Source: Tausonia pullulans
Lineage: Eukaryota > Basidiomycota > Tremellomycetes > Cystofilobasidiales > Mrakiaceae
Length of the DNA stretch: 64,000 nucleotides
Direction: 5' to 3'
NCBI GenBank assembly: GCA_951802195.1
Contig: OX637628.1
Location: 992,001-1,056,000, forward strand
A program made the position numbers and the translations under genes. Within the stretch, counting starts at the first letter, position 1; the number at the start of each line of letters is the position of its first letter. Of this stretch, positions 1-64,000 are shown piece by piece. Below the pieces are notes generated by a model. It saw nothing but the letters and a program-made list of their open reading frames with translations. It ran no database searches and was not told the origin of the DNA.

Positions 1-2472
1 CTCGAGCAGATCCCGCCTCATTTGCTCTCGGCCATGTCAGCCGAGCACGCCCGGGCATTCAACTCGCTCCCGAGGGAGACCCAGCTCAGCTTCCTCCAAC
101 AGGTCGCCGCAAAGGGCTTGGCCATCCAGGGTCTGACCCCCAATGCATCCGGTGGTGGAGCAGGCGGTGTCTCGCCGACACCATCGTCGGGCAACATCAA
201 CAACGGCCTCATGGGGAGCGCGACGTCGTCGCGGCCGGGATCGTCGGCCGGCGCCGGCGGCATGTCGATGCAGCAGACGTCGACGCCCTCGTCGTCGTCT
301 GGCGCTATGCCCTTGCCGGGATCGTCGCTCCTTCCGACTGGCGAGGGGCCAAGTGCCGGGGGTGCTGCTAAATTGCAGGAGATTTCGCCTGTGCTTGGGG
401 CGGGGACTCTTAAGACGGAGGAGTCGTCTGCCAACGCGGCGTTGAGAATGGGGATGGGAATGGGTGACGGCATGAGAGGCATAAAAACGGGCCTCGGAGC
501 AGGCGTGGGGACGGGGATGACCCCCCCCGATGGACTCTCGAGCGAGTCAAGCACAAAAAAGCGGAGACGTGTGTAATGCTTTCATCTCTCTCTTGTTCGT
601 GAGCAATCAGAGCTGACAGCGGTCGCGTTCGTCCCTTCCTCTCAAGTCGACGACAGCGTCGCTGCCAAGATGGAGGTGTCTCCGAATCCTTCTCCGCCGC
701 CAGTCCCACACTTGCCTCGGAACAAGATCACGTATGTTCCCCTCCAGCGACAAGCACCCACAGCAGGCGGTTTCGACATAGGCAAGATCCTTCGCGAGCG
801 AGCCCAATTGCAGCAGATCGTTCGCCGTCCTCGGCCAGCAACGGAGCTTGGCCAGGTCGACGTCGAACGGATTGTCCTCTGCCTTCGTTCAAGGGTCCAA
901 TCCGAAGTCTCGTACGCGCTCGTGGCTCTCGCCTTGCTTTCGGCTCAACCATACGCTCCCCGAGGATCGAATCATGCCAACGAAAGGGACGGGATCTTTC
1001 CGCTTGACAAGTGTCCCGATCTACTCGAGGAGCTCCTCGATCTGCTCGTCGAGAGTGTCTGGGGTGAGGACGGTTTGCCGAAGAGCCCGGACGAGCCACC
1101 CGCGCTTGGATCGCCGACGGTAATCTCTGCCAAGAGCCCCGTGCTGGTCCCGACGCTCAACGAGGAGGAGGAACACCTCGAAACGACGACGGCGCTCAAG
1201 GAGGCCTCTTCCGTCGCTGCCCGGGGCCGGCCCCTGAGCCACACGCAGCTCGTGCGGTTCGTTGATGAGGCCGCTCATCGCCTCGCACTTGGCGAGGAAG
1301 AGGAGGACGAGGGCGCTGCTGCTAGCTCGAGGCGAGGACCGGGAGGTTACGTCCCAGGCGTCTCGGCTCGGCCGGCGCATGTCGCTTTATCGGTCATCAA
1401 TATCCTTCGCAACCTGTCATCGCAGATCGAGAATGTCTCGGCCCTCGCTGGATCGGCGGAGCTGCTCTCCATCCTCGCGGCCGTGTGTGACCCGGCGCTG
1501 GCTGGCCTCGAGCTCCGCGATGTCGGGGCGAAGAGCTTAGAGCTTGGTTTTGCGCCCCTTCCCTCTTCTTCTATCTCTTTCTTACCTCCATCGCCCCCGG
1601 CCTCCTCGCCGTCATTCTCCTCTCCCCATCGTCTGCCCATTTTCTCGTGCCTCGACCTCGTCAACGTGCGCAAGGATGTGCTCTCGATCCTCGCCAACCT
1701 ACCCGGCGACCGGTACCTCCTCGACCAGCCCTCACTCTCCCCACGCACCGTCCGGAGGCTCATCGACCTGCTGGCTTCCTTCATCGACGACGGCGCCGCG
1801 GAGCTACTCGTCCTCCCTGCACCCGGGATCCGGCCCACATCCGCTGACCGGCCCCCTTACCACGTTGAGCTAGCCGTTGAGGCGCTCTCACACGTCTCGG
1901 TCCTCGACCGAAACCGTGCGATCCTCGCCCGGGATCTCTCCGCCGAGCGAATCCTCTCTCTCTGGGACTCGCTCATTCGGCTCCTCCCGCTCACGATGGA
2001 CGAGTTCCGGCTCCAGACAGCGACGCGTGAGCCTTATCACGGCCTGCTTGAGCGGACGTCGCTCTGCCTTTTCAACCTGGCATTCTTAGCTCCGGCATCG
2101 GTCAAGCGACGGCTGAAGGCTTCGGCGGGCGTCGGAGTCCTCTTGCGGATCTTCAAGAAGCTCTACGGCTTTACCCCGGACTGGACGCACAACCCATGGC
2201 AGGTCGTCTGTCGACGGGTCCTGGAGACGCTTGGCGTCCTCAACGAGGGGCCCGACGGTGGCGAGGCGTTCCTCACGTTTGGAACGGGTGCGGGCGCAGA
2301 CGAGCTGGCGGGCAGCAAGGCGGAGGGCGGGCTCATCAAAGCCAAGGGACCGCACGACGGGTGGCTCGCTGGTGAGGACGGAGGGGAGCTGTTCTGGGGG
2401 GTGCTGAGCGTCATGAGACGGTCGGAAGACCCGGTGGGGCTGCAGGAACTCGACAGCTTGCTCTATATCTAG
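1..2472 (+). CDS. SWI1/ARID1-type SWI/SNF subunit, C-terminal part (5' truncated by window edge)
   Basis: Exons 1-568 and 647-2472 (intron 569-646, donor GTGTGT, branch CTGAC, acceptor CTCAAG); the frame is open from base 1, so the gene starts to the left. The first exon is Ser/Gly/Pro-rich low complexity ending in a basic KKRRR cluster. The second exon resembles the C-terminal BAF250/Osa domain: an opening block around IVLCLRSRVQSEVSYALVAL matches the ARID1 'SLKSGLLAESTWALDTIN' block, followed by helical repeat-like segments containing VRKDVLSILANLPGD and a closing VCRRVLETLGVLNEG. In the family this protein is the large, DNA-contacting subunit of the SWI/SNF nucleosome remodeller in the nucleus. 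The ARID domain itself is not in the window. A Pro/Ser insert near 1545-1650 may be low complexity or an unspliced piece; no good splice pair was found. Family call is by motif, not by search. Confidence 0.7.
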
Positions 2473-2936
2473 AACAAGCCGCTTTGTGGGTTTTGATTAG
2501 GGCTGTTAATGTTGATGTGTGTGTTTTTTTGTTTATTCGAGTCCGGCGGCGTCAATCGCACATGAGACAGACAGACAGGCGTGTGTGGCATCCGTCTCCA
2601 AGGGCGAAAGAGAACGCGCCGTTTCTCGCTCCGCTTCCTCGTGGACTCTTTCGCGCTCTCTTGTCCCCTCGACGGCCACCTTCGCACTCCCCTCTCAACG
2701 TCACCGCGTCCCGACCCTCGTTCCTCCCACCAACCCGCCAGCCAGCCAGCCACTCCGACTGGCCTCGGTACATGCTCAGTTGCCTCCTCCGGACGACCCC
2801 TGCTTTTACTTCTCTTGCCCTCCTCTCTACCTCGTCAAGCTCCTTCGTGTTCGCTCGCCGCTCGTTCGCCGTCACTTTCCTTCCCAGGACAGGCGCCGCC
2901 CTTCTTGCTTCGCCCGCCGCCGAGCCGCACTCTTAC
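2473..2936. other. Intergenic: 3' flank of SWI1-like gene and promoter/5' leader of the helicase
   Basis: No supported gene. A long open frame runs through here and into the helicase introns, but it has no family resemblance and crosses good splice sites. A pyrimidine-rich stretch before 2937 fits a promoter or leader. Confidence 0.5.
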
Positions 2937-5900
2937 ATGCCAGCGGAGAGACGCCAGCGACACTCAGATCAACAAGGTGGGTCTGGCACTCTTGGCCTCG
3001 TTTGCTCGTTCGTGAGTCGGCGAAGGAGGCTTGACGTCGTCTGGGAAAAATCCCTGTCTTCGACGTCACTCGAGCCTATCTGGGGACATGTCCCGACTCG
3101 GTCTCATCCACTGGGGAGATATGGCTCTTATATGAAGTTTGGCTTCCTTACGACCGGCCTTCGGCGAGCGAGGGAAACGCCAGGTGGTCTGAAGTCCTCG
3201 TCGCTAACTTCTGTCTTCCATTCCTCTCTTGTGTTTCCTCCTCCTCAATCTAACGGCATCAACAGCCATCGCCCGTCCCTCGTCCTCGGACTACCCCAGC
3301 CGCGACCCATACCGCCGCGACAGCAGCCCTCAGCGCTCGTCAACCTCCTCCTCTTCCAACCGCTACTCTCGCGACTTGCGCGACCGCGACTCGTACTACA
3401 CTAGCCCTCACACCTCCTCCTCTCGCCGAGACCGCTCCAGGAGCCCTTCCTACCGTCGAGAGAGCATCTCCTCCACCCGCGAATCCTACCTCGATCGCCG
3501 CTCTTCCCACCGGGACTTAAACGACACCGAGGACACCTACAGCTCTCGGAAGCGCAAAGAGTGAGTCAACCTCCCTCCCCCCCCGCTCTCTTCCCCCTGC
3601 GACGCGTCTAGGGTCGTGCCAGGAGGAGGAGGGGTGGACATGCAGGTAGAACAGCAGTCTAGATTGACAGGACTGGGGAGAGAGACAGCGAGACGGGAGA
3701 CAGCGAGAGAGGCGGACAGGACCCCCTCTCTTCCCTCTCTCCTTCGCGTCTTCGTTTCGAGTCGAAGAAAGTCGGAGGCTACCTGTCGATCTTCTCCACC
3801 GTCCCTCTCTCCCTCTCGTCCTCGCTCGTCGCCTGTTCGACGTGCTTTCGTTCTCATAGCTTGTCCTCTCCTGGCGTCGTGCACTTGCTGCTCTCTTGCC
3901 AGGTCATTTCAGCAAGCCAGGAGCTCACGTCTCTGCGTCCTCCTCCCTCAGCACTAGCTCGTACCGTTCCTCTTCCCCTCCTCGCAAACGTACCTCGCTT
4001 GCCGGCCCTACTTCTACCTCTACTCCCTCTCTCGCCTCGCCCTCGGCCGCTCTCCTCTCCCGGATCGCCTCCACCGCTCCCTCCCCCTCCTCCACCTCCT
4101 CCCGCGCTTTCTCCACCTCGCTCCCTCGCCTCGACTCCATGCCCAAGCCCTCCTACAATCGTTCCCGCAAGCCTGCCTCTGCCCAATCCGGTGGTGGAGG
4201 TGGCGACGGTGGACGACGCGGCGGTGGTGGCTCCCGAGCCGCCCTCGTCCCGCTCGAGGGACCGCTCCACTCTAACGCGTGGATCACCGCCCAATACCCC
4301 GTTAGGCAGATCAACTCCGAGTGGATCGCCAACCCCAAGGCCCCACTTTCAAACTACCTCTTCCACAACGGCATGTCGGCCGGCGGATTGTCCGCTGGCT
4401 CCAATGCCTTCAAAACGCAGCAGGGTGTCGTTCAGGGCATGCAGGTCTACCGGTGCGTCGAACGCGTAGCGAACGAAGGAAGAAGGCGCACAGCACTAGG
4501 CTGACCTAGTGGAGTCGTTCTCTTTCCAGATCTACCATCGTCGCCGACGAGCAGCTCGGCATTACTGGTGTGGGCGACAGCCCCGACAAGAAGGAGGCTG
4601 AGAAGCTCGCTGCGCTGAGCGCGACCCTTCAGCTCACCCTCCGAGGCGTCGTGAGTTGTTACTCGCTCCCACAGCTCTGGAGAAACGACAAGATGGCTAA
4701 CCCCAGCCCCACTTCCACCTCAGATCAACAAGAAGGGCGGAAGAAGTGGCGGAAGTAGCACGCCCAACCTGCTCGCTTCCCTCAAGAGCGGCAGTGGTCT
4801 CAAGAAGATGACCGGTCCGACCGCAACACTCTCGCAGGAATCGAAGCACGAGGTCATCGACTACGACCGAGGTGAGTCTTGAGTCGGCCCGCCGAAGACG
4901 CCCGTCGCTAACTCCTCGACCCCGCCATCAGCCCGCGAGTTCATGGACTATTATTGCAAGCGCTTCGGCTTCGGCAAGCCCGACATTCAGTTCAGCCCCT
5001 CGAGCAGCCGGGGCGCCAACCACGACGCGGTGATGACTGTCGGCGGTCGCAAGATTGGTATGGGTTCCGGCCAGTCAAAGAAGGAGGCCCAAATTCGGTG
5101 CTACCTCGACGTGACCCAGTACCTCGAGTCGTCGGACCCGCCGCTGTGGAAGACGTTCTCGGTCGCCCGACCGCCCGGTCTCAACATTTCGGGCAAGATG
5201 GGCCCGCACGTCGTTATGACCATGAGCGACGACCTTGTCGACGACATCCGGGATCTCTGCAAGAACATCAAGTCGTCTACACTTTACGCCCGGTCGACCC
5301 ACCATGCTGTCCTCAAGTCGATCGACCCGACGACGGCTGACTCGTCTGGGGCGGTTTTCATACCGACGGAGGATGCCCTCAAGGCCAAGTCTAACCGGCT
5401 CCTTGAGCAGCTCGAGAAGTACGACGTCGATCCGCGGGTGGCCAAGCTCCGGGATCAGCGGGCCTCGCTCCCTGTTGCGGCCAAGTCGTCCGAGCTGCTC
5501 GCCAAGATCGAGACGAATGAGGCGACGATCTGTATGGCCGCCACGGGATCCGGAAAGACGACGCAGATCCCGCAGATGATCCTCGACGATTACATCCGCC
5601 GCGGCGAGGGCGCCAAGTGCAACATCTTCTGCACTCAGCCCCGCCGAATCGCTGCCATCTCGGTCGCTCAGCGTGTCGCCCAGGAGCGTGGCCAGTCGCT
5701 CGGCGAGAACGTCGGTTACCAGGTCCGCTTTGACACTAAGGCGCCCCAGCCGAACGGTTCCATCACCTTCTGCACGAACGGAATCTTCCTCAAGCGCATG
5801 CAGTCGGCCCTTGGCAAGACGGACGCCGCTTCGGTCGCCTGGCTCGACTCCCTTACCCACATTCTCGTCGATGAGGTCCACGAGCGCGACATCGACGTCG

Positions 5901-8488
5901 ACCTCCTCCTTGTCGTCCTCAAGCGGCTCGTTGCGGACCGCCGCAAGTCTGGCAAGCCGATCCGGATTGTCCTCATGTCGGCGACGATCGACCCAACGCT
6001 CTTCCAGAACTATTTCGCGGACGCCCGGGGCCGGCCTGCTGCCATTGCCGACGTCCCTGGACGGTCGTACCCGGTCAAGCGCCACCTCCTCGACGATTTC
6101 CTCCCGGATCTCCGCGAGACGGCCGGCGCGCGGGGCGCGTGGGTCTTCAGCGACAAGGACGTCGTCTCCTTCCTCGAGCAGGAGATGGCTCCGGTTCAGT
6201 ACAACGCCTACGGCGCTTCGTCCGGTCGGCAGGTGGCTGAGCGTGAGGCCAAGATGCCGCACGCGCTCGTGGCGCTCACGATTGCGCATGTCGCGAGTAT
6301 TTCGGACGACGGCCACATTCTCTGCTTCCTCGATGGTCTCGACTCGATCCGCAAGGTGCACGAGATGATCATGCGGTCGTCGTTCGGCTTCAACTTCAAC
6401 GGACCGGACGTCTCAGTCCATATCCTTCATTCGTCGATTCCCATCGCGGAGCAGCAGGTCGTCTTTGAGCCGACGGCGCCGGGCCAGAGGCGCATTATCC
6501 TGGCGACCAACATTGCCGAGACGTCGGTCACGATCCCAAACGTTGTCTACGTCGTCGACGTCGGTCGCGTCAAGGAGTCGCGGTACGACACGACCAAGAA
6601 GATCAAATCGCTCGTCTCCGCCTGGGTCGGACAGTCCAACATCAACCAGCGGTCCGGTCGTGCCGGTCGTCACCGCGAGGGAGAATACTACGGAGTCATC
6701 TCCAAAAAGCGCATGGCCTCGCTCGACCAGTACGCGCTCGTCGAGATGAAGCGGTCCGATCTCTCGAGTGTTGTCATGCACATCAAGGTGGGTGGTGGTA
6801 ACGGTGCTTCCGTGCTTCCATTCGATCTGTTCCTTCACTGACTCCTGTCTCGTCAGGCTCTCAACTTTGGTGATGTCGAGGTCGAAGAGGTTCTCGCGCA
6901 GTGCATCGAGCCACCCTCGTCGACAGCCGTCAAAGACGCTGTCCTCACGCTCCGTCAGATTGGCGCCATTGATGAGCACAAGAAGCTCACTTCGCTCGGT
7001 CGCGTCCTCCTCCAGCTCCCGCTTGAAACTCGGCTCGGCAAGCTCGTTCTCTACGGTGCCTTCTACGGCTGCCTCGATTCGGCGCTCACCCTCGCGGCGA
7101 TCCTCTCGGACCGGGACCCGTTCGTTTCGCCGATGGACAAGTCCCAGCTTGCCGACGCCGTCAAGGACTCATGGTCGCCACCTGGTTTCCGGTCCGACGT
7201 CCTCGCGGCCGTCTCGGCATACAACACATGGTTCGGCCTCACCCAGTCGGGCCAGATCCAGCAGTCGTTCCAGTTCATCTCGGAGAACTTCATCCACCGA
7301 CCGGCGTTCCTCGCTATCCAGAAGGTCAAGGACCAGATCTACGGCTCTCTTGTCGACACAGGTGTCATCGCCATTTCGGCCGGTGGTCTACCCGGTGCTG
7401 GCGGCGGCCACGGTCCGAGAAGCGTCTACCAGCGATGGTGCCGTAACATGCCCGTCCAGCTCAACAAAAACGCAACAAGTCTCCCGCTGCTCGCCGCACT
7501 CGTCGCGACCTCGTCGGCTCCCAACTTTGCGATCCGCCAGGACAAGGGCTACATGACTAATATGGGAGAGGTGTGTTGATATGCTGCGCTGCGATTGGAG
7601 AAGACGGAAAGCTTGCGGTGGCTGACCTGGTCGTCTCCTTTTCTTCCACAGAAAGCGCAAATGCACGCCTCCTCTGTAAACCACAAAACGCGCGAGAACC
7701 TCGAGGCTGAGGTCTCGGCCGTCGTCCACGAGAAGGCTGTCTACGCCTTCGGCGAGAAGCAGAACAACTCAGGCCAGGCCAACAACACGCTCCTTCGGAC
7801 GACGACGCGCCTCGACCCGATGACTTATCTCCTCTTCGGTGCCTACTCGGCCGAGGTCATCGGCAATGGTCTCTCGTGCGACGACTGGCTCCCGATCCAC
7901 GGCAACCTTGACGCGCTCGATGACATCCAGCGGCTCAAAGCACTCCTCGAGTCTTGCATGCTCCGCGTCTTTGAGGGCATTGGCAAGTCGCTTGGCAAGC
8001 AGCGCGACCAACGGTTCGCCCGTCGATCCTCGGCCCCGCCTCGCGCGATCGCGGGCAGCAAGCAGCAGCAGCGGATCGATGACGACGCCTCGGACGAGGA
8101 GGTCGAGCAGGAGGACGCCCTCGAGGCTGAGGATGAGAACGAGGATCGCTCGCTGACGTCGACCGAGATCACCGAGCTCAATAACCTTACCGCCGACGTC
8201 GTCGCCATCCTCGACCGCTACTCTGAGGAGCGCGGCACTTCTCAGTCGCGCGCCCCCTCACGGGCTCCCTCTCGCGCCCCGACGCGACCGGCCTCGCCGG
8301 CGCCTGGGTCGCTGAGCATGACGCCCGGCTCGGGTGCCTCGTCTGCGTACGGCGGCCTCCCGGAGCCTTCAACGAGCGCGTATAGGCCCCCGAACGCGAG
8401 GGGACCGTCGTCGGGCCCGCGGGGTGGTTACGGGGCCGGCGCTGGGATGGGCCCCAACGGTCTTCGGGGAGGCTACGGGCGGTTCTAG
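2937..8488 (+). CDS. DExH-box RNA helicase with dsRNA-binding domains (DHX9/MLE- or DHX36-like)
   Basis: Eight exons: 2937-2976, 3266-3560, 3913-4452, 4530-4650, 4724-4871, 4932-6787, 6857-7570, 7652-8488; 1516 aa. The ATG at 2937 was chosen because exon 1 ends in phase 1 at GTGGGT and joins exon 2 in frame. Order: an Arg/Ser-rich N-terminus (many RS, RD, SR pairs, about residues 14-120), a first dsRBD-like region (about 230-330, ending in KKEAEKLAALSATLQ), a second dsRBD (about 385-470, with SKKEAQIRCYLDVTQYL), then a full helicase core: GSGKTTQIP (motif I, about residue 585), DEVH (II), SAT (III), NIAETSVTIP (V) and QRSGRAGR (VI). HA2 and OB-fold regions follow, then an acidic stretch and a Gly/Arg-rich tail like the RGG tail of DHX9. 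The family unwinds RNA or RNA-DNA hybrids and RNPs with ATP. Two dsRBDs plus the RGG tail favour DHX9, but the exact orthologue is not settled. Confidence 0.9.
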
Positions 8489-8850
8489 ACGTTCAGATCC
8501 TTCTCCCTCTCTCCCGTCCTGCTCAGCTCTTTCACTCTATTCGTCCTTTACTCAACACCCTCAAAAGAGCGCATGCCATATATCCACCTCACTCTTCGCT
8601 TGATCTCTAGAAAGGCTCAGCTCCCCCTTGTCCCCCTCGCTTGTTTGTGACCAACTTCCTTCTTCATCCTATACATGCGTGCCAAGGATTAATCTCTTTC
8701 GGAGAAGGAAACCAATGCTCGAATGCACATGATGATACGGCAGAGATGGAGGAGATGTGACGTGCGGGAAAGAACAAGCGAGAGATGTGGGAAGGAAAAG
8801 CCGATGAAATGAGGGGAACGAGGCGAAACGAAGGAGCGAGAGGGACCACC
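8489..8850. other. Convergent 3' intergenic space
   Basis: Lies between the stop of the helicase (plus) and the stop of MPP10 (minus). No gene or structure seen beyond 3' UTR-type sequence. Confidence 0.6.
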
Positions 8851-11555
8851 TCAGAGTTTGAGACCAACACCGCTCTGAGAGGGACCTGCGACGCCCTCCT
8901 GCCTCCGACCCTTGGGGTCGAACTTCTTGGCGTCCTTGCCAATGATGGTGACCTGGAAGAGAAGAGATCAGCACTGGTCTTGAGGGAAGAAGAACGAGAT
9001 CGTAGTTAACACTCACTCCGCGACCCTCCTTGACGAGACCCCGAAGCGCCTCGTCCCTGCCGACTCGGCGACCCTTGCCAGCCCTTTTCTTGGCCTCCTC
9101 GGCCTTGGTAATCCGCTCTTTCGTTCGCCGGTTGACTTTCTTGTCCTTCGACCGCTGGGTTCGCTTCTCCGCGGGAGTCATCTCGGATCGGGCACGGAGC
9201 TCGCCCGCCTGAGGAGGCGCGAAGACCTCCTCCGGCGCAAGCTGCGTTGTCGCCCGCTGCGTCGGTGGAAGGGCCGTCTCGAGCGAGAGCGAGGGGAGGT
9301 TGGACATGGTTTGGATCTGGGCCTTGGGCTGAAGTGGCAAGGTCAGGCATCAGCGGGTGGACCAGCGTCCGCGGCGACGACTCTTCATTAAAGACGCACC
9401 TGCTTCGGCGTGAAGTTAGCGTTCGAGAGAGCGTCGAGCTTGTAGCAAATCTCATTCCAGGCCTTCTCAATCTCGTCGTGCTCCTTCTGGAGTCGGCCGT
9501 CTCGGTCGTCGATCGGGGCGGCTCCACCGGCAGCGACCGCGGACGACACTGTGTAGTCGTCCTCGTAAAGTTGGGCGAGCGACTTGGTCGACTGCGTGTC
9601 CTGGAGCTCGAAGAACTTGGATGGGAGGTATGGCTTGGAGTCGATCGGCCGGCGACGGACGACGTCGTTGAAGTCATTCTGGAGCGGTAGACGAAGAAGA
9701 GGATCAGTCAGTCGGTGAGCCTCAACGCAGAGAGAAAGAAAAAGAAAAACTGACGTTGAGGATTCGCTGCTTGATCTTGTCCTCGAGGCCCTTGACGCGC
9801 TCCTCGGTGACGACAGGGACCTGCTTGGAGACGTTCTCGAACTCGAGGTCCTCCTCGAGAATGGCGTTGATCGGCCGCGAGCGCGAGCTGGCCTCTCCGG
9901 AGAGAGCCCACGGTTTCGGGGCGACATTCTCGGCCTCAAGAGTAGCAATCTGCTTCGACAGAGTGGCAATGCGAGCAGCATGAGATGAAAGCGGAGCTGG
10001 GAGAGGAAACGAGGTATAGTCAGCAAAGATAAAGTCGGTTGACGTGGCGACAACGATGCTCACCAGACTCCTCGCCATCCTCAGACACGTCTTCGGCAAA
10101 GAGATCGGTCTTCCGCGTAGTAGTCTCGCCCGTTGTCGGGTCGAAAAGGTCGTCATCGTCGTCATCTTCCTCCTCCTCGTCCTCCTCATCGAAGCCGTCC
10201 ATGTCCATGTTCTCGTCCATATCCTCCTCCTCGATCGGGATAGCGCGCGCCTTGCCCTTGCCCTTCTTCGAAGACGTGCCCGCAGAGGTGGCCGGCTTCG
10301 GGACCTTGGCCGGAGGCGCGAAGAATTCAGCGTATTTGACCTCTATAAGGATAAAAAGACGTGGGAAAATTCGATGATCAGAACTGTTGCAACGGGAGAC
10401 AGACGAGACCGGCCGCGCACCGTCAGTTCCGCCCTGGCCATCGCCTTCGACTGAGCGCCACATGTCAACACCCTTGCCCGAACCCAGGTTGCCGAGAAGG
10501 TCATCGTCGTCCATCTCGTCGTCAAAGTCGTCGTCTTCGTCATCATCCTTGCCGAGCTTGCCGCTCGTGACCTGGAGAGCCTCGAGCTCCTCAGTCTCGC
10601 GGTTGAACTCGTGAATGGAGAAGAAGGGGTCGTCCAGGGTCGGATGGGAGCTAATCATAAGAGCGATCAGAGGGTGGGAAGACACGCAGGTCGAAGAACG
10701 AGGCGGCTTACCGCTTGGACGAGGATGCCGAGCCGCCCGAGGCGTCGAGGTCGTGGATCCGGCGAGAGGTGTCGTCGTCCTCGTCCGAGTTCTCGTCCTC
10801 CTCGTCCTCCATGTCCTCATCGTCGTACACCCCCTCATCGCTTTCTTCGTCGCCGGACATGCCCTCCTCTCCGTCCATGAGGCTCATGCCCTCGTCATCG
10901 TTCTCGTCCTCGTCGCCCTCCTCCTCAGAGTCGTCCTCGTCATCATCCTCGCTATCTCCACTATCCTCCATGTCGTCGATACCGTCGAACGAGTCAAACT
11001 CGCCGGCAAACTCGTCCTCCTCGCTGTCGTATTCCTCGATGCCACGCGCGGCCTTCTCCTCTGCGGTGAGGCTGCCCGCGTCGCTACCGTCGGCTGCAAG
11101 CATGTCGAGCATGCCCGCCTCCTCGAGGAGGTCGCAGATCTTGGCGGTCCGCATCTCGAGCTGCTCCCAGATCTGCTCGGGTTCCATACCGTCGGTGTAG
11201 AGCTCTGTGAGGGGCGTCGGCTCAAAGTCGACAGCCTTAGACTCATCGGATGGGTCGGGGGCCTCAAACGAGTTGAGAAGATTGGTAATGTGCGGGATCG
11301 AGGTGGCCTCAGAGGCGAGCGCTAGGGACGGGAAACAGACAAGGCAAGCATGCTAGGTGAGTACGGCTGTCACCAGCAAGTGAAGACAGGTGAGGATGGG
11401 TGGAAGAGGCGCGCACCAAGCTTGAAGACGTGCCTGAGCGCGTTCTCGGCCGCGGTCGCTAGCGAGGCGTCGCCCTCGGCGAGACCGAACGCCTGGGGCT
11501 TCGAGTCGAGGAGCGTGGTGAGCTCCGCAAAGGGCTGGCTATCGATAGCGGCCAT
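8851..11555 (-). CDS. MPP10: U3 small nucleolar RNP protein MPP10
   Basis: Eight exons on the minus strand (coding order): 11555-11417, 11321-10712, 10650-10421, 10342-10064, 9996-9755, 9678-9400, 9328-9017, 8952-8851; 730 aa. All introns are 61-95 nt with canonical ends and matching phases. The N-terminal block DGMEPEQIWEQLEMR is the family's hallmark 'D..EQIWQQLELR'. It is followed by long Asp/Glu runs, then the conserved middle (KPYLPSKFFELQDTQSTKSLAQLYEDDY) and a basic C-terminus (RSKDKKVNRRTKERITKAEE). MPP10 is a scaffold of the SSU processome in the nucleolus; with IMP3 and IMP4 it binds U3 snoRNA during 18S rRNA processing. It is followed on the same strand by SEC39, 173 nt upstream of its ATG, so its promoter must lie in or near that short gap. 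Confidence 0.93.
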
Positions 11556-11728
11556 GATCCAATCGAGAGGCAAGAGCGGGCGCGTGGTTGGAGGTTCCGA
11601 GTCGCGAGGCGGAGGAGCTGGGCAAAAGGAAAGTTGGACGCCTAGCGCACTAGCCCCCTCCCTCCCTGTATGACTTTCCTCACTCGTTGTCAGGCACCCA
11701 GAATGAAGGAAGCAAATACATATCATCG

Positions 11729-14700
11729 TCAAATGACGCCCCCACCCATCTCCTCCTCGTTAGCACCGAGTATCCACCCGAGCGATCGGTTTAACTGGCG
11801 GCGACCTTGGTGAAGCAGATCCGACTCATCCTGCGCGCCATCGCCACCTCCAAACAGGTTCGCGACCTGCTTCTCGCCAGAGCTCGCCTCCGTCGATGCC
11901 GCTGTCGGTGGTAAAGGAGGTGACTCCATGTTCGCTGAGTCAAAAATGGGCATCCGCTGGGTTGTGCCTGCCGAGGAGCCAGAAAAGGGCCGGAAGGACG
12001 AGAGCGAGGAACCAAGGTGGTCGAAGGCTGCCGTCGCTGCCCGAGCGGCAATGTCCCGCTTGCGAGCACGTTCCGTCTCCAAGTGAGGAGCCGGCGAGAG
12101 GGCATCTCCGTACGATGAGGTCGACGCTGTGACCCAGTCAAAAGAGAAGGGCGACGACTGCGGTGCCAGCGAAGACCCGCCAGCGCCGCCCTCTCGCTTG
12201 CGCTTCCTCCGCTCACTCTCCGCCTCCTCAACCTTCCGCCACTCGGCAAGCACGTCCGGAATCGTATCGGGCGGGCAGAACTCGAGCGCCCATCCAAGAA
12301 GCTTCTCCCTTCGAGCGCCGTCGTCCCCGCCAAGGGCGCTTGACCGGCCAAACTGGAAGCAAGTCTTCCAGACAACCTCGACGGCTTCGTCCGTCTCCTT
12401 TTGCGTCACCTCCGCCGATCGACCTGCTCGGCCACCACCCCCGGCGGTTTCCTTCATCATCTCCTTAACTTCGCCGCGCATGCGCTCGACGTAGCCAACG
12501 CCGCGCTGCCAATCGCCGTCGCCCATCATCACGCTCGAATCGGCGAGCATGCCAAGCCCCTTGATCCGGGCAGCGCGACCGCCGCAATCAAGCTTGGTGA
12601 TGAGATCAAGGATGACTTCTGGATGCTTATAGGCGTCCTCGGAAGTGGAGAGAAGCTGCGAGACGAGCGAGAGCCGATTGGCGGATAGGCGGATCTCGAG
12701 CGGGGAGAGCGCCGTCTGCGGAGACGAGGGTGAGGGGAGGTTGTAGGTCGTGAGCTTGGAGGTGGCCTCGATGAAGGCGAGCTCGCGCAAGATGGCCGGT
12801 GTCGGAGGGGTGATGATGGAAAGGCTGTAAAAAAACGGCCGAAGTGTCAGTCAGGGAGAGTGTCGCAATGAGTAGAGACTGTGAACGCACCAAGAGTAGG
12901 CGAGCTTCATCCCGCCCTCATGAAGGTTGCCGGTCTCAGCGTTCTCATAGAACTCAACGGATGCAGCGAGTACGAGAGCTTCAATTGTCTGACGGTCGAG
13001 CGGTGCAGGGCGGGCGTTGAGCATGGACTTGGCGAGGGCGAAATCTGACCCAAAGCAGGCAGCATCAGCACGAAATCTGTCAGATAACCGTCACTTCGAC
13101 TCACTTCCAGAGCTAAGGAGACCACCGAAGAAGATACGCTTGATTTCGTCCTCCTCAAGCATGCCAAAGGCACCTCGGCAGCCCTCCCGGCTGCCTCCCC
13201 TCAGCTTACGCATATCCCTCAGCAGACTCTCCCAGTCGTCTCGTTTGCTCGCCCGCTCGCCGCCTCGGCGAGCCATCCGCGTCGCCCACGCAAGCTGCTC
13301 TGACCGATCCTCGGCAGAGAGGATAAACCAGCCCATCGTCGCGGGAACGCCCCATCGCGAGAGCGTCTCGGCCGACTCGAGATGAACGTCGAGCGCGTCG
13401 AGCAAGAGGGAGAGCGAGGGCGCCGAGAGCGGAAGGAAAAAGGTGTGCAGCTCGGCTGGCTTCGGCGGTGGTGAAGAGGGCGTAGGGCGAAGGAATTGGG
13501 CAAGCGCGAGCAGTGTCGTCTCCCCTTCGCCGTCCTCGTGGTCCTCAGGCCCGAACTCCCACGCGGGGAGCGTCTCGAAGATGGCCGACATCTCCTCCCA
13601 CCGATCAATCTTCTGCGAGCCGTAAAGCAGGGCGAGCGCGAGGCGGGCGACCTCCTCGTCCTTCTTCAGGATCCGCTCATGAACGGGGAGTGTAGCCTTG
13701 CTTGCGTTAAAGACTTGGGCGGCAAGCTCGAGCGATGCGGAGGAGAGAAGCCAGTTCTGAATGTGTCGCGAGGGCAGCTGTGTGTCCGGCTTGCCGGTGC
13801 GCTCTGACCGGGCGAGGAGGACGTAGAGATACGGGAGAAGAAGATGTTTGATGAGATGGACGACGCTGTCGGGAGTGGCGAAGTGGAGATACGCTGCCGA
13901 GGCCTCCTCCGGGGTGGCGGTACGCCAGCGGGAGAGCGTCCAGGAATCGTCGAGGATCGGCTGATTGGAGTCCGCGTGTTCAGAAGCGTCGACTCGAGCA
14001 TCATAGACTAGTCGGGAGAGAAGCGAGAGATCCTCGCCAAGCGAGTCGAGAGACGGCACCGAAAGCGAGGCAGCGTGTTGGACGTAGGCGAGGGAGATAT
14101 CAACGAGGCCGGAGGCGGACTCAATGGCCTCACTTCGGCTCTGATACCAAGCCGCAAGCTCTGCTGAGGGCAGCGGGAAGTCGCGATAAGGAACGTCTAA
14201 TGTCCAGAGAAGCTCAGAATCAGCCGTCTGCCTGTGACTGCGCCTCTTCTGCCAGGTTCGACACCGGATCTACGTCCTTGCCGAATCAAAGGGCTTGATG
14301 ATGAGACAAGCAACTCACCGCCTTCTACAGCAGCAGGAGACGTGATGATTCCGTAGAGCGTCTCGTCCTTGGTCCAGTCCTCATCGTCGTCGTCCTGGAG
14401 ACCCGTCAACTCCTCGAGTTCCGTCGCCCACTCAACCTCGACCTCGGCCACGTCATCGCATCTCGGCAGAAGCCGATGAAACAGGTCGGGCTTGACACAG
14501 TCCGGAATGGCCTCAAGAAGCAAAAGCCTGTAGGGACGGAGTTGGCGCCGGTGACGCGCGACGAGTGTGTGCAGGTTGGCGAGCTGGCTCTCGCGCGTGA
14601 GCAGGAGCGCAAGATGAACAAGGGGTGCCGTGAGGAAAGTCGGCAGGTCGAAGGGGAGAGGTGTTCGTGGCGAGATGTCCTTGGCCGAGGCAGCCGATGA

Positions 14701-15234
14701 CGAGGGGAGCGAGACGTCGGCCGCTGAAGGAGGCGGCGGCTCATCGTCCTCATCCTCGTCCATCGCCCAGGGGTCGTCGTCGATCTCAATGGGTGTCTCA
14801 GACTCCAGTAGGGCCTCTTCTGTATGTCGAACTCCCTCTTCCCCCCCCTCCTCCAGAGGCTCTTCCGTTGTCTGCTTCGCCTCCCCCCTGGCGCCACCCA
14901 GGGCCTCCCAAGTCTTGAGGCGCGTCCTCCGGATGGCGATCTCGCGCCTTGTTTCTAGCCTGCTCTTCGCTCCTTCCTCCCGAACGAGGAACTCCCTGAG
15001 GGCCGCCCCTCGCTTCTCGCCCTCTTCAGAAGCGACAGAGAGTAAAGCGGCGCCCTCCCACTCGCACGTCGCCTCCCAGGCTCGGTCGAGCGCGGTTCGC
15101 ACGAGAGCGGTCTCGGTCGAGACGGCCGATACGGCGAGGGACGCCTGAGCGAGCCAAGTCGGGTCCTGAACGGTCGTGAGGAGGGTTGAAATATTGTCCG
15201 GTAAAGATGGTCGAGATGCCGATGAGGACGCCAT
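11729..15234 (-). CDS. SEC39: Sec39-domain protein (Dsl1/NRZ tethering complex)
   Basis: Four exons (coding order): 15234-14319, 14196-13105, 13044-12891, 12824-11729; 1085 aa. Intron 1 uses GTGAGT with the ATTAG acceptor at 14197, the only acceptor that restores the family frame (DVPYRDFPLPSAELAAWYQSR). Other Sec39-type blocks are RPYRLLLLEAIPDCVKP, LVDISLAYVQHA and a C-terminal helical block ILRELAFIEATSKLT. An acidic spacer (IDDDPWAMDEDEDDE) sits about residue 150. In the family Sec39/NBAS is an alpha-helical subunit of the Dsl1 complex on the ER and acts in Golgi-to-ER COPI vesicle tethering. The start is the first ATG of the frame; an additional upstream exon is possible because the N-terminus is poorly conserved. 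The gene is divergent from POP5 across 334 nt. Confidence 0.85.
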
Positions 15235-15568
15235 CCTGGGTTAGCAGCGAGATGATCGTTGGAGGAAGGGATGACACGTCGAGAGCGAGCGCGAGCGAAC
15301 CGTCAACAGGGAGCCGTGCGTGCGGGGTCGATCTCGCTCGAAGCCGGCCTTCTTGGAAGCGAATTTCCTCAGATGAGCATGATACCATTATCCTGTTATG
15401 CCGAAACCTACAATTTCTCTGCCTGGCGACGTCTTGGAAAGTCACCTGTCACTGTGGTGTTTCGCCCTGACAACGAGAGGAAAGACGCGCGACGCGAAGT
15501 CTCCCTTGCAGACAGGCTCCTCCCAACCTTCATTCTCGCCTCACCGCTCGCCCACCCACTAACCCAGC
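15235..15568. promoter_or_regulatory. Shared divergent promoter region SEC39 / POP5
   Basis: 334 nt between two start codons facing outward. No clear TATA box was recognised; role inferred from gene orientation only. Confidence 0.5.
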
Positions 15569-16632
15569 ATGGTCCGCTTCAAGGTAAGAGCTCAAATATA
15601 ATCAGGGTGCTTCCGACGCCCTACGTGCTGACCGCTCGACCGTCTCTCTCAGAACCGCTGGTTCCTCGTCGAATTCCTCTTCCCGTCCTCCCAGGTCGCC
15701 CCTGCCTCGGCCGCCCCCTCCTCGCTTCCGACAGCCGAGCCCCCGTCCAGCACCTCTTCCTTATCCACTGCAGCAGGCAAGAGGCGTGGCAGTCCGGGTC
15801 AGCCATTGTCTTCGAAGCGGAAGAAAGCGCGCCCAGTGTCAACCTCGACGCGCGCGGCGGACGCGACCGAGGGCTCGTCAGACTCGGATCAGCAAGGAGA
15901 GGATGACGCCGATTCTTCCGATGACGAGGGCGAGAACTCTCCCAAGTGGCCGTTGACGGGGACGTTGCCACTTCTGCTACCACCTCCGCCGAATGCGATC
16001 ACGGGCAAGGCCAAGCGTCTCGATGAGAAGAGTGTTTATCAAGCCCTCAAAGCGTCCATCGTCACCTGCTTCGGAGACGACGGCTGGGGGCGAATTGGAA
16101 GCAGCACTTCTGGTGAATTGATGACACTTCTTTTTGTGATACTGTCGGCGGGCTAGGTAGGTGTCACGTCGGACCTAACAGCTGATCCGTGCGCGCCGTT
16201 CCTGTCCAACCTCCCACAGTCAAGTATTACTCACCACACACCTCGCTCTGCATCATTCGGACGTCCCGGGAGCAATACAGAACGGTCTGGGCCGCGCTTT
16301 CGATGCTCGGCGTCGTCAATGGCGAGCGATGCATAGCACGAGTCGTCCACTGCTCAGGTCCATTGTCTCACCTCATTTCCCTCATCGTCTGCAGCAGGGC
16401 GCTGATCTTGGGCATCTGCACCACAGGAACCATCAAGAAGATTCAGAACGCGGCCATCACATATAACCGCAATCTCGTTGCAACGGTCCTGGAGTCGATC
16501 GGGGAGCCGCGGACGACGCCCAAAGATTCGGAGGACAAGACTACGCCAGTCTTTGCCAGCCCGGAGGGCGAGGGAGGCTGGAAGGGATGGGCTGAGCGGG
16601 AGGCTGCTACCATCGGGGGATTGACAGATTGA
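15569..16632 (+). CDS. POP5: RNase P/MRP protein subunit POP5
   Basis: Four exons: 15569-15583, 15653-16112, 16220-16357, 16427-16632; 272 aa. The first exon codes only MVRFK before a GTAAGA donor. MVRFKNRWFLVEFLFP matches the invariant Pop5 start, and the later blocks KSVYQALKASIVTCFGDDGWG, VKYYSPHTSLCIIR and RVVHCSGTIKKIQNAAI are classic Pop5. Pop5 is a core protein of RNase P (tRNA 5' end maturation) and RNase MRP (rRNA processing) in nucleus and nucleolus. Human and yeast Pop5 are about 160-175 aa; the excess here is an insert of about 85 Ser/Pro/Asp-rich residues (about 20-105) right after the first strand, containing KKRK-type basic and SDDEGE-type acidic patches, plus a C-terminal tail. 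The splice phases agree throughout, so the insert is exonic as modelled. Confidence 0.93.
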
Positions 16633-16916
16633 TGAGGTCCGAAAATTTGAGAGTGAGAGCCTCCCGAAGACCGAGAGATAAGTTGTTGAGAAAGAGACAC
16701 TCGCTTCTTCCTAAGCGGGACTGGTTCTGAATCGGTGAGATTTGGTTGCTATCCATCGTTCCAAGGATGCGCAGGCGCGTCCTCAGCTCGACGGCATCGC
16801 CGGGGAAGTCCAAGAAGGCGGAACTCACTCGCTCGCCCTCAACCACTAGCACACCCACCCCTCTCTCTCGTCCGCCCGCCGCCTTCTCCTCCTCGCCAGC
16901 TCGCCGCTGCGGCACG

Positions 16917-18627
16917 ATGGTGTCCAAACGGCGAACCTTCCGCCGCGTCGCCCAGTCGGTGCTCTACCACGCCTCGTTCTGGTTCCTCGTCCGTGCGTTG
17001 CTGTCGTCCTGTTCCTTCCTTCCTTGTCTTAGGCCATCGGCCGTATACGTGGTCTCTACATCGCTGAACAACCATCTGACTGAATACCTGGACTTGACGA
17101 CTTCCAGTTCTGGCAGGCGTCACCCTTGGCGGCAGTGCCTGGGGTCTGATCTCGCAGGCATGGAGGACAAGGGGCCAGCGACGGATCAACGTCCTGATCC
17201 TTGTCGGCGGATACTCTGTTCTGGTGAGTTTCCGCCTCCCAAATAATGATGTTCATTCAAGGGCAGCTCGATATACATTTTTCCCACACATCGGCGAGTG
17301 ACGGAGCGGCGAGTGCCGCTCATGCAGGAATGGAACTCGACGGCGTTCCTAGGAGGCGTTTGTTCGGCCCCCCTCATCACGCCACTCGTCCTTTCTTGAG
17401 GCCATAGATGGAGGTAGAGATCATATATCTTTGGGGCTTGCCTCTCCTCATCGAGTGCACTGGTCCTGCGAAGACGTGGCTCCGAGCGTCCACAGACGCG
17501 CTTGAGACGCGTCTACCGACCATTACTCCTGTCTGTCTATGGGATCTGATCGAGACTGGATTCCAACCCAGCCTCGGTCACAGCATTCTTGCCCATGTTC
17601 TGTGTCGCATCTCTTTTTCAAGACATACTGAACGGTCGTTGTTCGCGTTTTCGCAACCGTAGGCCACGGTCGCCATCCTCATCGCGCTCGTCCGCTTCCT
17701 CGGTAACATTGCGAGCTTGCGCGAGATCCCTCATGGCTACATCCCGACGAAGGAGGAAGATCTGCCCAAGGTGATATGACTTCGTTCTCGTCTCGGATTC
17801 CGACGGCCGAAACTGACGATGGTCCCCGCGCAGCCACTCGCTCAATACATCACTTCGGAGTACACAAGAACGACCATCATCGCTCACCTCCAACAGCACA
17901 CAGCCGGTAGTCAGCCCGGTTGGGGAAGCCCTCGTACGTCCTTTCGTCGATGATGAGAATGCATTGTGGGCGAAGCAGCGACTAACAGCTACTCTCCTTC
18001 TCTCAAGATGGACCCTTCGCGCACGTCCACTTCCGCACCTTCATCCTCGACTCCCTCAATATCCTCCGCTCTCTCTTGCCGCCAGACCCCTCCGTCCCAG
18101 AAGGTTACACGAGCCCGAGCGTCGTCGGACGCGAGCCGCTCTTCCGCCACCCGATCTGGAAAAAGCTCAGCCCCGAGGACCAGAAGTTTACCTTGGAGAA
18201 CCTCGAGCGGTATCGACTCTTGCTAGACGATGCCAAGTTCGGTGTCGTCGAGATGGACGAGGAGTACTTTACAAGTGTCGTCGTGCTCGTCATTGGGCCC
18301 TTGTAAGTCGTTTCCCTCGCCGCATCATGGACCCTACTGACCGCTTATCTTTCCTGTTCCAGGACCGAGATGCTCAAAACTCTAACCAGGCCCACGATCC
18401 CAGCGCTCACACTCCCTGCCCCAGTCGCCTCGGAGCGTTCAGAGCGTTCAGAGCGTTCCAACAATGACCCGTCAGACTCGCCCCTTCGACGACGGGCGTC
18501 CAGCTCCTACTTGGACCGCAACCCGTTTGGCAGTGAGACTACGGCGCGGTCCGAGGGGAGCAGTCGGGTTGGACTGATAAGCAAGGAGGGGCTCAGGGGT
18601 TGGAACCGGGGGAACGAGGAGAAATAA
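16917..18627 (+). CDS. DLT1-family membrane protein (defect at low temperature)
   Basis: Six exons: 16917-16992, 17108-17223, 17663-17770, 17834-17933, 18008-18302, 18363-18627; 319 aa from the ATG at 16917. An in-frame ATG at 16767 would add 50 residues of Ser/Arg-rich sequence; the downstream start begins exactly at the family-like MVSKRRTFRR. Two membrane segments are visible: FWFLVLLAGVTLGGSAWGL and VLILVGGYSV followed by TVAILIALVRFL. Next comes the family block REIPHGYIPTKEEDLPK and YTRTTIIAHL. The C-terminal half carries a soluble region and an in-frame triple repeat of Glu-Arg-Ser near 18440. The family (yeast Dlt1) is a fungal membrane protein linked genetically to growth in the cold; its biochemistry is unknown. 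The second intron, 17224-17662, is 439 nt, far above the local norm. Confidence 0.78.
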
Positions 18628-18977
18628 GAGGAGTAGGGGGGAACAGCCTCACGATAGCCATGACATGACGATCTGCGCGCTTTTCACAGCGCCTAAGAAC
18701 ACAGCAGAAGCAGGTTCGCTACGGGACGAGACAAGAGCGCCCTACTGAGCGCCCGCTGCATGGCGGTGGTGATTGTTGGAAACGCTTCCAGAAGACAACC
18801 AGTGACCTCCGGTCATAGGGCTTCCTGTGGCCGAGAGCCCAAGAACGGAGAAACGTTACTAAGGGAGCCCCGCTGATGTCCTGCTTCTCACCTTACGTCT
18901 GGGTTGTCTGTTCCTCCCGTCAAACCACCACCAGCCTCCATTCCATTCACTTTTCCCTTTCGTCGTCTTCTTCGACT
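18628..18977. other. Intergenic: DLT1 3' flank and exchanger promoter
   Basis: Tandem plus-strand genes on either side. No gene seen; a CT-rich stretch precedes the ATG at 18978. Confidence 0.5.
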
Positions 18978-21358
18978 ATGCGTACGCAACCAACCCTTGG
19001 GCCAGCCAGCGCGAACGTTCTCATTGACCGACGCTCGCCTTCCTCCTGCTCTCAGCCAACGAGTCCTCTCCCCTCCTCAGCGAGAGCAACCACCGCAAGC
19101 CGACGCCCATCGCGTCGGTCAAGCACCTCCTCTTCAACTGGCTCAACGTCCTTCTCATCTTTGTCCCCATCTCGATCATCTCCTACCACCTCAAGTGGTC
19201 GTGCGTGCTCTCTCCCCGCCCCCTTCCTTCCGCGCGTCGCTCAACGAGCATCTATGGACCTTGACCGCCTGTTCTCATTTTGTCTTGCGGTTCTTCAGGG
19301 CGCCGGTGAGGTTCATTACCTCGTACGTCCTACTCTATACTTTTCCACGCTACCCTCGAGTCATAGAGAGAGTCGATGCAAAGCCTTGCTTTAGCGCTGC
19401 TCGCCCTCGTCGCAACGTGCGAGACCCTGGCTGAGACCATCCCACCACCTTGCACTGCCTTCCCTTTCACATCCAGCTTCCTCTCCATCATTCCTCTCGC
19501 CAAGCTCCTCGGCGACTCGACCGAGCAGCTCGCCATCCCTCTCGGCCAGGTACGTCAGCTGTATTCTCTTACCTGATGCGCTAGCGCCTGCTCCCTCCCA
19601 TCTTTGTCTTCCTCCCACCGCGATTATCCCTCACCCGCGCGCTCGTCCTCCTAGGGCGTGCGTCACACGCGTCGAGATTTCCCCGTCACTGACCGATGTT
19701 TCGTCTTCAAACTGTCGCGCCTTGACAGACCCTCGGAGGACTCCTCAATGCAACCTTTGGCAACGCCGTCGAGCTCATCATCGGCATCGTCGCCCTGAAA
19801 CAAAACCAGCTCCGGCTCGTCCAGACCTCGATGATCGGCTCGATCCTCTCCAACATCCTCCTTGTCCTCGGTGAGCACGATGACTTTTTTTTTTGTTTTT
19901 TGATCTCTCCCGTTTCCTTGCTGATGTGAGCGCCCACCCTCTTAGGTATGTCCTTCTTCGCCGGCGGCACGTAAGTTGAACGAGAAGAACCTCAGTGCGT
20001 CTTTTGGTGAATGGATGCCCGTTGACACGTCGCGGCGCCTTCGCTCCATTCGCCTCCTACAGCCAGTTCAGCGAGCAAAACTTCAAGGTCACCGCCGCCC
20101 AGACGTGAGCGGACTCTCACGTTTGATCTCGCTCACAATCAGATCATTGACATTACCTACCCCTCAGCATGTCGTCTCTCATGACCCTCTCGTGCATCAC
20201 CCTCGTTATTCCGGCCGCCTATCACTCTTCCCAGGTCAGCGGAGGCGTTGATATCCCCTCGGGAGGCCTCCAGCTTCTCGCTGAGGGTGGCGGCAGCAAC
20301 AGCGATGCGAAGGGTCTCCTCCTCCTCTCTCGCGGAACGTCCATCATCCTCTTCGGCGTCTACATTTCCTAGCGAGTTCTCTTACTCAATTACTGAAGAC
20401 GCACGAGTCTCCAGTCTAATGCCCCATCTTCGCCAACAGCCTCTTTTTCCAGCTCAAATCTCACGCCCAGCTCTTTGATGACGATGAGGCCGGCGAGGAG
20501 GAGGAGCAGTCCATGGGTGCGTGCTTTTTGCTCTCGTTCCTTCATCTTGAAGGCTGACGAGTTCGCCTGCAGGTCTCTGGTCGTCGATCGTTGCACTTCT
20601 CGTCGTTACCATCACCACCGCATTCTGCGCCGGTATGTAAAGCCTACGCTCTCGACCGCTGCAGCATGTCTGACCCTCTTCATTCGTTGCATACAGACTA
20701 CCTCGTCGATTCAATTGATGAGACGTGCCAGGAGTGGGGCATCCCCCAGTCCTTTGTCGGTCTCATCCTCCTTCCTCTAGTCGGAAACGCTGGTGAGCAT
20801 ACGAGTCACAGGTCCTCCCCTTCCGCACCCTTGAGCTGACTGCCTGGTCGATCATTGTAGCCGAGCACGTCACGAGTGTTTGGATGGCCGTCAAGGGCAA
20901 GATGGAGCTCACCATGGGGTCCGTTCCCCTCTGCTGCTCCCCGCCATGTGTTTCTCCTCTGACGTTCAGCCCTGTATCCGCAGCATCGCCGTCGGCTCGA
21001 GCATCCAGATTGCCGCCGGCATGATCCCTCTGCTCGTCCTTGTATCGTGGGCCATGGGCAAAGAGCTCACGGTTCGTCTGTCCCGCCTGGCTCTCTGGGC
21101 GTCCTCGTTGCTGATGCTTTACGCCGTCACAGCTCTTTTTCTCCAACTTTGAGACCATCGTTATCTTTGTTTCGGTTATCCTCGTCAACATGCTCATTAG
21201 CGATGGTCTTACGTGCGTGTCATCTCTCACCTTGTGACGACGAACTTCGACTGACCGCGCCGCTGTTCCCCGCTCCTGTCGTCCCCAGGAACTATCTAGA
21301 AGGCCTCATCCTCATGGCTCTCTACTTTGTCATCGCCCTTGCCTTCTGGGTGTCGTAA
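18978..21358 (+). CDS. VCX1: Vacuolar Ca2+/H+ exchanger (CAX/VCX1 family)
   Basis: Fifteen exons: 18978-18981, 19056-19200, 19299-19322, 19477-19549, 19729-19870, 19946-19970, 20063-20104, 20168-20371, 20440-20516, 20573-20632, 20697-20792, 20861-20918, 20984-21071, 21133-21212, 21289-21358; 395 aa. Both alpha repeats are present (GNAVELIIG and GNAAEHVTS) with about eleven membrane segments and an acidic loop ([11 protein letters not shown]) between the halves. The family moves Ca2+ into the vacuole in exchange for protons. Exon 1 codes only ATGC, and joining at 19056 gives a typical N-terminus ([15 protein letters not shown]). The intron after exon 8 starts GCGAGT at 20372; only this GC-AG splice restores [12 protein letters not shown], because otherwise a TAG stop interrupts the protein. 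Exons of 24, 25 and 42 nt are also needed to keep the family sequence. Confidence 0.93.
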
Positions 21359-21851
21359 AAGGGGTGACCCAACGTTATCCTGTGTTCCTCTCCATCTCCC
21401 TCTCTCCCTTTCCTTACCTCCACCGCCCACCTCCTCTTCTCTATGAGTGACGCTGTTCATTTCCGCATCCCATGCGTTTCACAAAGAAGAACACCTTGAT
21501 AGCTGTATTTATCAGGAGTGCTGGCGGCTACTGAGCGAGAGAGGCAACGTGCGGACCAGTATCATCGGTGTGCCCTCGAAGATTTCACATGGTAGCTGGC
21601 TCTTCCAGCTGTGCGCCAGATCCTCCAAGCAGTTTGGTTCTATGCAACCCCTTACCTGATCCTCGGGGTTAGCGGACGCTTGTGGATGTCGGACTTTGCG
21701 CACGAGCCTTTGCTCGGGCGAGAGAGACGCTGGAGGCCGGAAGAGAGCGAAGCGGGCCCGTCGTCGTTGTTCCTCCCTCCCCTGACCCTCAGCACCCATC
21801 AACCTCATCCTTCCACATCTACTCCACTCCACCCTCTCGTTCATCATCAAT
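21359..21851. other. Intergenic: exchanger 3' flank and ACBP promoter
   Basis: No gene supported. Sequence before 21852 is CT/CA-rich as in other promoters of this window. Confidence 0.5.
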
Positions 21852-22838
21852 ATGCAGGCTCAGTTCGACAAGGCCGTCCAGATCGTTGGATCCCTCCCCC
21901 CCACCGGCTCCATCAAGCCCTCCGACGACGACAAGCTCGCTGTGCGTCATCCATCCATCCCCTTCAGCCTGCCTCCTCCCATCGCGTGGACAAGACGCTG
22001 ACATGCTCTCTCTCTCCTCTCCAGTTCTACGCTAACTTCAAGCAGGGTTTGTGACGTTGTCCTCTCGACTGACAACGCCCTTGGACTGATGCTTCTACGG
22101 ACCCTGTCTGTCCTGCCTCCTCCACCAGCCACTGTTGGGGACGTCAACACCCCCAAGCCCGGCATGTTGTACGTGTCACTCTCTCCCTCGCTCATCTGGG
22201 AGGTCTCTCGCTGAATTTCCGTCGCTATTTCTTCTTCCTAGCGACTTCGTTGGCAAAGGTGCGCAATGCTTGCTTGCTCTCCCCCCCCCCCCCCCCTTCC
22301 TTCCCCACCCCCCATCCATCCGGAACGCAAGAGAGGGCTCGAGGCCTCGCTCCCCCACCGGATCGATGCTGACCAGCTTCCCCATTCGCTCCATCGCTTC
22401 CCCCACTCTACTCCAATCCACACTCTGCTCTGCGTCCTTGCAGCCAAGTGGACTGCTTGGGAGAACGTCAAGGGCACGAGCAAGGAGGACGCCCAGAAGG
22501 CGTACGTCGCCAAGCTCAAGGCTGTGAGTCTCCCCTTCTTGCCCGTCTCGTCTCGATCTCGCCTGTCTGTCTGCAGTGAGAAGCGCTTGCGCGCGGCTTC
22601 GTCTGGCTCCCTTGCGTTGCCACGTGAGCGAGCCGAGTGTGTCTCTGTCCCTTCTCACTGGCTCTTGAGGTCAAAGACGTACAGACGCGCGCGTCGTCCT
22701 TCCTCGCCTGCACATTCATCGCTCGATTCGATCTCAGGGCTGAACATCTTGCGGACGTTCCTCTCCCAGATCCTTACCTCGGTCGAGGGCGACGCCGACG
22801 CGGAGAAGTACCTTGCCGAGCTCAACGCCATCGCATAA
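21852..22838 (+). CDS. ACB1: Acyl-CoA-binding protein
   Basis: Six exons: 21852-21941, 22025-22046, 22129-22168, 22242-22258, 22444-22523, 22770-22838; 105 aa. It contains the ACBP core in order: FDKAVQIVGSLPPTG, LAFYANFKQATVGDVNT, PGMFDFVGKAKWTAWENVKG and KEDAQKAYVAKL. The family binds medium and long-chain acyl-CoA esters in the cytosol and supplies them to lipid synthesis, which fits a neighbour elongase at 23750. Length is close to the usual 86-105 aa; the C-terminal tail (ILTSVEGDADAEKYLAELNAIA split over the last exon) replaces the common ending. Exon 4 is a 17-nt microexon coding FDFVGK in part, and intron 4 (22259-22443) contains a run of 16 C at 22281-22296. Each junction is needed to keep the motif order. 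Confidence 0.94.
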
Positions 22839-23749
22839 TTGCGCGCACTGAGGGCTGCTGGTTCATGTTCATGGCAGGAGGGGCTTGCAACGACGAGACA
22901 TGATTTCTTTTGGTTTCCCCTCTTGGCTTCGAGCGAGCAGAAGATTCTCCCGTGGACGCGAGAGGCGTGCGCGCGCGCATGAGGAGGGCCATTGCCCATC
23001 GCGTCCTGCATCACGTTCAAGAAAAGTCCACTTCATCTCATGGTCCTCTCCGCCGGCGGCTGGCGTGCCGAAGAGGGCCTCCTTCTCCCTTGGCTTCGGA
23101 CTCGGCTTCTCCGTGCCCCTCCGTCGTTGCGTAGGATGACAACAGCCTCATCTCGAGAGAGCGCGCCGCGATCACATGCAGGCGTGAGCGCGCCCTCCTC
23201 TCACCTCACGTCTCCTCATCCTCGTCCTGCTCCTCCTCCGGCGACCGAAACAACCGGTCGAAATCCTCGCGCAAAAGACAGGGGTTGGTTGATATTGAGG
23301 GCGGCGGGCTGGGCAGCAAAGCCCGTGCGGCGAGAAGAAAGAAAAAAAAAGAAAAAAAAAAAGAAAAAAGGGATGGGGACTACTGAACGCTGCACGCGCA
23401 CGAATTGTTGGAGAGACGGAGGGTGGCGATGCGAAAGCAGACATGGATCAGGCAGAACAGAAGAGCCTCCCCCGGCAATCGCGGTCTGTCTTTTTCACTT
23501 CCCCTCTGGGCCGCCGGTGATTTCTGACAACACGCGTTTTCCGACTCGAGCCCGCCCGCTCGAACCCCCTCTCTCTGCGCGCGTCCTTGCTCGCTCTCCT
23601 ACCCGCCCGTCTTTCTCTTTCTCTCTCCCAACCCTCGCCCCCCTCTTCCCTTCCCGCGCTTCTCTTCTGTCCCGCTCCTTTCCTTTTTCTCCTCGTCCTC
23701 TCTTCTCCCCTTCCTCCCTTCTTCCACCCCTCTTCCTCCTTCTCCAACC
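22839..23749. other. Intergenic 0.9 kb: ACBP 3' flank and elongase upstream region
   Basis: No protein gene supported; open frames across it are low complexity and lack family resemblance. It holds an A-rich tract (23335-23370) and then about 200 nt of CT-rich sequence directly before the elongase ATG, probably a promoter/5' leader. Confidence 0.5.
23335..23370. repeat. A-rich tract
   Basis: About 36 nt made of A runs broken by single G, in the upstream region of the elongase. It may be a nucleosome-excluding promoter element; that role is inference. Confidence 0.7.
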
Positions 23750-25945
23750 ATGGGACTCTACGAGACCCTCGCGGGCGCCATCCCCGAGAGCCTTCACCTC
23801 CCCGACTACCTGCTCTCCTACCAGCACGGCGTCACCCCGCTCTCGACCAACAAGCAGGTCCTCATGGCCCTCGGCGCCTACTTCCTTATCATCTTCTCCG
23901 GCCGCGAGATCATGAGGTGAGTGTCTCTGGCGTGGAGAGGACGGAGCGTCTGAAGAAGGAGAAGGCGGACCGAAAGGAACGAGGGCATGCGCACGCGCGC
24001 GTTGCTGTTGGCCAGTCGTTCTCGTCCTGTTACCTCTCGTTCGTTGGAGAGTTCGGGACAGGCAGCTCCCCGCCACCCGCTTCTCCGGCGAGCATCCCCC
24101 CCTGGCTGGCTTGCTTGCCCATCCCGCGAGCGAGTGAGAGTGCGAGAGCGGGGAGGGGAGGACCACGCGTCGACGTCTGCCTGTCGCGACCACGGGCGAC
24201 CTCGACGCTAGGGCCTTTGCGCAGGCCTGCGTTTGGCTGGCTGGCATACACGCACCCGTCGCTCCGCCTTGCCAGCTCAGCCGGTCGTCGCCTCGCTCGC
24301 TCGCTCCTCGTCTCCTGTACCGGCCGTTGACTGATCCTCTCCGCCCGTTCTAAGGTCCCAGCCGGCGTTCAAGTGCAAGTTCGCCTTCCAGTGCCACAAC
24401 CTCGCCCTCTCGCTCGGCTCGGGTCTCCTTCTCGTCCTCATGGCGGAGGAGATGTGCGTGTCGCTCGCCCTCAAGTCCTTCCCTAGCCGGTCGCACTCGC
24501 TGACGCCTCGTTGTCCCGACAGCGTCCCCATGCTTTGGAAGAACGGCTTCTGGTACACCATCTGCAACGAGGGAGCCTTCACGCCCGTGCGTCTCTCTGC
24601 CGTCGCACCTTCCTTTCTTCAGTCCGCCTCGTCCGCTGCCGCACTTTCTTTCTCCGGTTCTCGGCCGCGCCGACCGAGAGTGTCCGACGGCAACGGGCGG
24701 GCGAACCCAAGCGCCTGTGTATGCGCGTGAAACGATGACAATTTCGTGCTGACAAAGGACGGCTTATCTTCTTCGTACAGCGTCTCGAGTACCTCTACCT
24801 GATCAACTACTACTTCAAGTACTACGAGCTCATCGACACCGTCTTCCTCGTCCTCAAAAAGAAGCCCCTCGGTCCGTTCCCGTTCCTGAGCACGAGAAAA
24901 CCCCATCAGACCCTGACTGACAGCTGTCCGTCCCGTCCCTCTCTCTCTCTCTCGTCTAGCCTTCCTCCACGTCTTCCACCACTCTGCCACCGCCGCGCTC
25001 TGCTTCACCCAGCTCGAGGGCACGACCTCGGTCCAATGGGTCGTCATTTCGATCAACCTCCTCGTCCACTTCATCATGTACTACTACTACTACGCGACCG
25101 CCGGCGGCGCCAAGCTCTGGTGGAAGAAGTACCTCACCACCCTTCAGATCACTCAGGTTCGCTTCCACTTCCGCTTCGAGGCGCATTGAACGACTGTCGC
25201 TGACCAAACTGGCTTGCTTTCAACAGTTCCTCATCGACCTGTAAGCGCGCCACCCCACCCTTTCAACTTGGCGGCCGCGAATTCGTGCCTGACCCATTCT
25301 TCCCACTTTCCTCCCTACCACCAGCTGCATCATCTACACCGCAAGCGCGTGTCTCTTCTTCCATCGTCAGCAGCTGTCTCCCCTCCTCTCCTCCACTCCT
25401 GTCCGCCCCCTCTGGTGTCTCTCTCGGCATCTACTTCCCCCGATCTTCCATCCCCTCCGGCACGGGAATGCCCCCCCACCACCGGCTGGGCTGGAGGCGG
25501 GGTCGTAGATCGTCGTCCGAGGGGACTGGGGGAAGGGGATAGGTTGTTAAGGAGCCCGGAGGGGGCCTGGCCGGCTCTGGCGTCTACTCATCAACAGCCA
25601 GACTAACCGATGTCTTCTCGTTTTGTTCTTTCATCAGGCTACGGACACTTCTCATTCAAGTACGGAGGCGAGTACCTCCCCCAGGTCGGCGACTGCGCCG
25701 GTGGAGAGGGTGCTGCCATCTTCGGATGCGCCCTCATCTCGTCGTACCTCTTCCTTTTCATCGGGTGAGTGCTCTTGTCTCAAAGGGGGGGGGGGGTTAG
25801 ATCATGCACTGACTCCTTTGGTTGGGACAGCTTTTACCGTGCGACTTACAAGAAGGCCCAGAAGGAGATTCGTGGCGGCAAGGGCTCAAAGGTCATCCGC
25901 GAGTCGAAGAACGGCTCGGCCATCGTCACTGAGAAGAAGGACTAA
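23750..25945 (+). CDS. ELO-family very-long-chain fatty acid elongase
   Basis: Exons: 23750-23916, 24355-24453, 24523-24586, 24781-24871, 24960-25156, 25227-25240, 25325-about 25350, 25638-25764, 25831-25945; about 297-299 aa. Signatures: YYFKYYELIDTVFLVLKKKP, the catalytic histidine box FLHVFHHSAT, MYYYYYAT, and the membrane segments around them. The family condenses malonyl-CoA with acyl-CoA in the ER for sphingolipid and VLCFA synthesis. A 14-nt microexon (25227-25240) codes FLIDL. The next junction is uncertain: family spacing favours IIYT-GYGHFSF, which would need a donor just after 25341 with no GT or fully phased GC; a GTCTCT donor at 25351 keeps the frame but adds three residues. The intron at 23917-24354 is 438 nt, and a run of 12 G lies in the last intron. 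Confidence 0.9.
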
Positions 25946-26593
25946 GAAAGAGGAGCGCCCTCATCTCTTTCTCTAGCTTCATTCCCCCTCTTTCTCTTCC
26001 GCATCTCTTCCTCTCCAACCCATAGCATTCTATCATCCATACATAGCAGTCCTCAAGACTGGCGCCTTCCTTCTCTCCCTCTCCTCCCCCCTCCCACCCC
26101 CCCCCCCCCTTCTCTCTCTCCACCCCCGCCTTCCCCGTCCGATAATCTCTCTCTCGTCTTTCCCCCCGCCCCCCTCCCTCCTCAATACCCCTCCTTCTCC
26201 TCTCAAACACCCTACCTTAGATCTCAACGGTAGAACATCAATGCTTCCTTGGGGAGATTGACCTGGTTCCTCGTTTATCTCTTCCCCTCTTTTCCTCGGC
26301 CGGCTTTGCTTCGCTCTTCCTCTGGTTTGGGCTGGATTTTATTATCCCATTTCTTTCCCATTTTTTTTCTCTTTCTCTGCAATTTTTTTTTATATCTTGC
26401 TTCCTCTTATCTCTTCTCTCTCAGACTTGAGCTCGAAAACAGAAAGGGGCGAAAGAGTCCGGCAGACGTGGCCAGGAGAAGAACAGTCGATGATGTCACG
26501 ATGAGGCTAGGCGTCTCACCGTCGCATGAAAGCGAACCCCGCCTCTCTGTTTCTTTCTCTCCACCCATCCACCACTCGCCTCCAGCCTCACTG
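25946..26593. other. Intergenic: elongase 3' flank and J-protein promoter
   Basis: Strongly pyrimidine-rich on the plus strand from about 25960 to 26440, including a run of about 14 C near 26097-26109. No gene supported. Confidence 0.5.
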
Positions 26594-28058
26594 ATGTCCA
26601 TCCCTAACTACGTGAGTTCCCCCTCCCTTTATGTTTCAAGACCAGACACACAGACTGACTCATGACGAACGGGCAGTACGGCATCCTCTCGGTCGGAAAG
26701 AAGGCCACTTTGTCCGTCGTGCACCTCTGAGCTACAATGCGCTCGTTCACATACTTCCCTTCTCACGAAGTACTGTGCTGACTTCTGCACTTGTGTCTTG
26801 CTGGTCTTTCTCTTCATGATCGCCCAACAGCGAGGAGATCAAGACTGCCTATCGCAAGGTCCGACCCTCCCTTCCTCCTTTCCCTCCGAACTGTCCGCTC
26901 CTGTTGTGTCGTGTGGACGCTCGACTGACCTTTTCCACCTCCATTCCCCTCGTCGCTCTTGAACCTCCACAGGAATCCCTCAAATGCCACCCAGACCGTC
27001 TTCCCCCAAGCGCAACCGACGCCGAACGTCGTCGTGCGACCCAGCGATTCCAGCAGGTTGCGGATGTCCGTCCGAGTTCTCCCCCCTTCTCCTTCCTCTC
27101 TTTCTCTCTCTCTCTGACGATCTTGGTAACCTCATTTCCGAAGGCGTACTACACCCTCTCGGACCCAGTGCGAAGAAGGGAGTACGATCTCCACGCGCCG
27201 ATGGGGACAACGTTCCCGACGGATCCGTTCGAGGACGAGGGGTTCAGCGAGGCGGGACCGCCGCCGACACGAGAGAGCACTAGCTCGGTGAGTCGGGCCA
27301 GTTATCTTGGAGAGAGAAAAGGGGGCGGGGAGAGAGAGGAGAGGACGCGGAGTGGAAGGACGTGGAGCAGACGTGGAACGGACGTGGAAGGGTGGACTGC
27401 CAGTGTGGCGCGAGCGGTGGCATTCGTTCTAGGCCGCCGTGCGTAGACGGCGCCCAGATCTGAGGTTCCCTCCAAGCGTGTCTTTGAGCGAGAGAGCTGT
27501 CTTTTTCTCTCTACATCTAGAGAATTGTGGCTCTTCCGCAACGTCTCCCTTCCACATCATCCGCTCCAGCCCGCCCACATACATCATCACTGAACTCCCG
27601 CCTGCCTACTCCTCTTCCACCATCACCACCACTCCTCCCCTCTAGTTCTTCTCCAACCTCTTCTCCGGCGCCACCGGTGGCTCCGGTCCCTCCGATCACG
27701 CCGACGCCAACGCTACCTTCGCCGACGTCTTCGCGGATCTCCTCGAGCCCGAAATTGATGCCTCCGGCCGTTCTCGCGGGGGCCACATCTGGTCGTTGGT
27801 CGGTGGCGCGGCGGGGGGAGCGTTGGGGTTCATCGTGGGAAACATCCCAGGAGCCATGGCTGGTGGTGAGCACTGGGCATCCGCGTGTCTGACGCAGAGG
27901 AAGGGGGGGGACATGAAGGCTGATCACTGTCGTGCATTGACAAAGGCTTCGCGGGCAACCGGTTGGGAGCTGTCAGGGACGCCAAGGGGAAGAGCGTCGG
28001 CGAGGTGTTCCTCACACTTGGGGCGGACCGCAAGGCCGAGGTGAGATGAAGAGAGATG

Positions 28059-28097
<39 letters not shown>

Positions 28098-28214
28098 CTC
28101 AATGGGCGCCTTCGAGCGCTTTCAACTGATCCCTTTGTCCTCTCTTGTCATTAGATCCTGCGGGCGCTCGCGGCCAAGTTCTTTGCGACGCTCGGACAGA
28201 GCGCGGCGCGGTAA
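26594..28214 (+). CDS. J-domain (Hsp40) co-chaperone with glycine-rich C-terminal segment
   Basis: Eight exons: 26594-26611, 26677-26711, 26831-26858, 26973-27065, 27144-27287, 27646-27865, 27946-28040, 28155-28214; 230 aa. The spliced N-terminus reads YYGILSVGKKATFEEIKTAYRK, then ESLKCHPDR with the HPD tripeptide that stimulates Hsp70 ATPase, then VADAYYTLSDPVRRREYD: a complete J domain at the extreme N-terminus. The C-terminal half has a Gly/Ala-rich zipper-like stretch (LVGGAAGGALGFIVGNIPGA) that could associate with membrane or self-associate. The J domain is split over five short exons. The intron at 27288-27645 is 358 nt and the one at 28041-28154 carries a (GA)n repeat. The substrate and compartment are not evident; no Zn-finger or signal peptide is seen. 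Confidence 0.85.
28062..28093. repeat. (GA)n microsatellite
   Basis: About 16 uninterrupted AG/GA units inside the last intron of the J-protein gene; likely length-polymorphic. Confidence 0.9.
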
Positions 28215-28360
28215 CGGGATGGGGACGGACGGATCTGGATATGTGCACATACACACACTCTCTCCTTTCACGCGAGCGATCATCAACATGAATTTTATTT
28301 TAAAAAAAGAAATTGGATAGAATGATGTACCTCTCCTCTCCCCCTCTCCCCTCCACTCTC

Positions 28361-30003
28361 TCAAGCCGACGTCGGGCCCGCCGGCACCTTGTCGACCGTC
28401 CCCAACGCCGCCAGGACCTTCTCGAGCTTCTCATTCCTCGCTCCCGTCCTCCCCTCGCCCTCCAGCTCCCCCCTCAGCCTCTCGACCTCCCTCCCGACAG
28501 CGCCTCTCAGCGTCGCCAGCACGCCGAGCGTGTACTCGAGAGACCGCGTCTCCTCCCGCATGTGCTCGACGCAATGGGCGAGCAACGCCGGTTCGGCGGA
28601 CCGTTTCTGGAGCGTGTTGAGGACGAGGCGGGAGGAGGGGCGGGCGTGGATGGCGTGCACGATGGGGAAGGAGAACTTGCCTTCGGTGATGTCTTCGGCG
28701 AACCCCTTGTTGTGGGTGTACTGAGAGGAGGGGGGAGAGGGAGGGAGGGAGGGAGTTTCCCTTGGATGATGAGTCGGAGAGAAAGGGGTCATTAGGCAGC
28801 TGAGGAGACTGGAGGGACCGACCTCGGCCGACTGAAGATTCATGTAGTCGTCTCGGATCTGGAAGAGGATCGAGATGAGGTTGACGAGCGGGACAAAGTC
28901 GCTAGGTGGAGGCCGTAGCGGGTTCGTCAGTATGAAGCAGGCAGGAACAGGGAGCGTGTGGCGGCGGCGCACATGTTAGATTCAGACTTGGCCATCATGA
29001 GCTTGACGGCTATCCGGAACAAGCCTCCGGTCTCTACCCGTCGCACAGCAGAGCGTCCGTCCGTCAGTCGAACCCCTTGTTCTGTCTCACCAGACAGACA
29101 GGCGGGGCAGGCGGGCAGAGCCGAGACAACTCACTCCCAAGGACCATCTTGACGTACTCGGCCTCACTCGGGCACTTCAAGCTGTCGCGCCAGAATAGTT
29201 CGAGACCCTGGCCGCGATGGAGGGCAAGCATCTCCTCTTTCATTGCGACCAAGTCAGTCAGTCAGTCAGTCCGAAAGCGCCTCTGACCAGGACGGAGACG
29301 TACCCGTGACGAGTCGGTCGAGCTCGGTGTCCTTCCCTGCTGCTGCTGATGCTGACGATGACAAGTCCGGTCTGGAGGTGGAAGGGGGACTAGAGGAGGA
29401 AGGTCGAAGCTTGAAGAGCTCCTGGTACGCGAGGAAGTAGACGTAGTTGGCGCTGAAGGGAGTGAACGCGCGTCGCCGGTCAAGTCCGTCCGGAATGAGT
29501 ATCGCGACATCGTGGTCATCGTCAATTTACCATCGTTCAGAGGAGAGACTCACGTGTTGATCGTCTGGGGAACTCCGTAGATGAGGTGGGCGACAGGGGA
29601 GCCACGTCGGAGGAGGGACGAGTCCTCGACGTCGTCCATCCTACGAGTGAGTCGAACCCAGACACGGAGACATGCGCGTCAACAGCCTCGCTCACCACGA
29701 CTTCTCCGACTTTCTCAGCACGCACAGCAAGCTCCCCGTATGCAGCATCCCGACGACCTTGCGAACGACCTCAAGATCCTCCTCCTTGACATCGAGCCAG
29801 ACGTTGAAGGCGTCGATGAGCTGGGAGCGGACTTCCTTGCCCTTGTTGGCGAGCAGGTACGTGAACGGCTCAAGGAGCGTCTCCTCCTCAGACGGCGTCC
29901 AGTCGGTCGAGAGCGTGGTGAGGATGTTGGCGTAGTCCGGTGGAGAGACGAACGACGACGACGATGACGCGGCCGGCCGAGGAGACTGGTTCGGTGGAGC
30001 CAT
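28361..30003 (-). CDS. BTS1: Geranylgeranyl diphosphate synthase
   Basis: Seven exons (coding order): 30003-29726, 29640-29554, 29452-29304, 29236-29135, 29033-28973, 28901-28823, 28720-28361; 371 aa. The two aspartate-rich motifs that bind Mg-diphosphate are present: DDVED directly after SLLM in the spliced N-terminal third, and DDYMN after LFQIR. The blocks [33 protein letters not shown] and [14 protein letters not shown] are typical of fungal GGPP synthases. The enzyme adds IPP to FPP (and shorter substrates) to give GGPP for protein prenylation and, in pigmented fungi, carotenoids. A Ser-rich insert lies between residues about 130 and 155. The first 60 nt of an intron at 29237-29303 contain a short CAGT tandem repeat. 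Confidence 0.94.
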
Positions 30004-30574
30004 GGACGAGGGAGGAGAAAGAGATGGGCCGGTTGGGTTCGCTTGGAGGAGGCAGAGAACTACGGCTGCTGAGCGGAGGCGGTGGGAGGCAAGTGAGGCC
30101 AGTGGGCTATGTGTGGTGGGGGTGGTCGGTAGGAGATTGACAGCAGCGAGTCGCGGGCGGGTTGACGAGGAGGCCCGTCGCTGTCCTCCGAGATCCGAGA
30201 CCCGAGACAGGAGGTAGCAGCGAGGGGTCCATGCGCTGGGCTCTCTTGCTGTCTTCTCGCCCTTGTCACCCGCATTCCCCCTTCGTTCAGATCAAGGTCA
30301 TTTCCTCATACGAGCCCGTGCGGAAAAGAAGAAAAAAAAAAGAGAGAAGAGGGTAGACGAAGGAGCCCATGAGAGAGAGACAGAAGGAGATGGAGAACGC
30401 CAGGCGTGCGTGCGAAAGGGGAGGAGTTTTATGGAGAGGGAGACCAGTCTATAGAGCGACGAGAGCGGCCAGAGAGAAAGACAGCAAAGGAGAGGAAAAA
30501 CAACGAGGGGGGACAACTACAGAGAGGGAGGGGACAAGAGACATTGAGGACAAGACGCGAGAGTGCGCCGCCGT
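30004..30574. other. Intergenic: GGPP synthase promoter and YHM2 3' flank
   Basis: Minus-strand genes in tandem. Purine-rich on the plus strand near 30310-30540 (pyrimidine-rich in the direction of transcription). No gene supported. Confidence 0.5.
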
Positions 30575-32226
30575 CTACTGGCCCGCAACCCAAGCCTTGA
30601 CGTAGTCAGCGAACGAGACCATGCAGATCGTCTGCCAGACGCCGAGACCGATGCGCGGGGCAACACCACGGTAAAGACCACGGATGCCGTTCTCGCTGTA
30701 GATGTGGTTGAGGGTGCCGAGGACGGTCTTCTTGCCACCGGCGAGGACCTTGGGGTCCGTCGACTTAGCCATCGACTGCATCTCAACGCGGACGACCTGA
30801 AGGAAGAAAGTTCATGTCAGCGCACAGCGGTACACAGGCAGTGATGTCTGACGCACCTCGATAGGCTGGTTCCAGGTGGCAAGACCTCCACCAATGGTTG
30901 CAGAGAGGATCTTATCGAACGCGCCCAGCTTCTCGTCCTTGCCGAGGCCACGGATCGACCGAATCTGCGTCTCGGCGAGACGGGCGAGACCGATACGTGA
31001 TCCCCAGTTGGTGCACTGCCGGATGGCAACGGCGTTGACACCCTTGTTGATGCCGGCGATACCCTCCCGGCGGTAGATGTCCATGAAGACGGCCATCGTT
31101 GAGGGGGGCTTGACTCCGGCGGCGGCAGTCTTGTGGCGGGTGATCTCGGCAGTCTTCATGCAAGTGCAGAAACCTAGCAGGTGATACGTTGTCCGTCAGC
31201 TGAGTGAGTGAGCGAAGGGGAACGCTAGGGGAGAGAAGGAGCCTCACCCATCGTCGCGTACGCCTGGGCGATACCTCCTCCCATGCCACCGAGGAGACCT
31301 GAGACAGCTGGGGCGAGGCCGAGACCCTGGGTGGCCGTCTCGATCTCCGAGGCGGTGAAAATAAGGACGGCACCCTTTGTGGACGCCTCAATCCAGGCCT
31401 AATAGAGGGAGAGAACAAGGGGCGATTGATCAGCTTGTAAGAACGCGTCCAAGACACGCGTGCAACGGTCGTCAAGACGAAAAACAAAGGATAGGACGGG
31501 CACCCGGCCTTCTCTGAAGCTTGAGATGTCCTGACGAACCAGCCCAGGAAGGTCGAAAGTCCCTCCTGGGACAGATCGCTCAGCGCCAGATGCTCCACCG
31601 AGAGTAACGCGCGCGCTGACTCCGTTCTTCGCACTTTCCCCTCAGGAGCGGCTAACAGACGACGATAAGCACTCACCCAGGGAATGAGACCCTGATAGAC
31701 GCCGGCAATGCCACCGCGCGACCATACGGTCTTGGCGGCATCAAGCATCGACTGGCTACGGTTCGCGGCCATCTGGGTCTTGAGGACCTCGAGCGGCTGG
31801 CCGAGGGTAGTGACCTCGAACTGCGAGGAAGGCACTTGGTGTCAGCAGGCCCTATTGCGAGAAGCGGGGAAGGTGATAGCGGCTTGAAGGAGGGCCTTCG
31901 GGCGCTTCGGACCCAAGGAGCGAAGAGGAGCGAGACGAGGGACGCGCGCATGACCCAGCGACTCGCTCGCTCTCGCCCCAACGCGACTGGGCGGCTGGGG
32001 CGCGGCCCGTCGCTCGCAACGCTCGGGTCATGCCATGACCATTCGATGGGGGACACCCATGCAGCGCCATCGACGAGGGCGGTCCCCCCTCCATCGTGCA
32101 TGCCTTGAGAAATGCGTGGAGGAAGAGCAAGGGGGTCGACGGACGCACCATATTCATGATTCCGCCAACAGCGATGTTGGACCAGTTGACTCCCTTCTGG
32201 CCGGGGACACGCTCAACAGGCGCCAT
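30575..32226 (-). CDS. YHM2: Mitochondrial citrate/oxoglutarate carrier (YHM2 type)
   Basis: Five exons (coding order): 32226-32149, 31820-31677, 31398-31248, 31173-30857, 30796-30575; 303 aa, the usual carrier length. It has three mitochondrial-carrier repeats, including [16 protein letters not shown] and [13 protein letters not shown], and long stretches characteristic of Yhm2 rather than the Ctp1 branch: [57 protein letters not shown]. In yeast Yhm2 exports citrate from mitochondria in exchange for oxoglutarate and supports cytosolic NADPH and acetyl-CoA supply, which fits the lipid-related neighbours, although these are not an operon. Introns 1 and 2 are long (328 and 278 nt). Confidence 0.95.
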
Positions 32227-34022
32227 CTTTGTCTAGTCTAAGAAGGTGGGGTGGGTGGGTGGAAGGAGAAGAGGGGAGAAAGAAGAAGGAGAACGAAGGA
32301 AGAGGAGAAAGAGAGAGAGAGAAGAAAGTGGGTGGGAGATGAAGGGCAGACGAGGCCTGTCTTCGAGAGTGGTGCGACAAGGGTGCGAGGCGTGGGCCGG
32401 TTTCTCTGGGGACAACAAGGCGGGGCTGGGGTAAGCGGGGATTCGGCTTGCGGCGAAAGGCGCTGGGGAGCACGGACATCGAACGAGAAGAGGACGGCTC
32501 GAGATAAAAAGAGATATACTGGACGGGAGGGAGAGAAAAGTCGAGGAGAGAAAAGAAACGGATGAGGCGTGATCATCGCCTTGCCTTCTTCGGTCCTCTT
32601 ACCCTTTCTCGGAGACTTCCCCCGAGTCCGGTCGTCTTCGGCTTTGCAGCTCATTTTGAGGGGGCAGAGCCGTTTCTCTCAGGATTTGTGCCGGAGTTCG
32701 CAGAGGTCATTCAGCTGAGCTGCTGAGGCTCCGAGTCGGATCCAGCGTATTTCGCAGAAATGACTGCTGCTTGGGCAGCGCGTCAACTTGCTACATTCGC
32801 GCAGCGCAGGGAAAACGCCATAGGTGTTCGGCCCAATGATGCGGCCCTCAGCTCGTGTTGATTGAGGCAGCAATATAATGATCGGCGTCGAGAGAGCAAG
32901 CGCAGAAAAAAAAAACTACTGGTGCAGGACCATCTGTCGATATCTCAAGGTCGATCCATAGGGAGCGATGATCTGTCGAGCTGCATCGCGGTGCTTCTAT
33001 ATGCTTCAGAAATATCTGAAGCCTCCTGAACGTCTGATTATCGTAAGCTAGGATGATGACGTGTCAATCGATACGAAACTTGGATGTGCGGGGACGCTTC
33101 AATTCGCTGACTAACAAACACCATCTCCTCTTTCTCCTTTCGATCCAATTAGATGAACAGAGATGCCTGGCCGCCTCTCCTGCCAATAATTATTCCTCGA
33201 GTCTCTAAGGGTTCTCGTTTAGAAGGACGCTACCCTTTCAGATCTCCAAGACAAGGCCCATATCTGAGGTTGCACCTGAACATGCCTAGAGAGGAAGGAC
33301 AAGAAGATCCCGCGTTCTTTACCGACGGTGCTCTCTGCCTCACTCCGTCGACAAGTGTCAGGAACGTCATACGCCAGGGAGGCACTGAGAGAGGGGGGGA
33401 GAGGGAAAAGGTATAGATAGCGAGGGATGAGAGAATAGTGCGCGGAGGGCTAAGAGTACGATGTCTTGGGTGAAGAGGGTAAAGGGATAGGAAAAAAAAA
33501 GAAAAAAAAGAGAAGATAGCAGAACAAGATGTGAGGGGAAGGGGTAAGAAGGGAACGGAAGGAGAGGAAAAACACATGATTGCCAAGAACGCAGAGCAAC
33601 CGTTGTCTCTCTCCGATATCTCTCTTTGTACTATAAAACTTTGAATCACCGGCAACTTATAGGTACAACGACCGCAGTCAATAGGAGGAAGCAGGCCACC
33701 TTCAGTCTGACCTTCGTATCCAAGTAACGGACTAGGCGTAAAGGATGGCATAATCCTATGAGCAACAGCGGAAGGGGGAAGGGGATAGAGAGTAAAGCTT
33801 GGGGGGGGACTGCACAGATGGGGAGAGAGAGGGGATGAAAGAGTAGATAGCCCATGGTTGAAAAAGCGGAAAGAAAAAAGGAGGCAGGGGAGGAAGGAGC
33901 AAGGAGACGGACGATACAGTAAAGCAAGGAGGGAGAAAGGGGGGACAGAGGTATCGGAGGATGGAGAGGAGGGGGGAAGAGAAAAAAGAACCAAATCCCT
34001 TTTTTTCTGTATTCAAGATGCG
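32227..34022. other. Accessory-island flank without supported genes
   Basis: Contains the YHM2 upstream region (purine-rich on plus, 32240-32570), then 32580-33150 of mixed sequence with no recognised feature. From about 33370 to 34015 the plus strand is almost wholly purine with A and G runs. Small open frames here have no family resemblance. The LINE 3' end begins at the right edge. Confidence 0.5.
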
Positions 34023-36062
34023 AGTTATACGTAGAGAACGAGGTATCCCTATGAGAGATGGCGAGTCGTAGCAAGATAGAGGGAGAGCGAAAATGAAAGA
34101 AGAGGTGGATGGAAAGCAACAGATGGGCTTTGGGCATAGGCCAATTAGAAAGGTAAAATGACCATTTTAAAGAGCGTTGATTGGAGATAGAAGATGTAGG
34201 AGGTACAAGGGGGCGGGGTAAGGGAGATCATACTTCACCACCCCTGACCTGCCTTTCACCCAGGATCGATGACGGCGCCCACCGCAGTACCATCCATCTG
34301 GCCATTGCGAGCCATCCACCTCATGGTCGACTTTCAGTGTGTCTGCCGGATCGTAGACGCGGTCTTGCGGATCTGCTCGTCCGTGACAGGGTCGAGGGCT
34401 GCGTTCTTGCTGTACCTCCGCCTCCGGACGAAACGCCATATCCGGGCTACATAGATGCAGTAGAAGAGGAAGACCACCCTCGGCGGCGATGGTGTCGGGC
34501 AGACAAGCATCTGGAGGGAGGGAGGATGAGAGGGGAGTGAAGGAGAGGCACGTGCAGCAGTAGCAGCAGACCAGATAGCGCGCACGACGGGACACGGCTC
34601 GTCGAAGAGGTGAGAGAAGGACTCAACGGGGGTCGTCAGGCACAGCGCACATCGCTTGGACCTGTTGTGCGGCGTAGCGGTTCCGTTGGCGAGGAATGCT
34701 GTAGCAGTATGCTTCCCTGGGTGGAGACTGTACAGCGAGAAGCGATGGGCCAAGTCGACGTCCTCGGGCGACGCTCGGGACACGGCCTTGAGCAAGCACC
34801 ACTGACGCTTCCAGTCGACCTTGGTGAGCGCCGGGAAGTGGTCCTGCCATCCCTTTGGGGTGATGAGGTCGCGGTTGGCTAAAGTACGACTGTGTGCGCC
34901 GTGGGGCGCACGAGGAACGTTCAGCCGGCCAAGGTTTGTGTGGATCGGGTGGAGACCCAGCCGCAACTGGCTATCTGTACCGAACGTAGACATCCAGTGG
35001 ACAGCGTTCCTCCAGCGGTTTTGATTCCAGTAGCTCATGTCAAAGCTGATTTCTTCGAACCATGCCTGGAGGTAAGCCTGCCATCGCGCAGGGAGAGCTC
35101 CTCGGAGCGTTGTGATGGTATTCCACCAGACGGCTGGGAAGAACCATTGACCTTCCACTGGGGAAAGGAATACGCCTATCCAGCTGAAATTGGCGGGCCG
35201 AGGTCCTCTGATGAACTCTCCATCCCTGAAGATGGTGCGAGTCAGCATTCTATAAGCCCCTGAGTCGAGGCTCATGGTATGGATGATACGCTTGCGAATA
35301 CGGATCGATGCGGGAAGCTCCGGTTAGAAGAGCACATCTCCAGCCCACTGAGCTCGCGCTTTGATGAGCCGGAATCGGAGTGGCGTGAAGCCGAAGCCAC
35401 CGAGGTCTCGAGGGGTTTCTAGACGTTCTCTGCTGACGTCGTGGTGTTTCGATCGGTAGAGGGACTTGTAGGCCGTTGCCTCGAGGTCTTCCAGGATATC
35501 GTCTGGGCACGGCAGGAAGCGGTCCAGGTAGATGATCTTCGAGTAGATGTACTGGTTGATGACGTTGCATCGCGCAAGGAGAGGGAGGTCGTGCAGCGGG
35601 ATGCGCGCGAGTCGAGCCTTCAGTTTGCCGATGACATCTCGCCAGCAAGCAGGACCGTTGACCGTGCGACCACATGGAACGCCGAGGAAGTCGAATGACA
35701 GCGTTTGGACGCGCCATTCGTGGTACATCGTTGGTGCATCCGTCCGGCATGACCCTAGAGGATAAAGGAGTGATTTCTGGTAGTTCAGCTTGCTTGCTGC
35801 GGCTTTCTCGTACTCTCGGAGGTAGACCGTCGCCTCATCGACCTCCGACCAGGTCCGACACCAGATACTTAGATCGTCTGCAAAGAGGAGGACCTTCCGC
35901 TCGTGGAGAGGGGGCGGATTGGCTGGTGGGAGGCGATGGCGGAGCATACATGCCAGCGGCTCCAGAAGAAGGGCGAAGATCGTCGGTGCTGCGGCAACTC
36001 GTCGACCAGCTACTGTGATCTGTGTCATAATCTTTGTTGAAGGCGGATAGCCAGGAATCAAG
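34023..36062 (-). mobile_element. LINE (non-LTR retrotransposon), 5'-truncated copy
   Basis: Minus-strand element. The protein-coding part begins inside the reverse transcriptase palm (APTIFALLLEPLACML, then the catalytic FADD box in LLFADDLSIW), so the endonuclease and the front of RT are missing. The C-terminal part has the thumb and a terminal cysteine/histidine motif (CALC, then SHLFDEPC). The 3' UTR is 34023-34333. Its last 290 nt are repeated at 38499-38752, which defines the 3' boundary near 34023. No poly(A) tail and no clear target-site duplication were found. The truncated 5' end lies 43 nt from the tRNA-Thr locus. The clade was not assigned. Confidence 0.85.
34334..36061 (-). pseudogene. 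LINE reverse transcriptase remnant
   Basis: Two open stretches, 36061-35324 (RT palm to thumb) and 35275-34334 (C-terminal region with the Cys/His motif), are in different frames, so the copy is disrupted once near 35275-35324 as well as truncated at the 5' side. The motif QGDPL expected before APTIFALLLEPL is degenerate, another sign of decay. The element cannot move by itself. Confidence 0.8.
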
Positions 36063-36104
36063 GGAGCATCAGCAATATCGCTCTTTCTCCTTCTCTCGAT
36101 TGAT

Positions 36105-36179
36105 ATGATGAGGTCGCCAGTTCAAACCTGGCTTGGGGCTTGCGCCCTGATAGCTCAGTGGAAGAGCGCGTCACTCGTA
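36105..36179 (+). tRNA. Circularly permuted tRNA-Thr(CGT)
   Basis: The 3' half (36105-36140: base 38, anticodon-stem 3' strand TGATG, variable loop AGGTC, T arm GCCAG-TTCAAAC-CTGGC, acceptor TTGGGGC, discriminator T) lies before the 5' half (36144-36179: acceptor GCCCTGA, TA, D arm GCTC-AGTGGAA-GAGC, G26, stem CGTCA, loop bases CTCGTA with anticodon CGT). The spacer is 3 nt (36141-36143). Rejoined between positions 37 and 38 the halves make a 72-nt cloverleaf: acceptor 7 bp with two G-U, D stem 4 bp, anticodon stem 5 bp with one G-U, T stem 5 bp, plus T8, A14, G15-C48, G18G19, A21, T33, T54T55C56, A58. The A and B boxes are therefore in reversed order. A T5 run at 36184-36188 could end Pol III transcription very soon after the 5' half. 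Reading it as two unrelated pseudogene halves is unlikely given the exact fit. Confidence 0.88.
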
Positions 36180-36420
36180 ATAATTTTTCCCTCTTTGAAG
36201 GGGAGGAAGAGATAAAGAAGTCTTCGACTCTTTTCTTACAATCCACAAGCAAGCCTGAGCACACAGGGGACTACTCTCCTTATTTTAAGTTTGGATTCCA
36301 ATTCTGAATGAAGCTTAAGAGCCGACTTAACTAAATGAGCCCAGAGATACAAAACAAATGGGAAAGAGGATTTTGGATCATATGATGTATAGCCCATTAG
36401 GCATAGATCCTACATCACAT

Positions 36421-36492
36421 GTCGGGATCGTATAATGGTTAGTACAAGGTGTTAACACCGCCTAGACCCGGGTTCAATTCCCGGTCCTGATA
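36421..36492 (+). tRNA. tRNA-Val(AAC), no intron
   Basis: A collinear cloverleaf: acceptor GTCGGGA/TCCTGAT (with G-U pairs), D stem GTAT/GTAC, anticodon stem AGGTG/CGCCT around loop TTAACAC, variable AGAC, T arm CCGGG-TTCAATT-CCCGG, discriminator A at 36492. A TTTT run at 36522-36525 may terminate Pol III. It serves as an ordinary comparison for the permuted tRNA genes on either side. Confidence 0.88.
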
Positions 36493-38096
36493 TATCTGAG
36501 GGTCATCTCTCTCAACCCACATTTTGCTCCTTAAGCGAAGGATCAAGGAAGTCACTGATGGTCTAGGATTCCAGATTGTCTCCCTGTCGTCTCATTTCTC
36601 CCATCACTCTCCCGTCTGTCCTGGTCGGTCGACTTGAAGCCCGGCAGATATTAATTCTTGGAAGGTACCTCGTTGGGATTGTCCCAAGGGGCAAGGGCTG
36701 AGGAGGATGGTGAGAAGAGGGGTATAAGTGGAGGAGTACAACTGAAGTGCTGGCAGTAGCACGGGCTCGCTTAAAGGTCTTGGGCAGGTTTGTCGAGTCC
36801 CAACGATAGTCAGAATAATGCAAACCAATATGGTCGATGAACTGAGCGAATTATGGACGAAGGGTGAGAACAAAGGAGGGATTGAAAGAGTGATGAAACA
36901 AAAAGCGTGGGACAGTGTGGCGGAGGAGAGATTGAAAGATATGGGAACCGATGTGGTAGTTCCGCTAAATCCTAAGATATCTGCAGTTCGACTTCTCTAG
37001 GTCGAACTCCTCCTTGATCCCTTGATGAATTTCCTTTACTATCCAGGCCACTTACACCGCAGACAGCTGCAATCCACGATACCGATGGATATGCTTACGC
37101 GTGGGCACTGGCTTGCCACCGCCACAACTGACTGATGGTGCGCTTCGGGTCTTATCGTTGCCCTCCCCTGTTTAATTCGAATGAAAGGTGTTGTGGAAAC
37201 GACGCCGACCTCCTGAATAGCTGAATGTGTTCTCCGCGCAAGAGCCAGTCAAACAGGACAAACCACAGGCCATTGGGCGTTCACGTGCTTACGAGTGGAG
37301 ACGAAGTAGGCGATGGCCGAGTCGACGATCATGGGGAGGAGGTCGAGGTGGAGCCGGCTGGCGAAGCGACTTAGAGAGTCACCGTTTGTGACGAGCGTGG
37401 GTGAGTGATAATAAGGGCTCGACTGGTTTATATGGAGCCTCAGACTTGGAGGGAGACAAAAGGATATCACGTCGACTGTGACAGAGGGAGAGGAACTTTG
37501 ATGAGCAGACACCCAAGTCGAGGAAAGGCACGCGCGTACTTCAAAGTCCACGTCGAGTCGGATGCGTGGCAGAGTACCCAACTTTCATGCCCCAGAAGAG
37601 TGTGACATCGAATCCATAGGTAATGGAGGCCTGGAAAACACCGTTTGAGGGCAAGTTCAATAAGCGAGAGTGGGTGTGGGTGAGGGCAGCTCACTAGTTG
37701 CGAGAACCGCACCCTCTCTCGCTCGAGCTCTCTTTTCACATTGCTTCACACGCCTGCGAGTGAATCAACGGAGGTCGTCCAGCGACAAAGCTTGTGGTCC
37801 TGCTGTCCCTCCGTCCCTCATATAGGGGCAATGGACCTATAAATGTTTTTGTGTGGCCAGCCTCCTGGGATTGGCCCATCGATCGAAAACGGGTTGACCA
37901 GGATAACGGCGGTGCCCCTGACGGCGGACGTCCCTGCGCTTTTCGCTTCCCCCCTCAGCCAGAAATGAGGGAGGACCAAAGACCAAGGATACGAACACCC
38001 GATGATGCAAAATCGAGACGCTCGATGTGGGAAGGCAAATATATATCTGTCCCAAGCGCCCGAAACAAGAAACACCCCCTCCTCCCGCTTTCCGCC
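36493..38096. other. Tract between tRNA genes without supported genes
   Basis: About 1.6 kb of moderate GC. Open frames are short and unlike known families. A TATATAT run at about 38039-38046 stands some 50 nt before the permuted tRNA-Met and may help Pol III start there. A 'gatcgaaaac' at about 37872 resembles an initiator T loop but lacks the stems. Confidence 0.45.
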
Positions 38097-38174
38097 ACCC
38101 GAAGGTTTCCAGATCGAAACTGGAGCCCGCAACATAACTGCGGGCTGGCGCAATGGTAGCGTGTCGGGCTCATA
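38097..38174 (+). tRNA. Circularly permuted initiator tRNA-Met(CAT)
   Basis: The 3' half (38097-38132: A38, stem CCCGA, variable AGGTT, T arm TCCAG-ATCGAAA-CTGGA, acceptor GCCCGCA, discriminator A) precedes the 5' half (38139-38174: acceptor TGCGGGC, TG, D arm GCGC-AATGGTA-GCGT, G26, stem TCGGG, loop CTCATA). The spacer is 6 nt (38133-38138). Joined at 37/38 they give a 72-nt tRNA: acceptor 7/7 Watson-Crick, anticodon stem 5/5, T stem 5/5, D stem 4/4 with one G-U, and A15-T48. It is the initiator, not the elongator: three G-C pairs next to the CAT loop and A54/A60 in the T loop (ATCGAAA). The first pair is T1-A72. Flanks can pair: 38082-38089 with 38179-38186, 7 of 8 positions, as expected if a splicing helix holds the two outer ends together. 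Confidence 0.92.
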
Positions 38175-38498
38175 CAACAGCGAGAGAAGGAGCGGCCTTT
38201 ACTTTTGCAGTCTCACCTGGCTACAAGATGGTTGTTCGTCTCGCTGCGCGCGCACCCCCGTGGCAGCATGAGAAATCGATCATGCCCTAGCCTCCAGCAG
38301 TTCGTTCAACAGGATATACTCGAGCCTTAAACTGCATAAATTCCAAGCAACGCGTCTGCTGGGTGATACAGGACGCCCGCCTACTCCGTCCCGTCTCCAT
38401 CGCTGCGCGTTTCGGCACCGCCCTGTTATTTTAAAATTCTGTTTGTTGGGTTTAGATGTGGCCTAAGTGTAGGGCTATTCTGTTTATGTTAAGTCATA
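38175..38498. other. Trailer of permuted tRNA-Met and flank of LINE fragment
   Basis: Begins with the 28-nt trailer that can pair with the leader, then the TTTT at 38203-38206. After that about 290 nt without recognised features, becoming AT-rich near 38420-38498, where the LINE fragment starts. Confidence 0.5.
38203..38206 (+). terminator. Candidate Pol III terminator of permuted tRNA-Met
   Basis: First TTTT run after the 5' half, 28 nt downstream of its last base. It leaves a trailer long enough to include the segment complementary to the leader. Confidence 0.55.
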
Positions 38499-38752
38499 AG
38501 TTATACGTAGAAGACGAGGTAACCCTATGAGAGATGGAGAATCATAGCTAGATAGAGGGAGACCGAATTAAAGAAGAGGTGGATGGAAAGCAACAGATGG
38601 GCTATGGACATAGGCCCATTAGAAAAGGTAAGATATTAAGATGACCAGCTACATCAAGCAGTGGCTATGGACCAGCCATATTTCACCAGCCTTGACCTGC
38701 TTTTCACCCAGGATCGATGACGGCGCCGACCGCAGTCCCATCCATCTGGCCA
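38499..38752 (-). mobile_element. Short 3'-end fragment of the same LINE
   Basis: Aligns by eye to the 3' end of the LINE at 34023-34310: both share GTTATACGTAG, then GAGGTGGATGGAAAGCAACA, and the block GGATCGATGACGGCGCC, with scattered differences and a deletion in this copy. It is a heavily 5'-truncated insertion in the same orientation, ending (5' side) near 38752, about 80 nt from tRNA-Pro. Confidence 0.85.
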
Positions 38753-38834
38753 CTTTCGTGGACCTTCTTGCATCCCGGTGTGATGATTGACCAACGGCGA
38801 CTGCCAGCATGATCAGGAGCCTGTACTCCTGCTC

Positions 38835-38983
38835 GTCTGGATGGTGTAGCGGTATCACGCCATGTTAGGGCGACAGACTGATATTCAGTGAATGGTCCAG
38901 ATACCCTGTGTGTATCTGGACTCTTCCTGACAGGTCTCACTTGCACCTCATGGAGGTCCTCGGTTCAATCCCGGGTTCGGACC
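38835..38983 (+). tRNA. tRNA-Pro(AGG) with a 77-nt intron
   Basis: Exon 1 is 38835-38870 (acceptor GTCTGGA, D arm GTGT...TCAC, stem CCATG, loop bases TTAGGG). Exon 2 is 38948-38983 (T38, stem CATGG, variable AGGTC, T arm CTCGG-TTCAATC-CCGGG, acceptor TTCGGAC, discriminator C). Anticodon stem pairs 5/5 and acceptor 7/7 with two G-U. The intron, 38871-38947, sits at the canonical 37/38 site and contains a perfect 10-bp hairpin (38895-38904 with 38912-38921, 7-nt loop). TTTT at 38985-38988 follows at once. Here the halves are in normal order, unlike the Thr and Met genes. Confidence 0.88.
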
Positions 38984-39441
38984 CTTTTGCCCGCATCAGG
39001 CAGGCCGAGCAGGTCTTCCACGGTGATGAAACAAAGTCTCCATCACATAGATTGGGCATTCGGTGAACCTCGCTTCTCTCTCCTTCCTCCGTGCCGGCGT
39101 CGAAAACGTACAGTCTGCGCTTTTTTGACTGCCTTCCCAGCAGAGAGATGTATGAGACTACGAGCACATATCTGAGCTTGCTTGCATGCGCTGTCGCCAG
39201 ATGAGCGTTGACACTAGATGTCCGTTGCGCGAGCGAGACATCAAACTCTGTGGGTCCAGAGCACATTCACGGAACTTTACGCCATACCTGCCTGATCAGA
39301 GCTCCCAACAAGCCGTCAATCACCAATCCATCGCTTCTTCTCTCTGCCTGTCCTCTCCTCGCCCGACAGCCACGAACCACAGCAACCCCGTCTATAATTG
39401 ACCCGCTCCATCTTGCCACTTTTGCCACAATACCCGTCTGC
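38984..39441. other. Right border of the accessory island
   Basis: tRNA-Pro trailer and 3' flank of the DUF1279 gene. No gene or repeat recognised. Confidence 0.5.
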
Positions 39442-40553
39442 TCACGACCGCTTGGCCGCCTCTTTGGTCTTCTCGACGACCTGTTTGACCTTGGCCTGGA
39501 CGCCCTTGGCCCCCTTGCCCGCCCAGCCGAGACGAGTCATCCAGGCGACGAACTGAGGAGAGTGAAGGTGGGTTCGGGTCTCAGCGGATGCCGTGCGGCG
39601 CGGCACGATAACGCCGGGTGGCGAACACAAAGGTGAGAGAATAGGGAGGGGGGGGGGAGGGGGAGAGAACACACCTTGGGCAGCAGAGAAGCCGTGAGAG
39701 TCAATCGGATGGGAAGGAACAGCGTCTTATGGACTCCATACGCCTGATCGAAGCACAATCGAGCGCGTCAGCCTCGTCGTCAAGGAACCCTTCCCAGACA
39801 CAGCAAATACCCCCAGAAGACATCGAAACTCACCAGCGCCACCTTTGTATAAATGCTAACTTCCCCAGTCTTCTTCCCCTCGCCCTCCTCGCTCAAAGGT
39901 TCTCTCCTCTCCCACCCCAATCGATCGTACACCCACCCCACAACGGCCGCCTCAACAGCGACGACGCGTTCGGCGCCAAGATACTGGACTCCCGCGAAGG
40001 CGATGGAGAAGTCGATGAGAGAGAGAGCGTTGTAGACGCCGAAGGCCCACCAGCCGTATTTCCGGGAGAGGGCTTTGAACTTCTGTTGGGTGGGAGGAGA
40101 GTGGGAGAATGGGAGATGGCTCAGTCGAGAGCCAGTCATGTCAAACAAAGGGCCAGAGAGACGACTGACCTGCGAGATCGAAGGGTTCCGAGGCTCTTCC
40201 TCGTCGTGATCCTCCTCTGGCCGAGTGAAGCGCGTCGACCCGTCCTTCGACTCGGACCTGGGCGAGTCCACGCGTCTGGGAGAAGTTGAGAGCGACCGGA
40301 GGGAGGCTGCTGGAGAGGAGAAGGCGAGTGGGTCTCGGGCGAGGCGAAGCTGCCGGACGGCTAAGGAGGGAGCGGAGGACGATGACAAGTACAAGGACGC
40401 GACGGAGGTTCGGAGATGGGTGGAGAGAATAACGGGGGAGGAGGAGAACGAAGCCAGCGACGATGGTCGGGAGGATGCAAGGTAGGCGGAGACTGAGGGT
40501 CGGAGGAGGAGTCCGGGCTGGCCAAGAGCCCGGGAGGAGAGCGAAGCGGACAT
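39442..40553 (-). CDS. DUF1279/FAM210-like mitochondrial protein
   Basis: Four exons (coding order): 40553-40170, 40082-39834, 39743-39675, 39552-39442; 270 aa, all junctions phase 0. The N-terminal 100 residues are Ser/Ala/Leu/Arg-rich with few acids, as in a mitochondrial presequence. The DUF1279 core is KFKALSRKYGWWAFGVYNAL, then LIDFSIAFAGVQYLGAERV, a charged loop with EGEGKK, SIYTKVALAYGVHKTLFLPIR and the final FVAWMTRLGW helix. In the family (human FAM210A/B, yeast Nat2) the core is a membrane hairpin of the inner mitochondrial membrane; the molecular role is poorly known. A Lys/Ala-rich amphipathic C-terminus follows. Intron 39553-39674 has a G run. Confidence 0.83.
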
Positions 40554-40819
40554 GATGGGAGGTGGAGACGATGATGGAAGATGCAGGGAAAGGAGTGGAG
40601 CGTCGTAAGAAGTTGAGGGTAAGGAAGGAACCGTCAGCCGCAGGGCCGTGCGCACCACTTGGAGGAGAGTCAGTAGCTTACGCGTCCTGGCCGAAGGGGG
40701 TGGCGGCCGTCGGCCGTGAGCTTGGTGACTACTACTTTCGCTCGTTCATGATCCCCGAAAGAAAGAGACAAGAGAGAAGAGAGTGAAAGACATTCTCATA
40801 TCGTCTACCACCCTCACTA

Positions 40820-43120
40820 TCAAGCCTTCGCCGCCTGCTTCTTCGTCGTCCTCTCCATCTTGGCCGGTTGGGCCTTGCCTCTCGGTCGCTCGCGGATGAC
40901 CATCTTGTTGCCGTGCTTGTCGCCGTTGACGCCCGGCTTGCGCGTCCGGACACCGCGGGTGAGCCATCCCCAGATCGATTTGGGGTGCTCGTTCGACTTA
41001 GATTTTCCACGTCCTCCTCCGTGAGGGTGGTCGACACTGGTAGATCGGGTTGGGGATTAACGATGAGCAGACGAGATATGGTGGGGAAGCCTCCGGAGAG
41101 CCTCGGGACGCACGCGTTCATCGCGAGTCCACGGACACGCGGCCGCCTTCCGAGCCAACGGTTGCGTCCGGCCTTTCCGAGACTGCGTTGGTTGTGGAGT
41201 TTGCTGGGGAAGGGCGGAAAGCGTACACTGTCAGCGACCGCGGCCTGACAGCCAACTCAAGACGAGGGACTAACTTGGAGACCTGCCCGCATGTGGCATA
41301 ACAGTCACTCCGAATCTTGCGGACCTCTCCACTCTGGAGCTTGATCATTGAGTATTTGATCCCCGTCTTGATGTCGGCAGGCATATGACCGATGACAGTC
41401 GCAGACGTTCCGGCCGCACGACAGAGAACGGCGGGGCCATCGGGCGCGAGGGTGACGTTGTGGAGGATCTGGCCTGGAAAGAGGAGAGCAGGAAAGTCAG
41501 TAACTTGAGAGGCACCACACTTGTGTGGCAGGCACACCCACCGATCGGAGCGAGACCGAGCGGGATGACGTTGCCCGACTTGACGATGACTGATCTAAGC
41601 AGGTTGATCGCGAACGAGGGCGTGTCGCTGCCTCCGCCAATGGCGTGCGTAGAAAGAGACTGGCGCTCCATCTTTTTGGCGAGCCTGTGGAGGTTGAGCG
41701 GCTGGATCGAGGGTGCTTTCGGCCGGCGAGGGGCGTCAATGGACTGCGAGTCGGCGTAGGCGAGCGAAGTGTGCGAGGATGAAGAAGCGATGGTGGCAGC
41801 CTCAGCGAGCTCTGCCGGCGCCGTCGACGATCCAGAGGCTGCCATTATCGACGAAGCTGAGAAGAGCGTGCTGAGGATGTTGACCGACTGCCTCTCAATC
41901 TCCGCCTCGCTCCCTGCTTCGATTTGAGCAATCTCCTCCTTCGACGCACCCGAGGCAAGTCTGCGTGCCTTAGCCTTGGCCGCAAGGAACTCCTCATGCT
42001 TCCTCACAGCGGCGACCTCCGCCTCAGCCTTGAGCTTGAGCTCCTCGGCCTCGCGGATCTTGTCGGCAGCCTCTTTGGCCTCGAGCTCTTTGTCCCAGTT
42101 CGGAACAAGCCCCTTAGGGACTCCCGATCTGTACGAGGTCACAACGTCGCCTGCACGGCATCCGTCCGGAGCAACGATGTAGCTCCAACCACCGTCCTGC
42201 CCAAGGCCCGTCCTCGATCGGAGAAGTGCAATGTGCGCCGATCGACCTGGATCGTACTCAATCCTAACGACGTCATGCGGGCCAGACTCGAGGCGCATGA
42301 AGTCAACCTTGCGGAACCGGCGACGATGACCTCCTCCGATGTGTCGGCGGATGATGCGACCGGTCGTCTTAGAGCGACCTCCGTTCTTGCGCTGGGCGGT
42401 CGTGAGGTGCTTCATGGGCTTTCCGGGCCAGAGCCAGGGGGAGTAAGGGGCTTTAAGATGACGAAGAGACTGAAAAGGAGAGATGTACGTTGGGGCGTCA
42501 GGAAAACGGCGCGAGAGAGGAGGTACTGTCGTTTGAGTGTGCAGCCATCGCGCTCATCTGACTGTTGCTCGAAAGCTTGTCCAAGCTCTCCTCAGCTAGC
42601 CAGCTGTTTGTTGGTTGAGATATAAGGAGTACCTCTGCGCGTGGCGGAGCCAAAAAGACAGAGCGACGGTCCCGTGCTCGGAATGCAAGGTTCAGGACGC
42701 GCTCGCTCGTTGGTTTGTGTCCTACGGCGTCCTCCTCCTCCGGTGAACTAGTCAACCCAATATTGTGGAACCGAGAAAACAGTCTCTCTCCTCTCTGGTA
42801 GGCACGAGGCGCAAGCTAAAACGAGCGGGCTCGCGCTGATCGACGATCACCCAGCTCACTCGCTCTTTCTCTCTCGTAGGGCAGCGACTCACAGCCGTTT
42901 TGGGCTTTCCAAAGTTGCCGTGGTACTTGAATGCTGGGAGAGCCTTGTCCTCCGCGGCGTTGTCCATGGGAGCATCCGCCATGGAGCCCTCGCCGGACTC
43001 GAGGAAGTCGCTGAAGCGGTTGGAGCCCTGGCTGCCATACGGCAAGCGGCCCGTCGTCGAGGTCGCGTACCGGCGGGTGAGGGAGAGCGCCGCGGAGGGG
43101 GAGAGAACGCGGGGTCGCAT
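40820..43120 (-). CDS. RML2: Mitochondrial large ribosomal subunit protein uL2m
   Basis: Five exons (coding order): 43120-42893, 42469-41542, 41473-41275, 41203-41114, 41036-40820; 553 aa. L2 signatures: [35 protein letters not shown], the [22 protein letters not shown] block, [21 protein letters not shown] and the peptidyl-transferase-centre loop [14 protein letters not shown] with its conserved histidines. The N-terminus looks like a mitochondrial presequence ([20 protein letters not shown]). Between residues about 200 and 355 an insert rich in Lys/Glu/Ala (a predicted long helix with [20 protein letters not shown]) and then Ser/Ala interrupts the first domain. Bacterial L2 is about 275 aa, so much of the extra length is this insert plus the N-terminus. 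Intron 1 is 423 nt. The donor at 41274 is GTTAGT. Confidence 0.93.
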
Positions 43121-43500
43121 GGTGCCGAGGGCGACTGAGAGGGAGGGGAAGGTTGGCCTCGGGCCGGAGTAGGGCGGATGAGAGGGGTGGTGAGAAGGAG
43201 GTGGTCGACGGACGGGCTGAGAGCGGCGCGGAAAAGTCCAAAGCGCGCCGCGCGTTTGGCCGTCGTCAAGGGGTAAGCGACAAGCTCATCGGTTATCAGG
43301 ATCATCATGCGTGAAATGATGCTGTGGCAGAGGAGTTGAGATCTGTAATGAGAAACTTAGGTCCAGGAAGGGGTGTGGCATCTTATGAGACGACCGCACA
43401 GGGGGCGCGCACCGATCTGACTCTCGGGCCCCGGTTGTCTCCAAAGCATCGTCTCTCGACTCATGCATGCTTTCAACGGCCACCTCGCACGCCCTTCCAC
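43121..43500. promoter_or_regulatory. Divergent promoter region uL2m / unknown gene
   Basis: 380 nt between outward-facing starts. No specific box recognised. Confidence 0.45.
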
Positions 43501-44921
43501 ATGTCTGCTCTCTCTTTCCTCAGGTGCGAGCAGGAATTCCCCCCTCCCCCTCCCCGTCACGTCCGCTAAGGGGCGAGAGCGCTGAATCTTACTGTACCGT
43601 CCAGGCCTTCGCGTCCGCTCCATACTAACCCCCACCACAACGTCGTTCAAGAAGCGTCCACATCGCGCTTTGCCCTGGCCGCTGAAGCTGCCGCTGCTTC
43701 CACTCTTGATGCTGCTCATGTGACGGAGAACAACACCTCTGCCGAAGGAATGGACGACGAAGGGGCGCTGTTCGAGGATGACGTCGAGGGCCAGCGTCGG
43801 CTCGCCGCGCTCTTGGCTTTGGAGCTAGGCCTCGACAGAGCCGCGACGGTGAGGTCGGACGTCGATGTGAGGTCGGACGTCGATGAGACGAGGGCTCCTG
43901 GCGGGGAGAAGGCATCAGAGGAGGCTTCTGCACCCCCGAGCTCGCATGGTGCGTGTACCTCGCACTCGGCGATCCGCGCGCTCCGAATTGACAGGTCGCT
44001 TCTTTGCCTCTCGCAGCCTTCCGCCTCTTCTCGTCCCAGCCGATCCGAGAGATTGACTTGAAACCTATGGAGTCTCCCTGGGGTGTTGTACCGTACGTAG
44101 TTGTCCCTCCCTTTTTCCATAACCTCCTTACGCGTCCTGACTACTTCCTGTTCGCAAACAGGAACCCGGCCCACACTCCCTTGTCCAAAGCCGGCCTCAA
44201 GTCCCTTAAGGCTCGAGCAGCTTCTGCAGCCATCAACGCCGAGGACATCTTCTTGGAATCTCACTGGCCTGATGTTTGTCCTGTGGCCTGTTTGCCTGTT
44301 TGCCTTGCGCGCGCTCGCTCAAGCTCGCCCCTCCCCATTTACCAGGCTCCCCCCTCCCACCTGCCTCGTCTTATCGCCGCCTCCCTTACCACCAGCTCCA
44401 ACCCCTCATCCCCACCAAGAGCCCTCCTCGCGACCCTCCCTCGCCCTTCCTTCAACCCTCGAACAGCGCTCTTCCCCACTCCCGACAAGGTACCCGAGCG
44501 AGGGCCAGGGGGATATTTGTTCGTTCCTCAGTTCGCTGCCTACAATTTCCCACCTCCACTTTCGAAGATACCAACAATAAAGGAAAAGGGGCAGGAGGGC
44601 GATATGAAGAAGAAGCGCTCTCGTCGTCCCTCTCACAAAAGGCGTAAGACGCAGCCGTCCCCAAGCGAAAGCAAGGTCCAGCCCAACATCGCTCGGTTTT
44701 ACCGCCCCGACTCCTCTCTCGGCGGGAAGGCTCTCGGATATGCGTACGGCTATCAGTTGGGTTGCGAGGAAGACGACGGGACGGAGAGGGAAGGATTCTA
44801 TCGACGGGATCGGATGAAGATTGGGTGGGCTACGGGGGGAGAGCTGAAGTCGAGGAGAGGGATCGAGGGGTACTGGGGCCGGAAGGGGGATGGATGGGGA
44901 AGGAGGAAAGCGAAGATGTGA
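43501..44921 (+). CDS. Unrecognised basic protein (hypothetical)
   Basis: Likely exons 43501-43523, 43605-43948, 44017-44092, 44162-44273, 44346-44921; about 376 aa. Junction 1 (CTCAG/GTGCGA to CCAG/G), 2 and 3 (GTACGT, CTGAC branch, CAAACAG) have consistent phase; the last intron (44274-44345) is in frame and tentative. I do not recognise the family. Visible parts: an acidic Ala-rich N-terminal region with a duplicated RSDVDV/RSDVDE unit, a conserved-looking block (FRLFSSQPIREIDL, then LKARAASAAINAEDIFLES), a Pro-rich middle, a strongly basic KKKRSRRPSHKRRK cluster (possible nuclear or nucleolar signal) and a Gly/Tyr/Arg-rich end (LGGKALGYAYGYQ). Starts divergently from uL2m. Confidence 0.6.
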
Positions 44922-45029
44922 TGGCACTGGTGTTGACTCTATGCTCTTCCTTCGCTGAGAGGTCGATTTGACCGAGAACAAGAATCCATCATCTCTTGCA
45001 CAATATACTCTCTCCCCATTGACCCGTCT

Positions 45030-48000
45030 CTAAGCGGCGGACCCGGTGAGGCCCGCCGGGAAGCCCGAAAAGTCCGTCTGGTCCTGGATGGCCTGGCCTC
45101 CCTTGGTGAAGGAGATCCGGAGCCGCAATCGGATCTGACTCTGCGTTGCTCATAAGATGGGTGTTTATCAGCACCTGTGATCAGGAAGTCAATCAAAGGA
45201 GAGGTAGATATTTACCCCAGCTGGCGCCATCACCCGCATTTGCTGCGTCTCCGTCGCCCCGACGCCAACATCGGCATTCGACATCGCCAGCATCTGAAGC
45301 TGCTGCGTTCTGGGGACAGCGGCTTGAAAGTTGACCCCTTCAATAGGTGTTCCGGACGTGGCGTTGAAGCGGGCAAGGATCTGGATGACGCCAGGCTGGG
45401 TCGGAGAGGCTCGAGGGGTGAGGGTGATCTTGAGGCCGTTCTTGTCATAGGCTGAGTATGCCTGGGGACCGGTGCTTGCGGGAGCAGCCGGGGCGGGAGC
45501 GGAAGCGGGAGCAGGGGCCGGAGTAGAAAGATGGGAGGAGAAGAGGTCCGCGGCGGTGGAGTTGGGGTTGGAAGGAGGAGCAGAAGCAGCGGCGGAATCA
45601 GTGGAGCCAAAGAGACCCATGATATCGTCAACAGCCGAGCGTGGCGCTTGCGAAGGCGCGGCAGACGATGATGAGGAGGGCATCGCTGAACCAGTGCCGA
45701 AGATATCGGCGAGGAGGTCGTGGTTCGACAGAGCGGACGCTGCCCCCGCCGGTTGGCTCGACGTCGACGGCGATGCGGGCATCTCGTCGCCCATGAGGTC
45801 CAGCAGCTGGGATGTGTCCTTGGCCTGAACGGTCGATCCGACGCTCCGCTTCTCGCTGGCCGTCCCACCCATGATGGTCGCTTTGATCTCTGGAGGCGGC
45901 ATTCGCTCGAGGACACCGGCCTTGATCTCAGTCTGGTTGAAGAGAGCGCCGTACTCGACGGACCGCTGTTGGATCTCGAGGTCCTGAGTGTGCGAGTATG
46001 AGGCGAGAAGCCTAGCGATTCGCTCGATCTGATCCGACGACGGCGAGGTCTCGGCGAACCGGGCCGAGAGCTTGATGAGTGCTGTGAGCACAAATTGAGA
46101 GGAGAGTGGCGTCGTGTAAGGCGAGTTGAGAACAGAGTCGAGGAGGTCGACAATGTCGGACTGGGAAACCTGAGAAGAGATGAAGCGGGTGTCAGCAAAC
46201 ACTGGATTGAACATTGCGCCGCTGCGTCTTGGAACTCACATGGCGGAGTTCCTCGCCCTCCTCGGCTACCCAGCCATGGTTGAGGACGTCGCCGAACTCG
46301 CCGATGAGCCAAACGGCGCCGAGAGTGAGCGACTCCTGCGATATGTCACCGAGAAGAGCGACGTAGAGCTTCTGAACAGTGTACGCTTGGAGCTCGGGAG
46401 TGTGGCAGACGAGCCGAATGAAGGCCGAGAGAATCTCTTCCCGGACGAAGTTACCAGCCTGAGTGTCCGGTGGTTAGCTAAGACTATGAGAGGGAAAGAT
46501 AATGTCCGCGAAACGCACGAGCTTGAGCACGCGGAGGACAGTGTCGATGTGCCAACGCTTGTTCGGAGCAAACCGCTCGGCAGCGAGGGCGATCTCCGTT
46601 GTCATACCGAGCTTGAACTCGTTATCGGCCGCCTCAAGGAAGATGAGGAGCTCGCGGACCATAATCCGGACGTTGGACTCGTTGGTCAGCGCGTAGCAGA
46701 GCTCGAGCGCCCGACGGCGGATCGAGATGTCTCCATCGCGGAGGCAGTCGAGGATAATGGACCGGTGCCGCTGGACGGCGTTGGTGTCCATGCCGACGAC
46801 CTTGTTAAGAGTGTTGAGGGCGACGTAACTGTGATGCTGTGTCAGCAAGAAAGCGGCACAAAGCATAGTCTCGTCCGACTCACCGGATGTTGTTATCGCG
46901 GTTGCCGAGGAACTTTCCAAGAATGTTGATCGCCATCACTCGAAGGCCCGAGTCGGCCTCGATCTCGAGGACGGCGAGGACGGTCTCGTAGAGAATCGCG
47001 TTACCGACGTTCTTGGTCGAGTCCGTGTTGGTGGCCACCTGGGCGAGAATGTCGTTCATGTCCTCGCTAGCCTTGGCGTCACCGCGGCCGAGCAGGCGAA
47101 GGAGACGAAGGATTTTGACCTGTAGGAACGGGTCGGTGATGCCCGAGACGTCATGTTCGGGCGAATAGCCCGTGGTGATGAGGCTCTTGAGGTGCTTGAC
47201 GAGCAGGGGGACGGCCTGAAAGAGCAAAACTTTGGGTCAGGACACATTCGTCGTGATTGCTGCTCTTCTCAGGCGCACCTTGCGGAACTCATCCCGACAG
47301 GCCTCGTCCCTCGAGCACATTTCGATGACCAGGGTGACGCCCGAGAGGAGGACGCCGTGGTTCCGGTCTTGGATGAGCGACTTGGCCTTGCTGATGAAGT
47401 GGTCGATCAGGTCCGGGACGCGTCGAACGATTCGGAGAGCGCAGAGGGCGGCCTAAGGAGGGAGAGATAATTAACAGACATCCATTGTTCTTACAGGCAA
47501 GAGTATTGCTCGCCAATTCTCACCTTCTTGCGAATATAGGTGTTGGAAGAGCCGAGCAGTTTCTCCACCTCATTGCAGAGGTCGCGCGACATCTCGACCG
47601 ACGAGATGTTGGCAAAGGTGCTGAGGGCAAGACCGACGGCGTACATATTGGAGTGGTTCATGTCGCTGAGGAGTGATTGCGTCAGTCACGTCCCTCGCCC
47701 GTGGCGTGCTCATTCCCACTCACTTCTTTAGCGAGTTGGTCACAAGCATGAGAACCTCCTGGTTTTCATCAAGCAAGAGCATCGTCCCGAGGTAACCGAG
47801 CCGCTTGTCGCTGAACCGAGGCGAAGCGACGAGCTTCAGACACTCGATTTGGCCGAAGTGGGCTGGATAACCGAGCATGTGGATGTAGAGCAGCTTGGCA
47901 ATATTGTTGTGCCGGGCAAAGGAATCTTCTTCCTTGAACGAGGTCCGGATCGCGGCTGACTCCTTCTGAATGAGCGCCCGCTCATCGGCAAGGGTCTTGG

Positions 48001-48483
48001 GGGAGGAGAAGGCACGCAAGATCAGTGAGGCTGAGGACGAGAGAACGGTTGCGCGCACGGACGCGACGACAACGTGATGAGGCCCGCCAACGCCAAGCTT
48101 AAGTCTGCTGCTGCGAAGGGCTGTGGGAGAGAGAGCTGCTTGGTGCCTTGGGCCTTCCCAGAGTGAAAGTAAGGCTTAGAAACGTGACCGACGCACGAGC
48201 GGTCGTCGCGTCGCACACTCGCTCCCCTCGCCTCTTGGGGCCTCGTCTCTCCCCCCCCCCTAAAGCTCCCCGAGGCAATCCGCCTTGCCCCCCTCTGCTC
48301 AGATGACCAAGCTCACTTTGCAGCTCCTGATCGCCTTGATGAGAGCTGATAACAGGGGAGCGACGCGTCAGCAACGACCGACGGTCGAGTCCAAGAGAAC
48401 GCAGGCATAAGAAGCGCACCCTTCAAGTTGTAGTATCCCCCGGATGTTGCCGCACTGAGGGCAGCCCGAGCAGCTGACTGCAT
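45030..48483 (-). CDS. APL4: AP-1 clathrin adaptor complex, gamma subunit
   Basis: Ten exons (coding order): 48483-48420, 48345-48317, 47995-47724, 47665-47524, 47452-47279, 47215-46884, 46828-46519, 46458-46240, 46169-45216, 45140-45030; 868 aa. The trunk is unmistakable: [20 protein letters not shown] across three exons, then [40 protein letters not shown] and [20 protein letters not shown] Ser/Ala/Pro hinge has an LLDLM clathrin-box-like motif. The C-terminal ear ([12 protein letters not shown] to [10 protein letters not shown]) ends the protein. AP-1 makes clathrin vesicles at the trans-Golgi and endosomes. Exon 2 is only 29 nt; intron 2 (47996-48316, 321 nt) is the longest. The short N-terminal leader [16 protein letters not shown] before YYNLK is unusual for the family but is the only in-frame ATG. 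Confidence 0.95.
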
Positions 48484-49274
48484 CGGTGATGGAGGGGTGT
48501 AAAAGTAGAGGGAAGGGAAGGTTGAGGGAGCGAGCGGGCTGAAGGCGGCGCACGCGTCCTGAGAGTTCAAGATGATGGGTCAGAGGCCAAGCCAAATGGA
48601 TCGAGAACGCTCAGCTATGAGCAGCTAGCATTATGAGGCCGATCAGACGAGATGAGGAAGGAAGGAAACGAGGAGGCGAGCGACATGCCCGTTCGGCAGG
48701 CGCGACGAGATGAGCCCTCGGTGTGCCGTCGTGCCGTCCAAGGGTGTTGTTCGAAGGAGGTAGGCCAGACTAGAAGGCCGAGCTGGCCACCGGCGCCGGA
48801 AGAGCGATGTGACTGACCTTGGGCTGCGGGAGGGAGGAAGCGAAGGGGCGGGAGGAGTAGATGCGTCTGAGCTGAGCAGATGGTGGTGGTCAAGGGCGAG
48901 TCGAGGGGGCGCGTGCTTCGTCGAGGTAAGGCTAGCGGAAGTCGATCCTTTGTGATGGTCCATTATAATTGAGACAAACACAGTAATGGTGGTTACGACC
49001 TCGGCCCGGCTCCGCTTCCCCCACCTGCCTTCTCTCAACCTCGGCGGGCTCCCTTTCGACCACCATCATCGACCCCGGACACATCCCTCCTCCCCATCAT
49101 CCTCTAACGCACTTAGAGGAGGACACGCGTGCCGGATCGCCCTGTCTCCTTCCCCCCTCCCAAGCTTCGTAGACGGAACCTGTCCTTTTCGCTTGCCTGC
49201 CTCCCCAGCCTGCTCCTTTCAGCCCAGCTCAACCCCTTTCAGCCCTACCACGTACTTCACATCGCCTTCATTCG
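48484..49274. promoter_or_regulatory. Divergent promoter region AP-1 gamma / LSM1
   Basis: About 790 nt between outward-facing starts, with a CT-rich half on the LSM1 side. No additional gene supported. Confidence 0.45.
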
Positions 49275-50319
49275 ATGGACTCTCTCATTCCCTTCACAAC
49301 CTCGGGTGCCCTGGTGGACTGCGTCGATAGTTTGTGCCAGCCCTGTCCTTGTCTGAATACAGGCCTAGTCGGAGAGAGGCGGCGAGAAGGTCACGACCGC
49401 TTCACTGACACTCTTACTCCCTCCCTCTCCCTCCCTCCTCTTCCCAATTCCTCGATGCACGCTTTACCATGATACTGTTCATCCCGGGACACGCCTGTCT
49501 TGACCCTGTCGGACTGAATCACGCGCGCTCTCTCTCCTTGCGCTGTTTGACTACTCGTTCCCTCGCTGCGTCCCTTGGCCTCGCCTTGCCTGTCTGCCAT
49601 GCTCCGAATGCACGCGCTCGTGCACTCTTTCCTACCTAAACAGAGAAGATGCTCGTCCTCCTCCGAGACGGCCGCAAGCTCATGGGCGTCCTCCGCTCCT
49701 ACGATCAGTTCGGTGCGTCCTTCCTGTCCCCTCTCTCAACTTAACCTCCAACTCACGTGCCCGTCGCCTTGTCGTCCATAGCCAATCTCGTCCTCTCTGG
49801 CTCATACGAGCGTGTCCACCACCCCGCGTCCTGTACTTATGCCGATATCCCCCGAGGGGTTTTTCTCGTGCGAGGCGAGAACGTCGTCCTCATGGGCGAG
49901 GTGGTGCGTTTCGTTTTCGTTTCGGAACGCACATGTGGACGCGCCGAACGGGTGACGCGCATGGAAGCTGACGACCGCCTGTCGTCGTTCGGGCGTTTTC
50001 TTTATTTTGTTGATTGTCAATCGAATCACCAGGATCTCGACGTGGAGGACGAGCCACCAATCCGAATGGATCCCGCTCCCGTTCCCCAGGTCCTCGCGCT
50101 CACCAAGGCCGATGCGGTTCGTCCTGGCCCTCTCGATCCCTCCTCCCTTTCCCAATCAGTCTCTTCCCCTCTCTCTTCCCTTGGGCCGAATCTCGTTCCG
50201 CTGACGAGAAGAATGACCGCGGTACACAGGCCAAGAAGGCCATCACGGACAAGGCAAAGGACCGCGTCCTCCACGAGCTCGGGTTCTCGACGGACCTGAC
50301 GGAGGGAGACGCTTACTGA
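49275..50319 (+). CDS. LSM1: LSM1, decapping-activator Sm-like protein
   Basis: Five exons: 49275-49329, 49644-49712, 49782-49903, 50033-50116, 50230-50319; 139 aa. Spliced N-terminus MDSLIPFTTSGALVDCVDKK followed by Sm1 (MLVLLRDGRKLMGVLRSYDQF) and Sm2 (GVFLVRGENVVLMGEVDLD), with the C-terminal helix characteristic of Lsm1 (LTKADAAKKAITDKAKDRVL). Lsm1 forms the cytoplasmic Lsm1-7 ring that binds oligoadenylated mRNA 3' ends with Pat1 and promotes decapping. Length is normal. The first intron is 314 nt; the exon-3 donor could be 3 nt earlier, but GTG|GTGCGT gives the family's GE-(I/V)-DLD. Confidence 0.95.
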
Positions 50320-51162
50320 GCTTGCTCTGGACAGTGCTCGTGTGCTTTGCCCTGATGTGGGCAATGATGGAGATGGATCTGGGAGGGAGGAAGGAAAGAT
50401 TCAGAAGGGAGATGGAGAATGCTAGGGGAAGAGGGATGGAGAGTGTCAGGGGGCAGCCAACGCTCGGTTTGCAAACGTCGCCGATTGTATCACACTTTGA
50501 ATTTATCGGGTCTTGTTTCTGAAGTCAAGCAAGCAAGCAGCATGTACAGTAGGTCAAGCAAGACTTTGAATGATTGGTTGAGGCCTCTGATGGAGGAAGC
50601 AGGTGTGTGCTAGCCAGCGGTGGGGGGGGGTCCAACGCGCCGTTTGCCTTGATCGACCGACCGACTGACTACTTGGAGGGCCTCCTCGCCAAACTGAACT
50701 GCAATGGGGCGCAACAGAGCGGAAAATCAATGGAGGCAGAGACTGAGTATATGCCACGCTCAGAGGTAGAGCCCGCTTAATAAGACGATGAGAAAAGTTG
50801 TTGCCACACTTGTTAAGCTCTCACGGCGGAGAGAAAGGCCAGACACACACATGGGAATGATGAGGCTCAGGCGGAGGAAATAGGAAGAGAGAAAGAAAGG
50901 AAAAAAAAGGGAAGGGGAAAGAAGGGGAGAAAGGGAAGGGGATGGAAGACGTTTTTCTTTTTGGGGGTGAGGGGAGAGTTTGGTTGATCCGATCCAATCC
51001 AAGAGTTTGTTTCTTCAACCTGATAAGGAGATGATGAAGGGAGAGGGGGCACGTCGTCGTCGTCGTTTATCGGTCGAGGAGAGATGGGGGTACAGAGAGG
51101 GGAGGGGGGGGAAGGACGGATCGCTCGCTCGCTCGCTCAGCTTGCGCTTGCAAGAAGGCAAT
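50320..51162. other. Convergent 3' intergenic space LSM1 / STM1
   Basis: 843 nt without a supported gene. Purine-rich on plus at 50870-50970 and a short TCGC tandem repeat at 51120-51138. The rest shows nothing recognised. Confidence 0.5.
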
Positions 51163-53452
51163 TTACGAGAGCGAGGGGAACGCCGAAGCGTCGTCGAGCT
51201 TGAGGGCAGCCTGCTGCTGCTTCTTGGGAGCAGCGGCAGCACGGTCGCCAGCGGCGGCGCGGGGAGCACCCCGACCGCGAGGAGCACCCCGACCACGGGG
51301 AGCACCCTCACCGCGCTCGCGGCGCTCACCGCGGCCCTCGAAGCCACCGCGGCCCTCGCCGGCGGGGCGGGCGCCGCCACGGCCTCCACGGCCGGCGGGG
51401 CGGTCGGAGCCAGCGGGCTTAGCGAACTGCCCGTCGATCTCGAGCTGAAGGGGGAGGTAAGATGAATCAGGACGGGGCGTCGAAGGGCGAGAGCGCACAA
51501 CAGGATGGATGGCAGGGTGCATTTACTCACCCGGACCTTCTCCTTCTTCTCCTTCTTGGCCTTCTCGACGCGCTCCTTCTCCTTGATCTTGAAGAGAGCC
51601 TCCTCAGACTTCTCGTCCTTCTTCGGGACGACCTCTCCTCCGCCCTCCCACTCGCTGACGGCGCGCTTGGCGAGCTGGGTGACGCCCTCGATGGCGCTGG
51701 CGGCCTTGGCGGCGAGGTACTCGGCGTAGGTCTGTAGAAGAACGATGTCAGCATAGGGCATAGTACGAACGACCCAAAGACAAGACCAACCTGAGTGTTC
51801 TCCTCCTCCTCGTCCTCGGCGCGGGGCTTGCGCTCGCGCTTCTCCTCGGTCTTGTCGTCGCCCTCAGCGACGTCAGCGGCTCCAACGGGAGTCGCCACAC
51901 CGGGAGTGACGGCCTCGACGTCGGCCTTGGCGTCAGCGGCGCCCTTAACCTCGTCGGCAAGCTCGGCGGCGCCGTCCTCGTGGCCCCAACCCTGCTCGAC
52001 CTTCTTGTGCGAGTCGACGTGGCCGCCGGACTTGCGGTCGAAGCCCGAGTGGGCGGCGGCACCAGCTCCGGTGCGGGCCTTGGCTCCACGGCCGCGGGTG
52101 GCGAACTTGTCGTTAGAGCGGTTGCGCTGCTCGCGACCCTCTGGAGGACACAATCGAGATGTTCAGCTGGGTGAACTAGGCACGCGAACGAGCTAGTAGA
52201 CACAAGTGAAAACGAGAGCAGCCTTCTATAAATTACATCTCGCCTCTCAGGAGTGAGGCGTTCAAGCGGGAGACAGGTCGCAACGTCGAAGACGACCAAG
52301 GCGCTTGAGGCAAAACGCAAGGCCGCGCAGGCGAAGGGGGCACGAGACCCGAAAACAGAGTGGCAAGGATGTAGCGAGCCCAAGACTAGAGACATCCTCC
52401 GTCTTGCTTCTCGTCTTCCCCAGCATCAGACCTGGAAGAAGAACATTTTCTTCGGCCTGAAAGCCAGGGAGCGAATCGAATCCCCCGACATGCCCGAGCG
52501 AGCGAGAAAAAGACACGGTCTTTCGACGTCTTCTCCCCCGCTGAGCTCGTCAAAAGTTTGAGGCGAGGGAATCGCGCGCCGCCCTCCCCGCCGCTCTTCG
52601 CCCTCTGACGCAAGGCCAGGAAGGCAAGGCAAGCAGAGAGAGAGAACAATGAGACTCTGCTCAAGGAAAGGAAAGAGCGGGAAGCTTGCCCCGTTAAAGG
52701 AAGAAAGAGCGGCAGACGACCAAGCCATCGCGAGGAACTCGCCTGCCCGCCTTCCTCTCTGCGTCTCTTTCGCTCTAGCACGCGGGGGAGCGAGGAGGCA
52801 CACGAGCGCGTTCCCCCCCGCCCTTACTATACTGCTCCCTCTCTTACGCAAGACGCTAAAACTCACCAGTAAGCTTCTCTCCGGGGGTAGCGTCAGCGTC
52901 CTGAGCCCTGGGCTCCCTGGGTCCGCGAGAGTTGTTGCCTCCGCGGGCGCCACGGTTGGCGTTGCCTCCCCGGGGGGCGGCGTCCTTCTTGGGGGCAGCG
53001 GCGGCAGGGGCAGCGGCGGCGGGCTTGGGGGCGGGCTTGGGCTTGGGGGCAGCGGGGATAGCTCCCATGCCGTCGGCGTCCTCTGCGAGGGGAGAAGAAG
53101 GAGAGGGCAAGGCGGAAGGCGAGGGCGAGAGAAACGCGAGGGTGAAGGGAAGGGCGCGGCGCGAGTGAAAAGGTCGTGCGGGCGACAAAGGAAGAGGGCA
53201 AACGAGCAGCAGGCAAGGATGGGGAGAGAAGAGTAGGCGAGGAGAGACGATGGGTCAGCCTAACGAGGCTCTAGTCTCGTCGAGCAGGAGTAGAAGCAGA
53301 AGGCCGCCGTCGTCGTAGGGCTCGCCCGCTGGCAGGGTCGGCTGGCGAAAGGACGAGGCGACGACGACGACGCCGCCCGACGGTCTAGCGAACAGGGACA
53401 CACCTCCGAGGAGGTCGAAGGGGTTGACGGAACGGACGGCGGCGGAGGACAT
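51163..53452 (-). CDS. STM1: STM1/SERBP1-like ribosome-binding protein
   Basis: Five exons (coding order): 53452-53404, 53082-52867, 52140-51791, 51731-51531, 51444-51163; 365 aa. The N-terminal MSSAAVRSVNPFDLLGEDAD motif is the conserved Stm1 start. Ala/Pro/Lys- and Arg/Gly-rich stretches follow, then the HABP4/SERBP1-type segment with FDRKSGGHVDSHKKVEQGWG, then TYAEYLAAKA and a C-terminal RGRGAPRGRG-type tail. In yeast Stm1 inserts into the mRNA channel of idle 80S ribosomes and keeps them dormant; SERBP1 acts alike in animals. Introns 1 (321 nt) and 2 (52141-52866, 726 nt) are very long for this window. No snoRNA with clear C/D boxes was seen inside. Confidence 0.9.
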
Positions 53453-54353
53453 GTTCTGGGGGGGAGGGGGGGTTTAAGGCGCTGTTGCCTGTAGGATGTG
53501 CTGGTGCTTCAGATGCAGGGATGGGGGTTCACTGCAAAGGCTGGCAGGCAACCAGAGACGAAAGGTCGTCGAGCCCGCGAGCCAGCCGCCGACAAGCAAG
53601 GCCTGGGCGGCTGGCGTTTGCACCACCTATTAGATTTGCTCAGTTTCTGGTCGGAAAATCAAATGAAGCCCATCTGGATGGGTATGTATGGATGAAAGAC
53701 TGCCAAAGGGCGTCAGGCTGCCACAAATCGGCTTGGGTAAGCGTCGCCAGACAAAGAGCGGGTGATCCGAGGCTGCGCAGTCACTCAACCCAAAGAGAGC
53801 ACCCGGCTTTTCCGCCATCTTCTTCGAAAATAACGACAGGACTACAGGGATGAACTCTTTGTGTCTTTCTGTTTTCATCAGGCATGAGACTGCAGAGATA
53901 TCCCCGACTCGCTCGAGGGTTACGTGGATGCATGCGCGGTCCTCGGCCGCATGACGTGACACTGTCCTGCCTGCGCTTTGACAGGAGACCTCGTTCTTGA
54001 TACATCCCTCCTCCACCATCTTCCTCTCGAGCCGGCATCCAATCCGACAGACATGCTGCTTCTCTCTCCCTCGCTTTATTTCCAGCTTGGTTGAATTCCG
54101 CAGAGAGCCTGACAGGGAGCCCGCTTCTTTTAAGGACCGACCAGTGCCTGGGCCTCCCCTGGCTCCATCTTCTCCATCGAACCCCTGTCTTCTCTTAGGA
54201 GGCGCACCTCGCTCGCACGATGAGGGGCTGAGCAAGAAGAGAGACAGAGGAGGAGAACTTAACGACCACCAACCCCAGTCTAGCCCTCCCCTCTTCCCTC
54301 GCAAGCGATCCTCTCTCGCCCTCCCTCCTCGCGCTGTCAGAGCAGACAGCAGC
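53453..54353. promoter_or_regulatory. Divergent promoter region STM1 / formin
   Basis: About 900 nt between outward-facing starts. An upstream in-frame extension of the formin is open to about 53997 but has no resemblance to a domain. No other gene supported. Confidence 0.45.
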
Positions 54354-57300
54354 ATGCCGACCTCCCCCCTTCGCTTGTCCGTCGCGCTCCCGACGGGTGA
54401 CCGGATTGAGGTCGCCGTCCCGCTCGGACCTGCGTCGTCATCGTCTTTCTCGCCGTCGTTGACGAGGGTGTCGGCAGGCGACGTCGTCCGAGCCGTGCTC
54501 GATGCTTGGCCCGTCGAGCAGCGAGGCGAGGGCTTCGACGACGACTCTACACCGACATCTGCCTTGGCACAGAGTGTCAACACGGATGACGCGCCCTGGG
54601 GGCTTGCCGCCTGGCAGCCCCGGGCCGGGGAGGAAGACTACGACGACGTTGCCTCTGGGCGGCCAGGAGGAGAAGCAGAGGTCAAACAGATTCCTTGCTG
54701 GGACGGTGAGTCGGATCTCCTTGTCTCATCAACGATGCCTCCTTCAGTGAAACTGCCCGATGGCGAGAGAGAGCGTCGGGCTGACCCGAGACTCTTCTAG
54801 ACCTCCTGCCTCTTCATGCACCGCTACCGGATGCAGTCCCCTCGAATCTTGCCCTCATCCATCATCCAAATCTCTCCCGCCTCGTGCTCATGTTCCTCTC
54901 GGTGCCCTCGATCGACGACGGGGCGTCTCTCGCCTATTACAGCGTCCCCGGAAACAACGGCGGGCCTACTGTAGAACGGCTGATCGACGACGTCTGCGAC
55001 CGGCTGGGCCTCGTTCGGAGGCTCACAATCGGCGGGCAGACGCGAGGCAGGGGAAGGGACAAGTGGGGCGGTGGAGAGAAGGTCGTGTATGCGCTCGAGG
55101 AGGTCTGGATCGCGAACGACGGGCGTGCCGATGGAGAGAGTACGTTGCTGTCCTATCCCTCAATAATACTCTTCCAGAGATGAGAGCGGCATATCCAGTG
55201 AAACAAGACGCTGACGTGCATGCCGTCGAACCATCTGCGCTCTTGAATGCACAGTCTCGCTGCCTATCCCAACCAACATCCCTATCCAACACCTCCTCCT
55301 CGGGCCTTACCATGCTGCCCCTTCTTCATCCCACTCAAAGGCATCTTCGTATCGATTCTGCATACCGCAATCGTGGCTTCTGCGCTCCACCCCACCGTCA
55401 TTGGCGCCGGCGGCGATCAACAACCGGTGGCCTTTCCTCTCGACCATGAGCTCATCCGCTAGCAGAAACGTTCATGACGAGCCTTCGGCAGACGAATCCT
55501 CTGAGCTAGACCAGGAACCGACGGTCCGGAGCTCAGCAAGTGGATCTCAAGCCCCAACCTTGACGGCCCTCGCCCAAGACGCCACCACTCGTCCCGCTCC
55601 CTCCGCCAGCTCTGCTACCAAGCCCTCAGCTCGACTGTCCATCTTTGACTCTATTTACTCGACTTTCGCCTCGGCTACATCCTCCTCCACCGAGCCGGCC
55701 ACACCGCCTGCTGGGCCCTCAGCATCCTCCTCTACCTTGTCGTCAACAACAGGACCCTCCCCCTCGCCCATCATTCGCGCGACCCCAGCCTCTATGTCCA
55801 GCTCAACGGCCATCCGCACGCACGCTAAGCGCGCGTCCATCGCGCACCACCGCATATCCCTCGCGGACCAGCCGGGCGTCATCTCAAGTCCAATTCTCAC
55901 CCATTCGGACCTTCCACTTGCGAGGGATTCGTCGGAACCTGTCACTCCCGTCGATAGCAGCGACGAGACCGATGAGATTGAGTTCGATCGCCTCCTTGAC
56001 GATCTTAACCTTCATGGGCCGCAGAGGGCAGCGATGGAAAGGCTAGACCCAACGAGGAAGGCGTACCTTCTTGTTCAGGCGCGAGAGAAAAAGCAGCTCG
56101 CCTCGTCGACTGCGGGAGGTGGTTCTGTTGATGGATCTGGCCCACCATTCGAAGCACCCTATCACCACGCCGCTCGATCGGTCCCGAGATCCCGCCAGGT
56201 CTCCGGAGGTCCCCCGACGAGCTTCAGAGACCCTACGACAGGAAACAGCGGGGTAGGAGGACCTCATCATCTGGGCCCTCTCCAGCCACAAATAACCGGT
56301 GGGTCGAGCTCAGGCGGAGGAGGGCGTTGGAGTAAGCGGTTTTCCGTGGCGAGCCTCGGTGGGTGGGGAGGTGGTGGCGCGTCAGATGCTACGGCAGCTG
56401 AATATCTAGCGGAGGCGTCGAGTCAGACGACGGCAGCGTCGCCTATCGTCAAGCAGGACACTGGCAGTAGTAGTTGGGCTGGATGGTGGGGAGGCGGAGC
56501 AGGAGCAACTAGTGAGAACGGGAACAGCAAAGGCGACAAGGGGATCGACGCCTTCGTCGATGAACTCGGGAATGCGTGAGGAGTTTTCACATCTCCCATC
56601 TTTTCACTTGGTGCTGATCTAAAGCAACATCCTGCCCGCTCAGCAAACAACCGAGTACAGCCTTCCTCAAGACCATCCTCTCCCTCCGAATCCACCTCTC
56701 GACTGCGCCGCTTCCGACTATTCACGCCTTCCTTGACCAAGGTGGCCTTGACGCCCTCGAAGGTCTCCTTGGCCGCCTCGTCCGCCTACCGTCACCTTCT
56801 ATCGCTTCCTCCAATGTAGCGACAACTGCGACAACGCCCGCTAGCGAGACGGGCTCCGCCTGCCTCCTCGAGGCCGTCCGAGTCGTCCGTGTCCTCTCTA
56901 ACACCGAGCCCGGGTTCCGCGCCGTCATCGCACGTCCCCTTCTCATCACCTACATCACATTTGCGCTTCACGTAGACGGCAAGGCTGTCGGCAACCCTAA
57001 GCTCCGATGCCAGGTTGCCGATGTCCTCGCGGCCCTCGCCGTCCTTGGTGGCTCGTCGCTCGTCCTCGCGGCGTTCTCAGAGTTCAGAGTCGCGTTTGGC
57101 GAGACGTTGCGGTTCGAATGGCTCATTGAGAGCCTGCGTGTTCGCTCGGTTGGTGGAGAGGATGATGGTGGAGCTGAAGGGGAAGGGGAAGGGGAGGGAG
57201 AGGCGGAGGAGGAGGAGGCTTGGGCGTGGGAATGGCGTGCGAGTGGGATGGCGCTCGTTAATGCCCTGACAAACGGATCAGATGAGCTCGAGGAGCGTGT

Positions 57301-60300
57301 CATGCTAAGGGATGAGCTTGGTCGAAGGGGTCTGAACGAGGTCATCGTTGTGCGTGGCCTGTCATATCCATTCCTCTCCGTCATCGCACGACCATGCTGA
57401 ACATCCCTTCTTTCTTCGCAGGCGATGCACTACATGAGCCCACCAGAGTCTCTTCTCACCCAGCTTGATCTCTACGCCGAGGAAAAGCAGGACGATATTG
57501 AAGACCTCCGGTATCGAACACTCGGAAATCGGCAGACGGACGATAGCCTCGACTATTCTCTGGACCAGCTTACACGACTCGCTCAGGAGCACTCGGTTAG
57601 TGGGATCCTTATTTCTCTCCGCAAGAAGTGATTGAGGGCTGAGTCTATAACTTCCCCCCAACAGGACATTTACCCGGTCCTCGTCGACACGGTCAAGCGC
57701 TACGTGATGATTCTAGAGAGAGACATCGATCAGTGTGTTGTTCAACCGAGGTCGACGAGATTGCCCCCGTCGCTGACCTTATAGTTTTTCCCTCATCGCT
57801 GCAGCCAACTCAAGGCCGATCTTCTGACTGTCCTCGACAAGTTCGTCGAGCACGCCGCTCAACTGGACAACCTGTTCGTCTTCACTCTTCTTCTGGCACA
57901 TGCTGTCAAGGGTGCTCAAGTTGACAGTGACACCCGACAATTCAGCGACGAGGGCTGGCGTGAATTTATGAAGCTCTTCCTCCAGTCCATCCAGCCCATC
58001 GTTCCAGAGCCAGGCAGTCTCAAGGCAACGCGCTCTGCGTCCGACGAAGAGCATCGGCCCTCAAACCTCGAAACAATCCCGTCAGCGTTTGTAGAGGAGA
58101 TCGAGACGCTTCGGACGCGGGTCGACGAGCTGAGCGAGGAGGTCCGTGTCGTCATGTCCAGTTCTATCCTCTCATTTCATGGCTGACGAGAGGTTTGGAC
58201 GCGGGCTGTGCAGAAGGCGAGGCTCAAGGACGAGCTCACTAACCATGTCGCCGAGGTCAACACCTTTCGTGCGCTCCCTAAAAGCGTTTCTGCGAATTTT
58301 ATTGTGCGTCTCCATGATTCTATCGTCCATCTTCCCGACCGAGGATGAAGCTGATGATCTTGCCTCATGCAGTCTCCGTCCAATCTCTCAAGCCCAGAGG
58401 CCCCTAAAACGGCCGAGAAAGAATCTCCCAACTTCCATGGCCTCGTACAGCGGCTCGTCGGCAAGGAGAAGGAAGTTCTCCGGCTCCAGGCCGAGGTAGC
58501 CAGGCTTAACAAGTCTGGGACGAGCCAGCCCAGAGAGGCAGTGAGCTCTCTCCTCTTTAGTCGTCGAACAAGTTCGCCTGACAGGTTTGTTCTATCGTTA
58601 GGATGAGAAAGCGAAGCGCGATCGGGATAGGGCCAAGTTTAACGGCCTCGCCGACGACATTCAGAAGGCTCGCACCCATGTAAGTTCATGTAACTGCGCC
58701 GCCTTTCATCCGTCTTCGATCTGACTCCCTATTTCTATGGCCTTGCTGGCAGAACGCTGAGCTCGAGGGTCAGCTCAAAGAGAACCGCACCGAAATCAAA
58801 TACCTCAAGCTCGCACTCGAGTCTGTTCACTCTCGCTTCAAGACTGCCCTCGACGAGAGCGCCGCAACAACCAACGTCTCAGTCGCTTCCACGGGTGACT
58901 CTGTTTCGAAGCCGAGAGATCTCGACCCACAGGCTCTGGCAACCGAGGCGATCGAGAGTCTTACTCGTAAGGAGAACGAGATTATTTCTCTCCGGGGCGA
59001 GGTCGAGCAGCTTCAGCTCCAGCTCGTCGCCCGGAGAGCGCCCGCTGCATTTTCCCCTCCTGCTCCTGCCTCTGCGGTGGTGCGGTCAGAGAAGGAGTTC
59101 AAAGCTAGGGTCGCTCCCCCTCCCCCGCCACCCTCGCTCCTTCCGAAGCCGACCCGGTCGAGCACCTTCGGAAATACTCCTCCGTCACCTCTCCCTCCCT
59201 CTTCGGCCAGAGCGAGCCTTACAGCCGGACTACCGTCTCCGACGATCCAAACGCAATCACCGGTCATCGCCGGCATGCCGTCCTCGCCATCCATAGACGT
59301 CCCACCTCCTCGAAACGCTCTCATGGCTGCGCTCGCTAGTCGGCCAAAGATCTCTTCTCATGATGAGACCGAGCAGCCATCGTCCGCCTCAACTTCCCCA
59401 CCTCGGGTAGCTCTCATGGCGGCAATATCGTCGAGGGGCGCTGCGTCAGACGTGGAAGTCTCTCCTGCTCCTCGCAATGCGTTGATGGCGGCTCTCTCGA
59501 ATCGAGGCAAGGTTGCCGCTCACGATGAGACAGCTCCATCATCACCGATATCGCTCGTCGCTTCTTCTTCATCCGAGGACCATCGCACCGTGCTCATGGC
59601 GTCTCTTCAAAAGGGTCCATCTCCTCCGCCAACAGCCACGGAAGATAACGACGCTCAATTCCCACCACCTCGACCGAACATGGCTCTTCTTGGGGCCATC
59701 AACAGCCGCCGGTCGTCGGCCGAGGACTCCTCGGCCACGACACCCTTCTCTACCATCCCAGCCAGACCGGCCTTCCTGGCGTCCATCTCTGCGCGCCGGC
59801 CATCAAATGAGGCTGCTGAAGGCCTCGCCGGGAGTTCCACTCCGACATCACCTGTAGCGGGTCCTTCTCGGCCAGCAGGGCACGCAGCCCTTATGGGCGC
59901 AATTGGAAAGCGCGCCGCCGCTCCTGCATCTGAGGCTGCAGGAGATTTCGGAAGGAGCGTGCCGAACCCTCGCGCGGCTCTTATGGCTGCTCTTGGGGGA
60001 AAGGGGGGAGATCCAGCAACAAGTAGAGGCAGCTCTACTTCTTCTCCTGCAGTCCGGACGCCGCCTGCTCAGCCGACGAAGAAGCTTAAGGTCAGCTCTT
60101 TTGCCACAGTCTTCTCTGCGACGCAGCGCTGATACTTGTCATTCTCCCTAGCCGTTCTTTTGGAAGAAACTTCATCCTACTGAAGTTGGCCAGACCGTCT
60201 GGTCCAAGCTCCCTGTTGAGATGCTTGCGCTCGACCTGTCGGATCTCGAAGAGACCTTCACCATGGGAACGCCTTCTACCGCGCCGAGTAAGATGAGCAT

Positions 60301-62160
60301 CACAGCCAAGAAAAATCAGCCGGTGACGCTCCTGGACATTAGTTCGTTGAGCAATTCGCTCTTTAGATGCCTTGTTGTCTGGCAGGGACTGACCACCGCT
60401 ACCCGCCACCATCAGCTCGATCCAACAATGTCGGTCAGTATCGAATTACAGAACTTCATCTTTTCGACAGCGCACGAAATTGAATCCTTTTGCTGCAGGC
60501 GTTATGCTCGCCCGTCTCAAGCTGCCAGTGCCAAAGATACAGCAGGCCATCCTTGCCTTTGACGATGAGACGCTCACGCTGGATGATCTCAAGGCACTCG
60601 GCAAGCTTCTTCCAACGAACGACGAGGTGGGCCGCAGCTTTATCTCTTTGCGAACTGTCTAACACATGAGGACTGACGTTCACGCTCGCGCGTGCAGATT
60701 GGTCGAATCAATGGATTTGAGGACGTCTCCAAACTGGCGAAGCCCGACCAGTACTTCAAGGAAGTGCGCAAGCCATCTCTGGCATCCGCTCTGCGATTGC
60801 AGCAATGCTGACCTCGTCCATTCCAGATCATGATCATCCCGAGACTTAACGAGCGCTTCGAGTGCATGCTTTACCGGCGTCGACTCGAGATCGACGTTGC
60901 CGAGGTCGTACCAGACCTCAAGGGGCTCTCGATGGCGACGAGGGAGCTGAGGGACTCGGAACGGTTCAAGCAGGTCCTTCAGGTACTATAACAGCTCTTT
61001 GGTTCTCAGGTGATGAGCCTGTACTGACATATCGATCCATCCAGGTCGTCCTCGCCGTCGGCAACGCCCTGAACGGATCTACTTTCCGAGGTGGTGCAGG
61101 CGGGTTTGAGATGGAGGCCCTGCTCAAGGTTTGTTCTGTCTCTTACCAAGCGACAGCGAGCAGACAACCTGATGATCGCCATGCCGTCATAGCTCAAGGA
61201 GACCAGGACGGCCAAGCCAACACCGGACTGCCCGACGCTTCTTCACTTTATCGCCAAGCTCCTTATAAAGACGCGTCCATCTCTTGTGCTCTTCATCGAC
61301 GAGTTGCCCCATCTCCCTTCAGCAGCTCGGAGTTCGTTTTTCCAGTCACAGCTTTTGGCTCCCCAACGAACTAGTGACCTGACTTCCGTTTCTCCCTCTC
61401 TCTCTCAGTCTCCTTCTCGGCCGTGGTCACTTCGGTGTCATCGATTGTTAAGGGTCTTGACAAGGTCAATACAGAGATCGAGACGCTCCAGACGCTCGGC
61501 ATCTCCCCGTCCGGCGATCGCTTCATCCCCGTCATGCGGAATTTTGCAACCTCTGCGGCGCCCTCGGTGGTCCGGATACAGAAAATGGGCGTCGATGTTG
61601 ACCAGGACCTCAAGGCGCTTCTTAGCTTCTTCGGTGAGGAGGCAGAGGGGCCCGAGGCAACCCGGCCGGAGGACTTCTTCGGTATGGTCCTCGCCTTTTC
61701 CTTGGCGCTTCAGCGAGCGGCGGCGGAGGTCACGAAGCATCTCGCAGGAGGGACCACATCCTCGGTTGTGTCGTCTAAGGTACGTCGCGCCCGTGCCATC
61801 TTTCCTTGTCTGCTCCTTCTAACCCTCTTCCTTTTCCCTCAATAGTCGACTGCCCGCTCGCTGGCGCCTCCACCATCCTCGCTGCTCACGGTCACTCCAC
61901 CCTCGCCGCAGAAGCCGCCTCGGCGCGAGGTGCAGCACGGCGAGCTCGACGAGGCCATCCGATCTCTTCACGGCGGACAGCGGCGCGAACGTGAGCGCGA
62001 GTCTATGCCCAACCGAGACCGTCCGCTCTCGCGGATCTTCCTCGACGGCAACAGCGGTGGAGGGCTCGGCAGTCTCCGCAATAAGAGCATGCGCGGTACG
62101 GTGAGCCGGAGTTCGGCCGGGAACGAGCGGAGGGGCCTCAATGGCCTGTTTGAGCATTGA
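54354..62160 (+). CDS. Diaphanous-related formin (FH2 actin nucleator)
   Basis: Twenty exons, ending with 61846-62160; 2145 aa. Boundaries: 54354-54705, 54801-55139, 55255-56575, 56644-57349, 57422-57595, 57665-57732, 57805-58141, 58214-58303, 58373-58540, 58602-58679, 58753-60090, 60152-60341, 60416-60433, 60499-60626, 60698-60763, 60827-60982, 61046-61129, 61193-61331, 61409-61779, 61846-62160. Order: a novel N-terminal extension with a possible Ras-association-like fold (to about 300), low complexity, GBD/FH3 armadillo region (about 590-1080), coiled coil (about 1080-1320), a repeat-rich FH1 position, FH2 (about 1657-2040: KPFFWKKLHPTEV, LLDITRSNNVGVMLAR, VVLAVGNALNGSTFRGGA) and a DAD-like end (LDEAIRSLHGGQRRERER). 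The family nucleates and elongates actin cables under Rho control; the DAD implies autoinhibition. Exon 13 is an 18-nt microexon inside FH2. Confidence 0.95.
59300..60003 (+). repeat. Eight degenerate WH2-like 'ALMAA(L/I)' repeats in the formin FH1 region
   Basis: Protein-level tandem repeat in formin residues about 1393-1628. Units: RNALMAALASR, RVALMAAISSRG, RNALMAALSNRG, TVLMASLQKG, NMALLGAINSRR, PAFLASISARR, AALMGAIGKR, AALMAALGGKG, separated by 20-40 residues of Ser/Pro-rich linker. Each resembles the N-terminal helix of WH2/verprolin actin-binding motifs (R..LL..I..G), without the LKK(T/V) extension. A usual polyproline FH1 is reduced to one short run (PPPPPPSLLPKP) just before. Confidence 0.7.
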
Positions 62161-62306
62161 AGAAGAGGAGAGAGGAGGAGGGACGACGACCATGACACGG
62201 ACCACACACTACGACATGCGTTAGCTAGACATTTGACTTTCTCATCATGAAATGATCGTTAATCGTTCAATAAAAGGCTCGTCTAAAGTCTGTGCTCCTC
62301 TCCTCC

Positions 62307-64000
62307 TCACCTCCTTCTAGTGCTGCCGCTGACTGGAAACAGGCAGAATTAGCTATGCTAGCAGCACGTCTCGCTCTCGGGCTATACTCACTACTTGAGA
62401 AGCCCGTCCGACTGTCGTCCGAGTCAGACTCGTCCCGGATGAGCGCCTTCCTCGCCGACTTGCCCGTCGCTCGCGGCTGCACAACTCTCCTCGTAGGCTG
62501 CGGCTGCTCCTCGTCCTCACCATTGCCTGCCGTCGCCATCGACTGCCCCCTCGTCGTCACGACAGACAGGGACCTCGACCTGGCGAGCGTCGACGACACC
62601 TGGGCATCCGCCTCATGGTCGTTTTCGTCGTCCGAGTCGACGACGATCAGCCAACCAACCTTCTGTTTGTCCTTGGCGGCAGCGGTGGCCGACGCCATCG
62701 ACCCGAACTCCGAGAGGTCTGCCTCGGCCGTTGCAGCTGCTGCCGCAGCCCTCGCCCTCTTCGCCGCTGGGAACCGCGTCGCCCGACCGTCGTCGTCGTC
62801 GCCGTCTGAGTCTCGGATGAGCCGCTTGCGCCGGTTCGATGATGCCACAGACTTTTGAGTTGAGGCGGACGTAGCGAGAGCGGAGGACGAGGCCATCGAC
62901 TGGGTGCGCATTGAGGAGAAGGTAGAGGACGATTGCGTCTCCTTCTTGGTCCGCCAGGCGTCTGTGCAGAGGAGGAGGTTGAGAGGGAGGGGCTTAACAG
63001 TTATCAGGTATATATTCACAGCGAGCCAAGGCGGCAACGCACCTGCGACAAGAGCTTTATCCGAGATCGCTGGGTCAACAAGTTTGATGGGCGCCGACCG
63101 AGGGACTTGTTGCTTTGGCGGACAAGCAGTGATGATAAGTTAGCTCGCGGCTACGCTGGTAGAAGTGGGAAGGAGCCACACCTTCTTGAACTTTTTGAAG
63201 TTGCGCACCCCGTCTACGCTCGCCGGCGGCTGCTGCCTCTCCCTCGCCTGCCGATCGTAAAGCGGGACCCGGACGACGACCATCCTGCAAGTCCGCCCGT
63301 CCGCCGGGGGCCCATCCTCGATTTGCATCGCAGCAACAGCCGGTGGCGGACGGGGCTTGACAAGCCGGAGCCTGTTAAACTCTGCATCAAGTGGGTCTGG
63401 TTCTGCGCCCTTGCGAGCCCGCTTCTTCGCCGGCACTTGTAGGAGCTCGAACTCGCCCTCCGCTGTTCCGCCAGCTCCTGACGCTCCATCGGGATTGATC
63501 GCCCTCGTAGGCACTGGTGGCGGGGGCATCTTGCCCCTCCTAGCCGCCTCAACCCTCGCCTCCGAATCTTCCTCTTCCTCGGACCGTCCTTCCTCCATCA
63601 CCTCCGAGAGCCTCCTTCTCCTCGCCTCCTCCTCCATCTCCTTCCTCTCCTTCTCCAACCGCGCCCGTTTCGCCTTTTCCGCGTGAAGATCCTCTTCCAT
63701 CTTCCTCTTCCGTTTGACCGATCGCTCGACAAAGTCTTGCACTTCGTCCTGGTCATCATCAATGACGATAGCCTGGCTTGACGGAGGGGCGAAGCTATCG
63801 GTCCACTGCGACAGCTGTTGCTGGGTGCTGCGGCTCTTGATGCAGTCATAGACCTTGCGTGAATAGGCCTGAGACTGCGGGTCCTCGAATGGCTCGCGGG
63901 AGGCAGAGGCGGACGCGGCAGACACGGCGAGGGAGGACGCCCAGTCGTCCATACGGTTTATCGGGGCGCGGCGCTTGAGGCGAGTCGTGCTGGTCGTAGA
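62307..64000 (-). CDS. NBS1/nibrin-like C-terminal part (gene runs off the right edge)
   Basis: Exons (coding order): 64000-63182 (open to the window edge, in frame through the MDDWASS methionine), 63112-63043, 62961-62392, 62332-62307. The diagnostic piece is VRNFKKFKK, spliced to QQVPRSAPIKLV: NFKKFKK is the MRE11-binding motif of nibrin. Upstream is Lys/Arg/Glu-rich sequence with basic clusters and a QDEVQDF acidic stretch; downstream is Ser/Asp-rich low complexity (RDSDGDDDD, IRDESDSDDS) as in nibrin tails that are targets of CK2-like kinases and ATM/Tel1, and the very end is Arg-rich (STRRR). In the family Nbs1 holds the MRE11-RAD50 complex in the nucleus and recruits ATM/Tel1 to DNA breaks. 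FHA and BRCT domains, if present, lie beyond 64000. Family call rests mainly on the short motif. Confidence 0.65.

Follow-up and report, generated by a model that had tools for sequence, protein, structure and literature searches.

Circularly permuted initiator tRNA-Met genes in the basidiomycete fungus Tausonia pullulans

We detected in Tausonia pullulans a circularly permuted gene for the initiator tRNA-Met (iMet), in which the 3' half of the tRNA precedes the 5' half. The gene order, the intact cloverleaf, the 14 dispersed copies and the conserved or compensatory changes within the tRNA are shown by the sequence itself, as are the pairing of each copy's own outer flanks, the TATA and GAAC elements before the gene and the T run behind it; searches gave no collinear copy. 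These gene-level facts are firm for the present assembly. Judged from its sequence, we consider the unit to be a working gene, one of 14 that are apparently the sole initiator source of this fungus, with a probability of about 0.86. A second family, tRNA-Thr(CGT), is permuted as well, and the set of permuted tRNA genes as a whole appears to be real, strongly conserved and probably essential.

Sequence data and search models

The window analyzed here is the whole stretch of 64 kb taken from contig OX637628.1 (C9 in the following), positions 992001 to 1056000, and unprefixed coordinates refer to it. The assembly comprises 23,855,473 bases (23.86 Mb) on 21 contigs; its completeness is not given, and all counts obtained from genome searches are lower bounds. 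Two covariance models were used in addition to ARAGORN and Rfam. The rotated model R1 was built from 11 elongator tRNAs of the same genome, rotated at 37/38, with zero initiators among them; the training tRNAs received arbitrary spacers, and five of the 11 were given one extra base in the variable loop. It was run on the window and on 66 of 101 loci, leaving out overlapping duplicates and 20 short stretches. R2, a model of a collinear initiator, was run on the window and on 86 of the 101 loci.

Structure of the permuted initiator unit

The first-pass annotation had read 38097-38174 as a permuted initiator tRNA-Met gene with a 3' half placed before a 5' half. All of its coordinates proved correct on the forward strand: nt 38-72 of the initiator occupy 38097-38131 and A73 is at 38132, followed by a spacer of 6 nt and by nt 1-37 (Table 1). 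In this linear order neither ARAGORN nor Rfam finds a tRNA at 38097-38174. With default settings the only tRNA that they report in the 64-kb window is a tRNA-Val, to which ARAGORN adds a tRNA-Pro when introns are allowed. On the rejoined halves (with arbitrary outer letters) and on the circularized unit, ARAGORN calls tRNA-Met(cat).

The complete cloverleaf that the annotation had described for the halves rejoined at 37/38 is thus recovered, with acceptor, anticodon and T stems that are all Watson-Crick and a D stem that includes one G-T pair. The unit also carries the initiator hallmarks that had been named, i.e., the features of eukaryotic initiators: the CAT anticodon, an anticodon stem with three G-C pairs next to its loop, and A54 and A60 in the T loop. 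They are seen as GGG-CTCATAA-CCC and as an ATCGAAA T loop in an alignment with four initiator sequences. Scoring of the rotated sequence, which the annotation had proposed as a check, placed 38097-38174 at the top of the R1 matches in the 64-kb window, with 59.3 bits and an E value of 3.5e-17. Because this value was obtained with a model of rotated elongators free of initiators, the unit is not due to chance. The first-pass reading, a fungal initiator tRNA-Met gene in permuted form, is thus supported. Among the listed matches (at least 120) of a protein encoded in the window, the two organisms that carry names are basidiomycetes, Serendipita and Termitomyces, at 52-53% identity; other entries reach 59%, apart from the fungus's own protein.

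Behind the iMet unit, R1 ranked a tRNA-Thr(CGT) unit (58.1 bits), half of a tRNA-Pro (32.2 bits) and two last matches of 16.4 and 14.6 bits. The match of 32.2 bits (38948-39028) was considered as a third permuted tRNA and rejected, as it joins the 3' half of a tRNA-Pro (38835-38984), whose gene is collinear and has an intron, to a badly pairing neighbor. The intron of tRNA-Pro(AGG) apparently varies in length between copies, from 77 nt at 38835-38984 to seemingly less than 10 nt in some.

Table 1. Features of the two permuted tRNA units in the window and of their flanks.
Feature	Position	Strand	Basis or occurrence
tRNA-Thr(CGT) 3' half, nt 38-73	36105..36140	+	R1 58.1 bits, E 8.9e-17; half matches
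Spacer of the Thr unit, TGC, 3 nt	36141..36143	+	Sequence
tRNA-Thr(CGT) 5' half, nt 1-37	36144..36179	+	R1, half matches
TTTTT, likely terminator of the Thr unit	36184..36188	+	T run in 10/10 copies
Upstream element GGATACGAAC, with an inverted B-box-like reading, partly common to iMet copies	37987..37996	+	GAAC in 14/14 copies
TATA element, TATATAT	38040..38046	+	TATA at -47 to -62 in 11/14 copies
Outer helix, 5' arm (leader), partner 38179-38195	38075..38089	+	MFE fold; covariation, permutation test
Leader G at -3, possible partner of C32 (A-I pair)	38094..38094	+	14/14 copies; putative pairing
tRNA-iMet(CAT) 3' half, nt 38-73	38097..38132	+	Sequence, half matches, rotated model, ARAGORN
Spacer CATAAC, nt 73 to nt 1	38133..38138	+	5-8 nt across 14 copies
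tRNA-iMet(CAT) 5' half, nt 1-37	38139..38174	+	Sequence, half matches, rotated model, ARAGORN
Outer helix, 3' arm (trailer)	38179..38195	+	MFE fold; covariation, permutation test
TTTT, likely RNA polymerase III terminator	38203..38206	+	T run in 14/14 copies

Genomic copies and the search for a collinear initiator gene

A DNA search with 38060-38220 gave 14 places on seven contigs, all of them permuted (one on C1, three on C3, three on C6, two on C7, one on C9, two on C11 and two on C14). Both halves are identical in 13 of the 14 copies, and the remaining copy (L063) shows a compensatory change in the T stem, from A52-T62 to G52-C62. Of the spacers that follow A73, seven read CTAAC; CTAAAC and CTAAACAA are each found twice, and CTTAAC, CTAAAAC and CATAAC once each. 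The 13 other copies scored between 59.6 and 61.8 bits with R1, and the best other match in the 66 of 101 loci reached 28.5 bits. For most copies the alignments end at or near the halves, the one at C7:1162746 extending furthest.

The first-pass annotation had tied the weight of the finding to a genome-wide search for other initiator genes. This search yielded the 14 copies, every one permuted, and zero collinear ones. The rejoined 72-nt iMet, compared with the whole assembly at E values up to 10 and with all 14 candidates scored, gave 28 half matches (14 x 2) and zero full-length matches; 14 of these cover positions 37-72 of the query (nt 38-73), and the other 14 cover positions 1-36 or slightly beyond (1-37 twice, 1-40 once). 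As a positive control, a spliced collinear tRNA-Lys gave full-length matches (1-73) across the intron at 24 places, with 40 of 66 candidates scored. The anticodon-arm pattern GGGCTCATAACCC has no exact place genome-wide, and ARAGORN found no tRNA at any of its 19 places with one mismatch, one of which is the permuted copy L052 (the reversed control gave nine places). The T-arm pattern, with up to three mismatches allowed, occurs at 22 places genome-wide (control, seven), of which 14 are the permuted iMet copies; six of the eight others were examined with ARAGORN, and no tRNA was found at these six. One place, L065 (approximately 1501-1520; C8:665781), has a well-paired stem and an initiator-type ATCGAAA loop, and no tRNA was found there by ARAGORN, R1 or R2. 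The collinear model R2 gave 54 matches, the best of which are elongators (Asn, 47.8 bits; Ala, 45.3 bits), and its matches at the permuted iMet loci are partial or ill-fitting, with at most 33.1 bits.

Since the half-match and pattern searches gave nothing collinear, the initiator was found solely in permuted form in this assembly, and the lack of a collinear copy, which the annotation had stated as a condition, holds at the sensitivity of the pattern and rejoined-query searches. Besides, the searches of the genome with the rejoined iMet and Thr tRNAs revealed no stray tRNA halves away from the permuted units. In every copy the two halves lie 5-8 nt (iMet) or 3 nt (Thr) apart, which distinguishes them from split (trans-spliced) tRNAs.

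Nine TGGCTCATAACCC places (L035-L040, L043, L048, L049) were considered as tRNAs and discarded, as ARAGORN finds none; they are perhaps a dispersed repeat. The elongator tRNA-Met is collinear and contains an intron. By eye, its copies in L025 (743-827) and L028 (915-999, minus strand) have an apparent U31-U39 mismatch atop the anticodon stem and an intron of 10 nt. On C6, between approximately 674 and 1021 kb, near-identical clusters of tRNA genes (Leu, Lys, Asn, Glu, Ala) occur again and again, in either orientation, as if duplicated repeatedly.

A second permuted family, tRNA-Thr(CGT)

Approximately 2 kb upstream of the iMet unit, at 36105-36179, R1 detected a second permuted unit with the anticodon CGT (58.1 bits, E 8.9e-17). 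The tRNA-Thr(CGT) is present at 10 places (three on C4, four on C9, one on C11 and two on C15; loci L102-L111), all permuted at 37/38, and the rejoined tRNA compared with the genome gave 20 half matches and no full-length match. The 14 iMet and the 10 Thr copies thus all have the type II (37/38) order, with the 3' half directly before the 5' half on one strand. The spacers that follow T73 in the Thr copies all measure 3 nt (five TGC, three TGG, one AAA and one CCT). As the first pair of the T stem, five copies have G-C and the other five A-T, which represents a compensatory change. The model search for further permuted isotypes covered the window, the 66 of 101 loci, which had been chosen around known tRNAs, and L102-L111; in the 66 loci, R1 gave none above 28.5 bits beside the 13 iMet copies. 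In the same neighborhood of the window, an open reading frame of 313 aa (34334-35275, minus strand) lies beside the tRNA genes; it resembles by eye the end of a retrotransposon protein and has no Pfam match.

Pairing between the outer flanks

The pairing of 38082-38089 with 38179-38186, which had been pointed out in the first-pass annotation, is present in the MFE fold of the precursor. The flanks of the iMet copies are largely unrelated to one another except in three near-duplicate pairs, from each of which one copy was kept, leaving 11 copies for the test of flank pairing. Duplexes between a copy's own flanks (25 nt on each side) had a mean of -14.9 kcal/mol versus -8.4 kcal/mol for mismatched partners, and 0 of 20,000 permutations reached the observed sum; flanks of 20 and 30 nt agree. 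The signal is uneven, as the own partner ranks first in six of the 11 copies and second to fifth in the other five (25 nt). An outer helix enclosing the cloverleaf is found in 13 of the 14 MFE folds of the precursors, while the MFE fold of L059 is not a cloverleaf. In the fold of the copy in the window, 7 nt of the leader and 4 nt of the trailer beside the predicted cut sites are unpaired; a bulge-helix-bulge motif, strict or relaxed, is putative there. For the Thr family, own flanks (-7.3) did not pair better than mismatched ones (-7.5) in seven non-duplicate copies, and the test was negative with flanks of 15, 25, 40 and 60 nt.

Position -3 of the leader is where the A-I pair known from eukaryotic tRNA introns would be expected. 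A G is found there in 14 of the 14 iMet leaders, versus 29.7% of random positions, and by eye it is missing in four of the 10 Thr copies. A-I pairs are mentioned in the accessible part of a review of permuted tRNAs (PMC3978253). As a general rule for this genome the pair was set aside, since by eye some of its canonical introns do not fit, and we regard it as suggestive.

Putative transcription signals

All 14 iMet copies have a GAAC approximately 90-119 nt before nt 38 (10.8% of random positions in the window), and 11 have a TATA 47-62 nt before nt 38 (1% of random positions), three copies being without it; both intervals were set after inspection of the copies. The longer motifs TATATA and GATAYGAAC each occur upstream of seven of the 14 iMet copies, of none of the 10 Thr copies and of none of 48 collinear tRNAs, the latter all from loci L001-L030. 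Downstream, the first run of at least four T begins at position 14-30 after nt 37 in the 14 iMet copies (4.5% of random positions within 30 nt) and at position 1-9 in the 10 Thr copies (1.5%), and no TTTT lies inside the spacers of the 14 iMet copies. From the positions of these T runs, both families appear to be transcribed as units that terminate behind the 5' half. An upstream TATA-like sequence combined with a downstream T stretch is seen for iMet only and not for Thr, with neither TATATA nor TATA[AT]A upstream of any of the 10 Thr copies. Judging by these elements, iMet alone looks externally driven, and the Thr family does not. Since the Thr family shows neither paired flanks nor these TATA motifs, an outer helix and an external promoter are not general requirements of a permuted gene.

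The U6 snRNA of the same genome offers a comparison. Two U6 genes exceed the cut-off (L112, L113), with near-identical flanks that have TATATA at -31 and GGTTCGAAC at -115, counted from the Rfam start. They thus likewise combine an external TATA with an upstream element containing GAAC, and differ in that U6 is not a tRNA and that the distance from GAAC to TATA is 79 nt versus approximately 46-57 nt in iMet. In both U6 genes the sequence GGTTCGAAC is nearly a B box in either direction. Transferred from U6, the TATA spacing would therefore place the start of the iMet transcript 22-29 nt before nt 38, which would make the predicted leader just long enough for the outer helix.

Proposed maturation of the permuted transcripts

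Based on these features, we propose a scheme for the expression of the iMet genes. Because the A box comes behind the B box in the permuted order, RNA polymerase III would be recruited via the upstream elements, much as for U6. Transcription would begin about 22-29 nt before nt 38 and terminate in the T run that follows the 5' half. The transcript may then fold as a tRNA in which the spacer closes the acceptor stem and the anticodon loop is open, while the free leader and trailer could zip up as an outer helix and so imitate the intron of a tRNA. Splicing endonuclease would cut at 37 and 38, a ligase would join 37 to 38 into a circular pre-tRNA, and RNase P and tRNase Z would subsequently remove the spacer before CCA is added. 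The tRNA-Thr(CGT) may follow a similar route, with no detectable outer helix or TATA element.

The route by splicing and a circle, which the first-pass annotation had assumed to run in this fungus, is proposed by analogy and is helped by the covarying outer flanks, the conserved T runs and the endonuclease and ligase domains encoded in the genome. Sen-type domains of tRNA splicing endonuclease were found at C1:1290511 and C7:866660 (38.7 and 27.5 bits; cut-off, 27), in reading frames that resemble Sen2 and Sen34, and C6:341837-342704 encodes a tRNA ligase domain. ARAGORN finds introns in tRNAs for Asp, Lys, Leu, Ser, Pro and elongator Met, which suggests that the fungus splices its tRNAs. One of the permuted iMet genes (C6:345176-345252) is approximately 2.5 kb away from the tRNA ligase gene, possibly by coincidence.

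Alternative explanations

The permuted units could be relics or a tRNA-derived repeat, with a collinear initiator gene elsewhere, missed or unassembled, doing the work. The ungiven completeness of the assembly, search counts that are lower bounds, the initiator-like T arm in L065 and the recent duplications that include some copies (the three pairs with near-identical flanks) would fit this explanation. On the other hand, both halves are intact in 14 copies, one of them with a compensatory pair change, and are otherwise unmutated, contrary to what is expected of a SINE-like repeat or pseudogene. Outside the three pairs, the flanks are unrelated, unlike those of a repeat family, and the order of the halves, A73, the T run, the flank pairing and the upstream elements are all kept. 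Nor did the searches point to a second source: the rejoined query gave 28 halves alone up to an E value of 10, the six examined T-arm places beyond the 14 copies held no tRNA according to ARAGORN, and the anticodon-arm pattern gave none. We therefore consider relics or a repeat very improbable and hold to working permuted genes.

The TATA and GAAC elements might not be a promoter, and the internal A and B boxes, although inverted in order, might still recruit TFIIIC, transcription being otherwise ordinary. Indeed, transcription without a TATA must be possible because the permuted Thr copies carry none upstream (0 of 10 for TATATA and TATA[AT]A), and three of the 14 iMet copies lack it too. However, TATA in 11 and GAAC in 14 of the 14 copies stand at similar distances amid unrelated flanks, far above their frequency at random positions (1% and 10.8%), and U6 has comparable elements upstream, so that we regard recruitment by internal boxes alone as unlikely and favor an external promoter for iMet. 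A still less probable alternative concerns the order of processing, in which no circle would be formed: RNase P and tRNase Z would open the acceptor loop first, and the annealed halves would then be cut and ligated at 37/38 like split tRNAs. The spacers are short, the acceptor stem is a closed hairpin, and just 0-8 nt lie between nt 37 and the T run in Thr; the sequence is compatible with either order of events. Against this order, a circular intermediate that retains the spacer has been detected in red and green algae, as reported in the accessible part of PMC3978253, and a covarying outer helix would serve the splicing of an intact transcript. The route through a circular precursor is thus the one that we prefer.

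Implications

Overall, we find it rather likely, though with less confidence than for the genes themselves, that the whole iMet supply (14 genes) and the tRNA-Thr(CGT) (10 genes) of this fungus have moved onto permuted genes; that for iMet a U6-like external promoter has replaced the internal one and a copy-specific leader-trailer helix has evolved as a stand-in for an intron; that all initiation depends on tRNA endonuclease and ligase via a circular precursor; and that permuted genes have emerged anew among opisthokonts, in the form of multi-copy families. The fungal cell would then probably have to splice and circularize its initiator RNA before any protein synthesis, which would make tRNA splicing a gate on all protein synthesis. 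In a fungal genome of 24 Mb, an indispensable tRNA was found encoded only in permuted form, in 14 copies. If this holds, tRNA finders that assume collinearity will overlook the initiator of the genome, just as neither ARAGORN nor Rfam reported it in the window. Copies with independent flanks also constitute a natural comparative test of what a permuted gene needs in leader, trailer, spacer and promoter, and they bear on how permuted genes are transcribed and recognized.

Comparison with known permuted tRNA genes

Reviews, as far as their text was accessible, place permuted tRNA genes in algae, in a nucleomorph and in an archaeon (PMC3978253, PMC4033280). One of them lists 34 such genes, the algae concerned being red and green ones (PMC3978253). 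A literature search, with most subscription journals outside its reach, returned no permuted tRNA gene in a fungus, including in the accessible parts of PMC3978253, PMC12633428, PMC8450103 and PMC4033280. The permuted unit had 0 matches among the viral contigs scanned.

The following comparisons draw on the accessible part of PMC3978253. A close counterpart is the type II iMet of Micromonas (Table 1 of that review), which likewise has its junction at 37/38 and no intron. For these green algae the table gives one gene per genome, with spacers of 12 and 47 bp, whereas the fungus has 14 copies with spacers of 5-8 nt. In the red alga Cyanidioschyzon merolae (Soma et al. 2007, via PMC3978253), the 3' half also comes first and a T stretch follows downstream, and the flanks of the junction pair, as they appear to do in the fungal iMet; most of its permuted genes have a TATA-like sequence within 50 bp upstream, comparable to the fungal iMet. 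Several isotypes are permuted in this alga, including Thr(CGT) at 37/38 as in the fungus, but its iMet is permuted at 50/51 with a spacer of 74 bp, and only Gly(CCC) among its eleven permuted genes is present in two copies. The tRNA-Ser of the Bigelowiella natans nucleomorph also has its junction at 37/38, and its spacers are very short too (5 bp), although it is a different tRNA in a reduced endosymbiont genome, and the fungal Thr spacers of 3 nt are shorter still. Thermofilum pendens, an archaeon, has a permuted iMet too, along with Tyr, with the junction at 59/60 and an extra intron at 37/38.

The permuted tRNAs of the green alga Auxenochlorella were found through an incomplete tRNAscan-SE set, according to the accessible part of a 2025 preprint (PMC12633428). 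By their architecture, the fungal genes belong to the known permuted kind, type II. They are set apart from the known examples by their host kingdom, by multi-copy families for which no collinear gene was found, by upstream elements common to the copies and by their very short spacers.
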